In this document: in pieces, positions 1 to 64,000 of the stretch | Position numbering within the stretch: the first letter of the stretch is position 1 | Layout: each line of letters begins with the position of its first letter | Assembly: GCF_000023705.1 (NCBI RefSeq) | Contig: NC_012968.1 | Location: forward strand, 2,170,001 to 2,234,000 | Length of the DNA: 64,000 nucleotides | Source of the DNA: Methylotenera mobilis JLW8 | GTDB lineage: Bacteria; Pseudomonadota; Gammaproteobacteria; Burkholderiales; Methylophilaceae | Direction of reading: 5' to 3' | Position numbers and translations under genes: made by a program | The notes under the pieces: generated by a model | Databases searched by the model: none | What the model was told of the DNA's origin: nothing | The model's input: the letters and a program-made list of their open reading frames with translations, nothing else

Positions 1-1
1 T

Positions 2-250
2 GAACTGGTTTTCAGTGTGGAATCTACACAATTTCATGCCAAACCGTCGGCGCGTGGCTTTCAGCGCTTACTCCAAACCATTAACGCCCAAGCCAGCGAC
101 TGCATTATGCTGGAAGACAGCTTACCCGCACTGATGACAGCTAAGCGCCTAGGCATGAGGACGATTTGGGTATCCAAGCAGTTAAATAAACCAAATTTTG
201 TTGATTATCGCCTAACCTCAGTGTTAGCACTTACTCACATTAAGCTATAA
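2..250 (+). CDS. HAD-family hydrolase, probable pyrimidine 5'-nucleotidase (3' part only)
   Basis: This is the C-terminal part of a gene that enters from the left edge; the frame is open from base 2. The residues ESTQFHAKPS, then LEDSLPAL and a following AKRLGMRTIWV, match the end of HAD-superfamily phosphatases: an acidic metal-binding motif IV followed by the 'moved along in sequence, so notify the caller' Rossmann strand. In betaproteobacteria a pyrimidine 5'-nucleotidase of this family often precedes slmA, as here (29 bases away). The nucleophile motif DxDxT lies outside the window, so the substrate assignment rests on family resemblance and gene order. Confidence 0.75.
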   Translation, partial: ELVFSVESTQFHAKPSARGFQRLLQTINAQASDCIMLEDSLPALMTAKRLGMRTIWVSKQLNKPNFVDYRLTSVLALTHIKL

Positions 251-279
251 TAAAATCAATTATCTGTTAAGGAAATAAA

Positions 280-837
280 ATGGCCGGCGAACGTAAACAG
301 CAAATTTTAGAAACTTTGGCAAAAATGCTGGAATCTCCAAAAAGAGAGAAAATCACAACCGCATCATTAGCCGCAAAATTAGAAGTGAGTGAAGCTGCGC
401 TTTACCGCCATTTTGCAAACAAAGCACAAATGTTTGAAGGTTTGATTTTGTTTATTGAAGAAACCATTTTTGGCCTGATTAACAAAATTAGCAGCGAAGA
501 GCCAGAAGGCCTCAGACAAGTACAGCGCATTGTCACCATGCTCATGGTGTTTGCAGAAAAAAACTCTGGCATGACGCGCGTACTAATTGGCGATGCGCTG
601 GTGAATGAAGATGACAAATTGCAATTACGTATTAACCAACTATATGACCGCATTGAAGTCACACTGAAACAATGTTTGCGTATTGCAGAAACGCAAACCG
701 GTCAGAAGCAAGATGCTGAAGCACAGGCAAACTTAATCGTTTGCTACATTATCGGCCGCTGGAACCAATACGCAAAAAGCGGATTCAAACGCAAACCTAC
801 AGAGTTTATTGAGCAACAACTACCTAATTTACTCTAA
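280..837 (+). CDS. slmA: SlmA-like nucleoid occlusion factor (TetR family)
   Basis: The 185-residue protein has an N-terminal TetR helix-turn-helix (about residues 10-55, with KITTASLAAKLEVSEAALYRHF) and a C-terminal helical dimerisation domain. SlmA binds DNA sites spread over the chromosome except the terminus and blocks FtsZ assembly over the nucleoid. Length and the N-terminal AGERKQQIL pattern fit SlmA rather than a drug-responsive TetR. An AAGGA ribosome-binding site sits 6 bases before the ATG. It lies in the same window as its presumed target, ftsZ, but not in the same operon. Confidence 0.88.
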   Translation: MAGERKQQILETLAKMLESPKREKITTASLAAKLEVSEAALYRHFANKAQMFEGLILFIEETIFGLINKISSEEPEGLRQVQRIVTMLMVFAEKNSGMTRVLIGDALVNEDDKLQLRINQLYDRIEVTLKQCLRIAETQTGQKQDAEAQANLIVCYIIGRWNQYAKSGFKRKPTEFIEQQLPNLL

Positions 838-872
838 TTAAAAACGAGCCCAACCCTACTTAGGAGATTACG

Positions 873-1094
873 TTGGAAGGCACAATTTTTGGCTTCACTG
901 AAGCACAAATCACTGAATTTGGTATGACATTTGGCGTTGGCGGCTTGATGCTATTAATGTTGTTTATTGTGGGTCATCTGGCTTGGGAGTCAAAAGCCGG
1001 CAAATTTGGGGCATTTGTACTGTTTCTGGGGCTGACCTTTGGGCTGGTGGGCTATATTGCTAAGTACTTTATTCAGAACTCGCTGGGCATTTAA
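873..1094 (+). CDS. DUF2788 small membrane protein
   Basis: A 73-residue protein with two hydrophobic segments (about residues 20-37 and 47-65) separated by the short charged loop WESKAGKFG. The pattern FTEAQITEFGMTFGVGGLMLLML is split here by me only for description; it matches the DUF2788 family of small proteobacterial membrane proteins of unknown function. The start is TTG, supported by AGGAG nine bases upstream and the lack of any better ATG. It follows slmA by 35 bases and may be co-transcribed. No function can be inferred beyond membrane location. Confidence 0.8.
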   Translation: MEGTIFGFTEAQITEFGMTFGVGGLMLLMLFIVGHLAWESKAGKFGAFVLFLGLTFGLVGYIAKYFIQNSLGI

Positions 1095-1193
1095 ACCCAA
1101 CCCTGTAGCAATCGGCGCAGTTACAGCGCTACTGTTAAAAATTAGCGCTATATCAAGTATTCAAGGCTCGAGAGGCGCTTGATCACTCCGGTG

Positions 1194-2402
1194 CTAAAGC
1201 ACGCCTTTAATGGCATTAACTCTGGCATCAAAAATCGCTGCCTTGATTTTTTCCACCTCAGTGTAAGCGCTAGCAATAGCACCCGCATCAATACTCAATG
1301 CCGCATCTAATACTTTTAGCATTAAATCCGCAGCAGGTGTAGGGCACTGCTCAAACCCCGTCCTGCCACGGGAATCGGCCTCGCAAGCCTGTAAAAACTC
1401 TTTTAGCCTAGATGGCTGGCGGATGGCATCCAGTTGAATCAAGAATTGCAGCAGCGTATCAGGACGCATGGCTAATGACTGATAAAGCTTGCCGTGAAAT
1501 TTAGTCACCATCAGCGCCAATTCTCTACAGTCATTGGGCACCCGCAAGCGCTTGCATAGGTCTTTTACCAGATGCACTCCACGCTCTTCATGACCGATAT
1601 GCCTAGGTAAAATATCTTGTGGCGTAGTGCCTTTGCCTAAGTCATGCATTAATGCGGCAAAACGCACCGGCAGCGTAAAATTTTGCTGAGCAGCATAATC
1701 CACTACCAACATCACATGCACACCGGTATCCACCTCCGGGTGATATTGAGGAGGCTGCGGCACACCCCACAACTTATCTAACTCTGGCATGATTCTTTGC
1801 AATGCGCCGCATGCACGTAATACATTGAACATGCGTGACGGCTGCGATTCCATTAAGCCCTTGGCAATCTCCTGCCATACGCGCTCGACAACCAAGGCAT
1901 CCACCTCGCCTGCATCAACCATTATCTGCATCAGGCTTAGCGTTTCTGGCGCCACATGAAAATCAGTAAAGCGTGCAGCAAAACGCGCAATACGCAAAAT
2001 ACGCACTGGGTCTTCAACAAAGGCAGCGCTAACGTGGCGCAGGGTTTTGGCTTGAATATCGGCAATACCGTTAAAAGGGTCTACCAGTTCGCCAGACTCG
2101 CTTTTGGCAATGGCATTGATAGTGAGGTCACGCCGCGCTAGATCTTGCTCCAAAGTAACCTCTGGCGAGGCATGTACAGCAAAACCCTTATAACCTTTGG
2201 CGGTTTTACGCTCGGTACGTGCCAGCGCATACTCTGCCTGAGTAACCGGATGCAAAAACACCGGAAAATCCTTGCCTACTGGCCTAAAGCCGGCTGCCAC
2301 CATCTGCTCGGGTGTACTGCCGACAACGACATAATCTTTATCTTTAATCGCATAGCCCAGCAACTCGTCTCGTACAGCTCCCCCTACGATATAAGTTTGC
2401 AT
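1194..2402 (-). CDS. cca: CCA tRNA nucleotidyltransferase, class II with HD domain
   Basis: The enzyme adds or repairs the 3' CCA end of tRNA using CTP and ATP. The start MQTYIVGGAVRD gives 402 residues with GGAVRD at 7-12 and the catalytic carboxylates D21 and D23 (DKDY), as in the E. coli enzyme. RRDLTINAIA follows near residue 110, and an HD phosphohydrolase motif (MHDLGKG) sits in the C-terminal half, typical of gammaproteobacterial/betaproteobacterial long-form Cca. An upstream in-frame extension of 34 codons exists but overlaps the neighbouring gene's 3' end and is not conserved-looking. It ends convergent to the DUF2788 gene. Confidence 0.95.
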   Translation of the reverse strand: MQTYIVGGAVRDELLGYAIKDKDYVVVGSTPEQMVAAGFRPVGKDFPVFLHPVTQAEYALARTERKTAKGYKGFAVHASPEVTLEQDLARRDLTINAIAKSESGELVDPFNGIADIQAKTLRHVSAAFVEDPVRILRIARFAARFTDFHVAPETLSLMQIMVDAGEVDALVVERVWQEIAKGLMESQPSRMFNVLRACGALQRIMPELDKLWGVPQPPQYHPEVDTGVHVMLVVDYAAQQNFTLPVRFAALMHDLGKGTTPQDILPRHIGHEERGVHLVKDLCKRLRVPNDCRELALMVTKFHGKLYQSLAMRPDTLLQFLIQLDAIRQPSRLKEFLQACEADSRGRTGFEQCPTPAADLMLKVLDAALSIDAGAIASAYTEVEKIKAAIFDARVNAIKGVL

Positions 2403-2415
2403 GACGCAGCTAGGA

Positions 2416-3363
2416 TTAGCGTGCTGCCGCACTACGGAAACGGTCATACGCACCGCGTGCGTTACGATCGACCAAGTACTCAGGCAGCACCGCCTCCAAT
2501 GCACTAGGTTCTACCACTAAAACAGCAGGCAGTGGCTGCTGGCTAACGCTATCAACCTCCATAGACTTGATATTGTCACGTGACATTAACTTAACAGGCA
2601 AAAACTCCATGATTAAAGCCTGCACATAGGAAAGTGTATTATTCAAGCCAATAATCGGGCGTTGAATTGACAAGACGTGCATGATTTGCTGCAGCAGTTC
2701 ACGGAAGGTATACACTTTAGGCCCAGCCAACTCATAAGTCTGACCATAGGTATCCATGTTTTGCAGGCTATTCACAAAACAACTAGCGACATCTTCCACC
2801 CAGATTGGTTGAAACTTAGCGTTAGGCTTAGCCAACACGACCACTGGCAACAGCTTAATCAGCGTTGCAAAGAGATTGGTAAATTTATCTCCGCGCCCAA
2901 AAATGATGGATGGCTTAAATATGGTGATATTGATTTTGTCCTGCAGTGCTTTTAATGCCGCTTCCCCGGCCGCTTTAGTGCGTAGATACTGGCTAGGTGC
3001 ATGCTCATGCGCACCCAAGCTGCTCATTTGAATAAGGCGTTTGATGCCCAAATCAGCACAAATCTTGGCCAGTTGCGCCGGCAACTGGTGGTGAATTGCA
3101 TTAAAACTTGCATGATGGCCTTGATGCAAAATACCAATCAAGTTAATCACAGCGTCAGTTCCCCTAAGTACGGTATTTAAAGCATGGTAATCCAGCACAT
3201 CACACTCGACCACAGTCACATTAGGTAACAAGAATAAATGCTTGGCTGCCTCTCTTCTGCGCGTCAACACGGTTACTGCATAACCAGCCGCATCCAGCTT
3301 GGCAACAATCGCACTACCGACAAATCCTGAACCGCCCAACACACATATTTTGCTTAACTGCAT
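2416..3363 (-). CDS. NAD(P)-binding epimerase-like protein, NDUFA9/complex I subunit-like family
   Basis: An atypical short-chain dehydrogenase of 315 residues. The N-terminal Rossmann fold shows VLGGSGFVGSAIV (residues 8-20), followed by NLIGIL and MSSLGA. The usual catalytic YxxxK is represented by a Y...K pair in SQYLRTKAAGE. This combination matches the family annotated as complex I NDUFA9-subunit-like or NAD-dependent epimerase, widespread in proteobacteria with unclear substrate. It sits 13 bases upstream of cca on the same strand, and this pairing is common in related genomes (from memory). Function beyond dinucleotide binding is not established. Confidence 0.82.
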   Translation of the reverse strand: MQLSKICVLGGSGFVGSAIVAKLDAAGYAVTVLTRRREAAKHLFLLPNVTVVECDVLDYHALNTVLRGTDAVINLIGILHQGHHASFNAIHHQLPAQLAKICADLGIKRLIQMSSLGAHEHAPSQYLRTKAAGEAALKALQDKINITIFKPSIIFGRGDKFTNLFATLIKLLPVVVLAKPNAKFQPIWVEDVASCFVNSLQNMDTYGQTYELAGPKVYTFRELLQQIMHVLSIQRPIIGLNNTLSYVQALIMEFLPVKLMSRDNIKSMEVDSVSQQPLPAVLVVEPSALEAVLPEYLVDRNARGAYDRFRSAAAR

Positions 3364-3447
3364 GACTATCCTTCTAACTTAGCTATTTGTTCTAAAAAGA
3401 TCACTCAACTACTGGAAACTTGGAAAAGCGGCACTAAGTACACAACA

Positions 3448-5466
3448 CTAATCAACGTCCGCCAATATCACCTCTGGCTTGGCTCGCCCTGGAATCGTCC
3501 CCATTCTAGCTTTTAATGTCTGCACCGGATAACCGAGTTTAGGTGCATATATCTGTGCGTTTGCCATTACCTTTTGTACATAGCTTCTGGTTTCGCCATA
3601 GGGAATAGACTCAATATAAATGGCAGCCTCCATCGGCTCATCAGCCGCCCAGCGCCGTGCACGGCTAGGGCCCGCGTTATATGCCGCGGTGGCCATCACG
3701 GCCTGGCCGCTCATGGTTTCCAAGGTATAGCGCATGTAATAGGTACCTATGCCAACGTTGTACTTAAGGTCATGTATCATATCTTGGCTATAGTCGCTCA
3801 ACCCCATGCGCTGCGCTGCCCATTTAGCGGTAGCCGGCATCAGTTGCATCAGGCCAGAAGCGCCTACTCCAGACTTGGCATAATGCATAAAACGGCTTTC
3901 CTGACGGGTTAAACCATAAATCCAAGCCTCATCTACATTCTCATTTAAGGCTGCCGCACGGAATAAATCACGGTAAGGGATGGGATAACGCAAGTTAAAA
4001 TCATGCAGCTGCTTGGTATTGTCAGCGGTACTAATCGCCACATCGTACCATTTCTGCCGCTGCGCATACTCTGCGGCAGCCAGCAGCTGTTTATCATCAT
4101 AGTCGCGCGTTACCCACACCCACTCTGCCTTAGCCTCCCAGCGCATATCCTGCTTTTGCAACTCTAGTGCACGTTTAATACCCGGTTGGCTGGCAATCGC
4201 CATCACCTCTTGCTCTACTGGTGTATATTGCTGCTGCGGATTATTCACCACGCTGCCCAGCTCCTCTAGTGCTAGCCAGCCATAGTAATGACGCTCGGTA
4301 GAAAGTGGGCCTAATATCTTGTTAGCCTCTACCACCATCGACTTCTCTTTTAACGCACGGCCTTTCCAATAGCGCCAGGCGCCCTCTTGCTGTTGCTCCG
4401 GTGCCATTTTACCAATGGCATCCAACAACATGTCCCAGTTTTGGGCGCGCATTGCGGCGCGTGCCATCCATGCTAACTGCTCTTTATCTAACGGCGTTTC
4501 ATTAGCTTTGGCATAGAACTCAAGCGCCTGAGGGTGGTGCGTGCGTGCTGCATGATAAGCAATACGCCCCCATGCAAAAGCAGCATCCTGTGCAGACCAG
4601 CGCTCTTGCAAGGACTGATTGACCGCAACCGCCTCTACTATATTGGTACGTGCCAATCTATCTAATGCATATAAATTGACCTCTATATCATCTCTCGCTT
4701 TAAACGACGGTGTTTTTAATACTGTTTTTTTATTGTTAATTCTAACTGTCACGGTTTTGCTGGTGAGCAGCAGTTTTGGCGTTTGCTCTGCCACCGCCAG
4801 TAACTCTAAGTTGTTTTTATCAAAGTTAGCTAAGCGCGCAACTATGCTCTTGGCCACGCTGAGCTTGCCATCCTGCAAGGCTAGGCGCAACCTTGCCCAG
4901 ATATCACTCGTCGCTAACGCGCCGGTCTCTTGCATCGCATCAAATAAAGACGTGCAGCTGCTTGGCAAATCTGCCGAGCTCATCCATATTTTCTTAACCT
5001 GTGTAGATACTTCCTGACTATCAAACTGATGTTTGCCATATAGCGCATAACACTCCACCGTAGCATCAGTACGTTTGAAGTTTGGGTAGTGTTCAAAAAA
5101 CAACGCCCAGTCTTGTTTTTTTCCCAGTTTTTTCAGCCATTCACCACGTAAACGGTCTGCAAATACCATGTCTGCATATTGGGTTAAAAATGCCTGCACT
5201 TCGGCATTGTCAGCTTGGTCCAGCCTGAGTAGCATTAACCAATAAGCCGCATACGGTGCCAGTATGTATTGCTGACTATTGAGTTGACTAACGTCCTCAG
5301 CCAACGCTAATTCATTCTTTTTGGCATAGGCTTCGCGCGCATGGTCAAACAGAGCTTGGTCTGACATTGCAGCAACTTGGCCTGACACTAGCAGTGCGCC
5401 CAGGCACAGCTTACTAAGCTGCTTAAGCACTGCTAGTTGGGATAATTTTTCAAATGGATTAAACAT
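3448..5466 (-). CDS. slt: Soluble lytic murein transglycosylase (Slt70-like)
   Basis: A 672-residue periplasmic enzyme that cleaves the MurNAc-GlcNAc bond of peptidoglycan with formation of 1,6-anhydroMurNAc. A hydrophobic export signal lies at about residues 15-33. A long alpha-helical superhelical U/L region follows, then the GH23 catalytic domain. The catalytic Glu is E523 in TRQESRF, followed by SGVGASGLMQLMPATA and AYNAGPSR, the standard Slt motifs. Length equals the E. coli Slt70 family. The cell-wall synthesis cluster on the same strand lies just upstream, separated by a 60-aa gene. Confidence 0.93.
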   Translation of the reverse strand: MFNPFEKLSQLAVLKQLSKLCLGALLVSGQVAAMSDQALFDHAREAYAKKNELALAEDVSQLNSQQYILAPYAAYWLMLLRLDQADNAEVQAFLTQYADMVFADRLRGEWLKKLGKKQDWALFFEHYPNFKRTDATVECYALYGKHQFDSQEVSTQVKKIWMSSADLPSSCTSLFDAMQETGALATSDIWARLRLALQDGKLSVAKSIVARLANFDKNNLELLAVAEQTPKLLLTSKTVTVRINNKKTVLKTPSFKARDDIEVNLYALDRLARTNIVEAVAVNQSLQERWSAQDAAFAWGRIAYHAARTHHPQALEFYAKANETPLDKEQLAWMARAAMRAQNWDMLLDAIGKMAPEQQQEGAWRYWKGRALKEKSMVVEANKILGPLSTERHYYGWLALEELGSVVNNPQQQYTPVEQEVMAIASQPGIKRALELQKQDMRWEAKAEWVWVTRDYDDKQLLAAAEYAQRQKWYDVAISTADNTKQLHDFNLRYPIPYRDLFRAAALNENVDEAWIYGLTRQESRFMHYAKSGVGASGLMQLMPATAKWAAQRMGLSDYSQDMIHDLKYNVGIGTYYMRYTLETMSGQAVMATAAYNAGPSRARRWAADEPMEAAIYIESIPYGETRSYVQKVMANAQIYAPKLGYPVQTLKARMGTIPGRAKPEVILADVD

Positions 5467-5475
5467 ACAAATAGG

Positions 5476-5658
5476 CTAAAGATATAGGATACGACGCAAC
5501 ACAAAAAGGATGGCCGTGACCAGAACCAGAAAGAACGTATATTTAAGGGTTTGCTTGAAATAATACAGATACTTTTTATCGCTTGATAACAAGTACAAGC
5601 CTAGCAACACCGTCGCGGTAATCACTAATAAAACGAATATCAGGCGAATCATCAACAT
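5476..5658 (-). CDS. Small two-helix membrane protein, unknown
   Basis: A 60-residue protein made almost entirely of two hydrophobic segments (about residues 3-24 and 39-57) joined by a short loop rich in Lys and Tyr (SSDKKYLYYFKQ). A strong GAGGAGG ribosome-binding site lies 5 bases before the ATG, which is the main reason to accept so short a gene. Only 9 bases separate its stop from the slt start, so the two are probably one transcript. I do not recognise a named family. A role accessory to the transglycosylase is possible from position alone. Confidence 0.6.
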   Translation of the reverse strand: MLMIRLIFVLLVITATVLLGLYLLSSDKKYLYYFKQTLKYTFFLVLVTAILFVLRRILYL

Positions 5659-5706
5659 ATACGCCTCCTCTGCATTATGACTAAACTTGGTTGACTATGT
5701 CACCAA

Positions 5707-5758
5707 TAATTTCTTGTGTAATTTCTTGTGATTTTTTGCTTTAACTTACTTTAACTTA
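5707..5758. repeat. Two adjacent short tandem repeats 3' of lpxC
   Basis: TAATTTCTTGTG occurs twice head to tail (5707-5718 and 5719-5730). After 8 bases CTTTAACTTA occurs twice (5739-5748 and 5749-5758), the last copy covering the lpxC stop codon. They look like local slippage duplications and show no hairpin. Confidence 0.8.
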
Positions 5759-6685
5759 ATAAGCAGTCTTGGCTAGCAACTGGGCTGGCTGCGACAAAAA
5801 AGTAGCGGGCGCATCTTCTTGCTTTTCAAAGGTGGTGTATTCCCACGCTGTGGTATCTTGCATCAACGCGCGCAACAGCTGATTATTCAAAGAGTGTCCG
5901 GATTTGTAAGCATAAAAAGCCCCCAAGATTGGATGACCCAACATATACAAATCGCCAATCGCGTCCAACACCTTGTGCTTCACAAACTCATCGTCGTAAC
6001 GCAGGCCATCCGCATTCAGTACGCGATACTCATCGAGCACAATTGCGTTATCTAGGCTGCCGCCACGCGCCAAGCCATTAGATCGCAAATACTCAACCTC
6101 ATGCATAAAGCCAAAAGTGCGCGCACGGCTGATTTCTTTAATATAAGAATCGGCGGCAAAATCAATTTTGACGTTATTACCCGAGTTTTCAAACACTGGG
6201 TGATTAAAATCAATGGTGAAATCAATTTTAAAGCCATGATAAGGCTCAAACCGCACCCACTTATCGCCCTCTTTTACTTCTATTGTTTTGGTAATACGTA
6301 TGAATTTTTTTGCAGCGGCTTGCTCAACTAGGCCAGCCTCCTGCAGTAAAAATACAAAAGGGCCTGAGCTTCCATCCATAATCGGAATTTCAGAAGCGTC
6401 CACCTCTACATACACATTATCTACACCCAAACCAGCCAGTGCAGACATCACATGCTCAACTGTAGCAACGCGCGCGCCGTTGGCCTCCAGCGCAGAGCAC
6501 ATTCTTGTGTCATGCACTACGCCTGGAGTCGCCACGATTTCATTGGGCTGAGGCAGATCAACCCGTTTGAAAACAATACCAGTGTCAGGTGCAGCAGGGC
6601 GCAGGGTAAGAGTAACCTTTTCGCCATTGTGCAATCCAACGCCTGTGGCGCTTATCGCTTTTTTAAGTGTACGTTGCTTTAACAT
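5756..6685 (-). CDS. lpxC: UDP-3-O-acyl-N-acetylglucosamine deacetylase
   Basis: LpxC is the zinc-dependent committed step of lipid A synthesis, removing the acetyl group from UDP-3-O-acyl-GlcNAc in the cytosol. The zinc ligands H78 (VEHVMSA), H237 and D241 ([10 protein letters not shown]) all fall at the family positions. The length of 309 residues is typical. It is the last gene of the division/cell-wall cluster, 163 bases after ftsZ, which is the common proteobacterial arrangement. The C-terminal tail after residue 290 is variable. Confidence 0.97.
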
Positions 6686-6848
6686 GCCTAATCAATTTCC
6701 ATTCTCTAAGTTTCTGTGCGCGCACTTACCAGCTATCAAAACTTAACTATTTGCCTTACGAATCAGTTAAATAATAACATAATTCATGGCGACAGCCTTT
6801 CGCTGGCTACATAGCCTTATCCACACTTGAAGCTTAGTGCAATGTTAC

Positions 6849-8027
6849 TTAGTCAGCTTGTTTGCGCAAAAATGCTGGGATGTCATATTCTTCAACCCCT
6901 GACATTTTCATCGCTTCCACTTGCGCACGGCGGCTGTTTGAACCAAATACTGCCGGTGCTTCATCATCGGTAGCGATATTGGCATTACCAACAAAAATCG
7001 GTTGGTTAGTCGTACCATCACGCACCACTTGTTGTGGCATTACACGTAACTCTGGTTTTTGTTGACGGCGTTGTGCACCAGTCAAGCCAGTTGCCACCAT
7101 CGTTACACGCAGACCATCACCCATGCTGTCATCAAACACATTACCTACAATCACGGTCGCATCTTCTGCGGTGAACTCTTTAATGGTGTTCATCACATCG
7201 TAGTACTCTTTCATTTTGAAAGCAGTTGATGTGGTGATATTCACTAAAACGCCACGCGCGTTCGCCAAGTTGACATCTTCCAGCAATGGGCTTGCTACCG
7301 CTTGTTCAGCTGCGATACGTGCACGGTCCGGACCGGTTGCCAATGCAGAACCCATCATCGCCATCCCCATTTCAGACATGACAGTGCGTACGTCTGCAAA
7401 GTCCACGTTCACCATACCTGCGCAATTGATGATTTCAGCAATGCCAGATACTGCGTTGTGCAATACATCGTTTGCGGCTCTAAATGCTTCTAGGAACGGT
7501 ACATCTTCGCCCAATACTTCCATCAATTTCTCATTTGGAATCACAATCAGTGAGTCCACATACTTTGATAACTCATCTAGACCATCAGATGCCACTTTAG
7601 TGCGTTTCCCTTCAAATGAGAAAGGCTTAGTCACGACTGCAACCGTTAAAATACCCATCTCTTTCGCGATTTGTGCAATCACAGGTGCAGCGCCGGTACC
7701 AGTACCACCACCCATACCAGCCGTGATAAACAGCATATCGGCGCCATCGATTAACTCTGCAATTGCGTCACGGTCTTCCAAAGCAGCTTCACGGCCTACT
7801 TCTGGTTTAGCACCAGCGCCCAAACCGCGCGTCATTGCCTCACCAATTTGCAATACAGTTTTTGCTTGGCTCTTTTTCAAAGCTTGCATATCGGTATTGG
7901 CGCAAATAAATTCAACACCGCCCACATTTTTTTCAATCATGTGTGCCACTGCATTGCCACCGCAACCACCCACACCGATGACCTTAATCACGGCTTCTTG
8001 CGAATTTTTTTCCATAATCTCAAACAT
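6849..8027 (-). CDS. ftsZ: Cell division GTPase FtsZ
   Basis: FtsZ is the tubulin-like GTPase that polymerises into the Z ring. The G-box GGGTGTG is at residues 106-112, and the T7 synergy loop is represented by NVDFADV. The conserved C-terminal peptide EYDIPAFLR, which binds FtsA and ZipA, is intact at the end of 392 residues. The start MFEIMEKN is supported by GAGGAGG seven bases upstream. It lies 94 bases downstream of ftsA. The codons favour the set expected for strong expression. Confidence 0.98.
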   Translation of the reverse strand: MFEIMEKNSQEAVIKVIGVGGCGGNAVAHMIEKNVGGVEFICANTDMQALKKSQAKTVLQIGEAMTRGLGAGAKPEVGREAALEDRDAIAELIDGADMLFITAGMGGGTGTGAAPVIAQIAKEMGILTVAVVTKPFSFEGKRTKVASDGLDELSKYVDSLIVIPNEKLMEVLGEDVPFLEAFRAANDVLHNAVSGIAEIINCAGMVNVDFADVRTVMSEMGMAMMGSALATGPDRARIAAEQAVASPLLEDVNLANARGVLVNITTSTAFKMKEYYDVMNTIKEFTAEDATVIVGNVFDDSMGDGLRVTMVATGLTGAQRRQQKPELRVMPQQVVRDGTTNQPIFVGNANIATDDEAPAVFGSNSRRAQVEAMKMSGVEEYDIPAFLRKQAD

Positions 8028-8121
8028 TTTATTGCCTCCTCTTTTTAGCGTTCACTTTAACTGTTACTTCTGCCTTACTACTTTTCACTGCTAAACACTT
8101 ACTGCTACTTACAAATTACTT

Positions 8122-9360
8122 TTAAAAGTTACCTTGAAACCAGCTCTTCATTCTTTCTAAAATGCGTCCGAATGAACTTGATTCCATCTGACCGGTTAAA
8201 TGGCGCTCCAACTGCTGCTTGCCCATTAACACTAGGCCTACACCAGTGGCATACCTTGGATTGCTTACCACTTCTGACAAGCCGCCCACATAACGTGGCA
8301 TACCTAAACGTACCGGCATATGGAATATTTCTTCACCCAATTCCACCATGCCGCGCATCATGGCGGAACCGCCAGTGATAACGATGCCTGATGCAATCAT
8401 GTCTTCCATGCCGCTACGGCGTAATTCATTCAGCACCAACTCATAGAGCTCCACCACACGTGGCTCTAACACCTCAGCCAATGTCTGTACAGATAGCTGA
8501 CGTGGATCCCTACCGTCTACTCCTGGCACTTCCACCACTTCACGTGGGTCAGCTAACTGGCGTAATGCGCAGCCGTGCTTGATCTTGATATCTTCTGCTG
8601 ACTGCGTAGGGGTACGGAAAGCTACCGCTACATCATTGGTCATTTGGTCACCCGCGATAGGCACCACCGCGGTATGGCGAATCGCGCCTTGTTTGAACAC
8701 TGCAATATCCGTAGTACCGCCGCCAATGTCTACCAGGCAAACACCTAGCTCTTTTTCATCTTCAGTCAGCACAGCCAGGCTAGAAGCCAAAGGCTGCAAG
8801 ATCAAATCACTGACCTCAATGCCGCAACGTTTAATGCACTTCACGATATTTTGCGCCGCGGCTACCGCACCGGTCACGATATGCACTTTCACTTCCAACT
8901 TCATGCCACTCATGCCTAATGGCTCACGTACATCTTCTTGGCCATCGATGATGAATTCTTGGGTCAGGATATGCAGAATCTGCTGATCGGCTGGCAGTGC
9001 AATCGCACGTGCAGTTTCAATCACGCGGTCTACGTCCATTTGCGAAACTTCAGCATCCTTAATCTTCACCATGCCGTGTGAATTCAGGCTCTTGATATGG
9101 CTGCCAGCGATGCCGGTAAACACGTTATTGATTTTGCAATCAGCCATCAGCTCAGCTTCTTCCAATGCGCGCTGAATTGACTGCATCGTAGATTCGATAT
9201 TCACTACAACGCCTTTTTTCAAGCCGCGTGATACATGCTGACCTAAGCCGATTACCTTCAACGTACCTTCTGGCTGCAACTCAGCAACAATCGCCACAAT
9301 TTTTGATGTGCCAATATCCAAGCCTACAATCAAATTCTTATCTTCTTTAATTCTGCTCAT
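8122..9360 (-). CDS. ftsA: Cell division protein FtsA
   Basis: FtsA is the actin-fold ATPase that tethers FtsZ to the inner membrane. The 412-residue protein has the N-terminal phosphate-1 motif LDIGTSKIVAIV (about residues 14-25), the phosphate-2 motif VDIGGGTTDIAVF in the middle, and ITGGSAMM near residue 335. The C-terminal amphipathic targeting helix (RILERMKSWFQGNF) is present. It lies between ftsQ and ftsZ in the canonical order. Confidence 0.97.
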   Translation of the reverse strand: MSRIKEDKNLIVGLDIGTSKIVAIVAELQPEGTLKVIGLGQHVSRGLKKGVVVNIESTMQSIQRALEEAELMADCKINNVFTGIAGSHIKSLNSHGMVKIKDAEVSQMDVDRVIETARAIALPADQQILHILTQEFIIDGQEDVREPLGMSGMKLEVKVHIVTGAVAAAQNIVKCIKRCGIEVSDLILQPLASSLAVLTEDEKELGVCLVDIGGGTTDIAVFKQGAIRHTAVVPIAGDQMTNDVAVAFRTPTQSAEDIKIKHGCALRQLADPREVVEVPGVDGRDPRQLSVQTLAEVLEPRVVELYELVLNELRRSGMEDMIASGIVITGGSAMMRGMVELGEEIFHMPVRLGMPRYVGGLSEVVSNPRYATGVGLVLMGKQQLERHLTGQMESSSFGRILERMKSWFQGNF

Positions 9361-9379
9361 TCTTCATCCCTTCCGTGAA

Positions 9380-10207
9380 TTAGGTCACGGTTCCCGTACG
9401 TTTTTTCACTGTGTCGCTTTTCATCGCCTTGCTATCGCTAGCGCTTGGTTTTACTGCCTCTACCGCTTTTTGGCTGCCATCCGCACTAGCAACTTTTCCC
9501 GTATTCACTACCGCTGTCGGCCTACGTACCGCAAAACCGCTGGGATAACGTAAATCTACATAAGTAATTTTTTTATTCAGCCCTACCAAAGTACTGCTAT
9601 AAATATTGGCAAACTTCTCCAATCTCGGCTGCATTTCCACTCGGCCCAGCTCCAGCACGATGCCGTTGGTGGTTGTCACCTGCCAAGCACGTCTTGGCGT
9701 TAACGCTAGCGTTGCCACTTCTAAATTAGCGCTTTGTAGCACTTTATTTAACGAGTCATATTGTGATGCCACTTCAATCACGCCGTTATCTGGCCCGTAA
9801 AACACTGGCAAATCACTGCCAGAAGCCGCATGAAACAATTCACCCTGCTTATTCACCAACGCCGTGCTACCCCAGCGCGCCAGTGCCTCATGCTCTTCAA
9901 TCACCACTTCCAACTTATCTGGCCAGCGGCGACGCACACTCACACTGCGTGCCCAAGGTAACTTTTCAAACGCATCGCGGGCATTGATTAAATCCAGCGT
10001 AAAAAAGTTACCTTTTAAATGCTTGGCGACAATCAGCTTCACCTGTTCACGGCTTACATGGTGCAGCTCACCGTCCACCTTCACTTCGCGTAGCGGAAAA
10101 ATCGGCAAATGTACCACCACATATACCGCTGCGTATAGCATCACTACCATACTGATGGCGTACAGTAGGTTAGCTATCCAGTTCAGTAATGCAGGTTTAT
10201 CCCACAT
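9380..10207 (-). CDS. ftsQ: Cell division protein FtsQ
   Basis: FtsQ is a bitopic inner-membrane divisome protein that links FtsL/FtsB to the early ring. The 275-residue protein has one N-terminal transmembrane helix (about residues 10-32), a POTRA domain beginning [12 protein letters not shown], and the FtsQ beta domain. The C-terminus carries an unusual hydrophilic tail rich in Lys, Ala and Ser after about residue 235. Its start overlaps the ddl 3' end by 11 bases. Confidence 0.93.
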
Positions 10208-11102
10208 GCGCTAATCTCAACACGCTTACCACTAACTCATCAAAGCTGATACCTGCAGCTTTTGCTGCCATCGGCACCAGGCTATGGTCTGTCATACCTG
10301 GGCTGGTATTCACTTCTAAAAAGTAATGTTTACCGGCTTCATCCATCAAGAAATCCACGCGACCCCAGCCTTGGCAACCGATGGTATTGAATGCCAATAA
10401 TGCTTCTTGCTGAATCTGTGCTTCTTTTTCTGCACTTAAACCGCATGGGCATCTGTACTCAGTGTCATCGCGCAAGTACTTCGCCTCAAAATCATAGAAC
10501 TCGTTTTTAGGCACGATGCGCACAATCGGCAAAGCTTGATCGCCTAAAATACCAACGGTATATTCGCCGCCACCTACAAACTGCTCAGCAATGACTAGCG
10601 GGTCAGATTTTGCCGCAAGCTCGTATGCGGCTTTCAAGCCGCCGGTTTGCTTCACTTTACTAATACCAATGCTGGAGCCTTCGTTCGCCGGTTTTACAAA
10701 CAATGGCAAACCTAGTCTTTGCTCAATTGCCTCAAAATCAGAGTCAGCACTTACTAACTCAAAGGCTGGTGTACTCACACCAGCGGCTGACCACATCATT
10801 TTGGTACGCCATTTATCCATGCCAATAGCAGATGCCATCACGCCGCTGCCGGTGTACGGAATGCCCAGCAGTTCTAAAGCACCCTGCATAGCGCCATCTT
10901 CACCAAAGCGCCCGTGCAATGAAATCATGGCGGTATCAAATGACTCCAAGTCATGCAATGGCCGTGTGGCAGGGTCAAACGCGTGCGCATCTACACCTTG
11001 TCTTTGCAGTGCAGCAAGCACAGCTGTGCCGCTCTTCAGCGAAACTTCACGCTCGCCAGACTTACCACCTAACAACACTGCTACTTTTCCAAAATCCTGC
11101 AT
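10197..11102 (-). CDS. ddl: D-alanine-D-alanine ligase
   Basis: This ATP-grasp enzyme makes D-Ala-D-Ala for the pentapeptide precursor. The N-terminus [19 protein letters not shown] is the DdlB-type nucleotide/substrate loop, GEDGAMQG follows, and the C-terminal metal/phosphate motif is [15 protein letters not shown]. The length of 301 residues fits the short DdlB subfamily found in dcw clusters. Its ATG overlaps the murB stop codon (TAATG), implying translational coupling. Confidence 0.97.
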
Positions 11103-11992
11103 TATTCTCTTACCTCTAATTCGCCTAGCACTTTAACTTCCTGTTGCAGTGCCACGCCTTGTTTTTCTAATACTGTTTCGCGCATATGCTGAATCAACAG
11201 CTCAATATCCAGCGCATTCGCACCGCCAATATTCACAATGAAATTGGCATGCTTTTCTGACACTTGCGCCCCACCAATAATGTAGCCTTTTAAACCACTG
11301 GCCTCGATTAGCCTTGCAGCAAAGTCGCCCGGCGGGTTTCTAAAGGTAGAACCTGCACTTGGCTGATTCAGCGGTTGTGAAGCTAAACGCTTTGCCAGTA
11401 AAGTTTTAATTTTCTGTGCTGACTCCTGCGCATCACCTTGTGCCAATCTCAACCATGCCGCGATAAACCACTCATCCGCCACTGGCATATCGATATGCCG
11501 ATAACTAGGGATAAAAGCTGCCGCATCACGTGTATTCAATTCACCGCTTTTATTAATCGTGGTCACACGCTGCACTACATTCCAAGTTTCGCTGCCATAG
11601 CAACCTGCATTCATCGCCAGTGCGCCGCCCAGCGTGCCTGGAATACCGGCAAAGAACTCAGCGCCTTGCTTCGCTTCTTTCGCGCAGAATTTGGCCAATT
11701 TGGCACAAGTTACACCAGCTTCCGCGTAGACGGCATCGCCATCCATTTGCAGTGTGGTTAATACGTTATGCATTAACACCACTGTGCCGCGTATACCGCC
11801 ATCACGCACTAGCAGGTTAGAACCCAGCCCAATAAAATAAGTAGGCTCAGCTTCATCTTGGCTGCGCAAAAATGCACTTAGGTCTTCCAAACTCTCAGGA
11901 ATATAAAATTGATCTGCACGACCACCGACACGCCAGCTGGTGTAGCGCGCCATTGGTTCGTTTAAGAGCAATTTCCCTTTCAGTTGGCTCAT
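11102..11992 (-). CDS. murB: UDP-N-acetylenolpyruvoylglucosamine reductase
   Basis: MurB is an FAD enzyme that reduces enolpyruvyl-UDP-GlcNAc to UDP-MurNAc with NADPH. The FAD-binding region shows [16 protein letters not shown] (about residues 50-65) and [15 protein letters not shown]. The [10 protein letters not shown] motif contains the catalytic serine region. The protein is the type I/short form of 296 residues. It overlaps murC by four bases (ATGA). Confidence 0.96.
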
Positions 11993-13428
11993 GCTGCGGC
12001 CACCCCTTGCGACGCTTTCGCTGCTTGCAACTCTTTCGTTTTTAAAGCCACCTGACCGATAGAACCTGCACCCATCACGATCACCACGTCATCAGCATGT
12101 GCAATATCCAAAATCGCCTGTGGTAATTCATCCGTGGTTTCTACAAATAACGGCTCCACCTTACCCGCTACGCGAATCGCGCGGATCAATGAGCGCGTAT
12201 CGGCAGCCACAATCGAGGCTTCGCCCGCTGAGTAAACTTCGGTCAGCAGTACCACATCGGCACTCGATAGCACGCGCACGAAGTCTTCAAAGCAATCCCT
12301 AGTCCGCGTATAACGATGCGGCTGGAATGCCATGACTAGACGTCGATTTGGGAACGCACCGCGTGCCGCTGCGATGACCGCCTGCATCTCTACTGGGTGA
12401 TGGCCGTAGTCATCAATCAAGGTAAAGGTGCCAGCGCTCGCTGCATTGCGTGGCATGGCTGGCACTTCACCATAACGCTCAAAACGGCGGCCTACGCCTT
12501 TAAACTCTTTTAGTGCTTTAATAATGGCGGCATCCGGCACATTTAACTCACTAGCAATCGCAATCGCTGCCAGTGCGTTTAACACATAGTGATTGCCAGG
12601 CAGGTTCAAGGTCACATCAAACTCTGTGGTCACACCGTTAATGCGCTGCACCGTAAAATGCATCTTGCCGTCATCGGCGCGTACGTTCTTAGCGCGGATA
12701 CGTGCATCTTCGCTCAAACCATAAGTCATCACCGGCTTAGTGACGCGTGGCAATATTTCGCGAATATTGGCGTCATCCACACACACCACGGCCATGCCCC
12801 AAAACGGCAGCTGCTGCAGAAACTCGACAAACGCGCTTTTCAGTTTTTCAAAGCTGTGCTCATAAGTGTCCATGTGATCTTGGTCAATATTGGTCACCAC
12901 CGCCATCACTGGTGTCAGGTGTAAAAATGACGCATCAGACTCATCGGCCTCGGCAACGATATAATCACCAGTACCTAATTTCGCATTGGCATTAGCCGCC
13001 TCTAACTTGCCGCCAATCACAAAGGTCGGGTCCATACCGGCTTCGCCCAAAATGCTGGCAATCAAGCTAGTCGTAGTGGTTTTACCGTGGGTACCTGCCA
13101 CCGCAATGCCCTGTTTAAAGCGCATTAACTCCGCCAACATTAATGCACGTGGCACGACTGGGATTTTCTTCGCACGTGCCGCTTTCACTTCCGGGTTCGC
13201 CTCGTTCACCGCAGAGGACACGACTACCACATCAGCATCCTTCACGTTTTCTGCTTCGTGGCCTTGATATACGGTGGCACCAAATGCAGCCAAGCGTTTG
13301 GTAGTTGCGTTTGCAGCTAAATCTGAACCGCTGACGCTGAAGTCCAAGTTAATCAACACTTCAGCAATGCCGCTCATGCCTGAGCCGCCTATGCCTACAA
13401 AATGTACATTTTTTACTTTATGTTTCAT
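11989..13428 (-). CDS. murC: UDP-N-acetylmuramate-L-alanine ligase
   Basis: MurC adds L-Ala to UDP-MurNAc. The start [10 protein letters not shown] is chosen because its ATG overlaps the murG stop as ATGA; an 11-codon upstream extension inside murG is less likely. The Rossmann motif [13 protein letters not shown] (residues 12-24) is followed by the Mur ligase ATP loop GTHGKTTT at 112-119 and DDYGHHP in the C-terminal domain. The chosen form has 479 residues, typical of the family. Confidence 0.97.
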
Positions 13429-14516
13429 TTCGCGACTCCTTGCTCTGCCATTTGTACGCAAACTTTTGCCACATCAGCAGTGGCTTCTGGCTTGCCCAAA
13501 GCACGTGCTTTTTGGGCCATGTCCAGACACTGCTCACGACTTAATTCTTTTAAGATTTTTGCCAATTTATCTACACTCAATTCTTTCTGTTGCACCAAAA
13601 TTGTGGCGCCTGCATCTGCTAAATACTGAGCGTTACCAGTTTGATGATCGTCCACCGCAAATGGAAACGGCACCATCATAGAACCTAAGCCCGCAGCGGA
13701 AATCTCAGCCACGGTGAGTGCGCCTGAACGGCAAATTACAAAATCTGCCCAGGCGTACATCTCTGCCATGTTTTCAATATAAGCACGCGCATCTGCCGTC
13801 ACACCTGCTTGTTTATAATTGTTCTGTAATACTTCAATATGCTTCACACCCGCCTGATGCACCACTTGCGGACGTTCCGCTTCTGGCAACGTCGCCAACG
13901 CCTGTGGGATCACCTCGTTCAGCGCTTGCGCGCCTAAGCTACCACCAACAATCAACAAGCGCAGTGCACCACTTCTATTTACAAAGCGTTGTGCTGGCGG
14001 TGCAATGTTTGAAATATCCGCACGCACCGGGTTACCCAATAAGGCAGCCTTGGCTCCAAATGCCGCAGGAAACGCCGCTAAAACACGCGTAGCCACTGTT
14101 GCCAGCACTTTATTAGTTAAGCCAGCCACCGAGTTTTGCTCATGTATCACCAGTGGACGGCCTTGCAAGCGCGCCATCAAACCGCCAGGAAATGCGGCAA
14201 AACCACCCATGCCTAGCACTACGTCAGGCTTAAATTGGTTAAGCGCAGTTAAACTCTGCTTAAACGCAGTGATTAACTTCACTGGCAACAACAGCCAGCC
14301 CAGCAAACCTTTACCACGCACACCCTGCATAGTAATCATGGCTTTATCGTAGGGTTTTCCTGCGATCAGCTTGTTTTCCATGCCGCCTTCGGTGCATAGC
14401 CAAACGACATTCCAGCCTTGGCTTTGCAATGCATCGGCCACAGCCATTGCAGGGTAAACATGGCCACCGGTACCGCCAGCCATCACCATTAAAGTTTTAG
14501 CAGTTGCTTGACTCAT
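13425..14516 (-). CDS. murG: Lipid II synthase, GlcNAc transferase MurG
   Basis: MurG transfers GlcNAc from UDP-GlcNAc to lipid I at the inner face of the cytoplasmic membrane. [17 protein letters not shown] (about residues 14-30) is the first glycine-rich loop, [11 protein letters not shown] the second and [11 protein letters not shown] the third, as in GT28 enzymes. The donor-site motif [16 protein letters not shown] is present. Length is 363 residues. It overlaps ftsW and murC by four bases each. Confidence 0.97.
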
Positions 14517-15676
14517 GCTGGCAACCCTTTTTGCAAACGACGATTTTCAAAATCAATACGCAGCAATATGGCCAGCGCAATGCAGTTGGCTAAAATGCCG
14601 CTGCCGCCAAACGACATCAAAGGCAACGTCAAGCCTTTGGTTGGCAGCAAGCCCATATTCACGCCCATATTGATAATGCTTTGCACGCCTATCCACACAC
14701 CTAAACCTTGCGCCAGTAAGGCCGAGAAGTAACGCTCATTCTCTATTGCCTCTTTGGCGATACCGAATGCGCGAATCAATATCCACATAAACAGACCAAT
14801 TACCGTGAGCACGCCAACAAAGCCTAGCTCTTCTGCTACTACGGCCAATAAGAAGTCGGTATGCGCCTCTGGCAGATACAGCAATTTTTCTACGCTGCCG
14901 CCTAAGCCAACGCCAAACCATTCGCCGCGGCCAAATGCAATCAGCGCATGGGATAACTGATAACCTTTGCCGTAAGGGTCGGCCCAAGGGTCCATAAAAC
15001 CGATAACGCGCTCTAGGCGGTATGGTGAACTCCAGATCAGGAACACAAAACCAACCACCAGCAACACAATCAAACCGCCAAAAATACGTGCATTGATACC
15101 ACCCAACCACAGGATAGAAATCGAAATCGCCGCAATCACGGCAAACGCACCGAAATCCGGCTCATTCAATAACAAACCGCCGACCAGCAGCATCACCATT
15201 AACATCGGCATAAAGCCTTTAGTAAAGCTATCCATCACCGCCGCTTTACGCACGGTGTAATCTGCCACATACATGGCTGCAAATAGCTTCATAAACTCAG
15301 ATGGCTGCAAGTTAATTACAAACAAAGACAACCAACGGCGGCTACCGCCAACCACTTTGCCAATACCAGGGATAAGCACCAGCACCAGTAATGCCAAGCC
15401 AACTAAAAATAGGTAAGGCGCCATTTTTTGCCACCAAGCCATCGGCACGTTAAAAGCCACAAAGCCGACGCTTAAGCTCACCACTAAGAATATGGCCTGA
15501 CGTACCAAGTAATAACTGCTGTTATAGCCCAGCGCTTTATCTGACTCGGCAATCGCAATCGATGCTGAATACACCATGACCAAACCCAGCCCAAGCAAAA
15601 TAAGGGTGACCCACAGCAAGCTCTGATCGTAGCTTGGTGAGTTAATGCGATCACGGTTCAACATGGCGGTAATCAT
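14513..15676 (-). CDS. ftsW: Septal peptidoglycan glycosyltransferase FtsW
   Basis: FtsW is the SEDS-family polymerase that extends glycan strands at the septum with FtsI. The 387-residue protein has about ten hydrophobic helices and the SEDS signatures [16 protein letters not shown] and the C-terminal [19 protein letters not shown]. It overlaps murD and murG by four bases at each end. Assignment to FtsW rather than RodA follows from its place between murD and murG. Confidence 0.97.
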
Positions 15677-17043
15677 GCGACATGCTCCATACGTTTCACC
15701 GCCGCCACAAACACCTCGGCACGGTGTACATAGTTTTTAAACATGTCAAAACTGGCGCAAGCTGGCGACAGCAGTACAGCATCTCCGGTCTGTGCCAATT
15801 TTTGCGCTATCGTCACTGCTTCCGGCAAATCTGCCGCGTGGTACATAGGCACATTGGTTGATAGTAACTCTGCTTCAATCAGCGGCGCATCGCGGCCGAT
15901 TAACACCACGGCGCGAGCATTGGTACTCACAGCCTCTTTCAACGGTGAAAAGTCCTGACCCTTACCTTCACCGCCGGCAATCAGCACCACTTTTTGTGAC
16001 AAGCCGGACAAAGCCGCGCAGGTTGCACCTACATTAGTGCCTTTTGAGTCATCGTAATAATCTACGTCATCAATATTGGCAACCCACTCCACGCGGTGCG
16101 GCAAGCCTTTAAAGTTATATAAGGTCTGAATAATCGGCGCAAAATCCAAGCCTATGCCACGGCACAATGCCATGGCTGCCAATGCGTTGCTGGCGTTATG
16201 CAAGCCGGCGATTTTCAGGTCGCGAATATTCATTAAGTCATGCGTGCCACAGCTTAGCCATGTCTCGCCATTCACTTGTTTAATGCCATAGTCTTGCTCG
16301 GCTACAACATCATCCAGGCCAAATGTCACTTGCGCTAACTTCGCTCTAGCCATCATCAAGCTCCAGGCATCATCGCGATTCAGCACCTGCAATTTTGCAT
16401 GATAAAAAATATGGGCTTTGGCTACCGCGTAGCTTTGCATGCTGTCGTATCTATCCATATGGTCTTCAGATAGATTCAGCATAGTGGCAGCGTCTGCGAG
16501 CAGGCTATTGGTGGTTTCGAGTTGAAAACTTGAAAGCTCCAGCACATAAACATCCGGCGTTTCCATACTTAAAGTATCAAGCACAGGCAGGCCGATATTG
16601 CCGGCCACAATCGTTTTCAAGCCTGCCGATTTGCACATCTCGCCCACTAGCGTAGTGACAGTGGTTTTACCGTTAGCGCCGGTAATGGCAATCAGTTTGG
16701 CACTGGTTGGGCGATATTGTGCAAATAGCTCCACATCACCCACAACAGGTATACCGCGTTGTATCGCGGCTTGAATCTCAGGCTCGCTCAATGGCACACC
16801 CGGGCTAATCACCGCTAAATCTACGCCATCAAACACCGTTGGTGTCAAAGCACCGACGTACACAACAACATTAGGCAACTCTGCTTTTAATACATCCAAG
16901 CCTGGCGGTACTGCGCGCGTATCAGCCACAGACAAGCGTGCGCCTTGGCTATGTAGCCAGCGCAATGCAGATAGGCCGGTATCACCCAGACCTAGCACTA
17001 ATACTTTTTTGTCTTTTAACGCGATTTGCATGTTTAAATTCAC
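15673..17043 (-). CDS. murD: UDP-N-acetylmuramoyl-L-alanine-D-glutamate ligase
   Basis: MurD adds D-Glu to UDP-MurNAc-L-Ala. It shows the N-terminal [11 protein letters not shown] motif, the ATP loop GANGKTTVT, and a C-terminal [12 protein letters not shown] region. Two starts are possible: GTG at 17043, or ATG four codons later at 17031 (MQIALKDK). Both fit the family, and the GTG lies 3 bases after the mraY stop. Length is about 455 residues. Confidence 0.96.
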
Positions 17044-17046
17044 TAA

Positions 17047-18150
17047 TTACCTAATTTTCAAACTGGCAAGACCAATCAACACCAGCATCATGCTGATGAT
17101 CCAGAAGCGCACCACCACCTGCGTTTCTTTCCAGCCTTTTTGCTCATAGTGGTGATGCAGTGGCGCCATCAAGAAGATGCGTTTCCCGGTACCGGTTTTA
17201 TATTTGGTGTATTTGAAGTAAGTCACCTGCGCCGCAACCGAGAGTGTTTCCATCACAAACACGCCACCCATGATGAATAAGATAACTTCTTGACGCACCA
17301 CCACAGCCACAATGCCTAACGCCGCGCCCAGTGCCAGCGCACCTACATCACCCATAAACACTTCAGCTGGGTAAGCGTTAAACCATAAGAAGCCCAAGCC
17401 TGCGCCTACCATGGCAGCACAAAATACAGTGAGTTCACCCGCACCTGGCACATAGGCAATACTTAAGTATCTGGAGAAATACAAGTGACCGGTCACATAG
17501 GCAAAAATCGCCAAGGCACCCGCCACCATTACTGTTGGCATAATCGCCAAACCATCTAAACCATCAGTCAGGTTGACTGCATTGCTGCTGCCTACCACCA
17601 CTAGGTAAGTGAGCACAATAAAACCTAGGCCGCTGAGTGGTACCACTAGATTTTTAAAGAATGGAATCAGCAATGTCGTTTCTGCTGGGGTGGCAGCAGT
17701 CTGCTGCAAAAACACCGCCACACTGAGGCCGACCACGGACTGCCAAAAGTATTTTTCTTTTGCTGATAAGCCTTTAGGATTGCGATGCACGACCTTGCGC
17801 CAGTCATCTACCCAGCCAATCACGCCAAAACCTAATGTAGTAAATAACACCACCCACACAAAGCGATTACTCAAGTCTGCCCACAACAAGGTTGAAATCG
17901 CAATAGACACTAGAATCAGGGCGCCACCCATGGTTGGAGTGCCAGCTTTAATCAAATGGGTTTGTGGGCCATCATCACGCACAGCCTGACCTACTTTATA
18001 TTGGGTTAATTTGCGAATTAAAGTTGGTCCCACCATCAATGAAATCACTAATGCAGTAAGCGTGGCCAACACCGCACGTAAGGTAATGTAGTTAAATACA
18101 TTAAAACCTCGGATATCATGTGCTAACCATTGTGCTAGTTCTAGTAACAT
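17047..18150 (-). CDS. mraY: Phospho-MurNAc-pentapeptide translocase
   Basis: MraY makes lipid I by transferring phospho-MurNAc-pentapeptide to undecaprenyl phosphate. The 367-residue polytopic protein has the conserved loops [19 protein letters not shown] (catalytic aspartates) and [12 protein letters not shown], and ends with the MAPLHHHYE motif before the last helices. A GGGAGAAAG ribosome-binding site precedes the ATG. It is 19 bases downstream of murF. Confidence 0.98.
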
Positions 18151-18169
18151 TTTCTTTCTCCCAATTCGC

Positions 18170-19522
18170 CTACTTTTGTGTTGCTACCAACAAATTCACT
18201 ACGCGCTCCATCTGCATAAAACGCGAACCTTTCACCAGCACGGTGGTACCCTGCGCAAGCGCTGGCAAGACTGCCTGAGCGATTGCCTCAGGCGAACTGA
18301 AATGCTCAGCCCCTGCCCCAAAACTACGTGCAGTCTCTACACTTAAATTTCCTAAGCAATACAGCGTTGTTAGCCCAGCCGCCTTGGCATAAGCACCCAC
18401 CTCTGCATGCATACTTTTCGCATCGGCACCAAGCTCGCCCATATCACCCAGTACCAGTATTTTTTTACCCGCAAGCTTAGCCAGCACATTGATGGCAGCC
18501 TTCATGGAATCTGGATTAGCGTTGTAAGTATCATCAATCACTACCGCACCGTTAATGCCTGCTTTGCGCTCTAAACGTCCATACACACCAGTAAAACTGG
18601 CTAAGCCACGGCCAATATCATTTAATGACACGCCCAGTGCATAAGCCGTAGCCCCTGCCGCCAAAGCATTGCTTATATTGTGCTCACCTTGCACATTTAA
18701 TTGCACGCTTACCTCATCTGATGCTGTCGCCAGCACCACGCTGGCATAGCCGTCATTCTCTTGATAGCGAGCACTTACATCTGCAGGGTTTTTCAGCCCA
18801 AATGTCACTATTTTTCTATGTGGATTCAACGATTTCCAATAATATGCATAGTCACTGTCGGCATTGATTACCGCCACGCCATCTGACTTTAATCCGGCAA
18901 AAATCTCGCCCTTCGCTTTAGCAATATTTTCACGTGAACCCAATTCACCAATGTGAGCAATGCCGGCATTGTTAATCAGCGCCACATCGGGTTGCGCAAT
19001 ATGCGTTAAATAGTCAATCTCACCTAAGTGATTCATGCCCATTTCCACCACTGCATACTGGTGTGCAGGCTGCATTTTTAACAAGGTAAGCGGCACGCCT
19101 ATATCGTTATTCAAATTACCGTAGGTCGCATGCACAGAGGCCTTAGCCCCTGCCACCACGCTCAAAATCGCGCTCAGCATTTCTTTAGTGGTAGTTTTAC
19201 CGTTGCTGCCGGTTACAGCCACTACCGGCATCGCAAATTTTTGACGCCAGTATTTAGCTAACTCGCCTAATGCCAATCTAGTATCTGCCACGACGATGCG
19301 TGGCTCTGCCTGCACGCTTGCATCAGACACCAGCACTGCTGCTGCCCCTAGCTCCAATGCCTCTTGAGCGAAAGCATTACCATCAAAATTTGCGCCCTTC
19401 AGAGCCACGAATAACTGGCCAGCCACAATATTGCGGCTGTCACTGCCGACAGAGCTAAATTGCACATCAGCACCCATATGCTGTACGCCTAATGCTGCGG
19501 CTGCTTCAGATAGCATCATCAT
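18170..19522 (-). CDS. murF: UDP-MurNAc-tripeptide D-alanyl-D-alanine ligase
   Basis: MurF adds D-Ala-D-Ala to the UDP-MurNAc tripeptide. The ATP loop is [11 protein letters not shown] at about residues 107-117, with [11 protein letters not shown] in the C-terminal half, both diagnostic of MurF. Length is 450 residues. Three consecutive ATG codons start the gene, the first overlapping the murE stop. Confidence 0.97.
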
Positions 19523-20982
19523 TTGCCCACCGCCATTGCCTGATTAGGCACCCAGTGTAATAGCGCTGCTTGCGCTACCGCGATATCGCTAAATGGCGCT
19601 CTTACGCCACCAACTTCCTGATAATCCTCATGCCCTTTACCTGCTAACAGCACTACATCGTCCTTATTGGCAAACTTTATTGCCTGTTGAATTGCAATCG
19701 CACGGTCAGGCGCAACGCTTGGTAATACAGTCATGCCGTTAACCACATGCTCAATAATTTCAGCAGGGTTTTCGCTGCGAGGGTTATCGCTAGTCACCAC
19801 CACATGATGTGCATACTTCTCAGCAATCGCTCCCATCAGTGGGCGCTTACCCGCATCACGGTCACCGCCGCAGCCAAACACACAAACCAACTTGCCTTGC
19901 GTTTGTTCACGCAAGCTCACTAATACATTCTCTAACGCATCCGGCGTATGTGCGTAATCCACCACCACCAATGGCTTATCATTACCGCCAAACTGCTGCA
20001 TACGGCCCGCCACAGGCTTAATCTGCGCAATAGCAGCTATCGCCTCATTTAATGGCACTTGGCGCGCCAATAAAGTCGCCAGCACCGCCAGCAGGTTATA
20101 GGCATTAAAGCGCCCCAACACTGAGGCATTCAGCACAGCCGCGCCTTGCGGTGTGCTCACTTGCATACTGATGCCGCTTGGCCCCAAGGTCAGCTGATCA
20201 GCGCGCACATCACCATGCAGCAAACCGTAAGTGAGTAATGACTTATTATTGACGCGCAATGACTCCGCCATTTTTTTACCGAAATCATCATCCGCATTCA
20301 CAATGGCGGTACGCAAACTTGGCCAGTCAAACAGCTTCTGCTTGGCACTGGCATAAGCATCCATGGTCACGTGGTAATCCAAATGATCACGCGTCAGATT
20401 GGTAAATACCGCAAAATCAAACTCAATCGCATTCACGCGGCCTTGATCTAAACCATGCGAGGAAACTTCCATCACCACCGCAGCAGCGCCTTGATTGGCA
20501 TAATCCGCCAACATTTTTTGCAGCAATATCGCATCGGGTGTCGTGTTGCTGGTTTCAGCCAAGCCATTACCATTTGCGTCGGCAAAGCCACTACCGATAG
20601 TGCCGATCACTGCAGTTTTCTTACCTAATGCCTGCATTGCCTGCGCAATCCATTGGCTCACTGAGGTTTTACCGTTGGTGCCGGTCACACCAATCACATC
20701 TAGTTTGCGTGACGGATATTGATAAAACTCTGCTGCAATCTGCGCTACCTGACTTTTCAATTCACGCACCCCAAGGTTGCTCACCTTGATTGCCGCATTC
20801 CAAACAAAATCTTGGCTATCCCAAAGTACAGCGCTTGCGCCCGCGGCAACCGCCTGTGCAATATATTTGCGGCCATCGCTATGCACACCCGGATACGCCA
20901 AAAACAAAGCACCCGGCACAACTTGCCGACTATCTGCTGTTACAGCCGTAAAGGTTTGATTTAATGATGTGAGTAAGGTCAT
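19519..20982 (-). CDS. murE: UDP-MurNAc-L-Ala-D-Glu meso-diaminopimelate ligase
   Basis: MurE adds the third residue of the stem peptide. The ATP loop is GTNGKTSVSQW (about residues 99-109). The motif DNPRSENP selects meso-diaminopimelate rather than lysine, as expected for a Gram-negative wall. The length of 487 residues is normal. It overlaps ftsI and murF by four bases, so translation of the block is probably coupled. Confidence 0.97.
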   Translation of the reverse strand: MTLLTSLNQTFTAVTADSRQVVPGALFLAYPGVHSDGRKYIAQAVAAGASAVLWDSQDFVWNAAIKVSNLGVRELKSQVAQIAAEFYQYPSRKLDVIGVTGTNGKTSVSQWIAQAMQALGKKTAVIGTIGSGFADANGNGLAETSNTTPDAILLQKMLADYANQGAAAVVMEVSSHGLDQGRVNAIEFDFAVFTNLTRDHLDYHVTMDAYASAKQKLFDWPSLRTAIVNADDDFGKKMAESLRVNNKSLLTYGLLHGDVRADQLTLGPSGISMQVSTPQGAAVLNASVLGRFNAYNLLAVLATLLARQVPLNEAIAAIAQIKPVAGRMQQFGGNDKPLVVVDYAHTPDALENVLVSLREQTQGKLVCVFGCGGDRDAGKRPLMGAIAEKYAHHVVVTSDNPRSENPAEIIEHVVNGMTVLPSVAPDRAIAIQQAIKFANKDDVVLLAGKGHEDYQEVGGVRAPFSDIAVAQAALLHWVPNQAMAVGK

Positions 20983-22703
20983 ATACTTTCCTTCACATCT
21001 TCCACATCGCTAGGAATCACCACGTTATTATTCGGTGCATCCTGTGGCACAGACAACATGCGCAAAGCATCTGCCATCACCGCACTGAATACCGGTGCGG
21101 CTACCGTACCGCCGTAGTACTCACCGCTGCTTGGGTCATCAATCATCACCGCCATGATCAAACGTGGATTAGAAGCTGGCGCCATGCCCACAAATGAACC
21201 TACATATTTATTTTTTTCATACCCATGATCGCCAAGCTTGAGCGTGGTACCAGTTTTACCAGCCACACGATAACCTAACACTTGCGCCCTTAGCGCTGTA
21301 CCGCCCGGCAATACCACCAACTCCAGCATAGACTTCACTTCATTTGCCGTTTTTGCACTAAACACCTGCGTACCCACAGGCGCATCTTTTAATTTCAGCA
21401 AAGAAACTGGCTTTAACTCACCATCATTGGCAAACACGGTATAAGCTCTTGCCATTTGCAGCAGGGTCACACTGATACCATGTCCGTAAGACATCGTTGC
21501 CTGCTCGATAGGACGCCATGTTTTGTAACCACGCAACTTACCAGAAACTTCACCAGGGAAACCGATGCGGGTTTTTGCACCAAAACCGATTAAATTAAAT
21601 ACACCCCATAGATACTGCGGCTCCAGCGACAACGCCATTTTTGCCGAACCCACATTCGAAGACTTTTGGATCACTTCTGACACTGACATCAAACCATGCG
21701 GATGCGCATCATGAATCGTGGCCGGGCCTATGCTCATATAGCCAGGTGCGGTTTGAATCATGGTATCTGGCGTATATTTACCCGTTTCTAACGCAGCCGC
21801 CACCGTGACGGTTTTCATGGTTGAGCCTGGCTCAAAAATATCGGTAATGGCACGGTTACGTGTTTTACCTTGAATATTGATCGGGTTATTCGGGTTGTAA
21901 GTCGGCACGTTCACCATCGCCAGCACCTCACCGGTTTTTGCGTCCAGCACAACGGCGGCACCTGCATTGGCCTTAAACTTCTCTACAGCTTTGGTCAGCT
22001 CGCGTTGTGCTAAGTACTGGATTCTGCGATCAATGGATAAGGTAATATCCGCGCCGTCTTGAGGTACCTTTACCGCCTCTAGGTCCTCGATAATGCGACC
22101 AGCACGGTCTTTAATCACCTTGCGGCTACCGTTTTTACCTGACAACGAGCTATTCATTGCCAGCTCAAACCCTTCTTGGCCTTTATCATCAATATCAGTA
22201 AAGCCCACCAAGTGCGCAGTGACATCACCCGCAGGGTAGTAACGTTTGTACTCACGCTGCAAATACACACCAGGAATGCCAAGCTGCATAATCTCAGCCG
22301 CCAATTCTGGAGAAACTCGGCGTTTTAGATACACAAACTCACGGGTATTGTTCGCCAGCTTTTTGTCTATCGTATCTTTTTTGAAGCTAAGCAACTCTGC
22401 AAGCTTTTTAGTCTGAGCTGCAGTAATTTTTACATCAGATGGGTTTGCCCATACTGACTCCACTGGAGAACTGATCGCCAGCAACTCGCCATAACGATCA
22501 GTAATCTTTCCGCGCTGCGCAGGCAACACCAAGGTACGGCTATAACGCGCATCCCCTTTTTCTTGCAAAAAGCGCTTATGGAAGCTTTGTAAATACACCC
22601 CCCGGCCCAATAGCGCAGCAAAGCCTAGCAGCACCGCTATCAACAATAGGCGGCGGCGCCATGCTGGCAATTTCACTATGACTAAAGGGGTATGCAGAGC
22701 CAT
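20979..22703 (-). CDS. ftsI: Septal transpeptidase, penicillin-binding protein FtsI (PBP3)
   Basis: FtsI cross-links septal peptidoglycan. The 574-residue class B PBP has one N-terminal transmembrane helix (about residues 14-34), a PBP dimer domain, and the transpeptidase domain. The nucleophile is S294 in GSTMK, then KSSNVG for the SxN motif and KTGTT for the KTG motif. Its ATG overlaps the ftsL stop codon as TAATG. Confidence 0.97.
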   Translation of the reverse strand: MALHTPLVIVKLPAWRRRLLLIAVLLGFAALLGRGVYLQSFHKRFLQEKGDARYSRTLVLPAQRGKITDRYGELLAISSPVESVWANPSDVKITAAQTKKLAELLSFKKDTIDKKLANNTREFVYLKRRVSPELAAEIMQLGIPGVYLQREYKRYYPAGDVTAHLVGFTDIDDKGQEGFELAMNSSLSGKNGSRKVIKDRAGRIIEDLEAVKVPQDGADITLSIDRRIQYLAQRELTKAVEKFKANAGAAVVLDAKTGEVLAMVNVPTYNPNNPINIQGKTRNRAITDIFEPGSTMKTVTVAAALETGKYTPDTMIQTAPGYMSIGPATIHDAHPHGLMSVSEVIQKSSNVGSAKMALSLEPQYLWGVFNLIGFGAKTRIGFPGEVSGKLRGYKTWRPIEQATMSYGHGISVTLLQMARAYTVFANDGELKPVSLLKLKDAPVGTQVFSAKTANEVKSMLELVVLPGGTALRAQVLGYRVAGKTGTTLKLGDHGYEKNKYVGSFVGMAPASNPRLIMAVMIDDPSSGEYYGGTVAAPVFSAVMADALRMLSVPQDAPNNNVVIPSDVEDVKESI

Positions 22704-23035
22704 TAAGGTTTAACCTCACTTTGCACCGCTGGGACAACTGGTGCAGTTGCAGGCTTACTAGACGCAGGCTGTGCTTGCAGACTCACCACCTGTATCCTTT
22801 TGGCATCAGGCACTTGCATTTGCAATTGCTGGGTAGCAATTTGCTCAATACGTGAATGCATCGCCCAAGTGCTCTGCTCCAACTGCAACTGGCCATACTC
22901 TTGGTTGTACTGTTTCTCAGTTTGGTTCAAGTGCTCTAACTCTATGTACAATTTGCGCGCTTGATGCTGTGCATCGACCAAACCTAATGACGAAAAAATT
23001 AATGCAAAAAACAAAATAAGGTTAAGGCGCGTCAT
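22703..23035 (-). CDS. ftsL: Cell division protein FtsL
   Basis: FtsL is a small bitopic divisome protein that forms a coiled coil with FtsB and activates FtsWI. This 110-residue product has a hydrophobic segment at about residues 4-22 and a following heptad-rich helix ([20 protein letters not shown]). The C-terminal tail is rich in Pro, Ala and Val. Sequence conservation in this family is low, so the call rests mostly on topology and on position between rsmH and ftsI. Confidence 0.9.
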
Positions 23036-24114
23036 AGCACAGACGTCCTTTCCGCCACACGTAATACCGCACTGCGTGAACGAGGATTCGACCTTACTTC
23101 TTCATCGCTAGGCTTAACCGCTTTACCCACACTTTTCAGCCTAGGTTGCGGCAAATCAGCCGCGCGCACTGGAAAGTTTGCAGGCAAATCATCGCGGTCT
23201 TCTTGTCCACGGATAAACTGCTTCACCATCCTGTCTTCCAGCGAGTGAAAGCTGATGATTGCCAGTCGACCATGCGGCGCAAGTAGCTCCAAGCATTGCG
23301 GCATGGTTAGCGATAATTCCTCAAGCTCCTGATTGACGAAAATCCGTAAAGCTTGAAATGTGCGCGTTGCAGGGTTCTGCCCTGGCTCGAAGCGCGTGAC
23401 TGCACCTGCCACGATCTGGGCAAGCTGCCCAGTAGTGGTGATGGCACGCCCGTCATTGCGCTCCGCAATAATCGCCCTTGCAATCGACTTAGCAAACCGT
23501 TCTTCACCATAATTTTTTATAACCTCCGCTAATTGCTGCTCTGTTGTACGGCCAAGAAAATCTGCCGCTGTTTCCCCACTACTTTGATCCATGCGCATAT
23601 CCAGCGGCGCATCGTATCTAAAACTAAAACCACGCTCAGCTTCATCAATCTGTGGCGATGAAATACCCAAATCCAGCAAAATGCCATCCACATGCTGCAC
23701 GCCCAACTCAGCCAAACGCTTCCGCATGTCAGCAAAATGGCTATGCACTAACGTAAAGCGTGGATCATCAATCGCCTTACCCGCCTCGATTGCGGCTAAA
23801 TCACGATCAAATGCAATCAGGCGACCTGCGTCGCCCAACTGCGCTAAAATTTTTCTGGAATGACCACCGCGACCAAACGTGCCATCTACATAGATGCCAT
23901 TTGGCTTAATGTCTAAAGCACGTACAGCCTCGTTCAGCAGCACGGTAATGTGCGCATGAACGGCAGAGCTTTCGCCTACCATGCTTTGATCTTGATTTGA
24001 ATTTGATACTGACACTTCTTGTGGGTACTTTTCTAACTTATCAGCGTTTTTTAGAGACGCTTTTTTTGAAGACAATGATGCTTTGGTGGGCGCGCTGTTC
24101 ACGCCCTTAATCAC
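23032..24114 (-). CDS. rsmH: 16S rRNA m4C1402 methyltransferase RsmH (MraW), long N-terminus
   Basis: RsmH methylates N4 of C1402 in 16S rRNA using S-adenosylmethionine. The SAM motif is [13 protein letters not shown], followed by [14 protein letters not shown] and the C-terminal [10 protein letters not shown]. The family normally begins close to HITVLL; here the open frame carries about 44 extra polar residues rich in Lys and Ser before MVGESSAVH. The GTG start at 24114 overlaps the mraZ stop and has GAGGGA upstream, so the extension may be real. An ATG at 23982 is the alternative. Confidence 0.95.
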
Positions 24115-24557
24115 AGCGAAAATCCCTCTAATTCTGCCGGCATTGCAAAACCTTCATCTTGCATTACTTGCTCCAACTGGGCACGCCATGCTGTCATGCT
24201 CCACAATTCAAAATGGCTACCCTGGCCAACCAACATCACTTCTTTATCCAAACCGGCAAAGTCACGCAATACTGGCGACACCAGCAAGCGACCTGCGCTA
24301 TCTAAACTAATATCTTCAGCAAAACCAACTAGCAATCGTTGCAATGCGCTAGATTGTTTATCAAAGGAAGATAAAGCCATCATTTTTGCTTGGATAGGCT
24401 CCCAAGCCGGTTGAGGATACAACAGCAGGCAACGGTGCGGATGCGCAGTTAACACCAAGTTACCGGCGCACTCAAGCTGCAGGGCTTCTCTGTGCTTGGT
24501 GGGCACAGTGAGCCTGTTCTTGGCATCCAAACTTAATGATGTAGCACCGCGAAACAT
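24111..24557 (-). CDS. mraZ: Transcriptional regulator MraZ
   Basis: MraZ is a ring-forming DNA-binding protein with two SpoVT/AbrB-like domains that represses its own dcw operon. The 148-residue sequence begins [23 protein letters not shown], described here in two parts: the first AbrB-like half, and a second half with [18 protein letters not shown]. The duplicated DxxGR/DAKNR pattern is diagnostic. Its operator repeats are recognisable about 180 bases upstream. Confidence 0.96.
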
Positions 24558-24733
24558 ACGTCTGTTATTTTCCTTAAAGTCCGATTAAGCCTAAACAAAC
24601 AATTTCAATATAAAAAATGGGGAACTGCCAAACGTCATTACCAGACACCTATCAAATAACCCTTAGTAGTTATCTAACGAGCCAATCTCTACCACACCAC
24701 CAAAACATTTTACCTACATAACTATGAGCAATT

Positions 24734-24760
24734 CCCCACAAAAACCCACTTTTCCCCACT
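24734..24760 (-). promoter_or_regulatory. MraZ boxes, three GTGGG direct repeats
   Basis: Read on the minus strand, GTGGGG, GTGGGT and GTGGGG begin at 24759, 24749 and 24739, exactly ten bases apart. This matches the described MraZ operator of TGGGN repeats with 5-base spacers. The repeats lie directly after the predicted transcription start, as expected for autorepression. Confidence 0.88.
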
Positions 24761-24767
24761 AAGATGC

Positions 24768-24796
24768 ACTATAGATAAAAAAATTACCGAACGCAA
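24768..24796 (-). promoter_or_regulatory. Sigma-70 promoter of the dcw operon
   Basis: On the minus strand the -35 element TTGCGT (24796-24791) is separated by 17 bases from the -10 element TATAGT (24773-24768). The predicted start is near 24761, about 200 bases before mraZ and immediately before the MraZ boxes. Confidence 0.75.
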
Positions 24797-25194
24797 GCGC
24801 TTTTTTGCTATTTTTTCTTTACAGGTCAAGGACTTAGCGCATTTTCATCATAAAAATAAAATCGTTATAAATTAATAACATACAAAATTGTGTGAATGTA
24901 GATTATTAGGATAATTGCGAAAGCATTTGAATTGTAATTAAGGTGCAATTAAGATGGATTTTTGGTAGTCAATTAGCCAGATTTTTCTCATGCACGAGCC
25001 CCAACCAAGCCCACGCCTGCACGAGTAAACAAACCATGCAAATAAACTAAGGTGAAAATTGATAACGCAGCACTCGGCGCATCATCAAAAAGTGAACATT
25101 CTTGATATTAAAACAATAAAAAAGATTGATAAAAAACATGATGCAAAGAACGCGTAAGCAGCGCAGTGGCAGCTAGGAACTAAAGAATTGAAAT
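24797..25194. other. Non-coding AT-rich interval between the dcw promoter and rnpB
   Basis: About 400 bases with no supported gene. Runs of A and T dominate. The octamer TGCACGAG occurs twice (near 24990 and 25017), and no convincing hairpin terminator follows rnpB. I see no tRNA or conserved RNA. Confidence 0.6.
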
Positions 25195-25522
25195 TGAAGC
25201 TGGCCGATAAGCCGGGTTCTGTTTGCGTTTTACAACGCATGACAGTCATTCATCTAGGCGTACAATTACTTGCACGCTCGAGCAACCTACCCGCTGGCAG
25301 CGCGAGCCACGCCATTACCAGCCTATTTGGTCTTGCTGCGAATGGAGGTTACCGCGTTTCACCGTAACTTAATACGCTCGTCTCTGTGGCCCTATTCCTC
25401 GCCTTATATCTTGCAGCTTTCGCCACAGGAGTTTCAACGGACGGCCGTTAACCGTCATCCCGCTCTATGCAGCCCGGACTTTCCTCCCCCTATTGCTAGG
25501 CGGCGACTGTCTAGCCAGCTTC
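25195..25522 (-). ncRNA. rnpB: RNase P RNA, bacterial class A
   Basis: The catalytic RNA of RNase P, which removes 5' leaders from tRNA precursors. On the minus strand the 5' end GAAGCTGGCTAGACAGTCGC pairs with the 3' end (CGGCCAGCTTC) to form P1. The universally conserved GAGGAAAGTCCGGGC is at 25486-25472, and ACAGAACCCGGCTTA lies near the 3' end. Length is about 328 nucleotides. A -10 element TAAAAT (25534-25529) sits seven bases before the predicted 5' end. Exact ends are estimated. Confidence 0.95.
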
Positions 25523-25774
25523 ATGCGTATTTTAACATGCACCAAGCCAACCAACCGAGTTTATTACCAACCGGAGCTAACAGATTAGCCTAGATTAAAC
25601 ATTAAAGAGAGAAAGCATGGAATGTAGTGAAAGTATGGCAATTAAGATATTGAGCCTTAGCTTTAAACACAGGCCACAAACACATGACTTAAGCTACATG
25701 AACTCTTGATCTAGCTTAAATTAAAGCGCAACCCCTGAAAGAAAGAACCAAGCCGCAAAACTACAGCTATTCAA
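25523..25774. other. Spacer between rnpB and the YjfB-like gene
   Basis: About 250 bases. Apart from the TAAAAT element adjoining rnpB, I see no gene, RNA or clear terminator in it. Confidence 0.5.
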
Positions 25775-25969
25775 CTAAGCAAAAACATCAATGGTATTGC
25801 CAAGGTTAGGTGGATTATTTGGCAAAGATTGTGTCGCAGCCTGAATAAGCTGCAATGAGTTTTGCGCACTGATATCAACCGCTTTTTTAAATACCGCCAA
25901 CTGTACATCACTAGCGGTTTTGTATTGCGCCAGATTAGATGCCGCTGCTGCTATTCCTGAAATATCCAT
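25775..25969 (-). CDS. YjfB-like putative motility protein
   Basis: A 64-residue protein of the pattern DISGIAAAAS...DVQLAVFKKAVDISAQNSLQLIQ, with a helical middle and a Pro/Asn-rich end (PNNPPNLGN). This matches the small YjfB family, associated with motility by co-occurrence but without established biochemistry. It lies 35 bases downstream of a mini flagellar rod gene on the same strand, which supports a flagellar link. Confidence 0.72.
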   Translation of the reverse strand: MDISGIAAAASNLAQYKTASDVQLAVFKKAVDISAQNSLQLIQAATQSLPNNPPNLGNTIDVFA

Positions 25970-26004
25970 ACCCGACCTCGCAACAAATCAACTTGAACAT
26001 TAAT

Positions 26005-26304
26005 TTAGGCATTAATATCGATGATAGTACCCATTAACATATCATTATTAGACTTAAATACTGATAAATTAGTCATATAAGTATTTCTGGCCTGAAGCTG
26101 CTCCACCATATCAGCCTCCAAATTACTGCCAGCCTGAGCAGCACTCTTAATATCAGCCACTCTTGTGCCACCACCTGGCAAATCTGCCTGCACCACTTCT
26201 TTTCTTGTAAAGTTGTCAGTGCTGAGATTGGCAATATTATTCGCAGCCACATCTAATCGAGCTTGCGCAGCATTCATGCCAGATAAAGGGATGCTTACAT
26301 TCAT
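26005..26304 (-). CDS. Short flagellar basal-body rod-domain protein
   Basis: The 99-residue protein joins the two ends of the FlgB/FlgC/FlgG rod family. The N-terminal rod motif is SGMNAAQARLDVAANNIAN (about residues 8-26), and the C-terminal motif is NLEADMVEQLQARNTYMTN followed by DMLMGTIIDINA. True FlgC is about 135-150 residues, so the central part is missing. It stands outside any flagellar operon in this window. It could be an accessory rod-like protein rather than a structural rod subunit. Confidence 0.82.
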   Translation of the reverse strand: MNVSIPLSGMNAAQARLDVAANNIANLSTDNFTRKEVVQADLPGGGTRVADIKSAAQAGSNLEADMVEQLQARNTYMTNLSVFKSNNDMLMGTIIDINA

Positions 26305-26414
26305 AATTTTAATTTAATTCAATATATTAAGCCCACATTACCAACTAGCTTACGCACTGTCAATCCATATAATTTCTGCATATATTTAAGCAGATTAATG
26401 ATATAAATACATCT

Positions 26415-26642
26415 ATGACAACCTCACAACACAACAACCCTTTACATGGCGTCACCTTAGAGGCCATCGTCACTTATTTAGTGGATTATTATGGCTGGGA
26501 TGCACTTGCCGAACAGATCCCTATCAATTGTTTCAGCAATGACCCCAGCATTAAATCCAGCTTAAAATTTTTACGCAAAACGCAGTGGGCACGCGACAAG
26601 GTAGAAAGTCTCTACCTGACCACCGCACCCAAGCAGAAATAA
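26415..26642 (+). CDS. VF530 family (DUF2132) DNA-binding protein
   Basis: A 75-residue protein with [21 protein letters not shown] and [22 protein letters not shown], the signatures of the VF530/DUF2132 family. This family has a helical fold and has been reported to bind DNA; its cellular role is not defined. The gene runs convergent with the rnk-like gene, with only one base between their stops. Confidence 0.85.
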
Positions 26643-26643
26643 T

Positions 26644-27021
26644 CTAGTCAGACGCAAAGGCTACATAGTTAGCAACACTCACCACCTTGAGACGCCTGGA
26701 TTGCCCATGTGGAAACGGCCAATCAATCACCTGACCTTCTTTCAACCCCAGCAAAGCTGACCCCACAGGGGACAGCACTGAGATCTTGCCGAACTTCAAA
26801 TCCGCACCCTCTGGAAAAACCAGCTCCACTTCACGACTTAAGCCACTACTTTCATCTAAGTAGATAACACGTGAATTTATTCTAACCACATCCGCCGGTA
26901 CTTGATCCGCTGGCACAACAATCGCTCGACTCAACTCATCACCCAATAACTCATCATTGGCGAGCATAGAAAGTCGCGCATAGTCCTGATCTGAAAGTAT
27001 TAATTTATCAATTTCCATCAT
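26644..27021 (-). CDS. rnk: Rnk-like GreA/GreB-family RNA polymerase-binding regulator
   Basis: A 125-residue protein with a short N-terminal helical part and a C-terminal GreA/GreB-type FKBP-like domain (VELVFPEGADLKFGKISVLSPVGSALLGLKEG, described in pieces: ELVFPEGAD and SPVGSALLGL). Rnk, the regulator of nucleoside diphosphate kinase, binds RNA polymerase like a Gre factor without the long acidic coiled coil. ATG at 27021 is preferred over an upstream GTG because GGGG lies just ahead of it. A LysR gene is divergent from it. Confidence 0.85.
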   Translation of the reverse strand: MMEIDKLILSDQDYARLSMLANDELLGDELSRAIVVPADQVPADVVRINSRVIYLDESSGLSREVELVFPEGADLKFGKISVLSPVGSALLGLKEGQVIDWPFPHGQSRRLKVVSVANYVAFASD

Positions 27022-27148
27022 CCACCCCAACACACAGTAAATATACCGAACACCAATCTCGGCAAATCAGTATCTTAATGGCTGCCAATGGATTAAATAA
27101 GTCTTCAAAATCGCACATAACTGTTTCCAATATGGATACAATTTACTT

Positions 27149-28054
27149 ATGTATGATTTAAATTTAATGATAACTTTTGCGCACGTAGTGAACGAGCAAG
27201 GCTTTTCTGCTGCGGCAAGAAAGCTTGGCGTGTCCAGATCATCAGTCAGTAAGGCGGTTGCCAAACTGGAGCACAACCTTGGTGCCAGTCTACTTAACCG
27301 CAGCACACGCCACCTTAGCTTAACCGAGGTTGGCGCCTCTTTTTTTGACTACTGCACTCGCATCAGCGACGAAGCAGACCAAGCACAGAAGATGATAGAA
27401 AGCCTGAGCGCACAACCGCGCGGAGTGCTCAAGGTAGCAGCTTCCGTAGCTTTTGGCACACTACATATTGCACCGGCTGTAGGCGATTTCCTGCATCGCT
27501 ACCCAGAACTTGATATTGACATGACCATTACCGATCGCGTGGTTGATTTAGCTGAAGAAGGCTACGATTTGGTGATATGCGTTACCAGAAACCCGCCAGA
27601 AGCTTTAGTGGCAAAGAAACTGGCACCAATCAGACGCAGACTATGCGCCACCCCTGACTACTTTAAACAGTTTGGCATTCCACAATCACCGCAAGCACTG
27701 GTTCAGCATAACTGCCTAGACTACATACACTCTGGAGACAGCGGCTTATGGCGTTTTGAAGTTGCCGGCAAAGAAACCTTAGTGCCAGTTTCAGGGCGAC
27801 TACGCATCAATGACGACGAGGCGCTGTCCCAAGTGGTATTGGGTGGATTTGGACTGGCGTTACTACCTACTTTTATTATTGGCAAAGAGATACAGGCTAA
27901 ACGGCTGCAGTCCGTACTGCCGGAGTACATTCCTATTGACCAATACGTATACGCACTTTACCTACCAAAACGGAATTTACCGCTTAAAACCCGCGCCTTG
28001 ATTGATTTTCTAAGCGAACGTTTTGGCGCAGAACCATATTGGGATAAAGAGTAG
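27149..28054 (+). CDS. LysR-family transcriptional regulator
   Basis: A 301-residue regulator with an N-terminal winged helix-turn-helix (GFSAAARKLGVSRSSVSKAV, about residues 17-36; LNRSTRHLSLTEVG) and a periplasmic-binding-protein-like effector domain. The sequence RVVDLAEEGYDLVI places it in the CrgA-like LysR subgroup. The divergent neighbour is the rnk-like gene, whose promoter shares the 127-base gap and is a possible target. The effector cannot be read from the sequence. Confidence 0.92.
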   Translation: MYDLNLMITFAHVVNEQGFSAAARKLGVSRSSVSKAVAKLEHNLGASLLNRSTRHLSLTEVGASFFDYCTRISDEADQAQKMIESLSAQPRGVLKVAASVAFGTLHIAPAVGDFLHRYPELDIDMTITDRVVDLAEEGYDLVICVTRNPPEALVAKKLAPIRRRLCATPDYFKQFGIPQSPQALVQHNCLDYIHSGDSGLWRFEVAGKETLVPVSGRLRINDDEALSQVVLGGFGLALLPTFIIGKEIQAKRLQSVLPEYIPIDQYVYALYLPKRNLPLKTRALIDFLSERFGAEPYWDKE

Positions 28055-28078
28055 GAAGGCCACTACCTATAAAGCATA

Positions 28079-28102
28079 ACGCCAGCTTAAAGAAGCTGGC
28101 GT
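28079..28102. terminator. Hairpin between convergent LysR and pyrC genes
   Basis: ACGCCAGCTT and AAGCTGGCGT form a perfect 10-base stem with an AAAG loop. No strong T run follows on either strand, so its strength as a terminator is uncertain. Confidence 0.65.
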
Positions 28103-28165
28103 CACCTACAGAAAAACTGATTTTGAGAGTTGCCTAGAAGAACTACCTGGCTAAAAAATTTAAAG

Positions 28166-29209
28166 TTACAACATTTTCCAATTAAGCATTTGCTCTGCGC
28201 GCAACGGCACCAGCACATCGCCCTCGTACGGTAAACTACCCGGCACTTTCCAGCTTTCTTTCACTAAAGTAATTTGCTCGGTGTTGCGTGGCAGCCCATA
28301 AAAATCAGCACCATAGAAGCTGGCAAACCCTTCCAATTTATCCAAAGCGCCCGCTAACTCAAACGCTTCTGCATAGAGCTCCATCGCCGTATGCGCCGTA
28401 TACATACCGGCACAGCCACAGGCCGCTTCTTTAGTGTGCTTAGCATGCGGCGCACTATCGGTACCCAAGAAGAATTTAGGATTACCCGATGTCGCGGCTT
28501 TTACCAACGCTACGCGATGTTCTTCACGTTTCAAGATAGGCAAACAGTAGTGATGCGGCTGAATGCCGCCTTTAAACATGTCATTGCGGTTCATCAATAA
28601 ATGATGCGCTGTCACGGTCGCCGCTACATTACTTGGAGCCTGCGCTACAAAATCTGCCGCATCTCGCGTAGTAATATGCTCAAATACCACTCTTAAGCTC
28701 GGGAATTTTTTGAGTAGTGGAATCATATTACGCTCAATAAATACGCGCTCACGATCAAACACGTCCACATCACTATCAGTCACTTCTGCATGCGCTAGCA
28801 GCGGCATCCCTACTCGCTCCATGGCTTCCAGTGCCTTTACACAATGCCCTAGATTAGTTACGCCAGAGTCACTATTCGTCGTCGCACCGGCTGGGTATAG
28901 CTTCACCCCATGCACGATACCGCTGGCTTTTGCGCGCTCAATTTCTTCAGTAGTCGTGTTATCAGTCAGGTACAAGGTCATCAACGGCTCAAAGTTGGCG
29001 TCTACAGGCAGCGCATTGAGAATACGCTCACGGTATTCAATGGCTAAGGCTGTCGTCGTCACCGGCGGGCGTAAGTTAGGCATCACAATCGCACGTGCAA
29101 ATTGCCTTGCGGTATCTGGCAGCACCGCTTTAAGCGCGCCGCCATCTCTTAAATGTAAGTGCCAGTCATCTGGACGGGTAATGGTAAGTGAGTGTATAGG
29201 ATTATTCAT
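28166..29209 (-). CDS. pyrC: Dihydroorotase, class II (PyrC)
   Basis: PyrC catalyses cyclisation of carbamoyl aspartate to dihydroorotate in pyrimidine synthesis. Metal ligands are seen in [11 protein letters not shown] (about residues 15-25). The carboxylated lysine is in [13 protein letters not shown], histidines occur in LLAHAEV and FEHITTRDA, and the catalytic Asp is in [14 protein letters not shown]. The length of 347 residues equals the E. coli enzyme. Confidence 0.97.
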
Positions 29210-29247
29210 AGTCTTTTAGTACGGGTAATTATATAAAGTACGGGTAG

Positions 29248-30090
29248 TTACTCAGCTTGCTGTTTCAGCTGCAGTGCAAATTCGTATAAAACATTCTTTT
29301 TTTCATGAGTGATTTCTGTAGCTAACTTAACCGCTTGTTTGAGCGGCAGCTCAGCCAATAGCAGTTTCAGCACACGCACTGCGTCTTCTGGTATCTCTTC
29401 TGCATCCTTAACTGTAGCAGCCTCTACCAACAGCACAAACTCGCCACGCTGCTGATTCGCATCAGCCTCCAGCCAGAGCTGCGCTTCAGCCAAGGAACAG
29501 CTATGGATGGTTTCAAAGGTTTTAGTCAGCTCACGCGCAAAGGTAATGCGGCGCTCTGCACCCAATACCGCGCACAGATCCACGATACTATCAACAATAC
29601 GATGCGGCGCCTCATAAAACACCAAGGTCACTTCTTGTGACTTAAGCGCCTCTAGCGCCTTACGGCGTGCTGCACCACTTGCAGGTAGAAACCCGTGGAA
29701 CAAAAAGCCATTTTGCGCGATACCACTGGCCGATAGCGCGGTAATCACTGCGCTGACCCCAGGCACTGGCACCACTTTCACCCCGGCTTTACGCACCAAA
29801 TCCACTACTACCGCACCTGGGTCACTAATGCCTGGCGTGCCAGCATCGGTCACCAGCGCGATACTATCGCCGGCATTCAACTGCAGCAGCAGCCTCTCTG
29901 CGGATTGATGTTCATTATGCTCATGTACCGCAATCAACTTCTTGCTGATGCCAAAATGGCTAAGCAAGCCTGAGGTATGGCGCGTATCTTCCGCCGCAAT
30001 CGCATCTACCGCCTTAAGCGTATCCAGTGCGCGCAGGGTGATATCCTGCAAATTTCCAATTGGCGTTGCGACAACATATAATATGCCCAT
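29248..30090 (-). CDS. rsmI: 16S rRNA 2'-O-methyltransferase RsmI
   Basis: RsmI adds the 2'-O-methyl group to C1402 of 16S rRNA, the same nucleotide modified by RsmH in this window. The tetrapyrrole-methylase fold shows LYVVATPIGNLQDIT at the N-terminus, AEDTRHT, and the SAM loop TDAGTPGISDPGA. ATG at 30090 is chosen over a TTG nine bases upstream because it begins the conserved GILYVV. It is divergent from lpoA with only 15 bases between start codons. Confidence 0.96.
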   Translation of the reverse strand: MGILYVVATPIGNLQDITLRALDTLKAVDAIAAEDTRHTSGLLSHFGISKKLIAVHEHNEHQSAERLLLQLNAGDSIALVTDAGTPGISDPGAVVVDLVRKAGVKVVPVPGVSAVITALSASGIAQNGFLFHGFLPASGAARRKALEALKSQEVTLVFYEAPHRIVDSIVDLCAVLGAERRITFARELTKTFETIHSCSLAEAQLWLEADANQQRGEFVLLVEAATVKDAEEIPEDAVRVLKLLLAELPLKQAVKLATEITHEKKNVLYEFALQLKQQAE

Positions 30091-30105
30091 AGGATACAAA
30101 ACTTA

Positions 30106-31731
30106 ATGACTAATAATTTAATAAACATCATTTTAGCAACATGCCTGCTTTTTAGCAGTTTAAATTTAGCGGCAGAGCAAATCAGTCCACTTAACAGCAA
30201 AGCTGAAGCACAGCTTTTAGCCGGTGAAGCCTGCCTAAAACAGACTAACACTGCATGCGCGATGGCGGCTTTGGCAAAAATACCAAGCGGCTCGCCTTAC
30301 GCCAAACTGCTACAAGGTGAAATTGCATTCAACAACCAAGCCATAGACCAAGCACTACAACTTTTGCTGCCACTGCAAACAGAACCACAGCTCAGCACCG
30401 CGGCAAAAATTAGCTTGCATCAATATCTGGCAAAGACCTTTGCACAACTACAAGACCCAGAACAAACGCTGATACATTTATTACAGGTGGATTTAGCGCT
30501 ATCGGCCGCACCTAGCTCCAGCCAACAAAATACGGCTACGGCTAACCAAGCACAAATATGGGATTTACTCAGCAAACTGGACCAAAGCGAACTACTGGCG
30601 ATGCGCGGCAATAATACTGACGACAATTTCCAAGGCTGGGTTGATTTAGCACTGGCAGCAAGAAATCAAGACTCAAGCAGCAGCTTAAAAAACTGGCAAA
30701 CTAATTACCCTGACCACGCCGCTGCTACGCTCGCGAGCAACTTGCAGTTACCCAATGCTAATCAAAATTCGCCGCAAGCACCAAAACTTACATCCGCCGA
30801 CGCGATTGTTATTCGCTACACACCTATTTCTGATGGCGACCATGCCAAAGCCGATGCATTTAAGGCAGGCTTAAGCGCCGCGCTGGCACATTTTGGTCTG
30901 GAGAACACCATTCTGATGGAGCCCTCCAGCAGCAATAACACTGACGCTCAGGAACAAAACCTAGCTGCAGACAACACCGCAACATCCAAACTCGATAGCC
31001 CGTACGCAATCAGCCTAGACTTTGACCAAACAACTGACGCAGCTTTACAGCAGCAGACAGATTCGCAAACATTAACATTAGGCTTAGACCTCAATGCAGA
31101 AGCGCTACAACTTGCTAAATTTGCGCTTAAGAACGCGATTCACCATGTCGCGATTCTCACTACAGAGAGCGCTGCCTCAGCCGCCATGTTAAGCAGTTTC
31201 AATAGCGCGTGGCAGCAGGCATTTAACCTAACTGCTGAGCACAACAGCTTTAACGTCATCACGCTGCCGCAAAACATCGCACCGCATGACGCTAGCCTGC
31301 TCGACATCCAAACAAAAATCAACGCCAAAGCACACGACATGGTGATACTAGCGCTACCCGCAGCAGACACCCGTGCGATCAAACCCTATCTCAATGCTGG
31401 CACCCCTACTTTAGCATTCTCCAATATACACGAAGCCTCTTCTGACCCGACACTCAATAGCGTGCGTTTTGTAGAAATCCCATTTCTACTACCATCCAAC
31501 ACACAGTTCAACGCATACCAAAGTGCCGCCGCAACACTCACCTCGAATGACTTGTTGCGCTGGTATGCACTGGGGGTTGATGCGCTATCCATATTGGCCA
31601 CTAGGCAACAAGCCAGCGAGAAAGAAGTCTTACTGAACGGACTCTCGGGCGCCATCAGCATCAAACACAGCAGCATCACACGGCAGCCAATGATGGCCAG
31701 ATTTACTTACGAAGGCATTAGCCAAGAGTAG
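30106..31731 (+). CDS. lpoA: LpoA/LppC-like penicillin-binding protein activator
   Basis: A 541-residue exported protein with an N-terminal TPR-like region (about residues 30-200) and a C-terminal periplasmic-binding-protein-like domain, the LppC/LpoA architecture. In E. coli, LpoA is an outer-membrane lipoprotein that activates PBP1A. Here the signal segment NIILATCLLFSSLNLAA lacks a standard lipobox (LATC has Thr at -1), so anchoring may differ. The middle (about 230-310) is an Asn/Ala-rich insertion. The order rsmI-lpoA-yraN-dolP supports the call. Confidence 0.85.
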   Translation: MTNNLINIILATCLLFSSLNLAAEQISPLNSKAEAQLLAGEACLKQTNTACAMAALAKIPSGSPYAKLLQGEIAFNNQAIDQALQLLLPLQTEPQLSTAAKISLHQYLAKTFAQLQDPEQTLIHLLQVDLALSAAPSSSQQNTATANQAQIWDLLSKLDQSELLAMRGNNTDDNFQGWVDLALAARNQDSSSSLKNWQTNYPDHAAATLASNLQLPNANQNSPQAPKLTSADAIVIRYTPISDGDHAKADAFKAGLSAALAHFGLENTILMEPSSSNNTDAQEQNLAADNTATSKLDSPYAISLDFDQTTDAALQQQTDSQTLTLGLDLNAEALQLAKFALKNAIHHVAILTTESAASAAMLSSFNSAWQQAFNLTAEHNSFNVITLPQNIAPHDASLLDIQTKINAKAHDMVILALPAADTRAIKPYLNAGTPTLAFSNIHEASSDPTLNSVRFVEIPFLLPSNTQFNAYQSAAATLTSNDLLRWYALGVDALSILATRQQASEKEVLLNGLSGAISIKHSSITRQPMMARFTYEGISQE

Positions 31732-31747
31732 CAACACCATCAAGCAC

Positions 31748-32107
31748 ATGACCACACAATCACAAGCCAAAAACATCACTGAAGGTCAATTGGCAGAGCA
31801 AATTGCTGCAACTTTTCTGCAAAACAATGGACTCACAGTGATAGAAAAGAACTTTCGCTCGGCCTACGGTGAGATTGATCTCATCATGCGCGATGGTAAA
31901 ACGCTGGTTTTTGTAGAGGTGCGCCTACGCAGCAATACCAAATTTGGCGGTGCCGGCATGAGCATCAACGCTAGCAAACAGCAAAAACTTACGCGAACTG
32001 CAGAACGCTACCTGCAAATAAACGGCGATAGCGCCTGTCGTTTTGACGCAATTTTGATGCATGCGCTTGATATAACCACAGTAGAATGGATAAAAGATGC
32101 GTTCTGA
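31748..32107 (+). CDS. yraN: YraN family (UPF0102) endonuclease-like protein
   Basis: A 119-residue protein with a PD-(D/E)xK nuclease-like core. NFRSAYGEIDLIMRDG supplies the acidic residues and LVFVEVRLR the E-x-basic strand. The family is universally associated with the rsmI-lpoA neighbourhood but its activity is poorly characterised. It follows lpoA by 16 bases, and diaA, normally next in E. coli, is absent. Confidence 0.93.
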   Translation: MTTQSQAKNITEGQLAEQIAATFLQNNGLTVIEKNFRSAYGEIDLIMRDGKTLVFVEVRLRSNTKFGGAGMSINASKQQKLTRTAERYLQINGDSACRFDAILMHALDITTVEWIKDAF

Positions 32108-32153
32108 GCCACTTCTATCCTCCATTAACTCATTCCAATCATAAAGGATACTC

Positions 32154-32741
32154 ATGATGAAATTACCGATTAACCCATTGGCGATTAAACTATTTGCCGC
32201 TGTCGCACTAGCGACACAAATCAGTGCTTGCGTACCTGTTGTTGTAGGCGGCGCAGCAGCCACTGGCGCAATGGCAGCAGATAGACGCACCTCCGGCATT
32301 TATGTTGAAGACCAAAACATCGAATTAAAAACGGTCAAGAAAATTCATGACACATTGGGCGAAGAGGCGCACGTCAACGTCACAAGCTTTAAAGGTAATG
32401 TGCTATTAACAGGTGAAGTGCCTAGTGAACAAGCCAAAACGCAGGCAGGCAATATCATTCTAGGCACAGAGAGCGTACGCAGCCTCACCAATGAATTAAC
32501 GATTGGCCCTAAAACCACGCTCAGTTCACGTGCCAATGACTCATTCATCACTTCAAAAGTTAAAACACAGTTTGTGACTGAAAACCGCTTTAGCGCCAAT
32601 TACGTCAAAGTCGTGACTGAAAACAGCATCGTGTACCTCATGGGTTATGTCACACAAAAAGAGGCAGATGCAGCGGTAGAAATCGCACGCAATGTCAGCG
32701 GCGTTACAACCGTAGTCAAAGTATTTGAATACATGCCTTAA
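32154..32741 (+). CDS. dolP: BON-domain outer-membrane lipoprotein (DolP/YraP-like)
   Basis: A 195-residue lipoprotein. The signal ends at ISACVPVV with a conventional lipobox (S-A-C) near residue 25. Two BON domains follow: about residues 60-120 (VKKIHDTLGEE...NVLLTGEVP) and 125-195 (TSKVKTQFVTE...SIVYLMGYVTQ). DolP helps maintain outer-membrane integrity by binding anionic phospholipids. An AAAGGA ribosome-binding site precedes the doubled ATG. A strong terminator follows. Confidence 0.92.
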   Translation: MMKLPINPLAIKLFAAVALATQISACVPVVVGGAAATGAMAADRRTSGIYVEDQNIELKTVKKIHDTLGEEAHVNVTSFKGNVLLTGEVPSEQAKTQAGNIILGTESVRSLTNELTIGPKTTLSSRANDSFITSKVKTQFVTENRFSANYVKVVTENSIVYLMGYVTQKEADAAVEIARNVSGVTTVVKVFEYMP

Positions 32742-32757
32742 GCTGCGTTAACGTGAC

Positions 32758-32799
32758 AAGCCAGCCTGAATCAACGGATTAAATCAATCAGGCTGGCTT
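32758..32799 (+). terminator. Hairpin terminator after dolP
   Basis: AAGCCAGCCTGA and TCAGGCTGGCTT form a perfect 12-base stem around an 18-base loop, 16 bases after the dolP stop. The following sequence is only weakly T-rich. Confidence 0.7.
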
Positions 32800-32977
32800 G
32801 CTCATCTTATGCACATCTGCACGACTAGCAATGCTCCAGCAACTCCCCAGCAATCTCATTGGTGCATGAATTATTATGCTGCTTTTGAAATCAGGCATAT
32901 TTGCATGCAGACTGGCAGTGCTATAATGCTGGCAACTCTCAAGCTGTTTTTAAGCAGCACAATCATTGGTAAATAAA

Positions 32978-33295
32978 ATGACTACAGACCACAAAAACGC
33001 CCCAGAGCAACAAGAGGTTATTATCGAAGGCAATACGCGTGCAGGCAAACCGTTTCGCCCTAGCGACTGGGTAGACCGTATGTGCAGCACATACGCCACC
33101 TTCGGCGAAGACCGCAAATTAAAATACTCACCATACTTAAAACCAAGAGTAGTGAACGGTGTGCGCTGCCTAGCGGTGGATTTGAAGTTAAAAGTTGTCA
33201 ATCCTGAAGGCTATGCGCAATTGATGCACTTTGCCGATGAAAATCAGCTCAATGTACTAGATAGCAGCGGCAACAGCATTCCTGTGCCACACTAG
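32978..33295 (+). CDS. DUF3579 family protein
   Basis: A 105-residue protein with FRPSDWVDRMCSTYATFGEDRK and YSPYLKPRVVNGVRCLAVD, the signatures of DUF3579, a family common in betaproteobacteria with no known function. No signal peptide or membrane segment is visible. ATG at 32978 is preferred over TTG at 32966. It is separated from dolP by a terminator and is likely a single-gene transcript. Confidence 0.85.
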   Translation: MTTDHKNAPEQQEVIIEGNTRAGKPFRPSDWVDRMCSTYATFGEDRKLKYSPYLKPRVVNGVRCLAVDLKLKVVNPEGYAQLMHFADENQLNVLDSSGNSIPVPH

Positions 33296-33312
33296 CAACT
33301 ATATAGCTCAAT

Positions 33313-33352
33313 AAAGCTCATGCGCATTTCACTTTATGCATACATGAGCTTT
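33313..33352. terminator. Bidirectional hairpin between DUF3579 and tlpA-like genes
   Basis: AAAGCTCATG and CATGAGCTTT form a perfect 10-base stem with a 20-base loop between two convergent genes. A/T residues flank both sides. Confidence 0.7.
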
Positions 33353-33394
33353 AATTGACAATCTAGTTTTCAAGCATCTCATAGAAAGTCTAGG

Positions 33395-33868
33395 CTACTT
33401 AACTCCTGCTTTAATCAAGCTTTCTACATATTGCTTAGTCACGATACCGCGTTTGATTTTCACTAACTTACCTTTGGGGTTATAGATAAAAGTAGTGGGC
33501 ATTACCTCTGCCGCTCCAATCTGCTCCATCACACTATCATCGCCTAGCACGATCGGGTAAGACATCAGCATATCATCCACATAAGCTTTAACCTCGTTCA
33601 CATCTTTATAATCAAACACCACGCCAAGCACCATCAGGTCTTTTTGTCGGTGCTGATCATACAAATTAACCAAATCAGGCACTTCTTCCAAGCATGGCGG
33701 GCACCAAGTGGCCCAATAGTTAACCAAAACCCATTTACCCTTGTACTGAGCAAGCTGATGCTGCACACCAGCCATATCCTTCAGCAAAAAATTAGATTTC
33801 GCCACCAGATCAGCACTCGCCAACTGACTGCACATCAACATCAATAAACCCAATAAAAACTTATACAT
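33395..33868 (-). CDS. TlpA-like periplasmic thioredoxin
   Basis: A 157-residue exported thioredoxin-fold protein. A signal peptide covers about residues 1-19 (LLGLLMLMCSQLASA). The active site is WATWCPPC, typical of TlpA/ResA reductases that keep periplasmic cysteines reduced, for example in cytochrome c or oxidase copper-site assembly. The cis-Pro loop is VMPTTFIYN. It is convergent with the DUF3579 gene. The partner cannot be told, but several c-type cytochromes lie in the same window. Confidence 0.9.
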   Translation of the reverse strand: MYKFLLGLLMLMCSQLASADLVAKSNFLLKDMAGVQHQLAQYKGKWVLVNYWATWCPPCLEEVPDLVNLYDQHRQKDLMVLGVVFDYKDVNEVKAYVDDMLMSYPIVLGDDSVMEQIGAAEVMPTTFIYNPKGKLVKIKRGIVTKQYVESLIKAGVK

Positions 33869-34038
33869 AAATCCACCACAGAAACAGCAAGCTACGCTTT
33901 GCCACTAAAAGAATTAACAGGCTAGTAAAAACAAATTTTTAGATGTATGCTAGCCGTAACATATTGTTTATACTAATTTTCATATAAGCAATATCATACA
34001 ATCATCTACCCCTATAAATTGATTGCAAAAAAAATAAT

Positions 34039-35595
34039 ATGGCATTAAACCTTAACATTCCTACCTTGCAAGAAAACCCGGTATTTATTGCGGAAACGCG
34101 CCCGCAAAAAATACAGCAACTATTACAGGAAATTAACTCGCAGGACCCGGCTGACATCGCCACACATTTGCACAACGAATTGGAAACCCTGAATCGCCAA
34201 AAGGCTTCCTCCAGCCAAAGAACGCAAGCATTAGACTACTATCGTAGCCTGATTATCAGCGTAACCACAGCACTTGCAGCAGACTATGTCAACTCTACAC
34301 TACCACTTGAAGATAAAGCCAAATCTGCCGCAGCGGCCTGCGAAGCACTGTGGCTAGAGCTCGGCTACGGCTACAAACTGGTGCTAATCGACTTACAAAA
34401 CCAACTCATTAAGTTACGCACAGATAAAAGCTCGGCATTAGCTATTCAGCGTGCAATGCACGCAATAGCTGAATACACATTGGTACACTACCAAACCTAT
34501 TTAACACCGCCCAGCCATGTCTGGAGCGATTTACATCAGCTGTACTTCTGTGCAGCCAAGCTTGGCATTCTGCACACCAACACCCCGGCCGACACTACGC
34601 CAACACAAGCGAAAAATTATGCCCAATTACTAACGTCTATTGAAGATACTTATAAGCATACGCTACTAGTCAGCCTGGCGCAGCCTCATCATCTGTTGCA
34701 GCAAGATATCAGCGCGGTCGCCGACTATTTAGCGCACCACATTCAAGCAGCAAGGGTCACCGCTATCGAGCCGTTAGAAAATAGCTCTGGTGCATTTATC
34801 ATCAACTTAACGTCTGATGCCCCTCCTACGCCTTACGGCAAGCTTAAATCAGCGCCCAATCCGGACTCAGAACTATTACTGCATACCATAGACCTGATAC
34901 GCGGCATTCACGAAGACCTGGGCAAACTCCAAAATCGCAGCATTCCAGTGAGTGGCAGTATTAATGCTGATGCCAACCATAATGACTACATTGAGTTACT
35001 GTCCTATCTCATTACCAACTGGGGTATTGCACCCAAACGTATATTTAACCGCTCCGCCAAAAACGGGGATATCGACATCGCTGTCGGCATTGAAGACATA
35101 CACAGCATCATCACTGCCGCTAACAGCGACCCTGTAGCGCAAGTCTATCAGGCAACCCCTTCGCACTGGAAAATCCTAAACATCAGCGCAACCGGCATTT
35201 CCATCAGGCGCTACCATACCGCACAGAAGAACATCAAAGTCGGCAGCTTAATTGCGCTAAAGGCCAGAAACGAACAGCAGTGGTCAATCGGGCTAGTGAA
35301 ATGGGCCAACTGTGGCACCAGAGACCGCTTAGACATTGGCGTACAATTGATTGCCCCATATGCAGACAGCGCTTTTGCACAGACCTTCCAACACAGCAGC
35401 AATACCAAAGTTCTTAAACTGCCAGAAATCAGCGCGGTGAACCAGGCCGCCACTATTATCGCGCCCAGAGGCACTTATATCCAAGGCCGCCAGCTGACAT
35501 TCACCTGTAACAAAAAAACCGTACAGGCATCCCTTGAGCGGCTAATAGAGAGAACGCATGACATTGAGCGCATTCAGTTCAACATCATGAATTAA
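34039..35595 (+). CDS. Large PilZ-like protein, possible c-di-GMP receptor
   Basis: A 518-residue cytoplasmic-looking protein with no signal or membrane segment. The first about 320 residues are helical and match nothing I know. The C-terminal part shows RIFNR (R334-R338), then NISATG (N381-G386), then IGVQLI, which together resemble the RxxxR and (D/N)xSxxG motifs of PilZ domains. The spacing of about 43 residues between the motifs is longer than usual. It could be a c-di-GMP-responsive protein controlling surface behaviour. The gene stands alone, divergent from tlpA. Confidence 0.55.
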   Translation: MALNLNIPTLQENPVFIAETRPQKIQQLLQEINSQDPADIATHLHNELETLNRQKASSSQRTQALDYYRSLIISVTTALAADYVNSTLPLEDKAKSAAAACEALWLELGYGYKLVLIDLQNQLIKLRTDKSSALAIQRAMHAIAEYTLVHYQTYLTPPSHVWSDLHQLYFCAAKLGILHTNTPADTTPTQAKNYAQLLTSIEDTYKHTLLVSLAQPHHLLQQDISAVADYLAHHIQAARVTAIEPLENSSGAFIINLTSDAPPTPYGKLKSAPNPDSELLLHTIDLIRGIHEDLGKLQNRSIPVSGSINADANHNDYIELLSYLITNWGIAPKRIFNRSAKNGDIDIAVGIEDIHSIITAANSDPVAQVYQATPSHWKILNISATGISIRRYHTAQKNIKVGSLIALKARNEQQWSIGLVKWANCGTRDRLDIGVQLIAPYADSAFAQTFQHSSNTKVLKLPEISAVNQAATIIAPRGTYIQGRQLTFTCNKKTVQASLERLIERTHDIERIQFNIMN

Positions 35596-35694
35596 ATCTT
35601 ATTCAGCACAATTAGGCTTCACTAAAACATTTTTTTTCGCTACGATACACATTTTCTAGTATTATTTAGTCATATTCAATTTAAAGGTTTTCCT

Positions 35695-36021
35695 ATGAGC
35701 GAACACATCACACACCTTAGCGATGCAAGTTTTGAACAAGATGTTCTACAATCGCAAATCCCAGTTCTTGTAGACTACTGGGCAGAGTGGTGTGGCCCAT
35801 GCAAAATGATTGCACCAATTCTTGATGAAATTTCAAAAGAATATGCTGGCCGCATCAAAGTTGCTAAACTAAACATTGATGACAACCAACAAACGCCACC
35901 TAAATATGGCATTCGTGGCATCCCTACACTCATGCTATTTAAAAATGGCAATGTAGAAGCAACTAAAGTTGGTGCACTATCTAAGTCACAACTTACTGCT
36001 TTTATTGACAGCAACATCTAA
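35695..36021 (+). CDS. trxA: Thioredoxin 1
   Basis: A 108-residue general disulfide reductase. The active site WAEWCGPCK occurs at about residues 28-36 and the cis-Pro loop is [10 protein letters not shown]. No signal peptide is present, so it acts in the cytosol. It is followed by rho, the same order as in E. coli. Confidence 0.98.
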
Positions 36022-36048
36022 ACCCATTACGCTTAGCATAAATCAAAG

Positions 36049-36084
36049 GCTTGGTTTTAAACGATTAACGCTTTAAAACCAAGC
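36049..36084 (+). terminator. Perfect hairpin in the trxA-rho gap
   Basis: GCTTGGTTTTAAA and TTTAAAACCAAGC form a perfect 13-base stem around a 10-base loop. There is no T run after it, so it may be a processing or attenuation structure in the rho leader rather than a strong intrinsic terminator. Confidence 0.55.
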
Positions 36085-36175
36085 ACCATCCCTTCAGGCA
36101 ACAAAAACTAAGCCTCTGGCATTTAAATCTAAAGCCTTTAATCACCCTACACACATCTTGTTCTAGCGAGACCCC

Positions 36176-37435
36176 ATGCATTTATCCGACCTCAAACATC
36201 TACCTGTTACTGAATTAGTAGAAATGGCTATTGCCAATGAAATCGACAATGCCAGTCGCATGCGTAAACAAGATTTAATTTTTGCCATTTTAAAAAATAA
36301 GGCAAAAAAAGGGGAAAGCATTTTTGGTGACGGCACCTTAGAAGTTTTGCAAGATGGGTTTGGCTTTCTCAGATCACCAGACACTTCTTATTTAGCTGGT
36401 CCTGATGATATTTACGTTTCACCCTCTCAAATTCGTCGCTTTAACTTACACACTGGTGACAGTATTCAAGGCGAAATCCGCATCCCTAAAGACGGTGAGC
36501 GCTATTTTGCTTTAGTTAAAGTTGACATGGTAAATGGCGAAGCGCCAGAAAATACCAAACATAAAATTCTGTTTGAAAACTTAACCCCTTTATTCCCTAC
36601 CATTCCACTCACTCTGGAACGTGATATCAAAGGTGCTGAAAACATCACTAGCCGCGTTATCGATATGATTGCGCCCATCGGTAAAGGTCAGCGTGGTCTG
36701 CTGGTTGCCAGCCCGAAAAGCGGTAAAACGGTGATGATGCAAAATATCGCGCATGCGATTACTGCTAATCACCCTGACGTGATTCTGATTGTATTGTTAA
36801 TCGACGAGCGCCCTGAAGAGGTGACAGAAATGACACGCTCAGTAAAAGGTGAAGTGGTTGCTTCAACGTTCGATGAGCCAGCAACACGTCACGTACAAGT
36901 TGCAGAAATGGTACTGGAAAAAGCCAAACGCTTAGTTGAACATAAAAAAGATGTGGTCATCTTACTAGATTCTATTACACGTTTAGCTCGTGCTTACAAC
37001 ACGGTGATCCCATCGTCAGGCAAGGTATTAACCGGCGGCGTGGATGCCAACGCCCTACAACGCCCTAAACGCTTCTTCGGTGCTGCCAGAAATGTTGAAG
37101 AGGGTGGCTCACTCACCATTATCGCTACTGCATTGGTAGATACCGGCTCTCGCATGGATGACGTTATCTATGAGGAGTTTAAAGGTACCGGCAACATGGA
37201 AATCCATCTTGACCGCCGCATGGCAGAGAAACGCCAATACCCTGCAATCAACGTGAATAAATCCGGTACACGTCGTGAAGAGTTATTAATCGAAAAAGAT
37301 GTGTTACAGAAAATCTGGGTACTACGTAAACTACTCTACCCAATGGATGACCTTGAGGCGATGGAGTTCTTGTTGGACAAAATCAAGTCAACTAAAAACA
37401 ATGCGGATTTTTTTGACAGCATGCGTAGAGGCTAA
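36176..37435 (+). CDS. rho: Transcription termination factor Rho
   Basis: Rho is the hexameric RNA-dependent ATPase that ends transcription. The 419-residue protein has the N-terminal Rho domain ([18 protein letters not shown]), the RNA-binding cold-shock-like domain ([21 protein letters not shown]), the P-loop [10 protein letters not shown] and Walker [16 protein letters not shown]. Length and spacing match the E. coli protein. The 150-base leader with a hairpin is consistent with autoregulation. Confidence 0.98.
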
Positions 37436-37554
37436 CTCCTTTACTTTAAACAATTATCTTGCGTAGCTGCAGCAATATAAATATAATGCCGAGTTACCGC
37501 AAAAATTTGCAACATTATGCCGTATCATTCGGCAAACAATAAGAGGCTATTAAC

Positions 37555-37797
37555 ATGAAAGATGGAATTCATCCAAATTACCGCGAAGTCGTATTTCAAG
37601 ACATTGGTGCTGACTTTAGCTTTATCACACGCTCTACTATCGCTGCTCGTGACACTATCAAGTGGACTGACGGTAAAGAGTACCCATTAGTTAAGATCGA
37701 AGTATCTTCAAAATCACACCCGTTCTACACTGGTAAACAAATGATTCTTGATACTGCTGGTCGTGTTGATAAATTCCGTAAAAAATACGGCATGTAA
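37555..37797 (+). CDS. rpmE2: Ribosomal protein L31, type B (zinc-independent)
   Basis: An 80-residue L31 of the B type: [14 protein letters not shown], with [10 protein letters not shown] and VDKFRKKYG, and without the CxxC zinc ribbon of type A. In many bacteria the B form replaces the zinc form under zinc limitation; here it is the only L31 seen in the window. Codons are restricted and T-rich, as expected for a ribosomal protein. A clear terminator follows. Confidence 0.96.
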
Positions 37798-37836
37798 TTC
37801 AACAATCACGACTCTGCTTGCAGATTATCGTTTATC

Positions 37837-37865
37837 AAAAGGCAGCTTAGGCTGCCTTTTGTTTT
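37837..37865 (+). terminator. Intrinsic terminator after rpmE2
   Basis: AAAAGGCAGC, loop TTAG, GCTGCCTTTT, then GTTTT: a GC-rich stem followed by a T run, 40 bases after the stop codon. Confidence 0.92.
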
Positions 37866-37941
37866 AGTATGTTGTTTATACGAACCACTTGCTCATATAA
37901 AATGGGCATACTTCAATGATGCAGATCCCGAGCTAATCCAC

Positions 37942-39594
37942 ATGCGCTTCCAACTTGATCATGACTGGCAAGGCAATATGTCTACACCGCGCGCGCGCAT
38001 CGGTGAGAACACAAAAACACAGCTTCTAATCCTCTTATCTATTATCTGGATTTTTCTAGGTCTGATTGGCCATGCGCCTTGGAAACCGCTAGAAACCACT
38101 AGTATTAGCATTATTAAAGATATTCTGGACAACGGCCATATCATTGCACCGTTAGCCGTCAACCAATCACTATTAGATTTGCCGCCGTTATATCACTTAT
38201 CGGCTGCGGGCAGTGCCCAGCTTTTTAGCTACCTATTTGATATCCATGATGGCGCACGCCTGATTAACGCGCTATGGATGTCAATCACCCTGCTCATGGT
38301 GGGCATGACCGGGCGTGAGCTCTGGACGCATGGCGTAGGGCGTTACGCGACATTTATTATGATAGGCACCATCGGCCTTATTTTAAATGCACACAGTCTC
38401 AACACTGAGATAGCTATGCTAACCAGCACAGCTACCGGTTTTTACGCACTAGCGCTATCAAAACGCAGGCCGTGGCGTGCAAGCCTACTCTTTGGCGCAG
38501 CCATTGCTGTTGGCTTCTTAGCAAAGGGGCTGCTGCCAGCATTGATTTTAACCGGCACCGCATTATCATTAGCGCTCTTATTTAAGAATTGGCGCACCAA
38601 GAGCTTTGCCATATTTTTCAGTGCTGCAATGTTAGCGGCACTACCGCTAGTAGCGCTATGGCTAGTACCTTTTGCGCTATATTATCCAGAGTTATTTAGT
38701 GCCTGGCTTAAATCTGAACTCCATAGTTTTAACCAATCCTACTTTTCATACTTTTTTAAGATATTAATCTGGTATGCATGGCCAGCATTGCCTTTGGCAC
38801 TTTGGAGTCTATGGCGTCACCGCATGCAACTACTGAGCAAACCAAGATTTCAGCTCATTATTATATTTTTCTTGATTAGCTTAGCGGCGCTAGGCGCAGG
38901 CGCAGATAACAAAGATATCAATGCGCTCACCCTACTCCTACCCTTGGTGGCACTAGGTGCCGGCAGTGTAGATCACCTTAAGCGCGGCGCGGCATCTGCA
39001 TTAAACTGGTTTGGCATCAGTCTATTTGGCTTGGCCGGCTTTCTAATTTGGTTAGGTTGGTTTGCCATGACTACAGGCTATCCGAGCAGAATTAAAGAGC
39101 GCATGCAGTTTCTATCTGGCTCTGATAGCGTGCACTTTAGCATTATCAGCCTTGTGCTCGCGGTTATCATCACCAGCATCTGGTTATTTACCTGCGTCAG
39201 GGTGCGCCAAAGCAACCGTGCCACCGTCACCAACTGGGCCGTAGGCATGACATTTGGCTGGGGCCTACTGATGACCTTATGGCTACCATTGATTGACAGC
39301 GCAAAGAGCTACAAGCCGGCCTTTACGCAGCTACAGCAAGCCATTGGCAACAACAGTGCATGCATCAAAAGCTTAAATATTGGCCAATCGCAACGCGTAT
39401 TATTAAACTACTACACCAATCTACACCTAGAGCCTATGGATGCACCGCAGTCTGCTAGCTGCGAGTTTTACCTGATACAAGATGAACGCGGCACGACCAG
39501 AATGCAACCCAGTGACGAATGGGCTTTAATTTGGCGCGGCAAACGTACCGCTGACAGAAAAGAAAGCTTTAGGCTGTATCAGCGCCAGCACTAA
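37942..39594 (+). CDS. ArnT-like membrane glycosyltransferase (GT-C fold)
   Basis: A 550-residue polytopic membrane protein with about eleven hydrophobic helices. The N-terminal region PWKPLETTSISIIKDI followed by NGHIIAPLAV and DLPPLYHLSAA resembles the periplasmic loop of ArnT/PMT-family undecaprenyl-phosphate sugar transferases, in which the first loop carries the catalytic Asp/Glu. These enzymes move a sugar from a lipid carrier to lipid A or protein. The substrate is unknown, and no arn genes are adjacent. An ATG at 37978 (MSTPRAR) is an alternative start. Confidence 0.75.
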   Translation: MRFQLDHDWQGNMSTPRARIGENTKTQLLILLSIIWIFLGLIGHAPWKPLETTSISIIKDILDNGHIIAPLAVNQSLLDLPPLYHLSAAGSAQLFSYLFDIHDGARLINALWMSITLLMVGMTGRELWTHGVGRYATFIMIGTIGLILNAHSLNTEIAMLTSTATGFYALALSKRRPWRASLLFGAAIAVGFLAKGLLPALILTGTALSLALLFKNWRTKSFAIFFSAAMLAALPLVALWLVPFALYYPELFSAWLKSELHSFNQSYFSYFFKILIWYAWPALPLALWSLWRHRMQLLSKPRFQLIIIFFLISLAALGAGADNKDINALTLLLPLVALGAGSVDHLKRGAASALNWFGISLFGLAGFLIWLGWFAMTTGYPSRIKERMQFLSGSDSVHFSIISLVLAVIITSIWLFTCVRVRQSNRATVTNWAVGMTFGWGLLMTLWLPLIDSAKSYKPAFTQLQQAIGNNSACIKSLNIGQSQRVLLNYYTNLHLEPMDAPQSASCEFYLIQDERGTTRMQPSDEWALIWRGKRTADRKESFRLYQRQH

Positions 39595-39691
39595 AGTCTA
39601 CTTTACTTGTGGGGCTATATCCGGGGCTAATCTGAGAGCAAATATCTCGAGAATAAACACCGCGACAATTAATATCTAGTAAGAAACGCTC

Positions 39692-39719
39692 ACCAATCAC
39701 ATATAGCTATGTGATTGGT
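39692..39719. terminator. Perfect hairpin between glycosyltransferase and fdsD
   Basis: ACCAATCACATA, loop TAGC, TATGTGATTGGT: a perfect 12-base stem between convergent genes. It has no adjoining T run on either strand, so the terminator role is a position-based inference. Confidence 0.65.
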
Positions 39720-39760
39720 ATAGCAACGTCTGCGATTGTGGATGCAGACAGGGATGGGAG

Positions 39761-39979
39761 TTATAACTGTATGTGCGATTTAATCGCCGTTTGCACCGCT
39801 TGGTGCAAACCGTTGCCGCCCTGCACATTTACATACTCTGCGATTTGCTTACGCATAGGCAATGCCCAGAAGCTATTAAGATGCTTGGCAATATTCTCTT
39901 GCGCTTGGATCTGATTCGGATAAGACTCATAAAAGTCACCGATCTGGTTCGCCATCGAAATTAAACGTTTAATATCCAT
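39761..39979 (-). CDS. fdsD: Formate dehydrogenase delta subunit
   Basis: A 72-residue protein matching the small FdsD family (RLISMANQIGDFYES, then IAKHLNSFWALPMR), the accessory delta subunit of soluble NAD-dependent molybdenum formate dehydrogenases. It is the last gene of the fds operon, 20 bases after fdhD. Its role is linked to assembly or stability of the complex in related organisms. Confidence 0.92.
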   Translation of the reverse strand: MDIKRLISMANQIGDFYESYPNQIQAQENIAKHLNSFWALPMRKQIAEYVNVQGGNGLHQAVQTAIKSHIQL

Positions 39980-39999
39980 AGACTTTAGCTTCTCTATTT

Positions 40000-40821
40000 T
40001 TATTGATTCAAAATTCTTTCACCGTGACTATAAGCCACATATCGGCTCTCACGCGCAAAGCCTAACAACGTCAAACCACATTCTTGTGCTACGCGCACCG
40101 CTAAGCCGGTAGGTGCTGATACAGCAACAAGCAAACTCACGCCTGCCCTAGCTGTTTTCTGCACCATTTCGAAGCTGGCACGGCTGGTGGTAATAATAAA
40201 ACCATCATTCGCCAAGCCGGTTTTCACGCGGTTTTTCTCCAGCGCCCCTACCAGCTTATCAAGTGCATTATGTCTGCCCACATCCTCACGCACCATGCTG
40301 ATGGTGCCGTCTGCCAACACATACGCACTGGCGTGCGTAGCACCAGTCTGCTGCTGCAGCACCTGCGTTGCCTGCATCGCCTGTAACGCGCGTTGAATAC
40401 TTGTTGCCGCGAATACAGACTGAGACAACAAGCGATCAGGATAGCGCACCGCCTGCTCCAGACTCTCGGAGCCACATAAGCCGCAACCAGTCTTACCCGC
40501 CAAGGTGCGGCGCTTCTCTTTTAGCTGCACAAAGCGCTCAGTTGCTATCTCACAGTGCAACTCAATACCATTGTTACGCACCTGAACATCTACATCATAG
40601 AGTTCACTTGCCTGCTCAATAATGCCTTCAGATAGCGAAAAACCTAATGCAAAATCTTCCAGGTCCTGCGCGGTAGCCAACATTACAGCATGCGAAACGC
40701 CGTTATACACTAAGGCAATAGGCGTTTCTTCTGCCAGACAATCCGAGGCTGTCTGCAATTTCCCATCCTGCCACTGCGTAACCTCGAACTGACTGGTGGA
40801 TACATCTAATATTAAAGACAG
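40000..40821 (-). CDS. fdhD: Formate dehydrogenase accessory sulfurtransferase FdhD (FdsC)
   Basis: FdhD moves sulfur from a cysteine desulfurase to the molybdenum cofactor of formate dehydrogenase and is needed for its activity. Family motifs are NGVSHAVMLATAQDLEDF, FSLSEGII, the cysteine loop CGLCGSESL, and DVGRHNALDK. The start is unusual: no ATG or GTG is available near the N-terminus. TTG at 40758 would lose about 20 residues that look genuine (VTQWQDGK). CTG at 40821 is six bases after AGGAG and is my choice with limited certainty. The frame is the same as fdsA, separated by its TAG stop. Confidence 0.92.
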   Translation of the reverse strand: MSLILDVSTSQFEVTQWQDGKLQTASDCLAEETPIALVYNGVSHAVMLATAQDLEDFALGFSLSEGIIEQASELYDVDVQVRNNGIELHCEIATERFVQLKEKRRTLAGKTGCGLCGSESLEQAVRYPDRLLSQSVFAATSIQRALQAMQATQVLQQQTGATHASAYVLADGTISMVREDVGRHNALDKLVGALEKNRVKTGLANDGFIITTSRASFEMVQKTARAGVSLLVAVSAPTGLAVRVAQECGLTLLGFARESRYVAYSHGERILNQ

Positions 40822-40830
40822 CGTTGACTC

Positions 40831-43695
40831 CTAATTCACTTTTGCTGCGTCTGCCTTTTTACCGGCAAAAGCAATTTGTGCTTCACTAAAGCTCTTGTAG
40901 TGTTTCTGCCAATCAGATAACTGACTGACACGTGACACCTGCACTGCCGTCACCTTAAACTCGGGGCAGTTAGTTGCCCAGTCTGAGTTATCGGTGGTAA
41001 TCACGTTAGCACCAGATTCAGGGTGGTGGAACGTGGTGTAAACCACGCCAACTTGCACGCGCTCTGTAATTTTAGCGCGCAACACAGTCTCACCCGCACG
41101 GCTCACAATCCCAACCCAGTCACCCTCTTTAATGCCGCGCTCTTCTGCGTCATGTGGATGAATTTCCAAGATATCTTCTGGATGCCAAGCAGTGTTATGT
41201 GTTCTACGTGTCTGCGCTCCCACATTGTACTGCGACAAAATACGGCCTGTCGTCAGAATCAATGGGAATTTAGCATTCACTTTTTCTGTGCTTGGCACGT
41301 AGCGCGTCACAAAGAACTTACCTTTTCCGCGCACAAACTCGTCAATATGCATAATCGGCGTGCCATCAGGATGCTCGTCATCACATGGCCACTGCACACT
41401 ACCCATTTCATCCAGTTTCTTGAAGCTTACACCACGGAATGTAGGTGTTAAGGCAGCAATTTCATCCATAATTTCTGATGCATGATTATATTGCATTGGG
41501 TAGCCCAATGCCTCAGATAGTTTGGTCGTCACTTCCCAATCTTCATAACCATTCTTAGGATGCATCACTCTGCGTACAGGTGAAATACGGCGTTCCGCAT
41601 TGGTAAATGTACCATTTTTCTCTAAGAATGAAGCACCTGGGAAGAACACGTGCGCAAACATCGCCGTTTCATTCAGGAATAAGTCTTGAACAATCACACA
41701 CTCCATGTTTTCTAATGCGTGTGTGACGTGCTGCGTATTGGGGTCTGATTGCACAATATCTTCACCTACGCAGTACAAGCCCTTGAAGTTACCCTCGCTC
41801 GCCTCATCCAGCATATTGGGAATACGCAAACCGGGCTCTTTACTTAGTGACCGGCCCCAAGCAGATTCAAATAAAGCACGTGTCGCATCATCAGCTACAT
41901 GGCGGTAACCCGGAAACTCATGCGGCATAGATCCCATATCGCATGAGCCTTGCACATTGTTTTGACCGCGTAATGGGTTAACACCCACACCTTCACGGCC
42001 AATATTCGCAGTTGCCATTGCCAGGTTGGCTATACCCATCACAGTGGTAGAGCCTTGACTATGCTCGGTAACGCCGAGGCCATAGTAAATTGCAGCATCG
42101 CCGCCTGTGGCGTACATTCTGGCTGCCGCACGCATCGTTTCTGCATCCACGCCCAATTCAGCTGCAAGCGCTTCTGGTGAGTTTTCTGGCTTAGCCACAA
42201 AATCACGCCACTCTACGAATGAATCCCACTCGCAGCGCTCTTTTACAAACGCTTCCTGCACCAAGCCCTCCGTCACAATCACGTGAGCCAGCGCTGACAC
42301 TAAGGCAACGTTGGTACCTGGGCGTAATTTAAGGTGGTAATCGGCACGAATATGTGGAGAATTAGCAACCAAGTCAATTTCACGTGGGTCAGCAATAATG
42401 AGTTTAGCCCCCTCACGTAAACGACGCTTCATTTGTGATGCAAATACCGGATGGCCGTCTGTTGGGTTAGCACCAATAATGAAAATTACATCGGAATGCA
42501 TCACTGAATCAAAGGTTTGCGTACCAGCAGACTCACCCAGCGTTTGTTTCAAGCCATAGCCGGTCGGGCTGTGGCAAACTCGTGCGCACGTATCCACGTT
42601 GTTCACGCCGAATACGGCACGAATCAACTTTTGTGTGACGTAAACCTCTTCGTTGGTGCAACGTGATGACGTAATTCCGCCGATTGCATCGCTGCCATAT
42701 TGTTTTTGAATACGGGTTAACTCACTCGCTGCATAGCTGATTGCCTCATCCCATCCCACTTGCTGCCATGGGTCTTTGATGCTTTTACGAATCATAGGCG
42801 TAGTGATGCGGTCTTTATGGGTGGCATAACCCCATGCGAAGCGGCCTTTTACGCAGGAGTGTCCGTGGTTAGCGCCACCATTCTTGGTTGGCGTCATACG
42901 AACCACTTCCTCGCCCTTCATTTCCGCGTCAAAGCTACAACCCACACCGCAATATGCGCATGTAGTGGTTACGCTATGCTCGGGCGTACCGGCTTCGATG
43001 ACTGTTTTTTCTATCAGTGTTGCCGTTGGGCAAGCCTGCACGCAAGCACCGCAAGATACGCATTCTGAATCTAAAAAGTCTTTATTGCCGGCAGAAACCT
43101 TAGACTCAAAACCACGTCCGGAGATGGTCAGTGCGAATGTGCCCTGCGTTTCTTCACATGCACGCACGCAGCGTGAACACACGATACATTTACTAGGATC
43201 AAACGTGAAATATGGGTTAGTTTCGTCTTTTGCAGAGTTAAGATGGTTTTCACCGTCATAACCGTAACGCACTTCACGCAAACCTACCGCGCCAGCCATG
43301 TCTTGTAGCTCACAATCACCGTTAGTTGCGCAAGTTAGGCAATCTAAGGGATGGTCTGAAATGTACAACTCCATTGTGCCACGACGAATATCTGCAAGCT
43401 TTGGCGTTTGTGTACGGACTTTCAGACCATCAGCAACCGGGGTAGTGCATGATGCGGGGTAGCCACGGCGGCCTTCGATTTCAACCAAGCATAAACGACA
43501 TGATCCAAACGGCTCCAGACTATCTGTTGCACATAGTTTAGGCACCATCACACCTGCTACTGCAGCAGCATGCATAATAGATACGCCATCAGGCACTGTA
43601 ATTTCTCTGTCATCTATCGTCAGCGTCACTTGCTTAGCAGCTTCGCTTTTAGGAGTACCGTAATCAATATTTGAGTTGTATTTAATTTCGTCCAT
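40831..43695 (-). CDS. fdsA: NAD-dependent formate dehydrogenase, molybdenum alpha subunit
   Basis: The catalytic subunit oxidises formate to CO2. The 954-residue protein has an N-terminal 2Fe-2S domain (CATDSLEPFGSCRLCLVE), a His-Cys cluster site (HPLDCLTCATNGDC), two 4Fe-4S ferredoxin motifs (CIVCSRCVRAC, CVSCGACVQAC), then the molybdopterin domain starting CAYCGVGC. The molybdenum ligand is Cys374 in RVCHSPTGYG, so this is a Cys and not a selenocysteine enzyme. AGGAGG precedes the ATG. It forms the FdsABG complex with the genes just upstream. Confidence 0.97.
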   Translation of the reverse strand: MDEIKYNSNIDYGTPKSEAAKQVTLTIDDREITVPDGVSIMHAAAVAGVMVPKLCATDSLEPFGSCRLCLVEIEGRRGYPASCTTPVADGLKVRTQTPKLADIRRGTMELYISDHPLDCLTCATNGDCELQDMAGAVGLREVRYGYDGENHLNSAKDETNPYFTFDPSKCIVCSRCVRACEETQGTFALTISGRGFESKVSAGNKDFLDSECVSCGACVQACPTATLIEKTVIEAGTPEHSVTTTCAYCGVGCSFDAEMKGEEVVRMTPTKNGGANHGHSCVKGRFAWGYATHKDRITTPMIRKSIKDPWQQVGWDEAISYAASELTRIQKQYGSDAIGGITSSRCTNEEVYVTQKLIRAVFGVNNVDTCARVCHSPTGYGLKQTLGESAGTQTFDSVMHSDVIFIIGANPTDGHPVFASQMKRRLREGAKLIIADPREIDLVANSPHIRADYHLKLRPGTNVALVSALAHVIVTEGLVQEAFVKERCEWDSFVEWRDFVAKPENSPEALAAELGVDAETMRAAARMYATGGDAAIYYGLGVTEHSQGSTTVMGIANLAMATANIGREGVGVNPLRGQNNVQGSCDMGSMPHEFPGYRHVADDATRALFESAWGRSLSKEPGLRIPNMLDEASEGNFKGLYCVGEDIVQSDPNTQHVTHALENMECVIVQDLFLNETAMFAHVFFPGASFLEKNGTFTNAERRISPVRRVMHPKNGYEDWEVTTKLSEALGYPMQYNHASEIMDEIAALTPTFRGVSFKKLDEMGSVQWPCDDEHPDGTPIMHIDEFVRGKGKFFVTRYVPSTEKVNAKFPLILTTGRILSQYNVGAQTRRTHNTAWHPEDILEIHPHDAEERGIKEGDWVGIVSRAGETVLRAKITERVQVGVVYTTFHHPESGANVITTDNSDWATNCPEFKVTAVQVSRVSQLSDWQKHYKSFSEAQIAFAGKKADAAKVN

Positions 43696-43704
43696 AGTTG
43701 CCTC

Positions 43705-45258
43705 CTAAACTGCCTGCGTTTCGGCAGGTAGTCCAAAGTCTTGCGGGAAATGATTCAGTGCGCTCAGCACAGGGTAAGGGGTCATGCCGCCTAACGCGCA
43801 TAATGAGCCGTTTAGCATGGTGTCACTTAAATCACGCACCAGTTGGATATTCTTGGCATGATCTTTACCTGATCTGATTTTATCAATGACCTCAACGCCA
43901 CGCGTTGAGCCTATGCGGCAAGGCGTACATTTGCCACAAGATTCCACAGCACAGAACTCAAATGCATAACGCGCCATTTTTGACATATCTACCGTATCAT
44001 CAAAGGCGACAATACCGCCGTGACCGAGCACTGCCCATATCTTAGCAAACGCTTCATAGTCTAAAGGCGTGTCAAACTGACTCTCTGGCAGGTATGCGCC
44101 TAAAGGCCCACCGACCTGCACGGCACGAATAGGCTTACCGCTCGCAGCCCCCCCCCCAAAGTCATATAACAACTCGCGCAAAGTAGCACCAAACGCCAAC
44201 TCGACTAAACCGTTATGCTTAAGGTTACCAGCAAGCTGAATAGGCAAGGTGCCACGTGAACGCCCCATGCCGTAATCAGCATAATATTGCGCACCTTTAT
44301 CTAAAATAATCGGCACGGAAGCTAGTGAAATTACATTGTTTACAACGGTTGGTTTACCGAATAGACCTTCAATCGCTGGCAGTGGCGGTTTAAAACGCAC
44401 TAGACCGCGTTTACCTTCTAGGCTTTCCAGCAACGAAGTTTCTTCACCACAGACATAGGCACCCGCAGCGCGGCGCACTTCCAGATGAAAAGCCTTACCG
44501 CTACCTAAAAGATTATCGCCCAAATAACCAGCCTTGTTCGCCACCTCAATCGCCTGATTCAAAGTTACTAATGCGTGTGGATACTCTGAGCGTAAGTAGA
44601 TATAACCTTGTGTAGCACCTACCGCCACGCCGGCGATGGTCATACCCTCAATTAGTACGAATGGATCACCTTCCATAATCATGCGATCTGAGTAGGTACC
44701 TGAGTCGCCCTCATCTGCATTACATACTACGTATTTCTGCTCTGATTCACAGCCCAGCACAGTGTTCCATTTGATACCGGTAGGAAAAGCTGCGCCGCCG
44801 CGACCACGTAAGCCTGAGTCAGTGACAGCTTTAACAATGTCAGCGCCACTCAATTTGAGTGCATTTTTCAGGCCTTGATAGCCATCGTGCGCGATGTAAT
44901 CATCCAGCGATACAGGGTTAATCACACCTACACGCGCAAACGTTAAACGCTGCTGCTTTTTGAGCCAATCAATTTCTTCGGTTAAACCCAAACACAGCGT
45001 ATGTGGTTTTGCATTGATAAAATCAGCATCAAACAGGGATGGAACATCATTAACTTTCACCGGGCCGTAAGCTACGCGCCCATTGGCAGTCGACACTTCC
45101 ACCAAGGTTTCCAGCCAGTACAGGCCACGAGAACCATTGCGGATAATCTCTACATCCAAACCACGACTTTTTGCTTCTGCGGCAATCGCAACCGCCACTT
45201 TCTCTGCACCTACAGCTAAAGCACTTGAGTCACGTGGAATATATATTTTGGTGGTCAT
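43705..45258 (-). CDS. fdsB: Formate dehydrogenase beta subunit (flavin, NAD site)
   Basis: A 517-residue homologue of complex I NuoF fused to an N-terminal thioredoxin-like 2Fe-2S-type region. It passes electrons from the alpha subunit to [19 protein letters not shown] is the FMN/NADH site, [17 protein letters not shown] follows, and the 4Fe-4S site is [13 protein letters not shown] near the C-terminus. A run of ten G (44157-44148) encodes the conserved FGGG region. The gene overlaps fdsG by four bases, with GGAGG before the ATG. Confidence 0.97.
44148..44157 (-). repeat. Homopolymer of ten G inside fdsB
   Basis: Ten consecutive C on the + strand, read as G in the fdsB message and encoding three Gly codons plus the first base of Ala. 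The reading frame is intact in this sequence. Confidence 0.9.
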
Positions 45259-45773
45259 GCTCTTGCCTCCGCAATCAATGCATCCAAATCGGATGGAGAC
45301 ACTCGGCCATAAATTTCATCGTTCATCATCACAGAAGGTGATAATGCACAGTTACCTAGGCAATACACAGCCTCAAGCGTAACAGCGTCATCTGCAGTGG
45401 TTTGATGGTAATCAATGTTCAGGCATTTTTTTGCATGCGCTTCCAATGCCTCACTGCCCATAGCCTGGCATGACTCCGCACGGCAAATCTGCATCACATT
45501 ACGGCCGGGCTTGTGAGTTCTAAAGTGGTGGTAAAATGTAACTACGCCATGCACTTCCGCGACCGACAAAGCCAGTGCTTTAGATATCTGCGGGTAGGCA
45601 GCCTCAGGCACATAACCGATATTATCTTGAATCGCATGCAGCAAAGGCATCAATGCGCCCGGGCGGTGTTGATGCTCGGCAATTAAGCGACTAATTACCG
45701 CATCCGTATCTTCTAGTGGTGTGTTTGAATCAAGCAAGCTAATATCTCCAAAGCAACTATAATGACGATACAC
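45255..45773 (-). CDS. fdsG: Formate dehydrogenase gamma subunit (NuoE-like)
   Basis: A homologue of complex I NuoE with a thioredoxin-like 2Fe-2S domain: [10 protein letters not shown] and later [13 protein letters not shown] supply the four cysteines. It links fdsB flavin and the cluster chain. The open frame begins with GTG at 45773, but TTG at 45737 is a good alternative: GGAG lies eight bases upstream and it avoids a start almost at the probable promoter. This is the first gene of the fds operon and is divergent from moaA. Confidence 0.95.
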
Positions 45774-45838
45774 AATCCTACTATAATATAGATGTAAATT
45801 GTTAATGAAATGTAAAATCTCATCAGGTATGACAACTC

Positions 45839-46864
45839 GTGACTGAAAAAGTGCCTACTCCAACATCCAATTACCCTGATAAGCTGATCGACCAGTTTGG
45901 CCGTCAGGTTGACTATATTCGGCTGTCTATCACTGACCGCTGCGATTTTAGATGCACCTACTGTATGGCGGAAGAGATGACGTTTTTGCCGCGCGATGAA
46001 GTACTCAGCCTGGAAGAGTGCCTGCGCTTGGTAAAAGCGTTCGTACAGCTAGGCGTGACCAAAGTACGTATCACCGGTGGCGAACCGTTGGTGCGTAAAA
46101 ATGCACTATGGCTATTTGAAGAAGTTGGCAAGCTTGAGAGGCTAAAAGAGCTAGTGCTCACTACCAACGGCAGTCAATTAGAGAAACAAGCTGCTAGCTT
46201 AAAGCAAGCTGGCGTTAAGCGCATTAACATCAGTCTAGATAGCCTAAATAGCGAGCGCTTTAAAAAAATCACCCGCACTGGCGAACTAGATAAAGTGCTG
46301 CACGGCATACAAGCGGCAAAACAAGCTGGCTTTGACAATATTAAGCTGAACACGGTGCTGATGCGCGGCACCAATGATGACGAAGTACAAGCGCTCGTGG
46401 ACTTTGCCATTCAGCAAGCCATTGATATTTCCTTTATTGAAGAAATGCCCTTAGGCGAAGTCGACCATACGCGGGAATCTACCTTTGTCAGCAATGCAGA
46501 AATCCTTAAAACCCTGCAAAACCAATACGCACTGACTGCCAGCACAACCAACACGGGCGGTCCTGCGCGCTACTGGCGCGTTGCCGACAGCAACACTAAA
46601 ATCGGTTTTATTTCACCGCATTCACATAACTTCTGTGAAGCATGCAATCGCGTGCGCATCACCTGCAAAGGCGAGTTATACCTATGCTTAGGGCAAGAAG
46701 ATAAAGTGGATCTGATGCCACTGTTGCGCAACCATCCTAATGATGATCAGCCATTGATTCAGGCCATCTTGAACAGTATGTCGATTAAACCGAAAGGTCA
46801 TGATTTCGATTTACGGCGCGCTAAGCCTGCGGTGGTTAGATTCATGTCACACACCGGCGGCTAA
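45839..46864 (+). CDS. moaA: GTP 3',8-cyclase MoaA
   Basis: The first step of molybdenum cofactor synthesis is a radical SAM cyclisation of GTP. The SAM cluster motif is CDFRCTYC (about residues 32-39) and the C-terminal cluster is [18 protein letters not shown]. The protein ends in the conserved double Gly. GTG at 45839 is the start; a nearby ATG at 45829 runs into a stop after five codons. It is divergent from the formate dehydrogenase operon, a user of the cofactor. Confidence 0.97.
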
Positions 46865-47476
46865 GTGCCAGTTTCAGCACTTATACTGGCAGGCGGCCTA
46901 GCCACTCGCATGGGCGGTGTCGATAAAGGCTTAGTTCCATTCCAATCCAAGCCAATGATTCAACATGTAATTGCCAGACTAAGACCACAGGTCGATGAAA
47001 TCATCATCAATGCCAACCGCGAGCTGGCGTATTACAACAGCCTAGGCTACCGCGTATTACAAGATGAAATCACAGATTTTGCAGGCCCACTGGCCGGTAT
47101 GCAGCTTGGGCTTAAGCATGCCACGCATGATTTAGTACTATTTGCACCATGCGACTCGCCATTACTACCGGCTGATTTGGTACAAAAGCTTCAAGCGGGC
47201 TTACTGCAGGCTAATGCGGATATTGCCGTGGCCACCTGCGGCACCAACAAACACCCTGTATTTTGCCTATGCAAAAAAACATTACTCCCTAGCCTTGATA
47301 GCTATTTAGCACTAGGCCACAAAAAAGTGCAGGCATGGCAAAAAAATCAGCACTACATAGAAGTAGACTTTGGTGTCGACAATGACGCTTTTGAAAACTT
47401 AAACAGCCCGGATGATATTACGAAACTGGAGTCAAAATTAGCACAACGCGGCAACGAAAGCACAGACACGCTTTAG
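46865..47476 (+). CDS. mobA: Molybdenum cofactor guanylyltransferase MobA
   Basis: MobA attaches GMP to molybdopterin, giving the dinucleotide form used by DMSO-reductase-family enzymes such as formate dehydrogenase. The nucleotide-binding motif is LAGGLATRMGGVDKGL at about residues 7-22, with FAGPLAGM and APCDSPLLP following. The GTG start follows the moaA stop with no gap. Length is 203 residues, typical. Confidence 0.96.
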   Translation: MPVSALILAGGLATRMGGVDKGLVPFQSKPMIQHVIARLRPQVDEIIINANRELAYYNSLGYRVLQDEITDFAGPLAGMQLGLKHATHDLVLFAPCDSPLLPADLVQKLQAGLLQANADIAVATCGTNKHPVFCLCKKTLLPSLDSYLALGHKKVQAWQKNQHYIEVDFGVDNDAFENLNSPDDITKLESKLAQRGNESTDTL

Positions 47477-47572
47477 ACCACACTGTAATTTGCGCGCAAG
47501 GCTAAAACAACCGCTTTTAACATAGTAAACTACACCATTAACGCTCAACACTTAACTCAAGTCCACAAACAA

Positions 47573-48847
47573 ATGACCAGCGACACCTCTCTCCAGAACT
47601 TAGCCAACAACCCTAGCTGCATGGATGATTATGACCCTAATGCCATGCACGTAGCGAAAGCCCGTGAGTTTATTTGGCAATTTCTAAACCCAGTTTCCAC
47701 AGTGGAAACACTGGCGTTGCGTGACAGCCTTGGCCGTGTACTAGCAACAGACATCACCTCACCGGCTAACGTACCCAACTACGACAATTCAGCCATGGAT
47801 GGTTACGCCTTGAAAGGCAGCGACATTGCAACATCGCGCCTCAAGGTGATAGGCACCGCCTTTGCCGGAAGAGCATTTGATGGCACGGTGCATGATGGTG
47901 AATGCGTCAGAATCATGACCGGCGCTGCCATGCCAGCCGGCACCGATACCGTGGTAGTGCAAGAGAGAACCGTTGCTGATGGCGAGTTTATCAATATCAG
48001 CGAAGCGCCCAAGCCACAGGCAAATGTACGCTACGCTGGCGAAGATCTAAAACTGGGGCAAACCGTGCTGGCCCAAGGTCACCTGATGCGCCCCGCCGAT
48101 TTAGGCTTAATCGCATCATTAGGCATTGCAGAGGTACAAGCTTACCGCAAATTAAAAGTAGCCTTCTTCTCTACCGGAGATGAGTTGGTCAGCATAGGAC
48201 AACCCCTTAGCATCGGACAGGTTTACGACAGCAACCGTTATACGCTATTTGGCATGCTCACTAGGTTAGGCGTAGAGATCATCGACATGGGCGCAATTGC
48301 AGATGACCCGATACTACTGGAAGCCACACTGCTTAACGCAGCGCAACAGGCTGATGTAGTGATCACCAGCGGTGGTGTTTCTGTGGGCGAAGCTGACTAT
48401 ATGAAACAACTACTCACCAAACATGGCCAGGTCATGTTCTGGAAAGTATCCATGAAGCCGGGCAGGCCACTCGCTTATGGCAAGGTTGGCAATGCTCACT
48501 ATTTCGGCCTACCTGGCAACCCAGTGGCGGTGATGGTAACGTTTTACCAATTTGTACGCGATGCCTTGTTAAGGCTAATGGGGCAATCCACCCCTGTACC
48601 ATTGCCCATGTTTCAAGTACAGTGCACACAAGCAATTAAAAAGCTGACAGGACGCACCGAGTTCCAGCGCGGACTATTATTCACCGACGCTGACGGCGTA
48701 TGGCGCGTAAAACCGACCGGTGCACAAGGCTCGGCGCTATTAAGCTCCATGTCGCTAGCCAACTGCTTTATTGTGTTAGATGACACCGTTGGCAATCTGG
48801 AGGCTGGTGCAACAGTTCAAGTTCAGGTGCTAGATGGTATTATCTAG
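47573..48847 (+). CDS. moeA: Molybdopterin molybdenumtransferase MoeA
   Basis: MoeA inserts molybdate into adenylated molybdopterin. Motifs are PNYDNSAMDGYA (about residues 62-73), FSTGDELV, YDSNRYTLFGML, SGGVSVGEADY and KPGRPLAYG, followed by the FGLPGNPVAVM loop. Length is 424 residues. It lies 96 bases after mobA and is probably in the same transcript. Confidence 0.97.
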   Translation: MTSDTSLQNLANNPSCMDDYDPNAMHVAKAREFIWQFLNPVSTVETLALRDSLGRVLATDITSPANVPNYDNSAMDGYALKGSDIATSRLKVIGTAFAGRAFDGTVHDGECVRIMTGAAMPAGTDTVVVQERTVADGEFINISEAPKPQANVRYAGEDLKLGQTVLAQGHLMRPADLGLIASLGIAEVQAYRKLKVAFFSTGDELVSIGQPLSIGQVYDSNRYTLFGMLTRLGVEIIDMGAIADDPILLEATLLNAAQQADVVITSGGVSVGEADYMKQLLTKHGQVMFWKVSMKPGRPLAYGKVGNAHYFGLPGNPVAVMVTFYQFVRDALLRLMGQSTPVPLPMFQVQCTQAIKKLTGRTEFQRGLLFTDADGVWRVKPTGAQGSALLSSMSLANCFIVLDDTVGNLEAGATVQVQVLDGII

Positions 48848-49022
48848 CTTCATATTTATAACGTCATACTTAATTGAGTTTAGTGAGTGTTAAATAATCA
48901 TGCATGAGATGAGCAACCAGCGCAGCGTAATCCGCCAAACCGACAACCTAGCAATCAGAACTGCTTGTTGTATAATTTCGCGTCATTTTTAAATAACCGT
49001 CTCTCAATCAGGTCTATTTTCT

Positions 49023-49763
49023 TTGAACTCCGCGGCAACACACCCCTCCTCACAGTGGGATAACACCATCGTATGGGCGATTGTTTGCTCCATACTGCTG
49101 CATGGTTTGCTCGTGCTGATTATCCCCAACATTCATTTTGATGCGGTAAAAATGCCTGAAGTGCTGGAAATCCAACTGGTGAAACAAGCTGCGCCACCTG
49201 CACCGCCACCACAACCAGTACAGCCACCTGCTGAAGTGGTCGAACCACAAACCAAAGCCATCCCCAAGCCATTGCCTAAACCGGTTGTTAAGCAAACACC
49301 TAGCCCTATCGTTCAAGAAACCAGACCTATCCCTGAAACCCCTATCATCACGGCAGCACCAGAGGTGATTGCAGTGAAGCCTGCACCTGAGCGCACAGCG
49401 CCAACCCACACTCCGCCGGTCGCCGAACCTGTCAAAGAAGCGCCACCAATGCCGAGTCAGGCTGACATTGACAATGCCACTGGGCGCTACGGCAACTCAC
49501 TGTGGAACGCTATCAGCAAACATAAGAAGTACCCCAAAATTGCACAAATGCGTGGCTGGCAGGGCGAAGCCATCGTAGAACTAGAGCTGGATGGCAGCGG
49601 CAAGCTGAAGTCAAAGAAAATCACACAATCTAGCGGCTATGAGGTGTTGGATAAACAGGCACTGGAAATGGTAGAAAAAGCCGTACCATTCCCGACACCT
49701 CCAGAGGCACTGCGCAACAGTAATTTCACCATTGTGATTCCGGTCCCGTTCAAGCTCGAATAA
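49023..49763 (+). CDS. TonB-like energy transducer
   Basis: A 246-residue bitopic protein with one N-terminal membrane helix (about residues 13-33), a long periplasmic linker dominated by Pro, Val and Lys, and a C-terminal TonB domain (YPKIAQMRGWQGEAIVELE, then GYEVLDKQALEMVEKAVPFP). TonB proteins pass the proton-motive force from ExbB/ExbD to outer-membrane receptors. ExbB, ExbD and a receptor gene are not nearby. The start is TTG. It is 17 bases before a sensor kinase gene and likely co-transcribed with it. Confidence 0.88.
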   Translation: MNSAATHPSSQWDNTIVWAIVCSILLHGLLVLIIPNIHFDAVKMPEVLEIQLVKQAAPPAPPPQPVQPPAEVVEPQTKAIPKPLPKPVVKQTPSPIVQETRPIPETPIITAAPEVIAVKPAPERTAPTHTPPVAEPVKEAPPMPSQADIDNATGRYGNSLWNAISKHKKYPKIAQMRGWQGEAIVELELDGSGKLKSKKITQSSGYEVLDKQALEMVEKAVPFPTPPEALRNSNFTIVIPVPFKLE

Positions 49764-49780
49764 TCACCAAAATTATTGCT

Positions 49781-51265
49781 GTGGCTAAAAAAAAGACCTC
49801 CCTTAAAGACCTTTTGCTCATTCACGAGCTAGCGTTTATCCTGCTCATTTTTTTAGTCGCATCGATTGGCGCGATTGGGATCCAGCTCCAAGACCAGTCC
49901 AGCCAAGAATCCAACCGCATCAACTCACTGGTACAGGAAGTACAGCAAACACGCGGTGACTTATACCGCCAGCTCAAAGAGCTGTTTGATGCTTACTTTC
50001 TAGACGACCCAGAAGCGCGGACTGAATACAACCAATTTACCCTTTCAGTAGAAAATCATTTCCAACAATTGCAGCGCCTAGCAGTAGGCGAGGCAGAAAA
50101 AGCTGCCATTCATGACCTGCATGCTGGCTATCGCGCGTTTGTGGCGGAGACATCAACACTCTTTGATCAAGATTCGCACCTGAACCGCGCCGACCTTAAA
50201 AAAATACTGAATACAGACTTGGAAGCTGGCATCTTTAACCGCTACGAATCGTTACTGGCAAGCACAGAACAGTTGCTGAACCAGAAGCAAACTGAATTAG
50301 ACAATCAGCTTAAAAACAGCAAACATAAATCCAATTACTTGCTATTTACCCCTCTCGCACTCGCCATTCTGCTTTTAGTGTTCTCACGCGTGTTTCTCAA
50401 GCGCTCCATCGTGCGGCCAATTGAAGGCGTATTACATGCCACCACTGAAATCAGTGCTGGCAACCTGACACACAAAGCCCCCGATGAAAACATTGAAGAG
50501 CTAGCCTCGCTCTCCAAAGCCGTGAACGAAATGGCGGATAAATTATTAAATAGCCAGGAAAACCTGATTCGTACCGAAAAACAAGCCGCGCAAGGCTTGC
50601 TGGTACCGATGCTGGCCCATAACATTCGTAACCCGCTAGCCAGCATACGCGCCACGGCGCAAGTGATGGACGACCCTAACAACAATGCAGAGACGCAAGA
50701 GTCGATTGACGGCATTATCAACACCGTGGATAGGCTAGAGCGCTGGACTGGGGCACTGCTGGCTTATTTACATCCACTGCAACCTCAGCCCACTTACACC
50801 AATATGCGCGAAATTGTGAATGGCGCCCTCAGCCCGTTACAACAAAAAATTTCGGAAAAATCCATCCAGCTAAAACTGCCCGACTGGCCTAAAGCTAGCG
50901 CTGTGCGTAACGATCAAATATTTACCGATCACCACTTGTTAGAACAAGTCATCTACAATCTGCTGCTAAATGCAATTGACGCCTCAGCCAAAAACTCCCC
51001 TGTAGAAATCGTGTGCAGAATCACACAAGATGCGTTTGATTTACGTTTGATGGATCGCGGTAGCGGCATGCCGTTTACACCAGACCCCAGCGCCATGAGC
51101 GCGCCAACCACCAAACGCTTTGGCACCGGCATCGGCATTCCATTTGCATTCAAGGTATGCGATGCATTAGGGGGTAGCCTACAATTTGCCTCAAGGCTAG
51201 GCGGCGGCACCATGATTACCATTACCCTGCCTAGAGTGCTCAGCACTCATCACGCGATTAGCTAA
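49781..51265 (+). CDS. Membrane sensor histidine kinase with HAMP domain
   Basis: A 494-residue kinase with helix 1 at about residues 11-33, a periplasmic helical sensor region (about 35-185), helix 2 at about 187-207, a HAMP domain, then the phosphoacceptor H280 in MLAHNIRNPLASIRA. The ATP-binding domain has the N box NLLLNAIDAS, a G1 box DRGSGMPF, and GTGIGIPFAFKV. The H box is of the His-Asn-x-Arg-Asn-Pro type seen in NtrB-like kinases. GTG start. No response regulator gene adjoins it, so its partner is unknown. Confidence 0.92.
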   Translation: MAKKKTSLKDLLLIHELAFILLIFLVASIGAIGIQLQDQSSQESNRINSLVQEVQQTRGDLYRQLKELFDAYFLDDPEARTEYNQFTLSVENHFQQLQRLAVGEAEKAAIHDLHAGYRAFVAETSTLFDQDSHLNRADLKKILNTDLEAGIFNRYESLLASTEQLLNQKQTELDNQLKNSKHKSNYLLFTPLALAILLLVFSRVFLKRSIVRPIEGVLHATTEISAGNLTHKAPDENIEELASLSKAVNEMADKLLNSQENLIRTEKQAAQGLLVPMLAHNIRNPLASIRATAQVMDDPNNNAETQESIDGIINTVDRLERWTGALLAYLHPLQPQPTYTNMREIVNGALSPLQQKISEKSIQLKLPDWPKASAVRNDQIFTDHHLLEQVIYNLLLNAIDASAKNSPVEIVCRITQDAFDLRLMDRGSGMPFTPDPSAMSAPTTKRFGTGIGIPFAFKVCDALGGSLQFASRLGGGTMITITLPRVLSTHHAIS

Positions 51266-51444
51266 CTAACGCCGTGCAAATTTAGTTCAGCATAATACTC
51301 AGTCAACACTAACTCTGATTAGCAGCAGTGAGCCAGAATCAATATTTTTCAAAATTATTAGCATTTACTTGCTGTATAGACTTGCCTTAATGAGGCTTTT
51401 TATCAACAATGGAGCTAAGTACTATATCAGCGATCAATTTTCTT

Positions 51445-51900
51445 ATGCTTAATCAAACCGTACCTGATTTCCAACTACCTGCAACCAGCGGAAAAACATT
51501 CCAGCGCTCATACTATTCGGGTAAATACCTCGTGCTTTACTTTTATCCCAAAGACTCTACGCCAGGATGTACCACTCAGGGCATGCAGTTCAGAGATGCT
51601 TATGCAGAGTTTCAGGCTAAAAATACAGAGATTTTCGGCATTTCACGCGACAGCTTGAAATCGCACGAGAATTTTAAAGCCAAATTCAGCTTCCCTTTCG
51701 AACTGTTAGCCGATACTGAAGAGGCTGCCTGTACGCTGTTTAATGTTATCAAAATGAAGAACATGTACGGCAAACAGGTAAGGGGGATTGAACGTAGCAC
51801 CTTTATTATTGACGCTAATGGCACTTTAATTAAAGAGTGGCGCGGCGTAAAGGTAGATGGTCATGCCGCAGAGGTGCTAAGCTTTATCAACTCATTATAG
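51445..51900 (+). CDS. bcp: Bcp/PrxQ-type peroxiredoxin
   Basis: A thioredoxin-fold peroxidase that reduces hydroperoxides. The peroxidatic Cys is C42 in DSTPGCTTQG. The resolving Cys of E. coli Bcp, five residues later, is Met here, so it may act as a one-Cys enzyme or use another cysteine (C in EEAACTLF). MLNQTVPDF at 51445 is the family start; an ATG twelve codons upstream at 51409 is possible. No ribosome-binding site is clear for either. Confidence 0.92.
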   Translation: MLNQTVPDFQLPATSGKTFQRSYYSGKYLVLYFYPKDSTPGCTTQGMQFRDAYAEFQAKNTEIFGISRDSLKSHENFKAKFSFPFELLADTEEAACTLFNVIKMKNMYGKQVRGIERSTFIIDANGTLIKEWRGVKVDGHAAEVLSFINSL

Positions 51901-52101
51901 TTGTTAGTGATCACCCAATCGGGATTGGAAAAACTAGGGGGTAAAACTGAAGAATGGGCAATACGAGAGATGAACAAAACTAGGGTTAGAAATTTGTATT
52001 AATAGAATCATTACAGGGAATAGCAGTAACTCAACGTAGTATGCAGTCAGTAATTTTTTAATTTAACTCCATTACATTCATCACTTATTAGAAAGTCTTT
52101 T

Positions 52102-53499
52102 ATGTCTAAAAAAGATACTGGTATATCCAAACTATTTGTTCTTGATACGAATGTACTCATGCATGACCCCTCTTCACTATTCAGATTTGAAGAGCACGAC
52201 ATCTACCTACCGATGGTCACGCTAGAAGAGTTAGACAATAACAAAAAGGGTCTTACTGAAGTTGCCCGCAACGCACGCCAAGTTAGCCGTAACCTAGAAG
52301 ACATCGTCAGTTCAGATCTAACCAACCTGGAACTAGGCTGTGCGCTATCTCGTAACGGTAACAAACAAGCTACCGGCCGTTTATTCTTACAAACAACACA
52401 ACTACACCTAGATTTACCTGGGCTAGCCGGCAGCAAAGCTGACAATCAAATCATCAGTGTGGTGCTGTGTCTGCAAAAACAACACGTCAACCGTCAAGTC
52501 ATCCTCGTCAGCAAAGACATTAACATCCGTATTAAAGCGCGCGCTATGGGCGTGCTGGCCGAAGATTACTTTAACGACAAAGTATTAGAAGATACCGACG
52601 TACTCTATAGCGGCATGAAGGAGCTGCCTGCTGATTTCTGGGACAATCACAGCAAGGCGATGGAGTCCTGGCAAGAGTCTGGCCGCATGTTTTACCGACT
52701 CACTGGCCCGCTATGCAAAACTTTTTTAGTCAACGAGTTTGTTTATTACGAGTTTGAGAAGCCATTCCATGCTATTGTGCGCAGCCTAGAGAAGGACACG
52801 GCAGTACTCGAAGTGGTCAAAGACCATTTAATCCCCAAACATAATGTATGGGGTATCACGGCACGTAACCGTGAGCAGAACTTCGCCTTAAACCTACTGA
52901 TGGATCCGGAAATAGACTTTGTTTCTTTACTGGGGCAAGCCGGCACGGGCAAAACACTGTTAACATTAGCAGCCGCGCTGACTCAGGTGCTGGATAAGAA
53001 AATTTATTCAGAAATCATCATGACGCGCGTAACGGTACCAGTCGGTGAAGACATCGGCTTTTTACCTGGCACGGAAGAAGAGAAAATGACGCCATGGATG
53101 GGTGCGCTAGAAGATAACTTAGATGTACTGAATAAAAGCGATGAGGAAGCCGGAGATTGGGGTCGTGCTGCAACCCAAGATTTGATTCGTACGCGCATTA
53201 AAATTAAATCATTAAACTTTATGCGTGGCCGCACTTTCTTAAATAAGTTTTTAATTATTGATGAAGCGCAAAACCTCACGCCTAAACAAATGAAAACTCT
53301 AATCACCCGTGCGGGGCCTGGCACAAAAGTCGTTTGTTTGGGTAATATCGCACAAATCGATACCCCTTACTTAACAGAAGGCAGCTCCGGGCTTACTTAT
53401 GTGGTAGACCGCTTTAAAGGCTGGAACCATAACGGGCACATCACACTACAGCGTGGTGAGCGCTCGCGTCTGGCCGACTTTGCAGCGGAAATTTTATAG
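52102..53499 (+). CDS. PIN-domain PhoH-family ATPase
   Basis: A 465-residue protein that joins an N-terminal PIN ribonuclease-like domain (FVLDTNVLMHDP, TLEELDNNKKG; DNQIISV) with a C-terminal PhoH ATPase (Walker A GQAGTGKTLL, Walker B FLIIDEAQNLTP). This PhoH2/YlaK architecture has been shown in other bacteria to couple RNA unwinding with cleavage. No antitoxin gene lies next to it. No operon partner is clear; 200 non-coding bases precede it. Confidence 0.93.
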   Translation: MSKKDTGISKLFVLDTNVLMHDPSSLFRFEEHDIYLPMVTLEELDNNKKGLTEVARNARQVSRNLEDIVSSDLTNLELGCALSRNGNKQATGRLFLQTTQLHLDLPGLAGSKADNQIISVVLCLQKQHVNRQVILVSKDINIRIKARAMGVLAEDYFNDKVLEDTDVLYSGMKELPADFWDNHSKAMESWQESGRMFYRLTGPLCKTFLVNEFVYYEFEKPFHAIVRSLEKDTAVLEVVKDHLIPKHNVWGITARNREQNFALNLLMDPEIDFVSLLGQAGTGKTLLTLAAALTQVLDKKIYSEIIMTRVTVPVGEDIGFLPGTEEEKMTPWMGALEDNLDVLNKSDEEAGDWGRAATQDLIRTRIKIKSLNFMRGRTFLNKFLIIDEAQNLTPKQMKTLITRAGPGTKVVCLGNIAQIDTPYLTEGSSGLTYVVDRFKGWNHNGHITLQRGERSRLADFAAEIL

Positions 53500-53557
53500 G
53501 TTCAATTATGTGTAATAAGCTCAACAAGCAGTGCTGTTTTATCATGGGTGACTTCTA

Positions 53558-54724
53558 ATGCGGATGTGTAAAGGCTTTTATACCTTACTCACAGCGCAGT
53601 TTTTATCTGCCCTTGCCGACAATGCTCTGCTTTTTGCGGCGATTGCACTGCTTGCTAAAATCCACTCACCAGATTGGCACACGCCCCTATTACAGCAGTT
53701 CTTCGTGATTTCCTACATCGTACTAGCCCCGTTTGTAGGATCATTTGCTGACGCCTTACCCAAGGGGCGTGTTATGTTTCTTGCCAATGCCATTAAATTC
53801 ATCGGTAGCCTCGCCATGCTGCTGGGCATGCCGCCACTCTACGCTTACGGCATTGTAGGCATCGGTGCGGCAGCCTACTCACCTGCAAAATACGGCATTC
53901 TGACCGAGTTACTGCCTCCCGAAAAATTGGTCGGCGCCAACGGCTGGATGGAAGGCTCTACCGTAATTGCCATTATTCTAGGTGCATTGCTGGGCGGCAG
54001 CCTTGCCAGCCATGACCCTTACTTCGCGATGATTTTCATCACCTTGCTGTACTTGGTGGCTGCGATATTCAACATTTACATCCCTAAACTACCGATTGAT
54101 CACAAACTGCCGAAAAAGAACCCAGCGTTTATGCTTTACGATTTCTGGCAGTCATTTAAAGCGTTATGGACAGACACCCGCGGGCAAGTGTCATTGGCCG
54201 TCACCACGTTATTCTGGGGTGCAGGCGCCACACTGCGTCTAGTTGTGATTGCTTGGGCAGCAAGCACGCTGCATTTTGGCCTAGAACAAGCAACGCAACT
54301 AATGGCAATCCTGGCGGTAGGCATTGCGGCAGGCTCTGTTGTTGCTGCTAGTTATATCAAGCTAGAAGAGTCCACCAAGGTCTTACCAGCAGGTATAGTG
54401 ATGGGCGTTCTGGTGATTATCATGGCATTTGTACAACATTGGCAGCTCGCAGTTGTCTTGCTATTTATTATCGGCGCACTTGCGGGCTTCTTTGTCGTGC
54501 CATTAAATGCACTATTACAGCACCGTGGGCATGAGTTAATCGGTGCAGGACACTCTATTGCCGTACAGAATTTCAACGAGCATATCGGCATTCTGTTGAT
54601 GTTGGGCGCCTACTTACTCATGGTAAAAGCTGAGCTACCTATCAATACCATCGTGATTGTATTTGGCGTATTTGTAAGCCTATGCATGACGTTTATACAC
54701 AGGCGCTACAGATACCTCAACTAG
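53558..54724 (+). CDS. lplT: Lysophospholipid transporter LplT-like (MFS)
   Basis: A 388-residue major facilitator with about twelve helices, beginning FYTLLTAQFLSALADNALLFAAIAL, described here as FYTLLTAQF and SALADNALL. This is the LplT signature. LplT flips lysophosphatidylethanolamine inward for re-acylation. In E. coli it adjoins aas, the acyltransferase; no aas is present here. Function is therefore assigned from sequence alone. Confidence 0.9.
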   Translation: MRMCKGFYTLLTAQFLSALADNALLFAAIALLAKIHSPDWHTPLLQQFFVISYIVLAPFVGSFADALPKGRVMFLANAIKFIGSLAMLLGMPPLYAYGIVGIGAAAYSPAKYGILTELLPPEKLVGANGWMEGSTVIAIILGALLGGSLASHDPYFAMIFITLLYLVAAIFNIYIPKLPIDHKLPKKNPAFMLYDFWQSFKALWTDTRGQVSLAVTTLFWGAGATLRLVVIAWAASTLHFGLEQATQLMAILAVGIAAGSVVAASYIKLEESTKVLPAGIVMGVLVIIMAFVQHWQLAVVLLFIIGALAGFFVVPLNALLQHRGHELIGAGHSIAVQNFNEHIGILLMLGAYLLMVKAELPINTIVIVFGVFVSLCMTFIHRRYRYLN

Positions 54725-54780
54725 CTTTGCTCAGCACGTACATGTAGCGTCTTGTAATGCAGGCAAACACGAGGTGCTAT

Positions 54781-54823
54781 GCAGTTGTACTTAGCAGTTG
54801 TACTTAGCAGTTGTACTTAGCAG
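54781..54823. repeat. 13-base tandem repeat, 3.3 copies
   Basis: GCAGTTGTACTTA is repeated three times without error (54781, 54794, 54807) and followed by a partial GCAG. It lies 57 bases after lplT in non-coding DNA. Confidence 0.95.
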
Positions 54824-54913
54824 CTCTCCCTGCATTCGTATCCGCTACTGCCTGCTACACGCAGGTCAGGTTCCCTCACCTGCAATCAATCCAGAAGCAA
54901 TACACTACAAACA

Positions 54914-54964
54914 ACAAAGGGCGCATCAACAAACCATATAGTGGTTTATTGATGCGCCCTTTGT
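54914..54964. terminator. Bidirectional terminator between lplT and ndh
   Basis: A long inverted repeat with CAAAGGGCGCATCAA on the left pairing with TTGATGCGCCCTTTG on the right, extended by AAACCA/TGGTTT with one mismatch. The genes on both sides converge here. The stem is among the longest in the window. Confidence 0.88.
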
Positions 54965-54981
54965 ATCAGGCTCAGTATTGA

Positions 54982-56319
54982 TTAATGCAGCTTCACATGT
55001 GACTCAGTACGTTTTGCAATCATTCTGGCCAAGGTTTGTAGCGCCATGCTCCAAAAACCATGTAACGCCATCAAATGTAACTTGTACAGTGATTGGTACA
55101 TGGTGCGTGCGATTAAGCCCTCAATGAATAAACTACTACCTGACAACGCCCCCATCAAATTACCTACGGTGGTATAGCTGCCTAGGTTAACTAATGAGCC
55201 ATAATCTCTGTACTTAAACTCAGGTAGGTCTGTCTTACCAGCAACGCGCTGTTTTAATGATTTTACCAACATGCTCGCCTGCTGATGTGCAGACTGCGCA
55301 CGTGGCGGCACTGTAATGTTCTCACCATGTCCAACCCATGGACATGCTGCACAATCTCCGAATGCAAAGACATTGTCGTCTAATGTTGTTTGTAGCGTAG
55401 GTTTAACCAGCAGCTGATTAATACGGTTGGTTTCCAAGCCATTAATCTCGCGTAGAAAATCAGGTGCTTTAATGCCAGCCGCCCAAACCACGAGTGCAGA
55501 TGGAATAAAGCGACCGCTATGGGTTTGCACCCCCTTGCTTGTCACCTCTGTCACACGCTCACCCATGTATAAGTGCACGCGCAGCTTTCTCAGCTCAAGA
55601 TCCACAGAGTTAGATAGCTTGCTTGGGAGCGCAGGCAGTACGCGTTCACTCGCCTCTATAAGTGAAATATGTACATCACGGTCAGGGTCAATCTTGTCCA
55701 GTCCGTAAGCTGCCAACTCACGCGTCGTGTTATGCAGCTCAGCAGAGAGCTCCACGCCGGTAGCACCGGCACCCACGATAACCACTTCCAGCTGCCCCGC
55801 CTGCACCGGATCAGCCTGTGTTTGTGCTCGCAGCAAGGCATTGTGCAAGCGGCGGTGGAATTTTTCTGCCTGATCCTGCGTATCTAGAGCGATAGAATGC
55901 TCACGCGCACCCTTAACGCCAAAATCGTTGGTGGTACTTCCGACGGCAATCACTAAAGTATCGTATTTAATGGTGCGGCGAGGGATAACCTCAACACCGT
56001 CTTCATCATAGTTCGGTGCAATTGAGATTTCTTTTTTAGCTCTATCCAGACTATCCATACTGCCAAGACGGAACTTAAAGTGATGCCAATGGGCTTGCGC
56101 CAAATACACCAGCTCATGTTTTTCTGGGTTCATACTACCTGCAGCAATTTCATGTAGCAGCGGTTTCCAGACATGTGTCTTTGATTTATCAATCAAAGTA
56201 ATCTCTGCCTTACCTTTACGCCCCAAACTATCACCTAGTTTAGTGGCCAACTCTAAACCACCAGCCCCACCACCTACAATGACGATTTGATGCAGTTGCT
56301 CTGCTTCCGCTTTACCCAT
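54982..56319 (-). CDS. ndh: Type II NADH dehydrogenase (NDH-2)
   Basis: A 445-residue single-subunit NADH:quinone oxidoreductase, non-proton-pumping. The FAD-binding GGGAGGLELATKLG is near the N-terminus, the NADH loop is IVGAGATGVELSAEL in the middle, and FGDCAACPW is the second FAD motif. ATG at 56319 is chosen because AGGGAG lies six bases upstream; a GTG six codons earlier overlaps that site. The C-terminal part is hydrophobic and likely binds the membrane. It lies downstream of the xox genes, behind a terminator. Confidence 0.95.
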   Translation of the reverse strand: MGKAEAEQLHQIVIVGGGAGGLELATKLGDSLGRKGKAEITLIDKSKTHVWKPLLHEIAAGSMNPEKHELVYLAQAHWHHFKFRLGSMDSLDRAKKEISIAPNYDEDGVEVIPRRTIKYDTLVIAVGSTTNDFGVKGAREHSIALDTQDQAEKFHRRLHNALLRAQTQADPVQAGQLEVVIVGAGATGVELSAELHNTTRELAAYGLDKIDPDRDVHISLIEASERVLPALPSKLSNSVDLELRKLRVHLYMGERVTEVTSKGVQTHSGRFIPSALVVWAAGIKAPDFLREINGLETNRINQLLVKPTLQTTLDDNVFAFGDCAACPWVGHGENITVPPRAQSAHQQASMLVKSLKQRVAGKTDLPEFKYRDYGSLVNLGSYTTVGNLMGALSGSSLFIEGLIARTMYQSLYKLHLMALHGFWSMALQTLARMIAKRTESHVKLH

Positions 56320-56357
56320 TTTGCACTCCCTGCACACACTATTATTAAATTCTGAAA

Positions 56358-56400
56358 ATAAAAAAACGCTTACTGAGCATCAGTAAGCGTTTTCTATTTT
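56358..56400 (-). terminator. Terminator after the lipoprotein cytochrome c
   Basis: On the minus strand AAAACGCTTACTGA, a short TGC loop, TCAGTAAGCGTTTT and a T run form a textbook intrinsic terminator between the cytochrome gene and ndh. Confidence 0.9.
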
Positions 56401-56408
56401 TAAATCAC

Positions 56409-56936
56409 TTACTCGTTTCCAGTGATTGCTGAATTGCTACGAATCCATGCAATAACTTTTAATACTTCATCTGGTTTTAAACCATCAGGTGGATCAGCTT
56501 GCATTAAGCCAAAACCTTTTGCGCCCATCCCGCCATTAGTACCATGCCAGATGGTTTCAAACATACCTTTGTTGGTCGCATTTTTTGCATATTTGAAGTT
56601 AGGTCCCTGCAGGCTTGGGCCCACAGCACCTTCAGCACGGCCGCCATGACAGGCTACGCATGAATATAAGTTAAACTTCTTTTTACCTGCTTGAATTTCA
56701 GCCTCAACACCAATATACGGGTTTTTACCTGTTGCAATAAACTCTTTTGCAGCCGGTGTATCAAATAGCTTAGCGTCAATTTTTAGCGCCGAACCATCTT
56801 GAGTTGTTACCAAATCAATCATCTTTACATCTGAACCTGCAGAAGCACTGCCATCTGCACTTTTAGAGCCAGAACCTTGACCACATGCAGCCAGCATTGA
56901 AATGAGCGCTACTAAAAATAAATGTTTATTCATCAT
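56409..56936 (-). CDS. Class I cytochrome c, lipoprotein form
   Basis: A 175-residue cytochrome c with a lipoprotein signal: hydrophobic segment ending LAACGQGSG, so the mature protein should begin with a lipidated Cys near residue 18. The linker is rich in Ser and Gly. The haem motif is CVACHGG and the likely axial Met is in NGGMGAKG. It is clearly a paralogue of the next cytochrome upstream, sharing the long identical stretch NKGMFETIWHGTN. It may be a membrane-tethered electron acceptor for XoxF or a shuttle to an oxidase. Confidence 0.9.
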   Translation of the reverse strand: MMNKHLFLVALISMLAACGQGSGSKSADGSASAGSDVKMIDLVTTQDGSALKIDAKLFDTPAAKEFIATGKNPYIGVEAEIQAGKKKFNLYSCVACHGGRAEGAVGPSLQGPNFKYAKNATNKGMFETIWHGTNGGMGAKGFGLMQADPPDGLKPDEVLKVIAWIRSNSAITGNE

Positions 56937-56984
56937 TCACTCGATTAATTATGAAAAGTTTAATAATAACGCATTTAGTCGTAA

Positions 56985-57015
56985 TAAAAAACGGTCGCAA
57001 TGGCGACCGTTTTTC
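56985..57015 (-). terminator. Terminator after the soluble cytochrome c
   Basis: On the minus strand AAAAACGGTCGC, loop CATT, GCGACCGTTTTT: a GC-rich stem with a T run, between the two cytochrome genes. Confidence 0.92.
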
Positions 57016-57034
57016 TACAACATAAAGCAATTAA

Positions 57035-57538
57035 TTATTCGTTGCCTGTAATTTTGCTGTTGCTACGAATCCAAGCAATTACTTTCAACAAATCATCAGG
57101 TTTCAAACCTTCAGTTGGATCTTCCGGCACCATCAAACCTAAACCTTTAGCACCCATACCACCATTAGTACCATGCCAAATCGTTTCAAACATACCTTTG
57201 TTTGTAAGATTTTTAGCATATTTCATGATAGCACCAGTTAAACCTGGAGCAATAGCGCCTTCACCGTGACCACCATGACAAGCGTTACATGAGTACAGGT
57301 TGAATTTTTTCTTACCTGCTTTAATTGCATCTTCATTACCGATGTATGGGTTTTTACCAGTTGCTAAGAACTCTTTTGCAGCTGGTGTATCGAATAACTC
57401 TTTCTTAATATTTAAAGGTGAGCCATCTTGCGTTGCTACTAGGTTGATATCTGCTGCTTGCACATTTACAGATACCAAACCTGTTAATGCCAACATAGAA
57501 ACTAATAATGTTGACGCTAAAGTTTTATTGCCTAACAT
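57035..57538 (-). CDS. xoxG: Cytochrome c, XoxG-like, soluble periplasmic
   Basis: A 167-residue cytochrome c with a cleavable signal (ending VNVQAADIN, about residue 28). The haem motif is CNACHGG, and the axial Met is in NGGMGAKGLGLM. By position after xoxF-xoxJ, and by analogy with other methylotrophs, it is the candidate physiological electron acceptor of the dehydrogenase. The XoxG name is an inference from gene order. Its own terminator and a 130-base upstream region with direct repeats suggest separate regulation. Confidence 0.88.
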   Translation of the reverse strand: MLGNKTLASTLLVSMLALTGLVSVNVQAADINLVATQDGSPLNIKKELFDTPAAKEFLATGKNPYIGNEDAIKAGKKKFNLYSCNACHGGHGEGAIAPGLTGAIMKYAKNLTNKGMFETIWHGTNGGMGAKGLGLMVPEDPTEGLKPDDLLKVIAWIRSNSKITGNE

Positions 57539-57599
57539 GTTATCTCCTAATTTTAATTCACATAAAATGAGTTACGTCCTAATCATGCTAAGCGCACTC

Positions 57600-57623
57600 T
57601 TCAACGTATAGTCATTCAACGTA
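57600..57623. promoter_or_regulatory. Direct repeats TTCAACGTA upstream of xoxG
   Basis: TTCAACGTA occurs at 57600-57608 and 57615-57623, 15 bases apart, in the 130-base gap between xoxJ and the cytochrome gene. A regulator site is possible; no promoter could be fixed with confidence. Confidence 0.45.
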
Positions 57624-57670
57624 GGTATTTATATATCGGTTGACTGAACAACGCAAAATAAGCGCACATT

Positions 57671-58588
57671 TTACTCTGTTTTTGGGATTGCGTCACCGCG
57701 AGTTTCTTTATTAACTTCTTTTCCTTTACGATAAACTTTCATGATGCTATCGCCTTCAACAACAGGCATATGCGGAATACCATAATCATCTAAAATTTTG
57801 TTAATTTTATCTTTGTTTCTTTCCAATGCGGCATCGATCATCGCCATACGCTCTTTATCAGCTTTACGCACACCAACTGAAATATTCCAGTTAGTTTTAC
57901 CTTTAGCATTCACCATCTCATAATCAGGTACCATCACAACTTCTAACGGCTCTTTTGATTGTTTAGCGAAATATCCACCGATTGGACCCCACATAATGGC
58001 GACATCAATATCGCCAGCAAGCAAGTCATCAATTAAATAACTTGGTGGTAAGTTAAGGTCGCGCTGCATGCGATATGGTCTAGCATTAGGCATTAGGCCG
58101 TAATCATTTAACGCAATGGTTGCAGGGCTTTGGCCTACGATACCAATGGTTGCTTTTTTAAGATCTGGACTATCCCAGCCGGTAATTTTCATACCGCTGC
58201 TTTTTTTATACACGAATACATGACCTGCACGGTAATAAGGTTTTGATGTTCTTAATGCATCGTAATCTGAGGTAGTACCCATAATCACATCACATTTTTT
58301 CGCACTCAACGTATTTCTAATGAAACCCATGCGGTCGTACCAAAACGTAAACGCTAGTTTCTTGTTCAAATCGTTCGCTAATACTTCAGCAATTTTATTT
58401 TCAAACCCTTCTAGATTCTTATTTGAATAGGGTAAGTTATCTTGGTCTGCACAGACTCTAAACTCTGTACCATCATCCACACGCTGCACTTCACCAGCCC
58501 TGCCTGAAGAGTAAACATCCTCAGCTTGCACACTGCCTATTGCAAGAAAACCCATAAAAAGACCAAGCAATTGCATTCTTTTAAACAT
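57671..58588 (-). CDS. xoxJ: XoxJ-like periplasmic binding protein
   Basis: A 305-residue exported solute-binding-fold protein. The signal peptide ends ...GSVQAEDVY near residue 23. The core has FRVCADQDNLPYSNKN and GFENKIAEVLA, as in the MoxJ/XoxJ family of methanol oxidation accessory proteins. XoxJ is thought to help mature or activate XoxF; a solute ligand is not established. AAGGA precedes the ATG. It lies 355 bases downstream of xoxF, behind a terminator. Confidence 0.92.
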   Translation of the reverse strand: MFKRMQLLGLFMGFLAIGSVQAEDVYSSGRAGEVQRVDDGTEFRVCADQDNLPYSNKNLEGFENKIAEVLANDLNKKLAFTFWYDRMGFIRNTLSAKKCDVIMGTTSDYDALRTSKPYYRAGHVFVYKKSSGMKITGWDSPDLKKATIGIVGQSPATIALNDYGLMPNARPYRMQRDLNLPPSYLIDDLLAGDIDVAIMWGPIGGYFAKQSKEPLEVVMVPDYEMVNAKGKTNWNISVGVRKADKERMAMIDAALERNKDKINKILDDYGIPHMPVVEGDSIMKVYRKGKEVNKETRGDAIPKTE

Positions 58589-58848
58589 TTTTATTCCTTA
58601 TCATAAAAATGCGGCTCTTACTTCACCGCGCTAAGTAATAGAGTAGTTACTTAATCAAAAGTTCTACCTATTCAAACCTTCAAAACCGACATACGACTAT
58701 ACAGGATAGCCTATGTATGAAACAGCAGATTTTCATGAATCTGGCTTAAATATTGGCTATTTTTCAACATCAATTCACTAAGCATTTATCGCTGTAAACT
58801 TACCTTATCTAGATTTAGCAATTGGGCTACACGCAACAAGCGCCCAAT
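58589..58848. other. Gap between xoxJ and the xoxF terminator, with short inverted repeats
   Basis: About 260 bases that must hold the xoxJ promoter. TAAGTAA (58632-58638) and TTACTTA (58647-58653) form an inverted repeat, and CAGATT-TTCATG-AATCTG (58726-58743) is another. The latter contains the octamer ATGAATCT also found twice before xoxF. No gene is seen. Confidence 0.6.
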
Positions 58849-58878
58849 AAAAAACACCCCGACGAATCGGGGTGTTTT
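58849..58878 (-). terminator. Terminator after xoxF
   Basis: On the minus strand AAAACACCCCGA, loop TTCG, TCGGGGTGTTTT and a T run: a strong intrinsic terminator about 65 bases after the xoxF stop. Confidence 0.93.
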
Positions 58879-58942
58879 AGTTACAACTTTTGATACTAGC
58901 TTACGATATTAGCTAATAATTTTCTTGTTTTTCAACAATCAA

Positions 58943-60814
58943 TTATAGGCTGAATACGTTCAATGCACCGCCGCCAGGAGCAGCGTTGTATTTAACTAGT
59001 TCAGCATAACCACCAGCAGCACCTAAAGCGTCTGTTGGAGTAGTCATACCAAGGTTCATCGCAACACCAGCCCAGCCACCGATACCTGATAGCACGCCAA
59101 CGTATTGTTTACCTTTGTTACCGTATGTGAATGCGTTACCAATCACGCCAGAACCAACTTGGAATTTCCAAAGTTCTTTACCTGATTTAGCATCAACAGC
59201 TTTGAACCAACGATCTAAAGTACCGTAGAACACTAGGTCAGTTGCAGTAGTTAAAGCACCACCCCAAGCTGAGAATTTCTCTTTGTTGTACCATACTTTT
59301 TTGTTGGTCATTGGGTCATAAGCACCGAAGCCACCCATCACACCGTCTGGACCTGGGAACATTGTTAATGTTGCACCAACCCATGGTTGACCAGCAACGT
59401 ATTTAGACTCAACTGGCTCGTATGTCATACATACGTGGTTCAATGGAGAATATACTAAGCCAGTTTTTGGTGAGTATGCAGCTGGTTGTTGGTCTTTAGT
59501 ACCCAATGCAGCTGGACATACGCCTTTAGCGTTGTAGTCTTGGTGAGTAGAAGCTGATGCCAATTTGTTTGGTACACCAGTTTTCATGTCAACATCAGTT
59601 GCCCAGTTTACGAATGGGTGAACTTTTTGAGCAGCTTGTAATTTACCGTTGTGTGCATTCCATGTGTAAGCGAAGCCGTTACGGTCATGGTGCCAAGCGT
59701 ATGTTTTGCCACCTTTGTCGAACAAGATTACTTCGTTGATACCGTCGTAGTCCCACTCGTCATGTGGAGTCATTTGCATACCCCATTTTGCAACGCCAGT
59801 GTCTAAGTCACGTGCGAATACAGTCATAGACCATTTGTTGTCGCCTGGACGTACGTCTGGGTTCCAAACAGAAGGGTTACCTGTACCGTAGTAAACTAAG
59901 TTTGTACGTGCATCATATGGCCACCAGCCCCATACAGAGCCACCACCATGTTGCCAACCATCTTTAACTGCTTGTGGTTTCAACCATGTACGTGTACCTA
60001 GATCTTTTTCGCCAAATTTGATTTGGTCGTTAGGTAATTTTTTGAAAGAACCGCCTTCTTTGTTGCCGCCGTTTACGTCTTGGTAAACTGACAATGCACT
60101 GTATTCAGGAGTTTCTTTGTTGAAGTCTGCACCGATCAACACTTCAGAGTCAGGACCTGTTGAGTATGCTTTCCATGCTAAAGAACCGTCTTTAGCGTTG
60201 TATGCTGCGATAAAGCAACGTACGCCGAACTCAGCACCTGAACAACCTGTCAATACTTTGTCTTTGATTACGTGTGGAGCGTTAGTGTTAGTAGCGCCAA
60301 CTTTTGGATCGTTGATCAATGTTGACCATACTTTAGCACCAGTTTTAGCGTCTAAAGCTACTAAGTTGCCATCGTTTTGTTGTAGGTAGATTTTACCGTC
60401 GCCGAAGCCAAGACCACGTGAAACGTTGTCACAGCACAATACAGCTTGTACTGATGGATCTTGTTTAGGGAAGTATGACCAAACGATTTTTTGATTGTTG
60501 TCTAGGTCTAATGCGTATACGTTGTTTGGGAATGCTGTATGTACATACATCATGTTACCAACAACGATTGGTGAACCTTCGTGACCACGGTTTACACCAG
60601 TAGCGAATGTCCAAGCTGCTTTAAGATTTTTAACGTTGCCTTTGTTCACTTGTGACAAAGCGCTGTAGCCGTTGTTGTTGTGCTGACCACGTGGGTGAGC
60701 CCAGTTGTTCGCGTCTTTCATTGCCGCTTCTTGATCAGCAGCTGCTGATGCGATCAAAGGCATCGCCATACCTGCTACCAAGCCAAGTGCTAACTTGATT
60801 TTGTTGATTTGCAT
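58943..60814 (-). CDS. xoxF: Lanthanide-dependent methanol dehydrogenase XoxF
   Basis: A 623-residue periplasmic PQQ enzyme that oxidises methanol to formaldehyde or formate. The signal peptide ends ASAA near residue 24. The vicinal disulfide that stacks on PQQ is C127-C128 (LCCDNVSRG). Metal ligands E195 (SGAEFG) and N313 (GTGNPS) are present. The catalytic Asp355 is followed by Asp357 (WDYDG), the extra acidic residue that marks lanthanide enzymes; calcium MxaF lacks it. The ATG at 60814 has GGAG six bases upstream. No mxaFI genes are in the window. Confidence 0.97.
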   Translation of the reverse strand: MQINKIKLALGLVAGMAMPLIASAAADQEAAMKDANNWAHPRGQHNNNGYSALSQVNKGNVKNLKAAWTFATGVNRGHEGSPIVVGNMMYVHTAFPNNVYALDLDNNQKIVWSYFPKQDPSVQAVLCCDNVSRGLGFGDGKIYLQQNDGNLVALDAKTGAKVWSTLINDPKVGATNTNAPHVIKDKVLTGCSGAEFGVRCFIAAYNAKDGSLAWKAYSTGPDSEVLIGADFNKETPEYSALSVYQDVNGGNKEGGSFKKLPNDQIKFGEKDLGTRTWLKPQAVKDGWQHGGGSVWGWWPYDARTNLVYYGTGNPSVWNPDVRPGDNKWSMTVFARDLDTGVAKWGMQMTPHDEWDYDGINEVILFDKGGKTYAWHHDRNGFAYTWNAHNGKLQAAQKVHPFVNWATDVDMKTGVPNKLASASTHQDYNAKGVCPAALGTKDQQPAAYSPKTGLVYSPLNHVCMTYEPVESKYVAGQPWVGATLTMFPGPDGVMGGFGAYDPMTNKKVWYNKEKFSAWGGALTTATDLVFYGTLDRWFKAVDAKSGKELWKFQVGSGVIGNAFTYGNKGKQYVGVLSGIGGWAGVAMNLGMTTPTDALGAAGGYAELVKYNAAPGGGALNVFSL

Positions 60815-60849
60815 ATTAATCTCCAAAGTTAAACTACTAAGGTTTAAAT

Positions 60850-60922
60850 AAATAGATTCATAACTAAACTAATAAATTTTTGATGTTCCTCAAAATTTTT
60901 ACTAGCCTTTATGAATCTATTT
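60850..60922. repeat. 14-base inverted repeat in the xoxF leader
   Basis: AAATAGATTCATAA (60850-60863) and TTATGAATCTATTT (60909-60922) are perfect inverted copies 45 bases apart. Both lie between the predicted xoxF transcription start and its ribosome-binding site, so the RNA could form a long stem. Confidence 0.9.
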
Positions 60923-60924
60923 GT

Positions 60925-60941
60925 AGCACACTTAATGTGCT
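60925..60941. promoter_or_regulatory. Palindrome at the xoxF transcription start
   Basis: AGCACA, spacer CTTAA, TGTGCT: a perfect interrupted palindrome just downstream of the predicted start. It may be an operator or a 5' stabilising hairpin. Confidence 0.6.
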
Positions 60942-60949
60942 TGAACAGA

Positions 60950-60978
60950 ACTATAAACCAGTGAATCATGAATTGCAA
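60950..60978 (-). promoter_or_regulatory. Sigma-70 promoter of xoxF
   Basis: On the minus strand the -35 element TTGCAA (60978-60973) and the -10 element TATAGT (60955-60950) are 17 bases apart. The predicted start near 60943 gives a leader of about 130 nucleotides. Confidence 0.7.
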
Positions 60979-60985
60979 TACATTG

Positions 60986-61007
60986 TTTACAATTTATTTA
61001 CAATTAA
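60986..61007. promoter_or_regulatory. Two 11-base direct repeats upstream of the xoxF promoter
   Basis: TTTACAATTTA (60986-60996) and TTTACAATTAA (60997-61007) are head to tail, one helical turn apart, and centred near -48 and -59 from the predicted start. This is a common position for an activator such as a response regulator. The regulator is not identified. Confidence 0.55.
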
Positions 61008-61008
61008 C

Positions 61009-61020
61009 TTAACATGTTAA
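61009..61020. promoter_or_regulatory. Perfect palindrome TTAACATGTTAA
   Basis: A 12-base uninterrupted palindrome between xoxF and the divergent pip gene. It may be an operator for either gene. Confidence 0.45.
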
Positions 61021-61115
61021 AAATTACCTGTTTCGCGCACGTAACAACAGTAAACCCGTGCACGATTGAGCAATAAAAAATCATTTAAAATCAAATAGAA
61101 AGAGAATTACCTCGC

Positions 61116-62072
61116 ATGCAGACCAATATTTACAAGTTGTATCCAGAGCTTGATACATTTAAAGAATGTATGATTAAAGTGGATGATTTGCATGAGATCT
61201 ATTATGAGGTTTGCGGCAATCCGGAAGGCACCCCCGTGGTGTTTTTACATGGCGGCCCTGGTAGTGGCTGCAATCCGGCACAGCGACGTTTTTTTGACCC
61301 TGAACATTACCGCATCATCTTGCTGGACCAACGTGGCTGTGGGCGCAGCAAACCTTTAGGTGAAACCAGAAACAACACCATTGATGATTTAGTGCATGAC
61401 ATCGACCTAATTCGCACCCATCTTGGCATTGACAGGTGGCTGGTATTTGGCGGCTCATGGGGCAGCACACTAGGCATTGCTTATGCCCTGGCACACACAC
61501 AACATGTCACCGGCCTGATTCTACGTGGCATCTTTTTAAGCCGTAGCAGCGAGTTAGATTGGTTTTTAAACGATGTGAAGGCTTTTTACCCTGAGCCATG
61601 GGAAGTGTTATGTGATTACTTACCAGCGGAGGCAAAAGCCAGCCCCATCAATGCTTACCAAAAGCTTATTTTCTCGGACGATAATGCCGTTAGCATTCCA
61701 GCGGCCATTCAATGGAACCAGTTTGAGAGCAGCATCATGACTTTGTTACCAAGGCCAGCCAGCGAGCAAGAGGTAGACGGCCCGGTAGAATTGGCTCGCG
61801 CCAGGGTGCAAATACACTATATACAGCAGCAATGTTTTCTTGGCCAACGCGACCTACTGGCAGAGGTAACAGAAAAACTAGCACAAGTGCCGACCATTAT
61901 CGTGCAAGGGCGCTACGACATGGTGTGCCCACCGATTACCGCATGGGAACTAAAACGCGCAATGCCGCACGCGGAGTTGCACTTTGTGGATGATGCCGGG
62001 CATTCGGCTATGGAGGCTGGCACCACTTCAGCCTTAATCGCCGCGACTGAGAAATTTAAAAATTTAGATTAA
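61116..62072 (+). CDS. pip: Proline iminopeptidase
   Basis: A 318-residue alpha/beta hydrolase that releases N-terminal proline from peptides. The oxyanion-hole motif is HGGPGSGC (about residues 45-52) and the nucleophile lies in FGGSWGSTL. The acid is in QGRYDMVCP and the histidine in DDAGHSAM. Length and the N-terminal YPELDTFKE match the S33 family. It is divergent from xoxF and has no obvious link to methanol oxidation. Confidence 0.96.
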   Translation: MQTNIYKLYPELDTFKECMIKVDDLHEIYYEVCGNPEGTPVVFLHGGPGSGCNPAQRRFFDPEHYRIILLDQRGCGRSKPLGETRNNTIDDLVHDIDLIRTHLGIDRWLVFGGSWGSTLGIAYALAHTQHVTGLILRGIFLSRSSELDWFLNDVKAFYPEPWEVLCDYLPAEAKASPINAYQKLIFSDDNAVSIPAAIQWNQFESSIMTLLPRPASEQEVDGPVELARARVQIHYIQQQCFLGQRDLLAEVTEKLAQVPTIIVQGRYDMVCPPITAWELKRAMPHAELHFVDDAGHSAMEAGTTSALIAATEKFKNLD

Positions 62073-62085
62073 TCAGTCAATCATA

Positions 62086-62136
62086 TAAGAAAGTAGTGCT
62101 AAGATTCTTACTGGATATTTGGCTTATACTTTCTTA
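62086..62136 (+). terminator. Inverted repeat after pip
   Basis: TAAGAAAGTA and TACTTTCTTA are perfect inverted copies 31 bases apart, between pip and the next gene. The stem is AT-rich, so termination is uncertain. Confidence 0.45.
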
Positions 62137-62167
62137 AATATCGGTACGCCAAGCTTACTGTACCGTA

Positions 62168-63535
62168 GTGCCTGCATATGGAAAATTAAGCGTCATGCCG
62201 ATCCATCAGGATTTGGCTCAACACAGCATGAAGAAAATCACTTTCAGCCCAAAACCAAATTTAGCGATACGCGACAACTTACGTAAAGCGATTAATATGC
62301 CTGGTGAGGTTTACGCTAACCAGCGCTATAACACACCGCTATTTGTGTTTCACGAGATGTTTAAGGCGTTTCAGCGGCACAATGCATTGGGGTTATCGGC
62401 ATCTTTATCTTTTTATGCGATGTTTGCATTGATTCCTTTAGTGCTTCTCATGTTCTTTCTATTGAGCCAGCTTATTTTCAGCTCTGACTACGCCATAGTT
62501 AAACTGGCGATTATTACCAGCAATTTAGTTCCGCAATTCAGCAACGCCATCATGACCGAGGTTTACAGTACGGCCAAACACCAAGTGGCATGGGGCGCAC
62601 TCGGCCTATTTATACTACTTTGGACCGTGACCCCACTGGCTAGCGCAATGCGCGCCGCTTTCTACAGCATAGCGAGCTTGGTGGAGGCACCTTCGTTTGT
62701 TAAGAGAAAGATCAAAGATATTTTTGCCATTATCGGCATGTTACTGCTCTTCTTTTTATTTACTTTTGCCGGCCTGATGCTGGAGAAGGTGATTATCTTC
62801 GTAGGTGCCAGCAACCATTTCATACACAACGAAGTGTTCACGACGTTAACTTCCTTAGGCTTAACCACACTACTCATCAGCGCCTTTTACTTTGTGTTCT
62901 TTCCTGCGCGTTTATATATTAAGCACATCTTCATCGGCGCCTTATTCACGGCCATACTCTGGCTGCTCATGCGCCCAGCCTTTACCTTATTTCTATCAAT
63001 GAACGAATCATATAGTTCGATTTTTGGCAGCATGAAAAACCTGTTCATCTCCATTACTTGGCTGTATGTGAACTTTGCTGTGTTTTTACTCGGTACGGAG
63101 CTGATAGCTACTTTAAGAAAAAAAGATGTTTTGCTGCTAAAAGGGCTGTTTGACGAACCATTAGAGCATCACATCACCACACAATCGCACTATGTAACGA
63201 AGCTGATGCAGCGCTATGGCAAGGTATATGCGCAAAGTGAGACCATCTTTCAGCATGGCGAAGCCACCGATCGCCTCTATTACCTAGTTTCGGGCGTGGT
63301 GCATATTATTAAATACGGCAAAGTATTACGCACTGTGCATGCCGGTGAGTATTTTGGTGAAATCGCAATGCTATCCAACACGCCGACCGTTGCCGAAGCA
63401 AAAGCAGCCTCAAGCCAGGTAGAAATCATTACAATGAGCACAGATAATATTGAAACATTACTGCTGGACGAGCCTAGAGTCGCCATGAAATTTTTACGCA
63501 GATTAGCAATGCGCCTACAGCAACAGGACGAATAA
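62168..63535 (+). CDS. YihY/BrkB-family membrane protein fused to a cyclic-nucleotide-binding-like domain
   Basis: A 455-residue protein. Residues about 50-320 form six hydrophobic helices with the YihY/BrkB signatures (ALGLSASLSFYAMFALIPLVL, GSMKNLFISITWLYVNFAVFLLGTEL, each described in part). Residues about 340-450 form a cNMP-binding fold (IFQHGEATDRLYYLVSGVVHI and YFGEIAMLSNTP). The phosphate-binding Arg of real cAMP sites (R-(S/T)-A) is replaced, since NTPTVAEAKA has no Arg there. Transport role is unknown; older RNase BN labels for this family are wrong. GTG at 62168 or ATG at 62195 may be the start. Confidence 0.88.
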   Translation: MPAYGKLSVMPIHQDLAQHSMKKITFSPKPNLAIRDNLRKAINMPGEVYANQRYNTPLFVFHEMFKAFQRHNALGLSASLSFYAMFALIPLVLLMFFLLSQLIFSSDYAIVKLAIITSNLVPQFSNAIMTEVYSTAKHQVAWGALGLFILLWTVTPLASAMRAAFYSIASLVEAPSFVKRKIKDIFAIIGMLLLFFLFTFAGLMLEKVIIFVGASNHFIHNEVFTTLTSLGLTTLLISAFYFVFFPARLYIKHIFIGALFTAILWLLMRPAFTLFLSMNESYSSIFGSMKNLFISITWLYVNFAVFLLGTELIATLRKKDVLLLKGLFDEPLEHHITTQSHYVTKLMQRYGKVYAQSETIFQHGEATDRLYYLVSGVVHIIKYGKVLRTVHAGEYFGEIAMLSNTPTVAEAKAASSQVEIITMSTDNIETLLLDEPRVAMKFLRRLAMRLQQQDE

Positions 63536-63585
63536 TAAACAAAGCAATCTGAACGCAATACAGAATTTGATACAGATTAGGACAA

Positions 63586-64000
63586 ATGATGGCAAAGCAA
63601 GCACCTTTCACCCCTCAACCCAGTCAGGCAGAAATGCAGCCAGTTCTGCATTTATTCAACTCAGGCAAAATGGCCGAGGCTGAACAGGCTGCAAACAAGC
63701 TGGTGAAACGCTACCCTCATACATTTATCCTGTACCAGATTTTAGGCATCGCTCAAGATAGTTTATCTAAGCCGCAAGCGGCAATTGAGAGCTATAAAAA
63801 AGCGCTATCTATCCAGCCCAATACGCCAGACCTGCATTTCAATTTAGGCATAGCCCTCGCCAATACCGGCGAGATACAAACGGCTAGCCAGCATTATCAG
63901 CAGGCGATTGCACTGCAGCCTAACTTCTTTGAAGCCTATGGCAACTTAGGCGCACTCTTGCAAAAACAAGGGTTATTAGAAGATGCGATTCAGAACTACC
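63586..64000 (+). CDS. TPR-repeat protein (5' part only)
   Basis: The frame begins with a doubled ATG, AGGAC upstream, and runs off the right edge after 138 codons. It contains successive tetratricopeptide repeats, for example SKPQAAIESYKKALSIQPN, then GEIQTASQHYQQAIALQPN and the start of another (LLEDAIQNY), at a 34-residue period. Such proteins in this group often continue into a sulfotransferase or glycosyltransferase domain, but that part is not in the window. It is 50 bases after the YihY fusion gene. Confidence 0.9.
   Translation, partial: MMAKQAPFTPQPSQAEMQPVLHLFNSGKMAEAEQAANKLVKRYPHTFILYQILGIAQDSLSKPQAAIESYKKALSIQPNTPDLHFNLGIALANTGEIQTASQHYQQAIALQPNFFEAYGNLGALLQKQGLLEDAIQNY

Follow-up and report, generated by a model that had tools for sequence, protein, structure and literature searches.

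The Methylophilaceae are a methanol-eating family of bacteria, and of their methanol-oxidising enzymes the one encoded by xoxF is used most; in methylotrophs of fresh water and of the sea, XoxF ranks among the most abundant proteins. In Methylotenera mobilis JLW8 the start codon of this gene is preceded by a long predicted mRNA leader bearing two perfectly inverted 14-nt sequences, which raises the question of what such a leader might do for a message of this kind. We have analysed it within a stretch of 64,000 nt of the genome (hereafter, the window) and in the relatives of this bacterium.

The xoxF locus and its promoter

In the window xoxF occupies positions 58943–60814 of the minus strand and specifies a lanthanide-type methanol dehydrogenase of 623 amino acids, which is assigned to the PQQ methanol/ethanol dehydrogenase family. 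Next come genes resembling xoxJ and xoxG. The predicted promoter, also on the minus strand, consists of a –35 box (TTGCAA, 60973–60978), the surroundings of which are conserved in 110 family leaders, and a –10 box (TATAGT, 60950–60955) separated from it by 17 nt, a spacing which is kept family-wide. Transcription is thus predicted to start at about 60942 which, with the ATG at 60814, would give a leader of approximately 128 nt. This agrees with the preliminary description, in which a leader of some 130 nt was proposed to enclose both 14-nt arms (60850–60863 and 60909–60922), as the predicted one would. The promoter upstream of 60909 is conserved across the family, a conservation that was in part selected by the way in which the sites were found. 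The Shine-Dalgarno sequence is GGAG (60821–60824, minus strand).

Just upstream of the –35 box are two 11-bp direct repeats, TTGTAAATAAA-TTGTAAACAAT (60973–61003, minus strand), which are conserved family-wide as TTGTAANTAAATTGTAACNAANTNTTGCAAT and, in the genome from which the window derives, are present only before xoxF. Their 11-bp spacing suggests a site for an activator of the OmpR/PhoB type. At the other end of the gene a strong hairpin with a U tail, AAAACACCCCGAUUCGUCGGGGUGUUUUUU (58849–58878, minus strand), is situated 60–75 nt past the stop codon; it is conserved in the genus and is probably a terminator preceding xoxJ. Weak matches to Rfam near 58850 belong to this GC-rich hairpin and not to the leader.

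Fold of the leader

The two arms, which are 45 nt apart, are 100% complementary, and such a repeat was absent from all 3000 surrogates generated for the intergenic region (301 nt). Markov surrogates of the whole window (n = 15) possessed a mean of 0.07 such repeats versus the three distinct loci found, that at xoxF included. The window harbors two further perfect inverted repeats of 14–16 nt, at 54914–54964 and 56363–56393. The leader folds with –38.9 kcal/mol (z = –6.5 relative to exact dinucleotide shuffles), the lowest folding z among 41 upstream regions of the window. The second lowest value (–4.0) was recorded for the 130 nt upstream of 62168 on the plus strand, where there is a gene which, judged from its translation only, is YihY/cyclic-nucleotide-domain-like.

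In the minimum-energy fold a long hairpin (P2) is preceded by a short one (P1) and followed by a weak one (P3) at the Shine-Dalgarno sequence, all read from the minus strand. P1, the 5'-terminal hairpin AGCACAU-UAA-GUGUGCU (60925–60941), is defined by the fold and by its position, which is kept in family leaders. P2 (60850–60922), defined by the fold and by covariation, comprises helices of 14, 11 and 6 pairs, in this order from its base, with a 2-nt bulge between the first two, a 2x1 internal loop between the second and third, and the loop GGAACA. Its basal helix P2a (60909–60922 with 60850–60863) is the reported repeat; P2b (60898–60908 with 60866–60876) has the apical helix UUUUGA/UCAAAA inside it (60866–60908), and the cap, P2c, is UUUUGA-GGAACA-UCAAAA (60878–60895). 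P3 is CCUUAGU-AGUUUA-ACUUUGG (60823–60842), and takes in the GG of the Shine-Dalgarno sequence. The 14-mer repeat therefore forms the base of P2, a long RNA hairpin and one of the three parts of the leader. That the repeat forms a stem was rightly supposed, but this stem is only a portion of a fold that contains 11 + 6 further pairs and two flanking elements.

Two familiar kinds of leader were considered and rejected at this point. The loop of P2 in the window contains GGA, as would a target of CsrA/RsmA, but this triplet is absent from the loops of most relatives; and a consistent U-run after P2, as would befit a terminator or attenuator, was not seen.

Covariation and strand specificity

Alignment of 29 leaders from the genus with MAFFT followed by RNAalifold failed to recover P2, the arms of which differ too much in sequence to be aligned. 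This was overcome with a covariance model built from four genus leaders and with an alignment-free exchange of arms. In the resulting genus alignment 91.6% of the cells are paired and 29 of 36 pairs exhibit two-sided changes, the cells bearing such changes numbering 162 versus 48 in shuffles. None of 500 shuffles equalled the alignment on any pairing measure, and pairing falls to 33–47% when the partner is slid. For helix 1, which is P1, 96.7% of cells are paired, with two-sided change in four of five pairs. Since this alignment was fitted to the structure and includes one spurious antisense row, an alignment-free test was added, using 49 leaders with P2 regions that were less than 75% alike. 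Cognate arms of P2 pair with a mean of –19.5 kcal/mol versus –10.7 kcal/mol for swapped arms (permutation z = –16.7), and within the genus alone 0 of 20,000 permutations attained the observed value.

The RNA of the leader also folds better than its own reverse complement in 46 of these 49 leaders (Wilcoxon P = 2e-9), the mean folding z being –3.8 for the sense and –2.1 for the antisense strand. From the pairing of cognate arms and this asymmetry we infer that selection acts on RNA of the xoxF strand. The earlier suggestion of a long stem upstream of the ribosome-binding site that acts as RNA is thereby supported, and it survived the check proposed with it, a lack of compensatory changes in the arms: such changes are plentiful among relatives. 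The perfect 14-mer arms of the window might otherwise have been taken for a DNA-level operator, a palindrome which is merely transcribed. Since the arm sequences are not conserved and contain many G-U pairs, and since the strand asymmetry largely refutes it, we consider that explanation hardly credible.

Nor does the shape of P2 lend itself to a processing site. The rod of the window, with its 14 + 11 + 6 pairs and small interruptions, is in principle long enough for RNase III to cut it and so create the mature 5' end of the mRNA, but in many relatives (e.g., L016, L021 and L043) it is broken into helices of 5–8 pairs, and processing of this type appears very improbable.

Distribution in the Methylophilaceae

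A protein search for xoxF loci in 52 genomes of the genus provided the set of leaders in which 37 non-identical leaders share one plan: P1, P2, and then CCUUAGUAGUUYAACUUUGGAG. Within the genus the arms of P2 differ while the cap, UUUGAG..ACAUCAAA, is mostly the same; outside the genus this cap is not conserved. Two leaders (L038 and L040) have P2 lengthened to about 112 nt beneath the genus cap. The covariance model matches 37 of the genus leaders. In the family it has a single match in each of 86 genomes out of 187, which represent 12 of 24 genera. In 47 of 48 matches which were fetched xoxF lies directly downstream, the remaining one being at a contig end. When the regions before the remaining xoxF genes were read, the plan, inclusive of P3, was found in 20 of the 24 genera of Methylophilaceae in all; carriers include Methylotenera, Methylophilus, Methylobacillus, Methylovorus, Ca. 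Methylopumilus, Novimethylophilus and the OM43 strain HTCC2181. The leader is thus a real RNA element, so far restricted to this one family.

Based upon 110 family leaders, P1 starts 7–9 nt past the –10 hexamer in 103, which places it at the very bases with which transcription is predicted to begin, and is represented by 83 distinct sequences; the few leaders in which it lies elsewhere are largely mis-called hairpins. P2 retains its pairing while its sequence and its length (about 80–114 nt) change. Between genera, P1 and the interior of P2 share no conserved core.

Screening with cmscan against Rfam 15 gave no match for the leader of the window on the xoxF strand up to E = 5, nor for the leaders of 19 relatives up to E = 1, in keeping with the initial impression that it belongs to no recognised riboswitch family. 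An account of the leader was not found in a literature search to which preprints and most subscription journals were external. It is therefore a new RNA element of the structured mRNA leader kind for which we found no earlier description, and it would deserve an entry of its own as an RNA family.

Might it nevertheless be a riboswitch, responding for example to a lanthanide, PQQ or a C1 metabolite? It shares with the riboswitch families of Rfam 15 the character of a structured cis-element in a 5' leader; it is long, precedes the gene for a metal enzyme, is conserved in a segment around the ribosome-binding site and stands outside the known families. Unlike them it lacks an aptamer-like core: neither P1 nor the interior of P2 contains a core conserved from genus to genus, and no alternative pairing was seen. 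In addition there is a single match per genome, the genes for uptake, PQQ and mxaF being devoid of the leader, and it is present with or without presumed mxaF. We regard a ligand-binding switch as quite unlikely. Of the two roles initially put forward the RNA switch has therefore received little support, because conservation is limited to the start region and the interior of P2 varies from genus to genus, while a 5' stabiliser, given the placement of P1 relative to the –10 box, fits best. A device for switching between xox and mxa systems was likewise dismissed, since the leader occurs whether or not a genome has the 51%-identical paralogue which is presumed to be mxaF.

The start element P3

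Whereas P1 and P2 are free in sequence, P3 is near-invariant (CCUUAGU-loop-ACUWYGG-AG); it contains the Shine-Dalgarno sequence and is the sole part of the leader conserved in sequence. Among the 110 leaders, CCUUAGU is combined with ACUUUGG in 75, ACUAUGG in 28 and ACUACGG in 4 (107 in total), while the loops, of 4–9 nt, vary freely. Taken alone P3 has a predicted stability of –0.7 to –3.4 kcal/mol, which is marginal, and the probability of its CC-GG pairs averages 0.52 over 49 leaders and is 0.02 in the window. It would therefore seem that what is conserved is sequence more than a firm hairpin. The mean probability that GGAG is unpaired is 0.41 in the same 49 leaders. In one genome of the genus (L017) there is a tandem duplication within P3, TTAGTAGTTTAACTT being repeated.

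The P3 pattern occurs once in the genome of the window. In 399 genomes of the order it was found before xoxF in 12 family genomes, and in two copies in a further genome (G307), where the sequence is unrelated and lies upstream of a transposase-like gene; we attribute these copies to chance. When 84,980 species genomes were scanned, at least 80 stretches emerged, and 72 of the matches listed are at xoxF, 69 as identified by tblastn and three being cut by the ends of the record or locus.

This degree of conservation exceeds what protection of an mRNA would need, and points to a trans-acting partner or to specific control of initiation, whether exerted by such a partner or by the ribosome itself. 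P3 might accordingly be a translational operator, at which a putative protein or sRNA closes or opens the Shine-Dalgarno sequence, with P1 and P2 as accessories. Like the hairpins of autogenous or sRNA-controlled operators it is short, conserved and overlaps the Shine-Dalgarno sequence; the pattern is found almost only before xoxF; and in an OM43 relative the level of the xoxF transcript varies about 20-fold with nutrients (PMC5120137). It differs from those operators in the weakness of its hairpin and in its confinement to one gene per genome, which would leave the partner, itself hypothetical, to serve xoxF alone. We would call this possible, albeit on the unlikely side. Somewhat more tentative is the proposal of a new class of cis-regulatory RNA, dedicated to lanthanide methanol dehydrogenase: either a factor of its own or a metal or C1 signal, acting on P3, would switch the translation of XoxF.

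A proposed protective leader

Our preferred reading, to which we assign a probability of about one half, is that the leader is a 5' protector of a very abundant mRNA, of the type exemplified by ompA, coupled to a conserved translation-start element. Pairing kept under free sequence in P1 and P2, the location of P1 at the predicted 5' end and the abundance of the message together fit a protective leader of this kind. As in ompA, the first stem lies within a few nucleotides of the predicted 5' end and it is pairing, not sequence, that is kept. The freedom of P2 in both sequence and length is what one would expect of a part with a mechanical role more than of one that binds.

By analogy with the ompA 5' stem-loop in E. 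coli, P1 would leave no single-stranded 5' end for the decay enzymes RppH and RNase E to attack. P2 would fill the leader with double strand, and so keep single-stranded, RNase-accessible RNA off the start site, while P3 would set or tune ribosome loading. In concert with the strong hairpin past the stop codon, the leader might give rise to a long-lived, nearly monocistronic and highly translated xoxF message.

According to references cited in PMC3997798 and PMC2777011, 5' stem-loops stabilise the ompA and papA mRNAs. The xoxF leader resembles these in its predicted hairpin at the extreme 5' end, its further structure, its ribosome-binding segment and the abundance of its mRNA. There is no homology to ompA, however, and the xoxF leader, a putative stabiliser, has in addition a near-invariant element at the translation start, shared family-wide, and a long rod in which the sequence is free.

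In the OM43 relative the xoxF transcript always outnumbers all others, with about 83 copies per cell in exponential phase, and unlike any other gene xoxF maintains at least one transcript per cell even in stationary phase; xoxJ and xoxG are lower, though part of the same operon (PMC5120137). The hairpin downstream of xoxF could give the same imbalance between xoxF and xoxJG, so that the abundance data are not in themselves proof of a role for the leader. Against protection by a leader of the ompA type it may also be said that other abundant mRNAs do without one and that P3, being only marginally stable, may not adopt its hairpin form securely. For tests of post-transcriptional control in the case of a lanthanide enzyme the leader provides a concrete, mutable target, and to those who engineer methylotrophs it gives a strong leader that is ready for use.

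Leaders of xoxF paralogues

Other xoxF paralogues within the same genomes have different leaders. A second class of these (L035, L039, L042, L046, L047, L056 and L184) possesses its own conserved upstream element, CUGUCAUCCUAGUGCCAGUUUUAUGUGAGCAA, which is unrelated to the leader described here. In genus g15, which includes Methylophilus, leaders L160–L164, L175 and L178 contain long inserts in P2 with AUCCUAGUG..GGCA, and this motif resembles the CCUAGUGCCAG element of the paralogue leaders.
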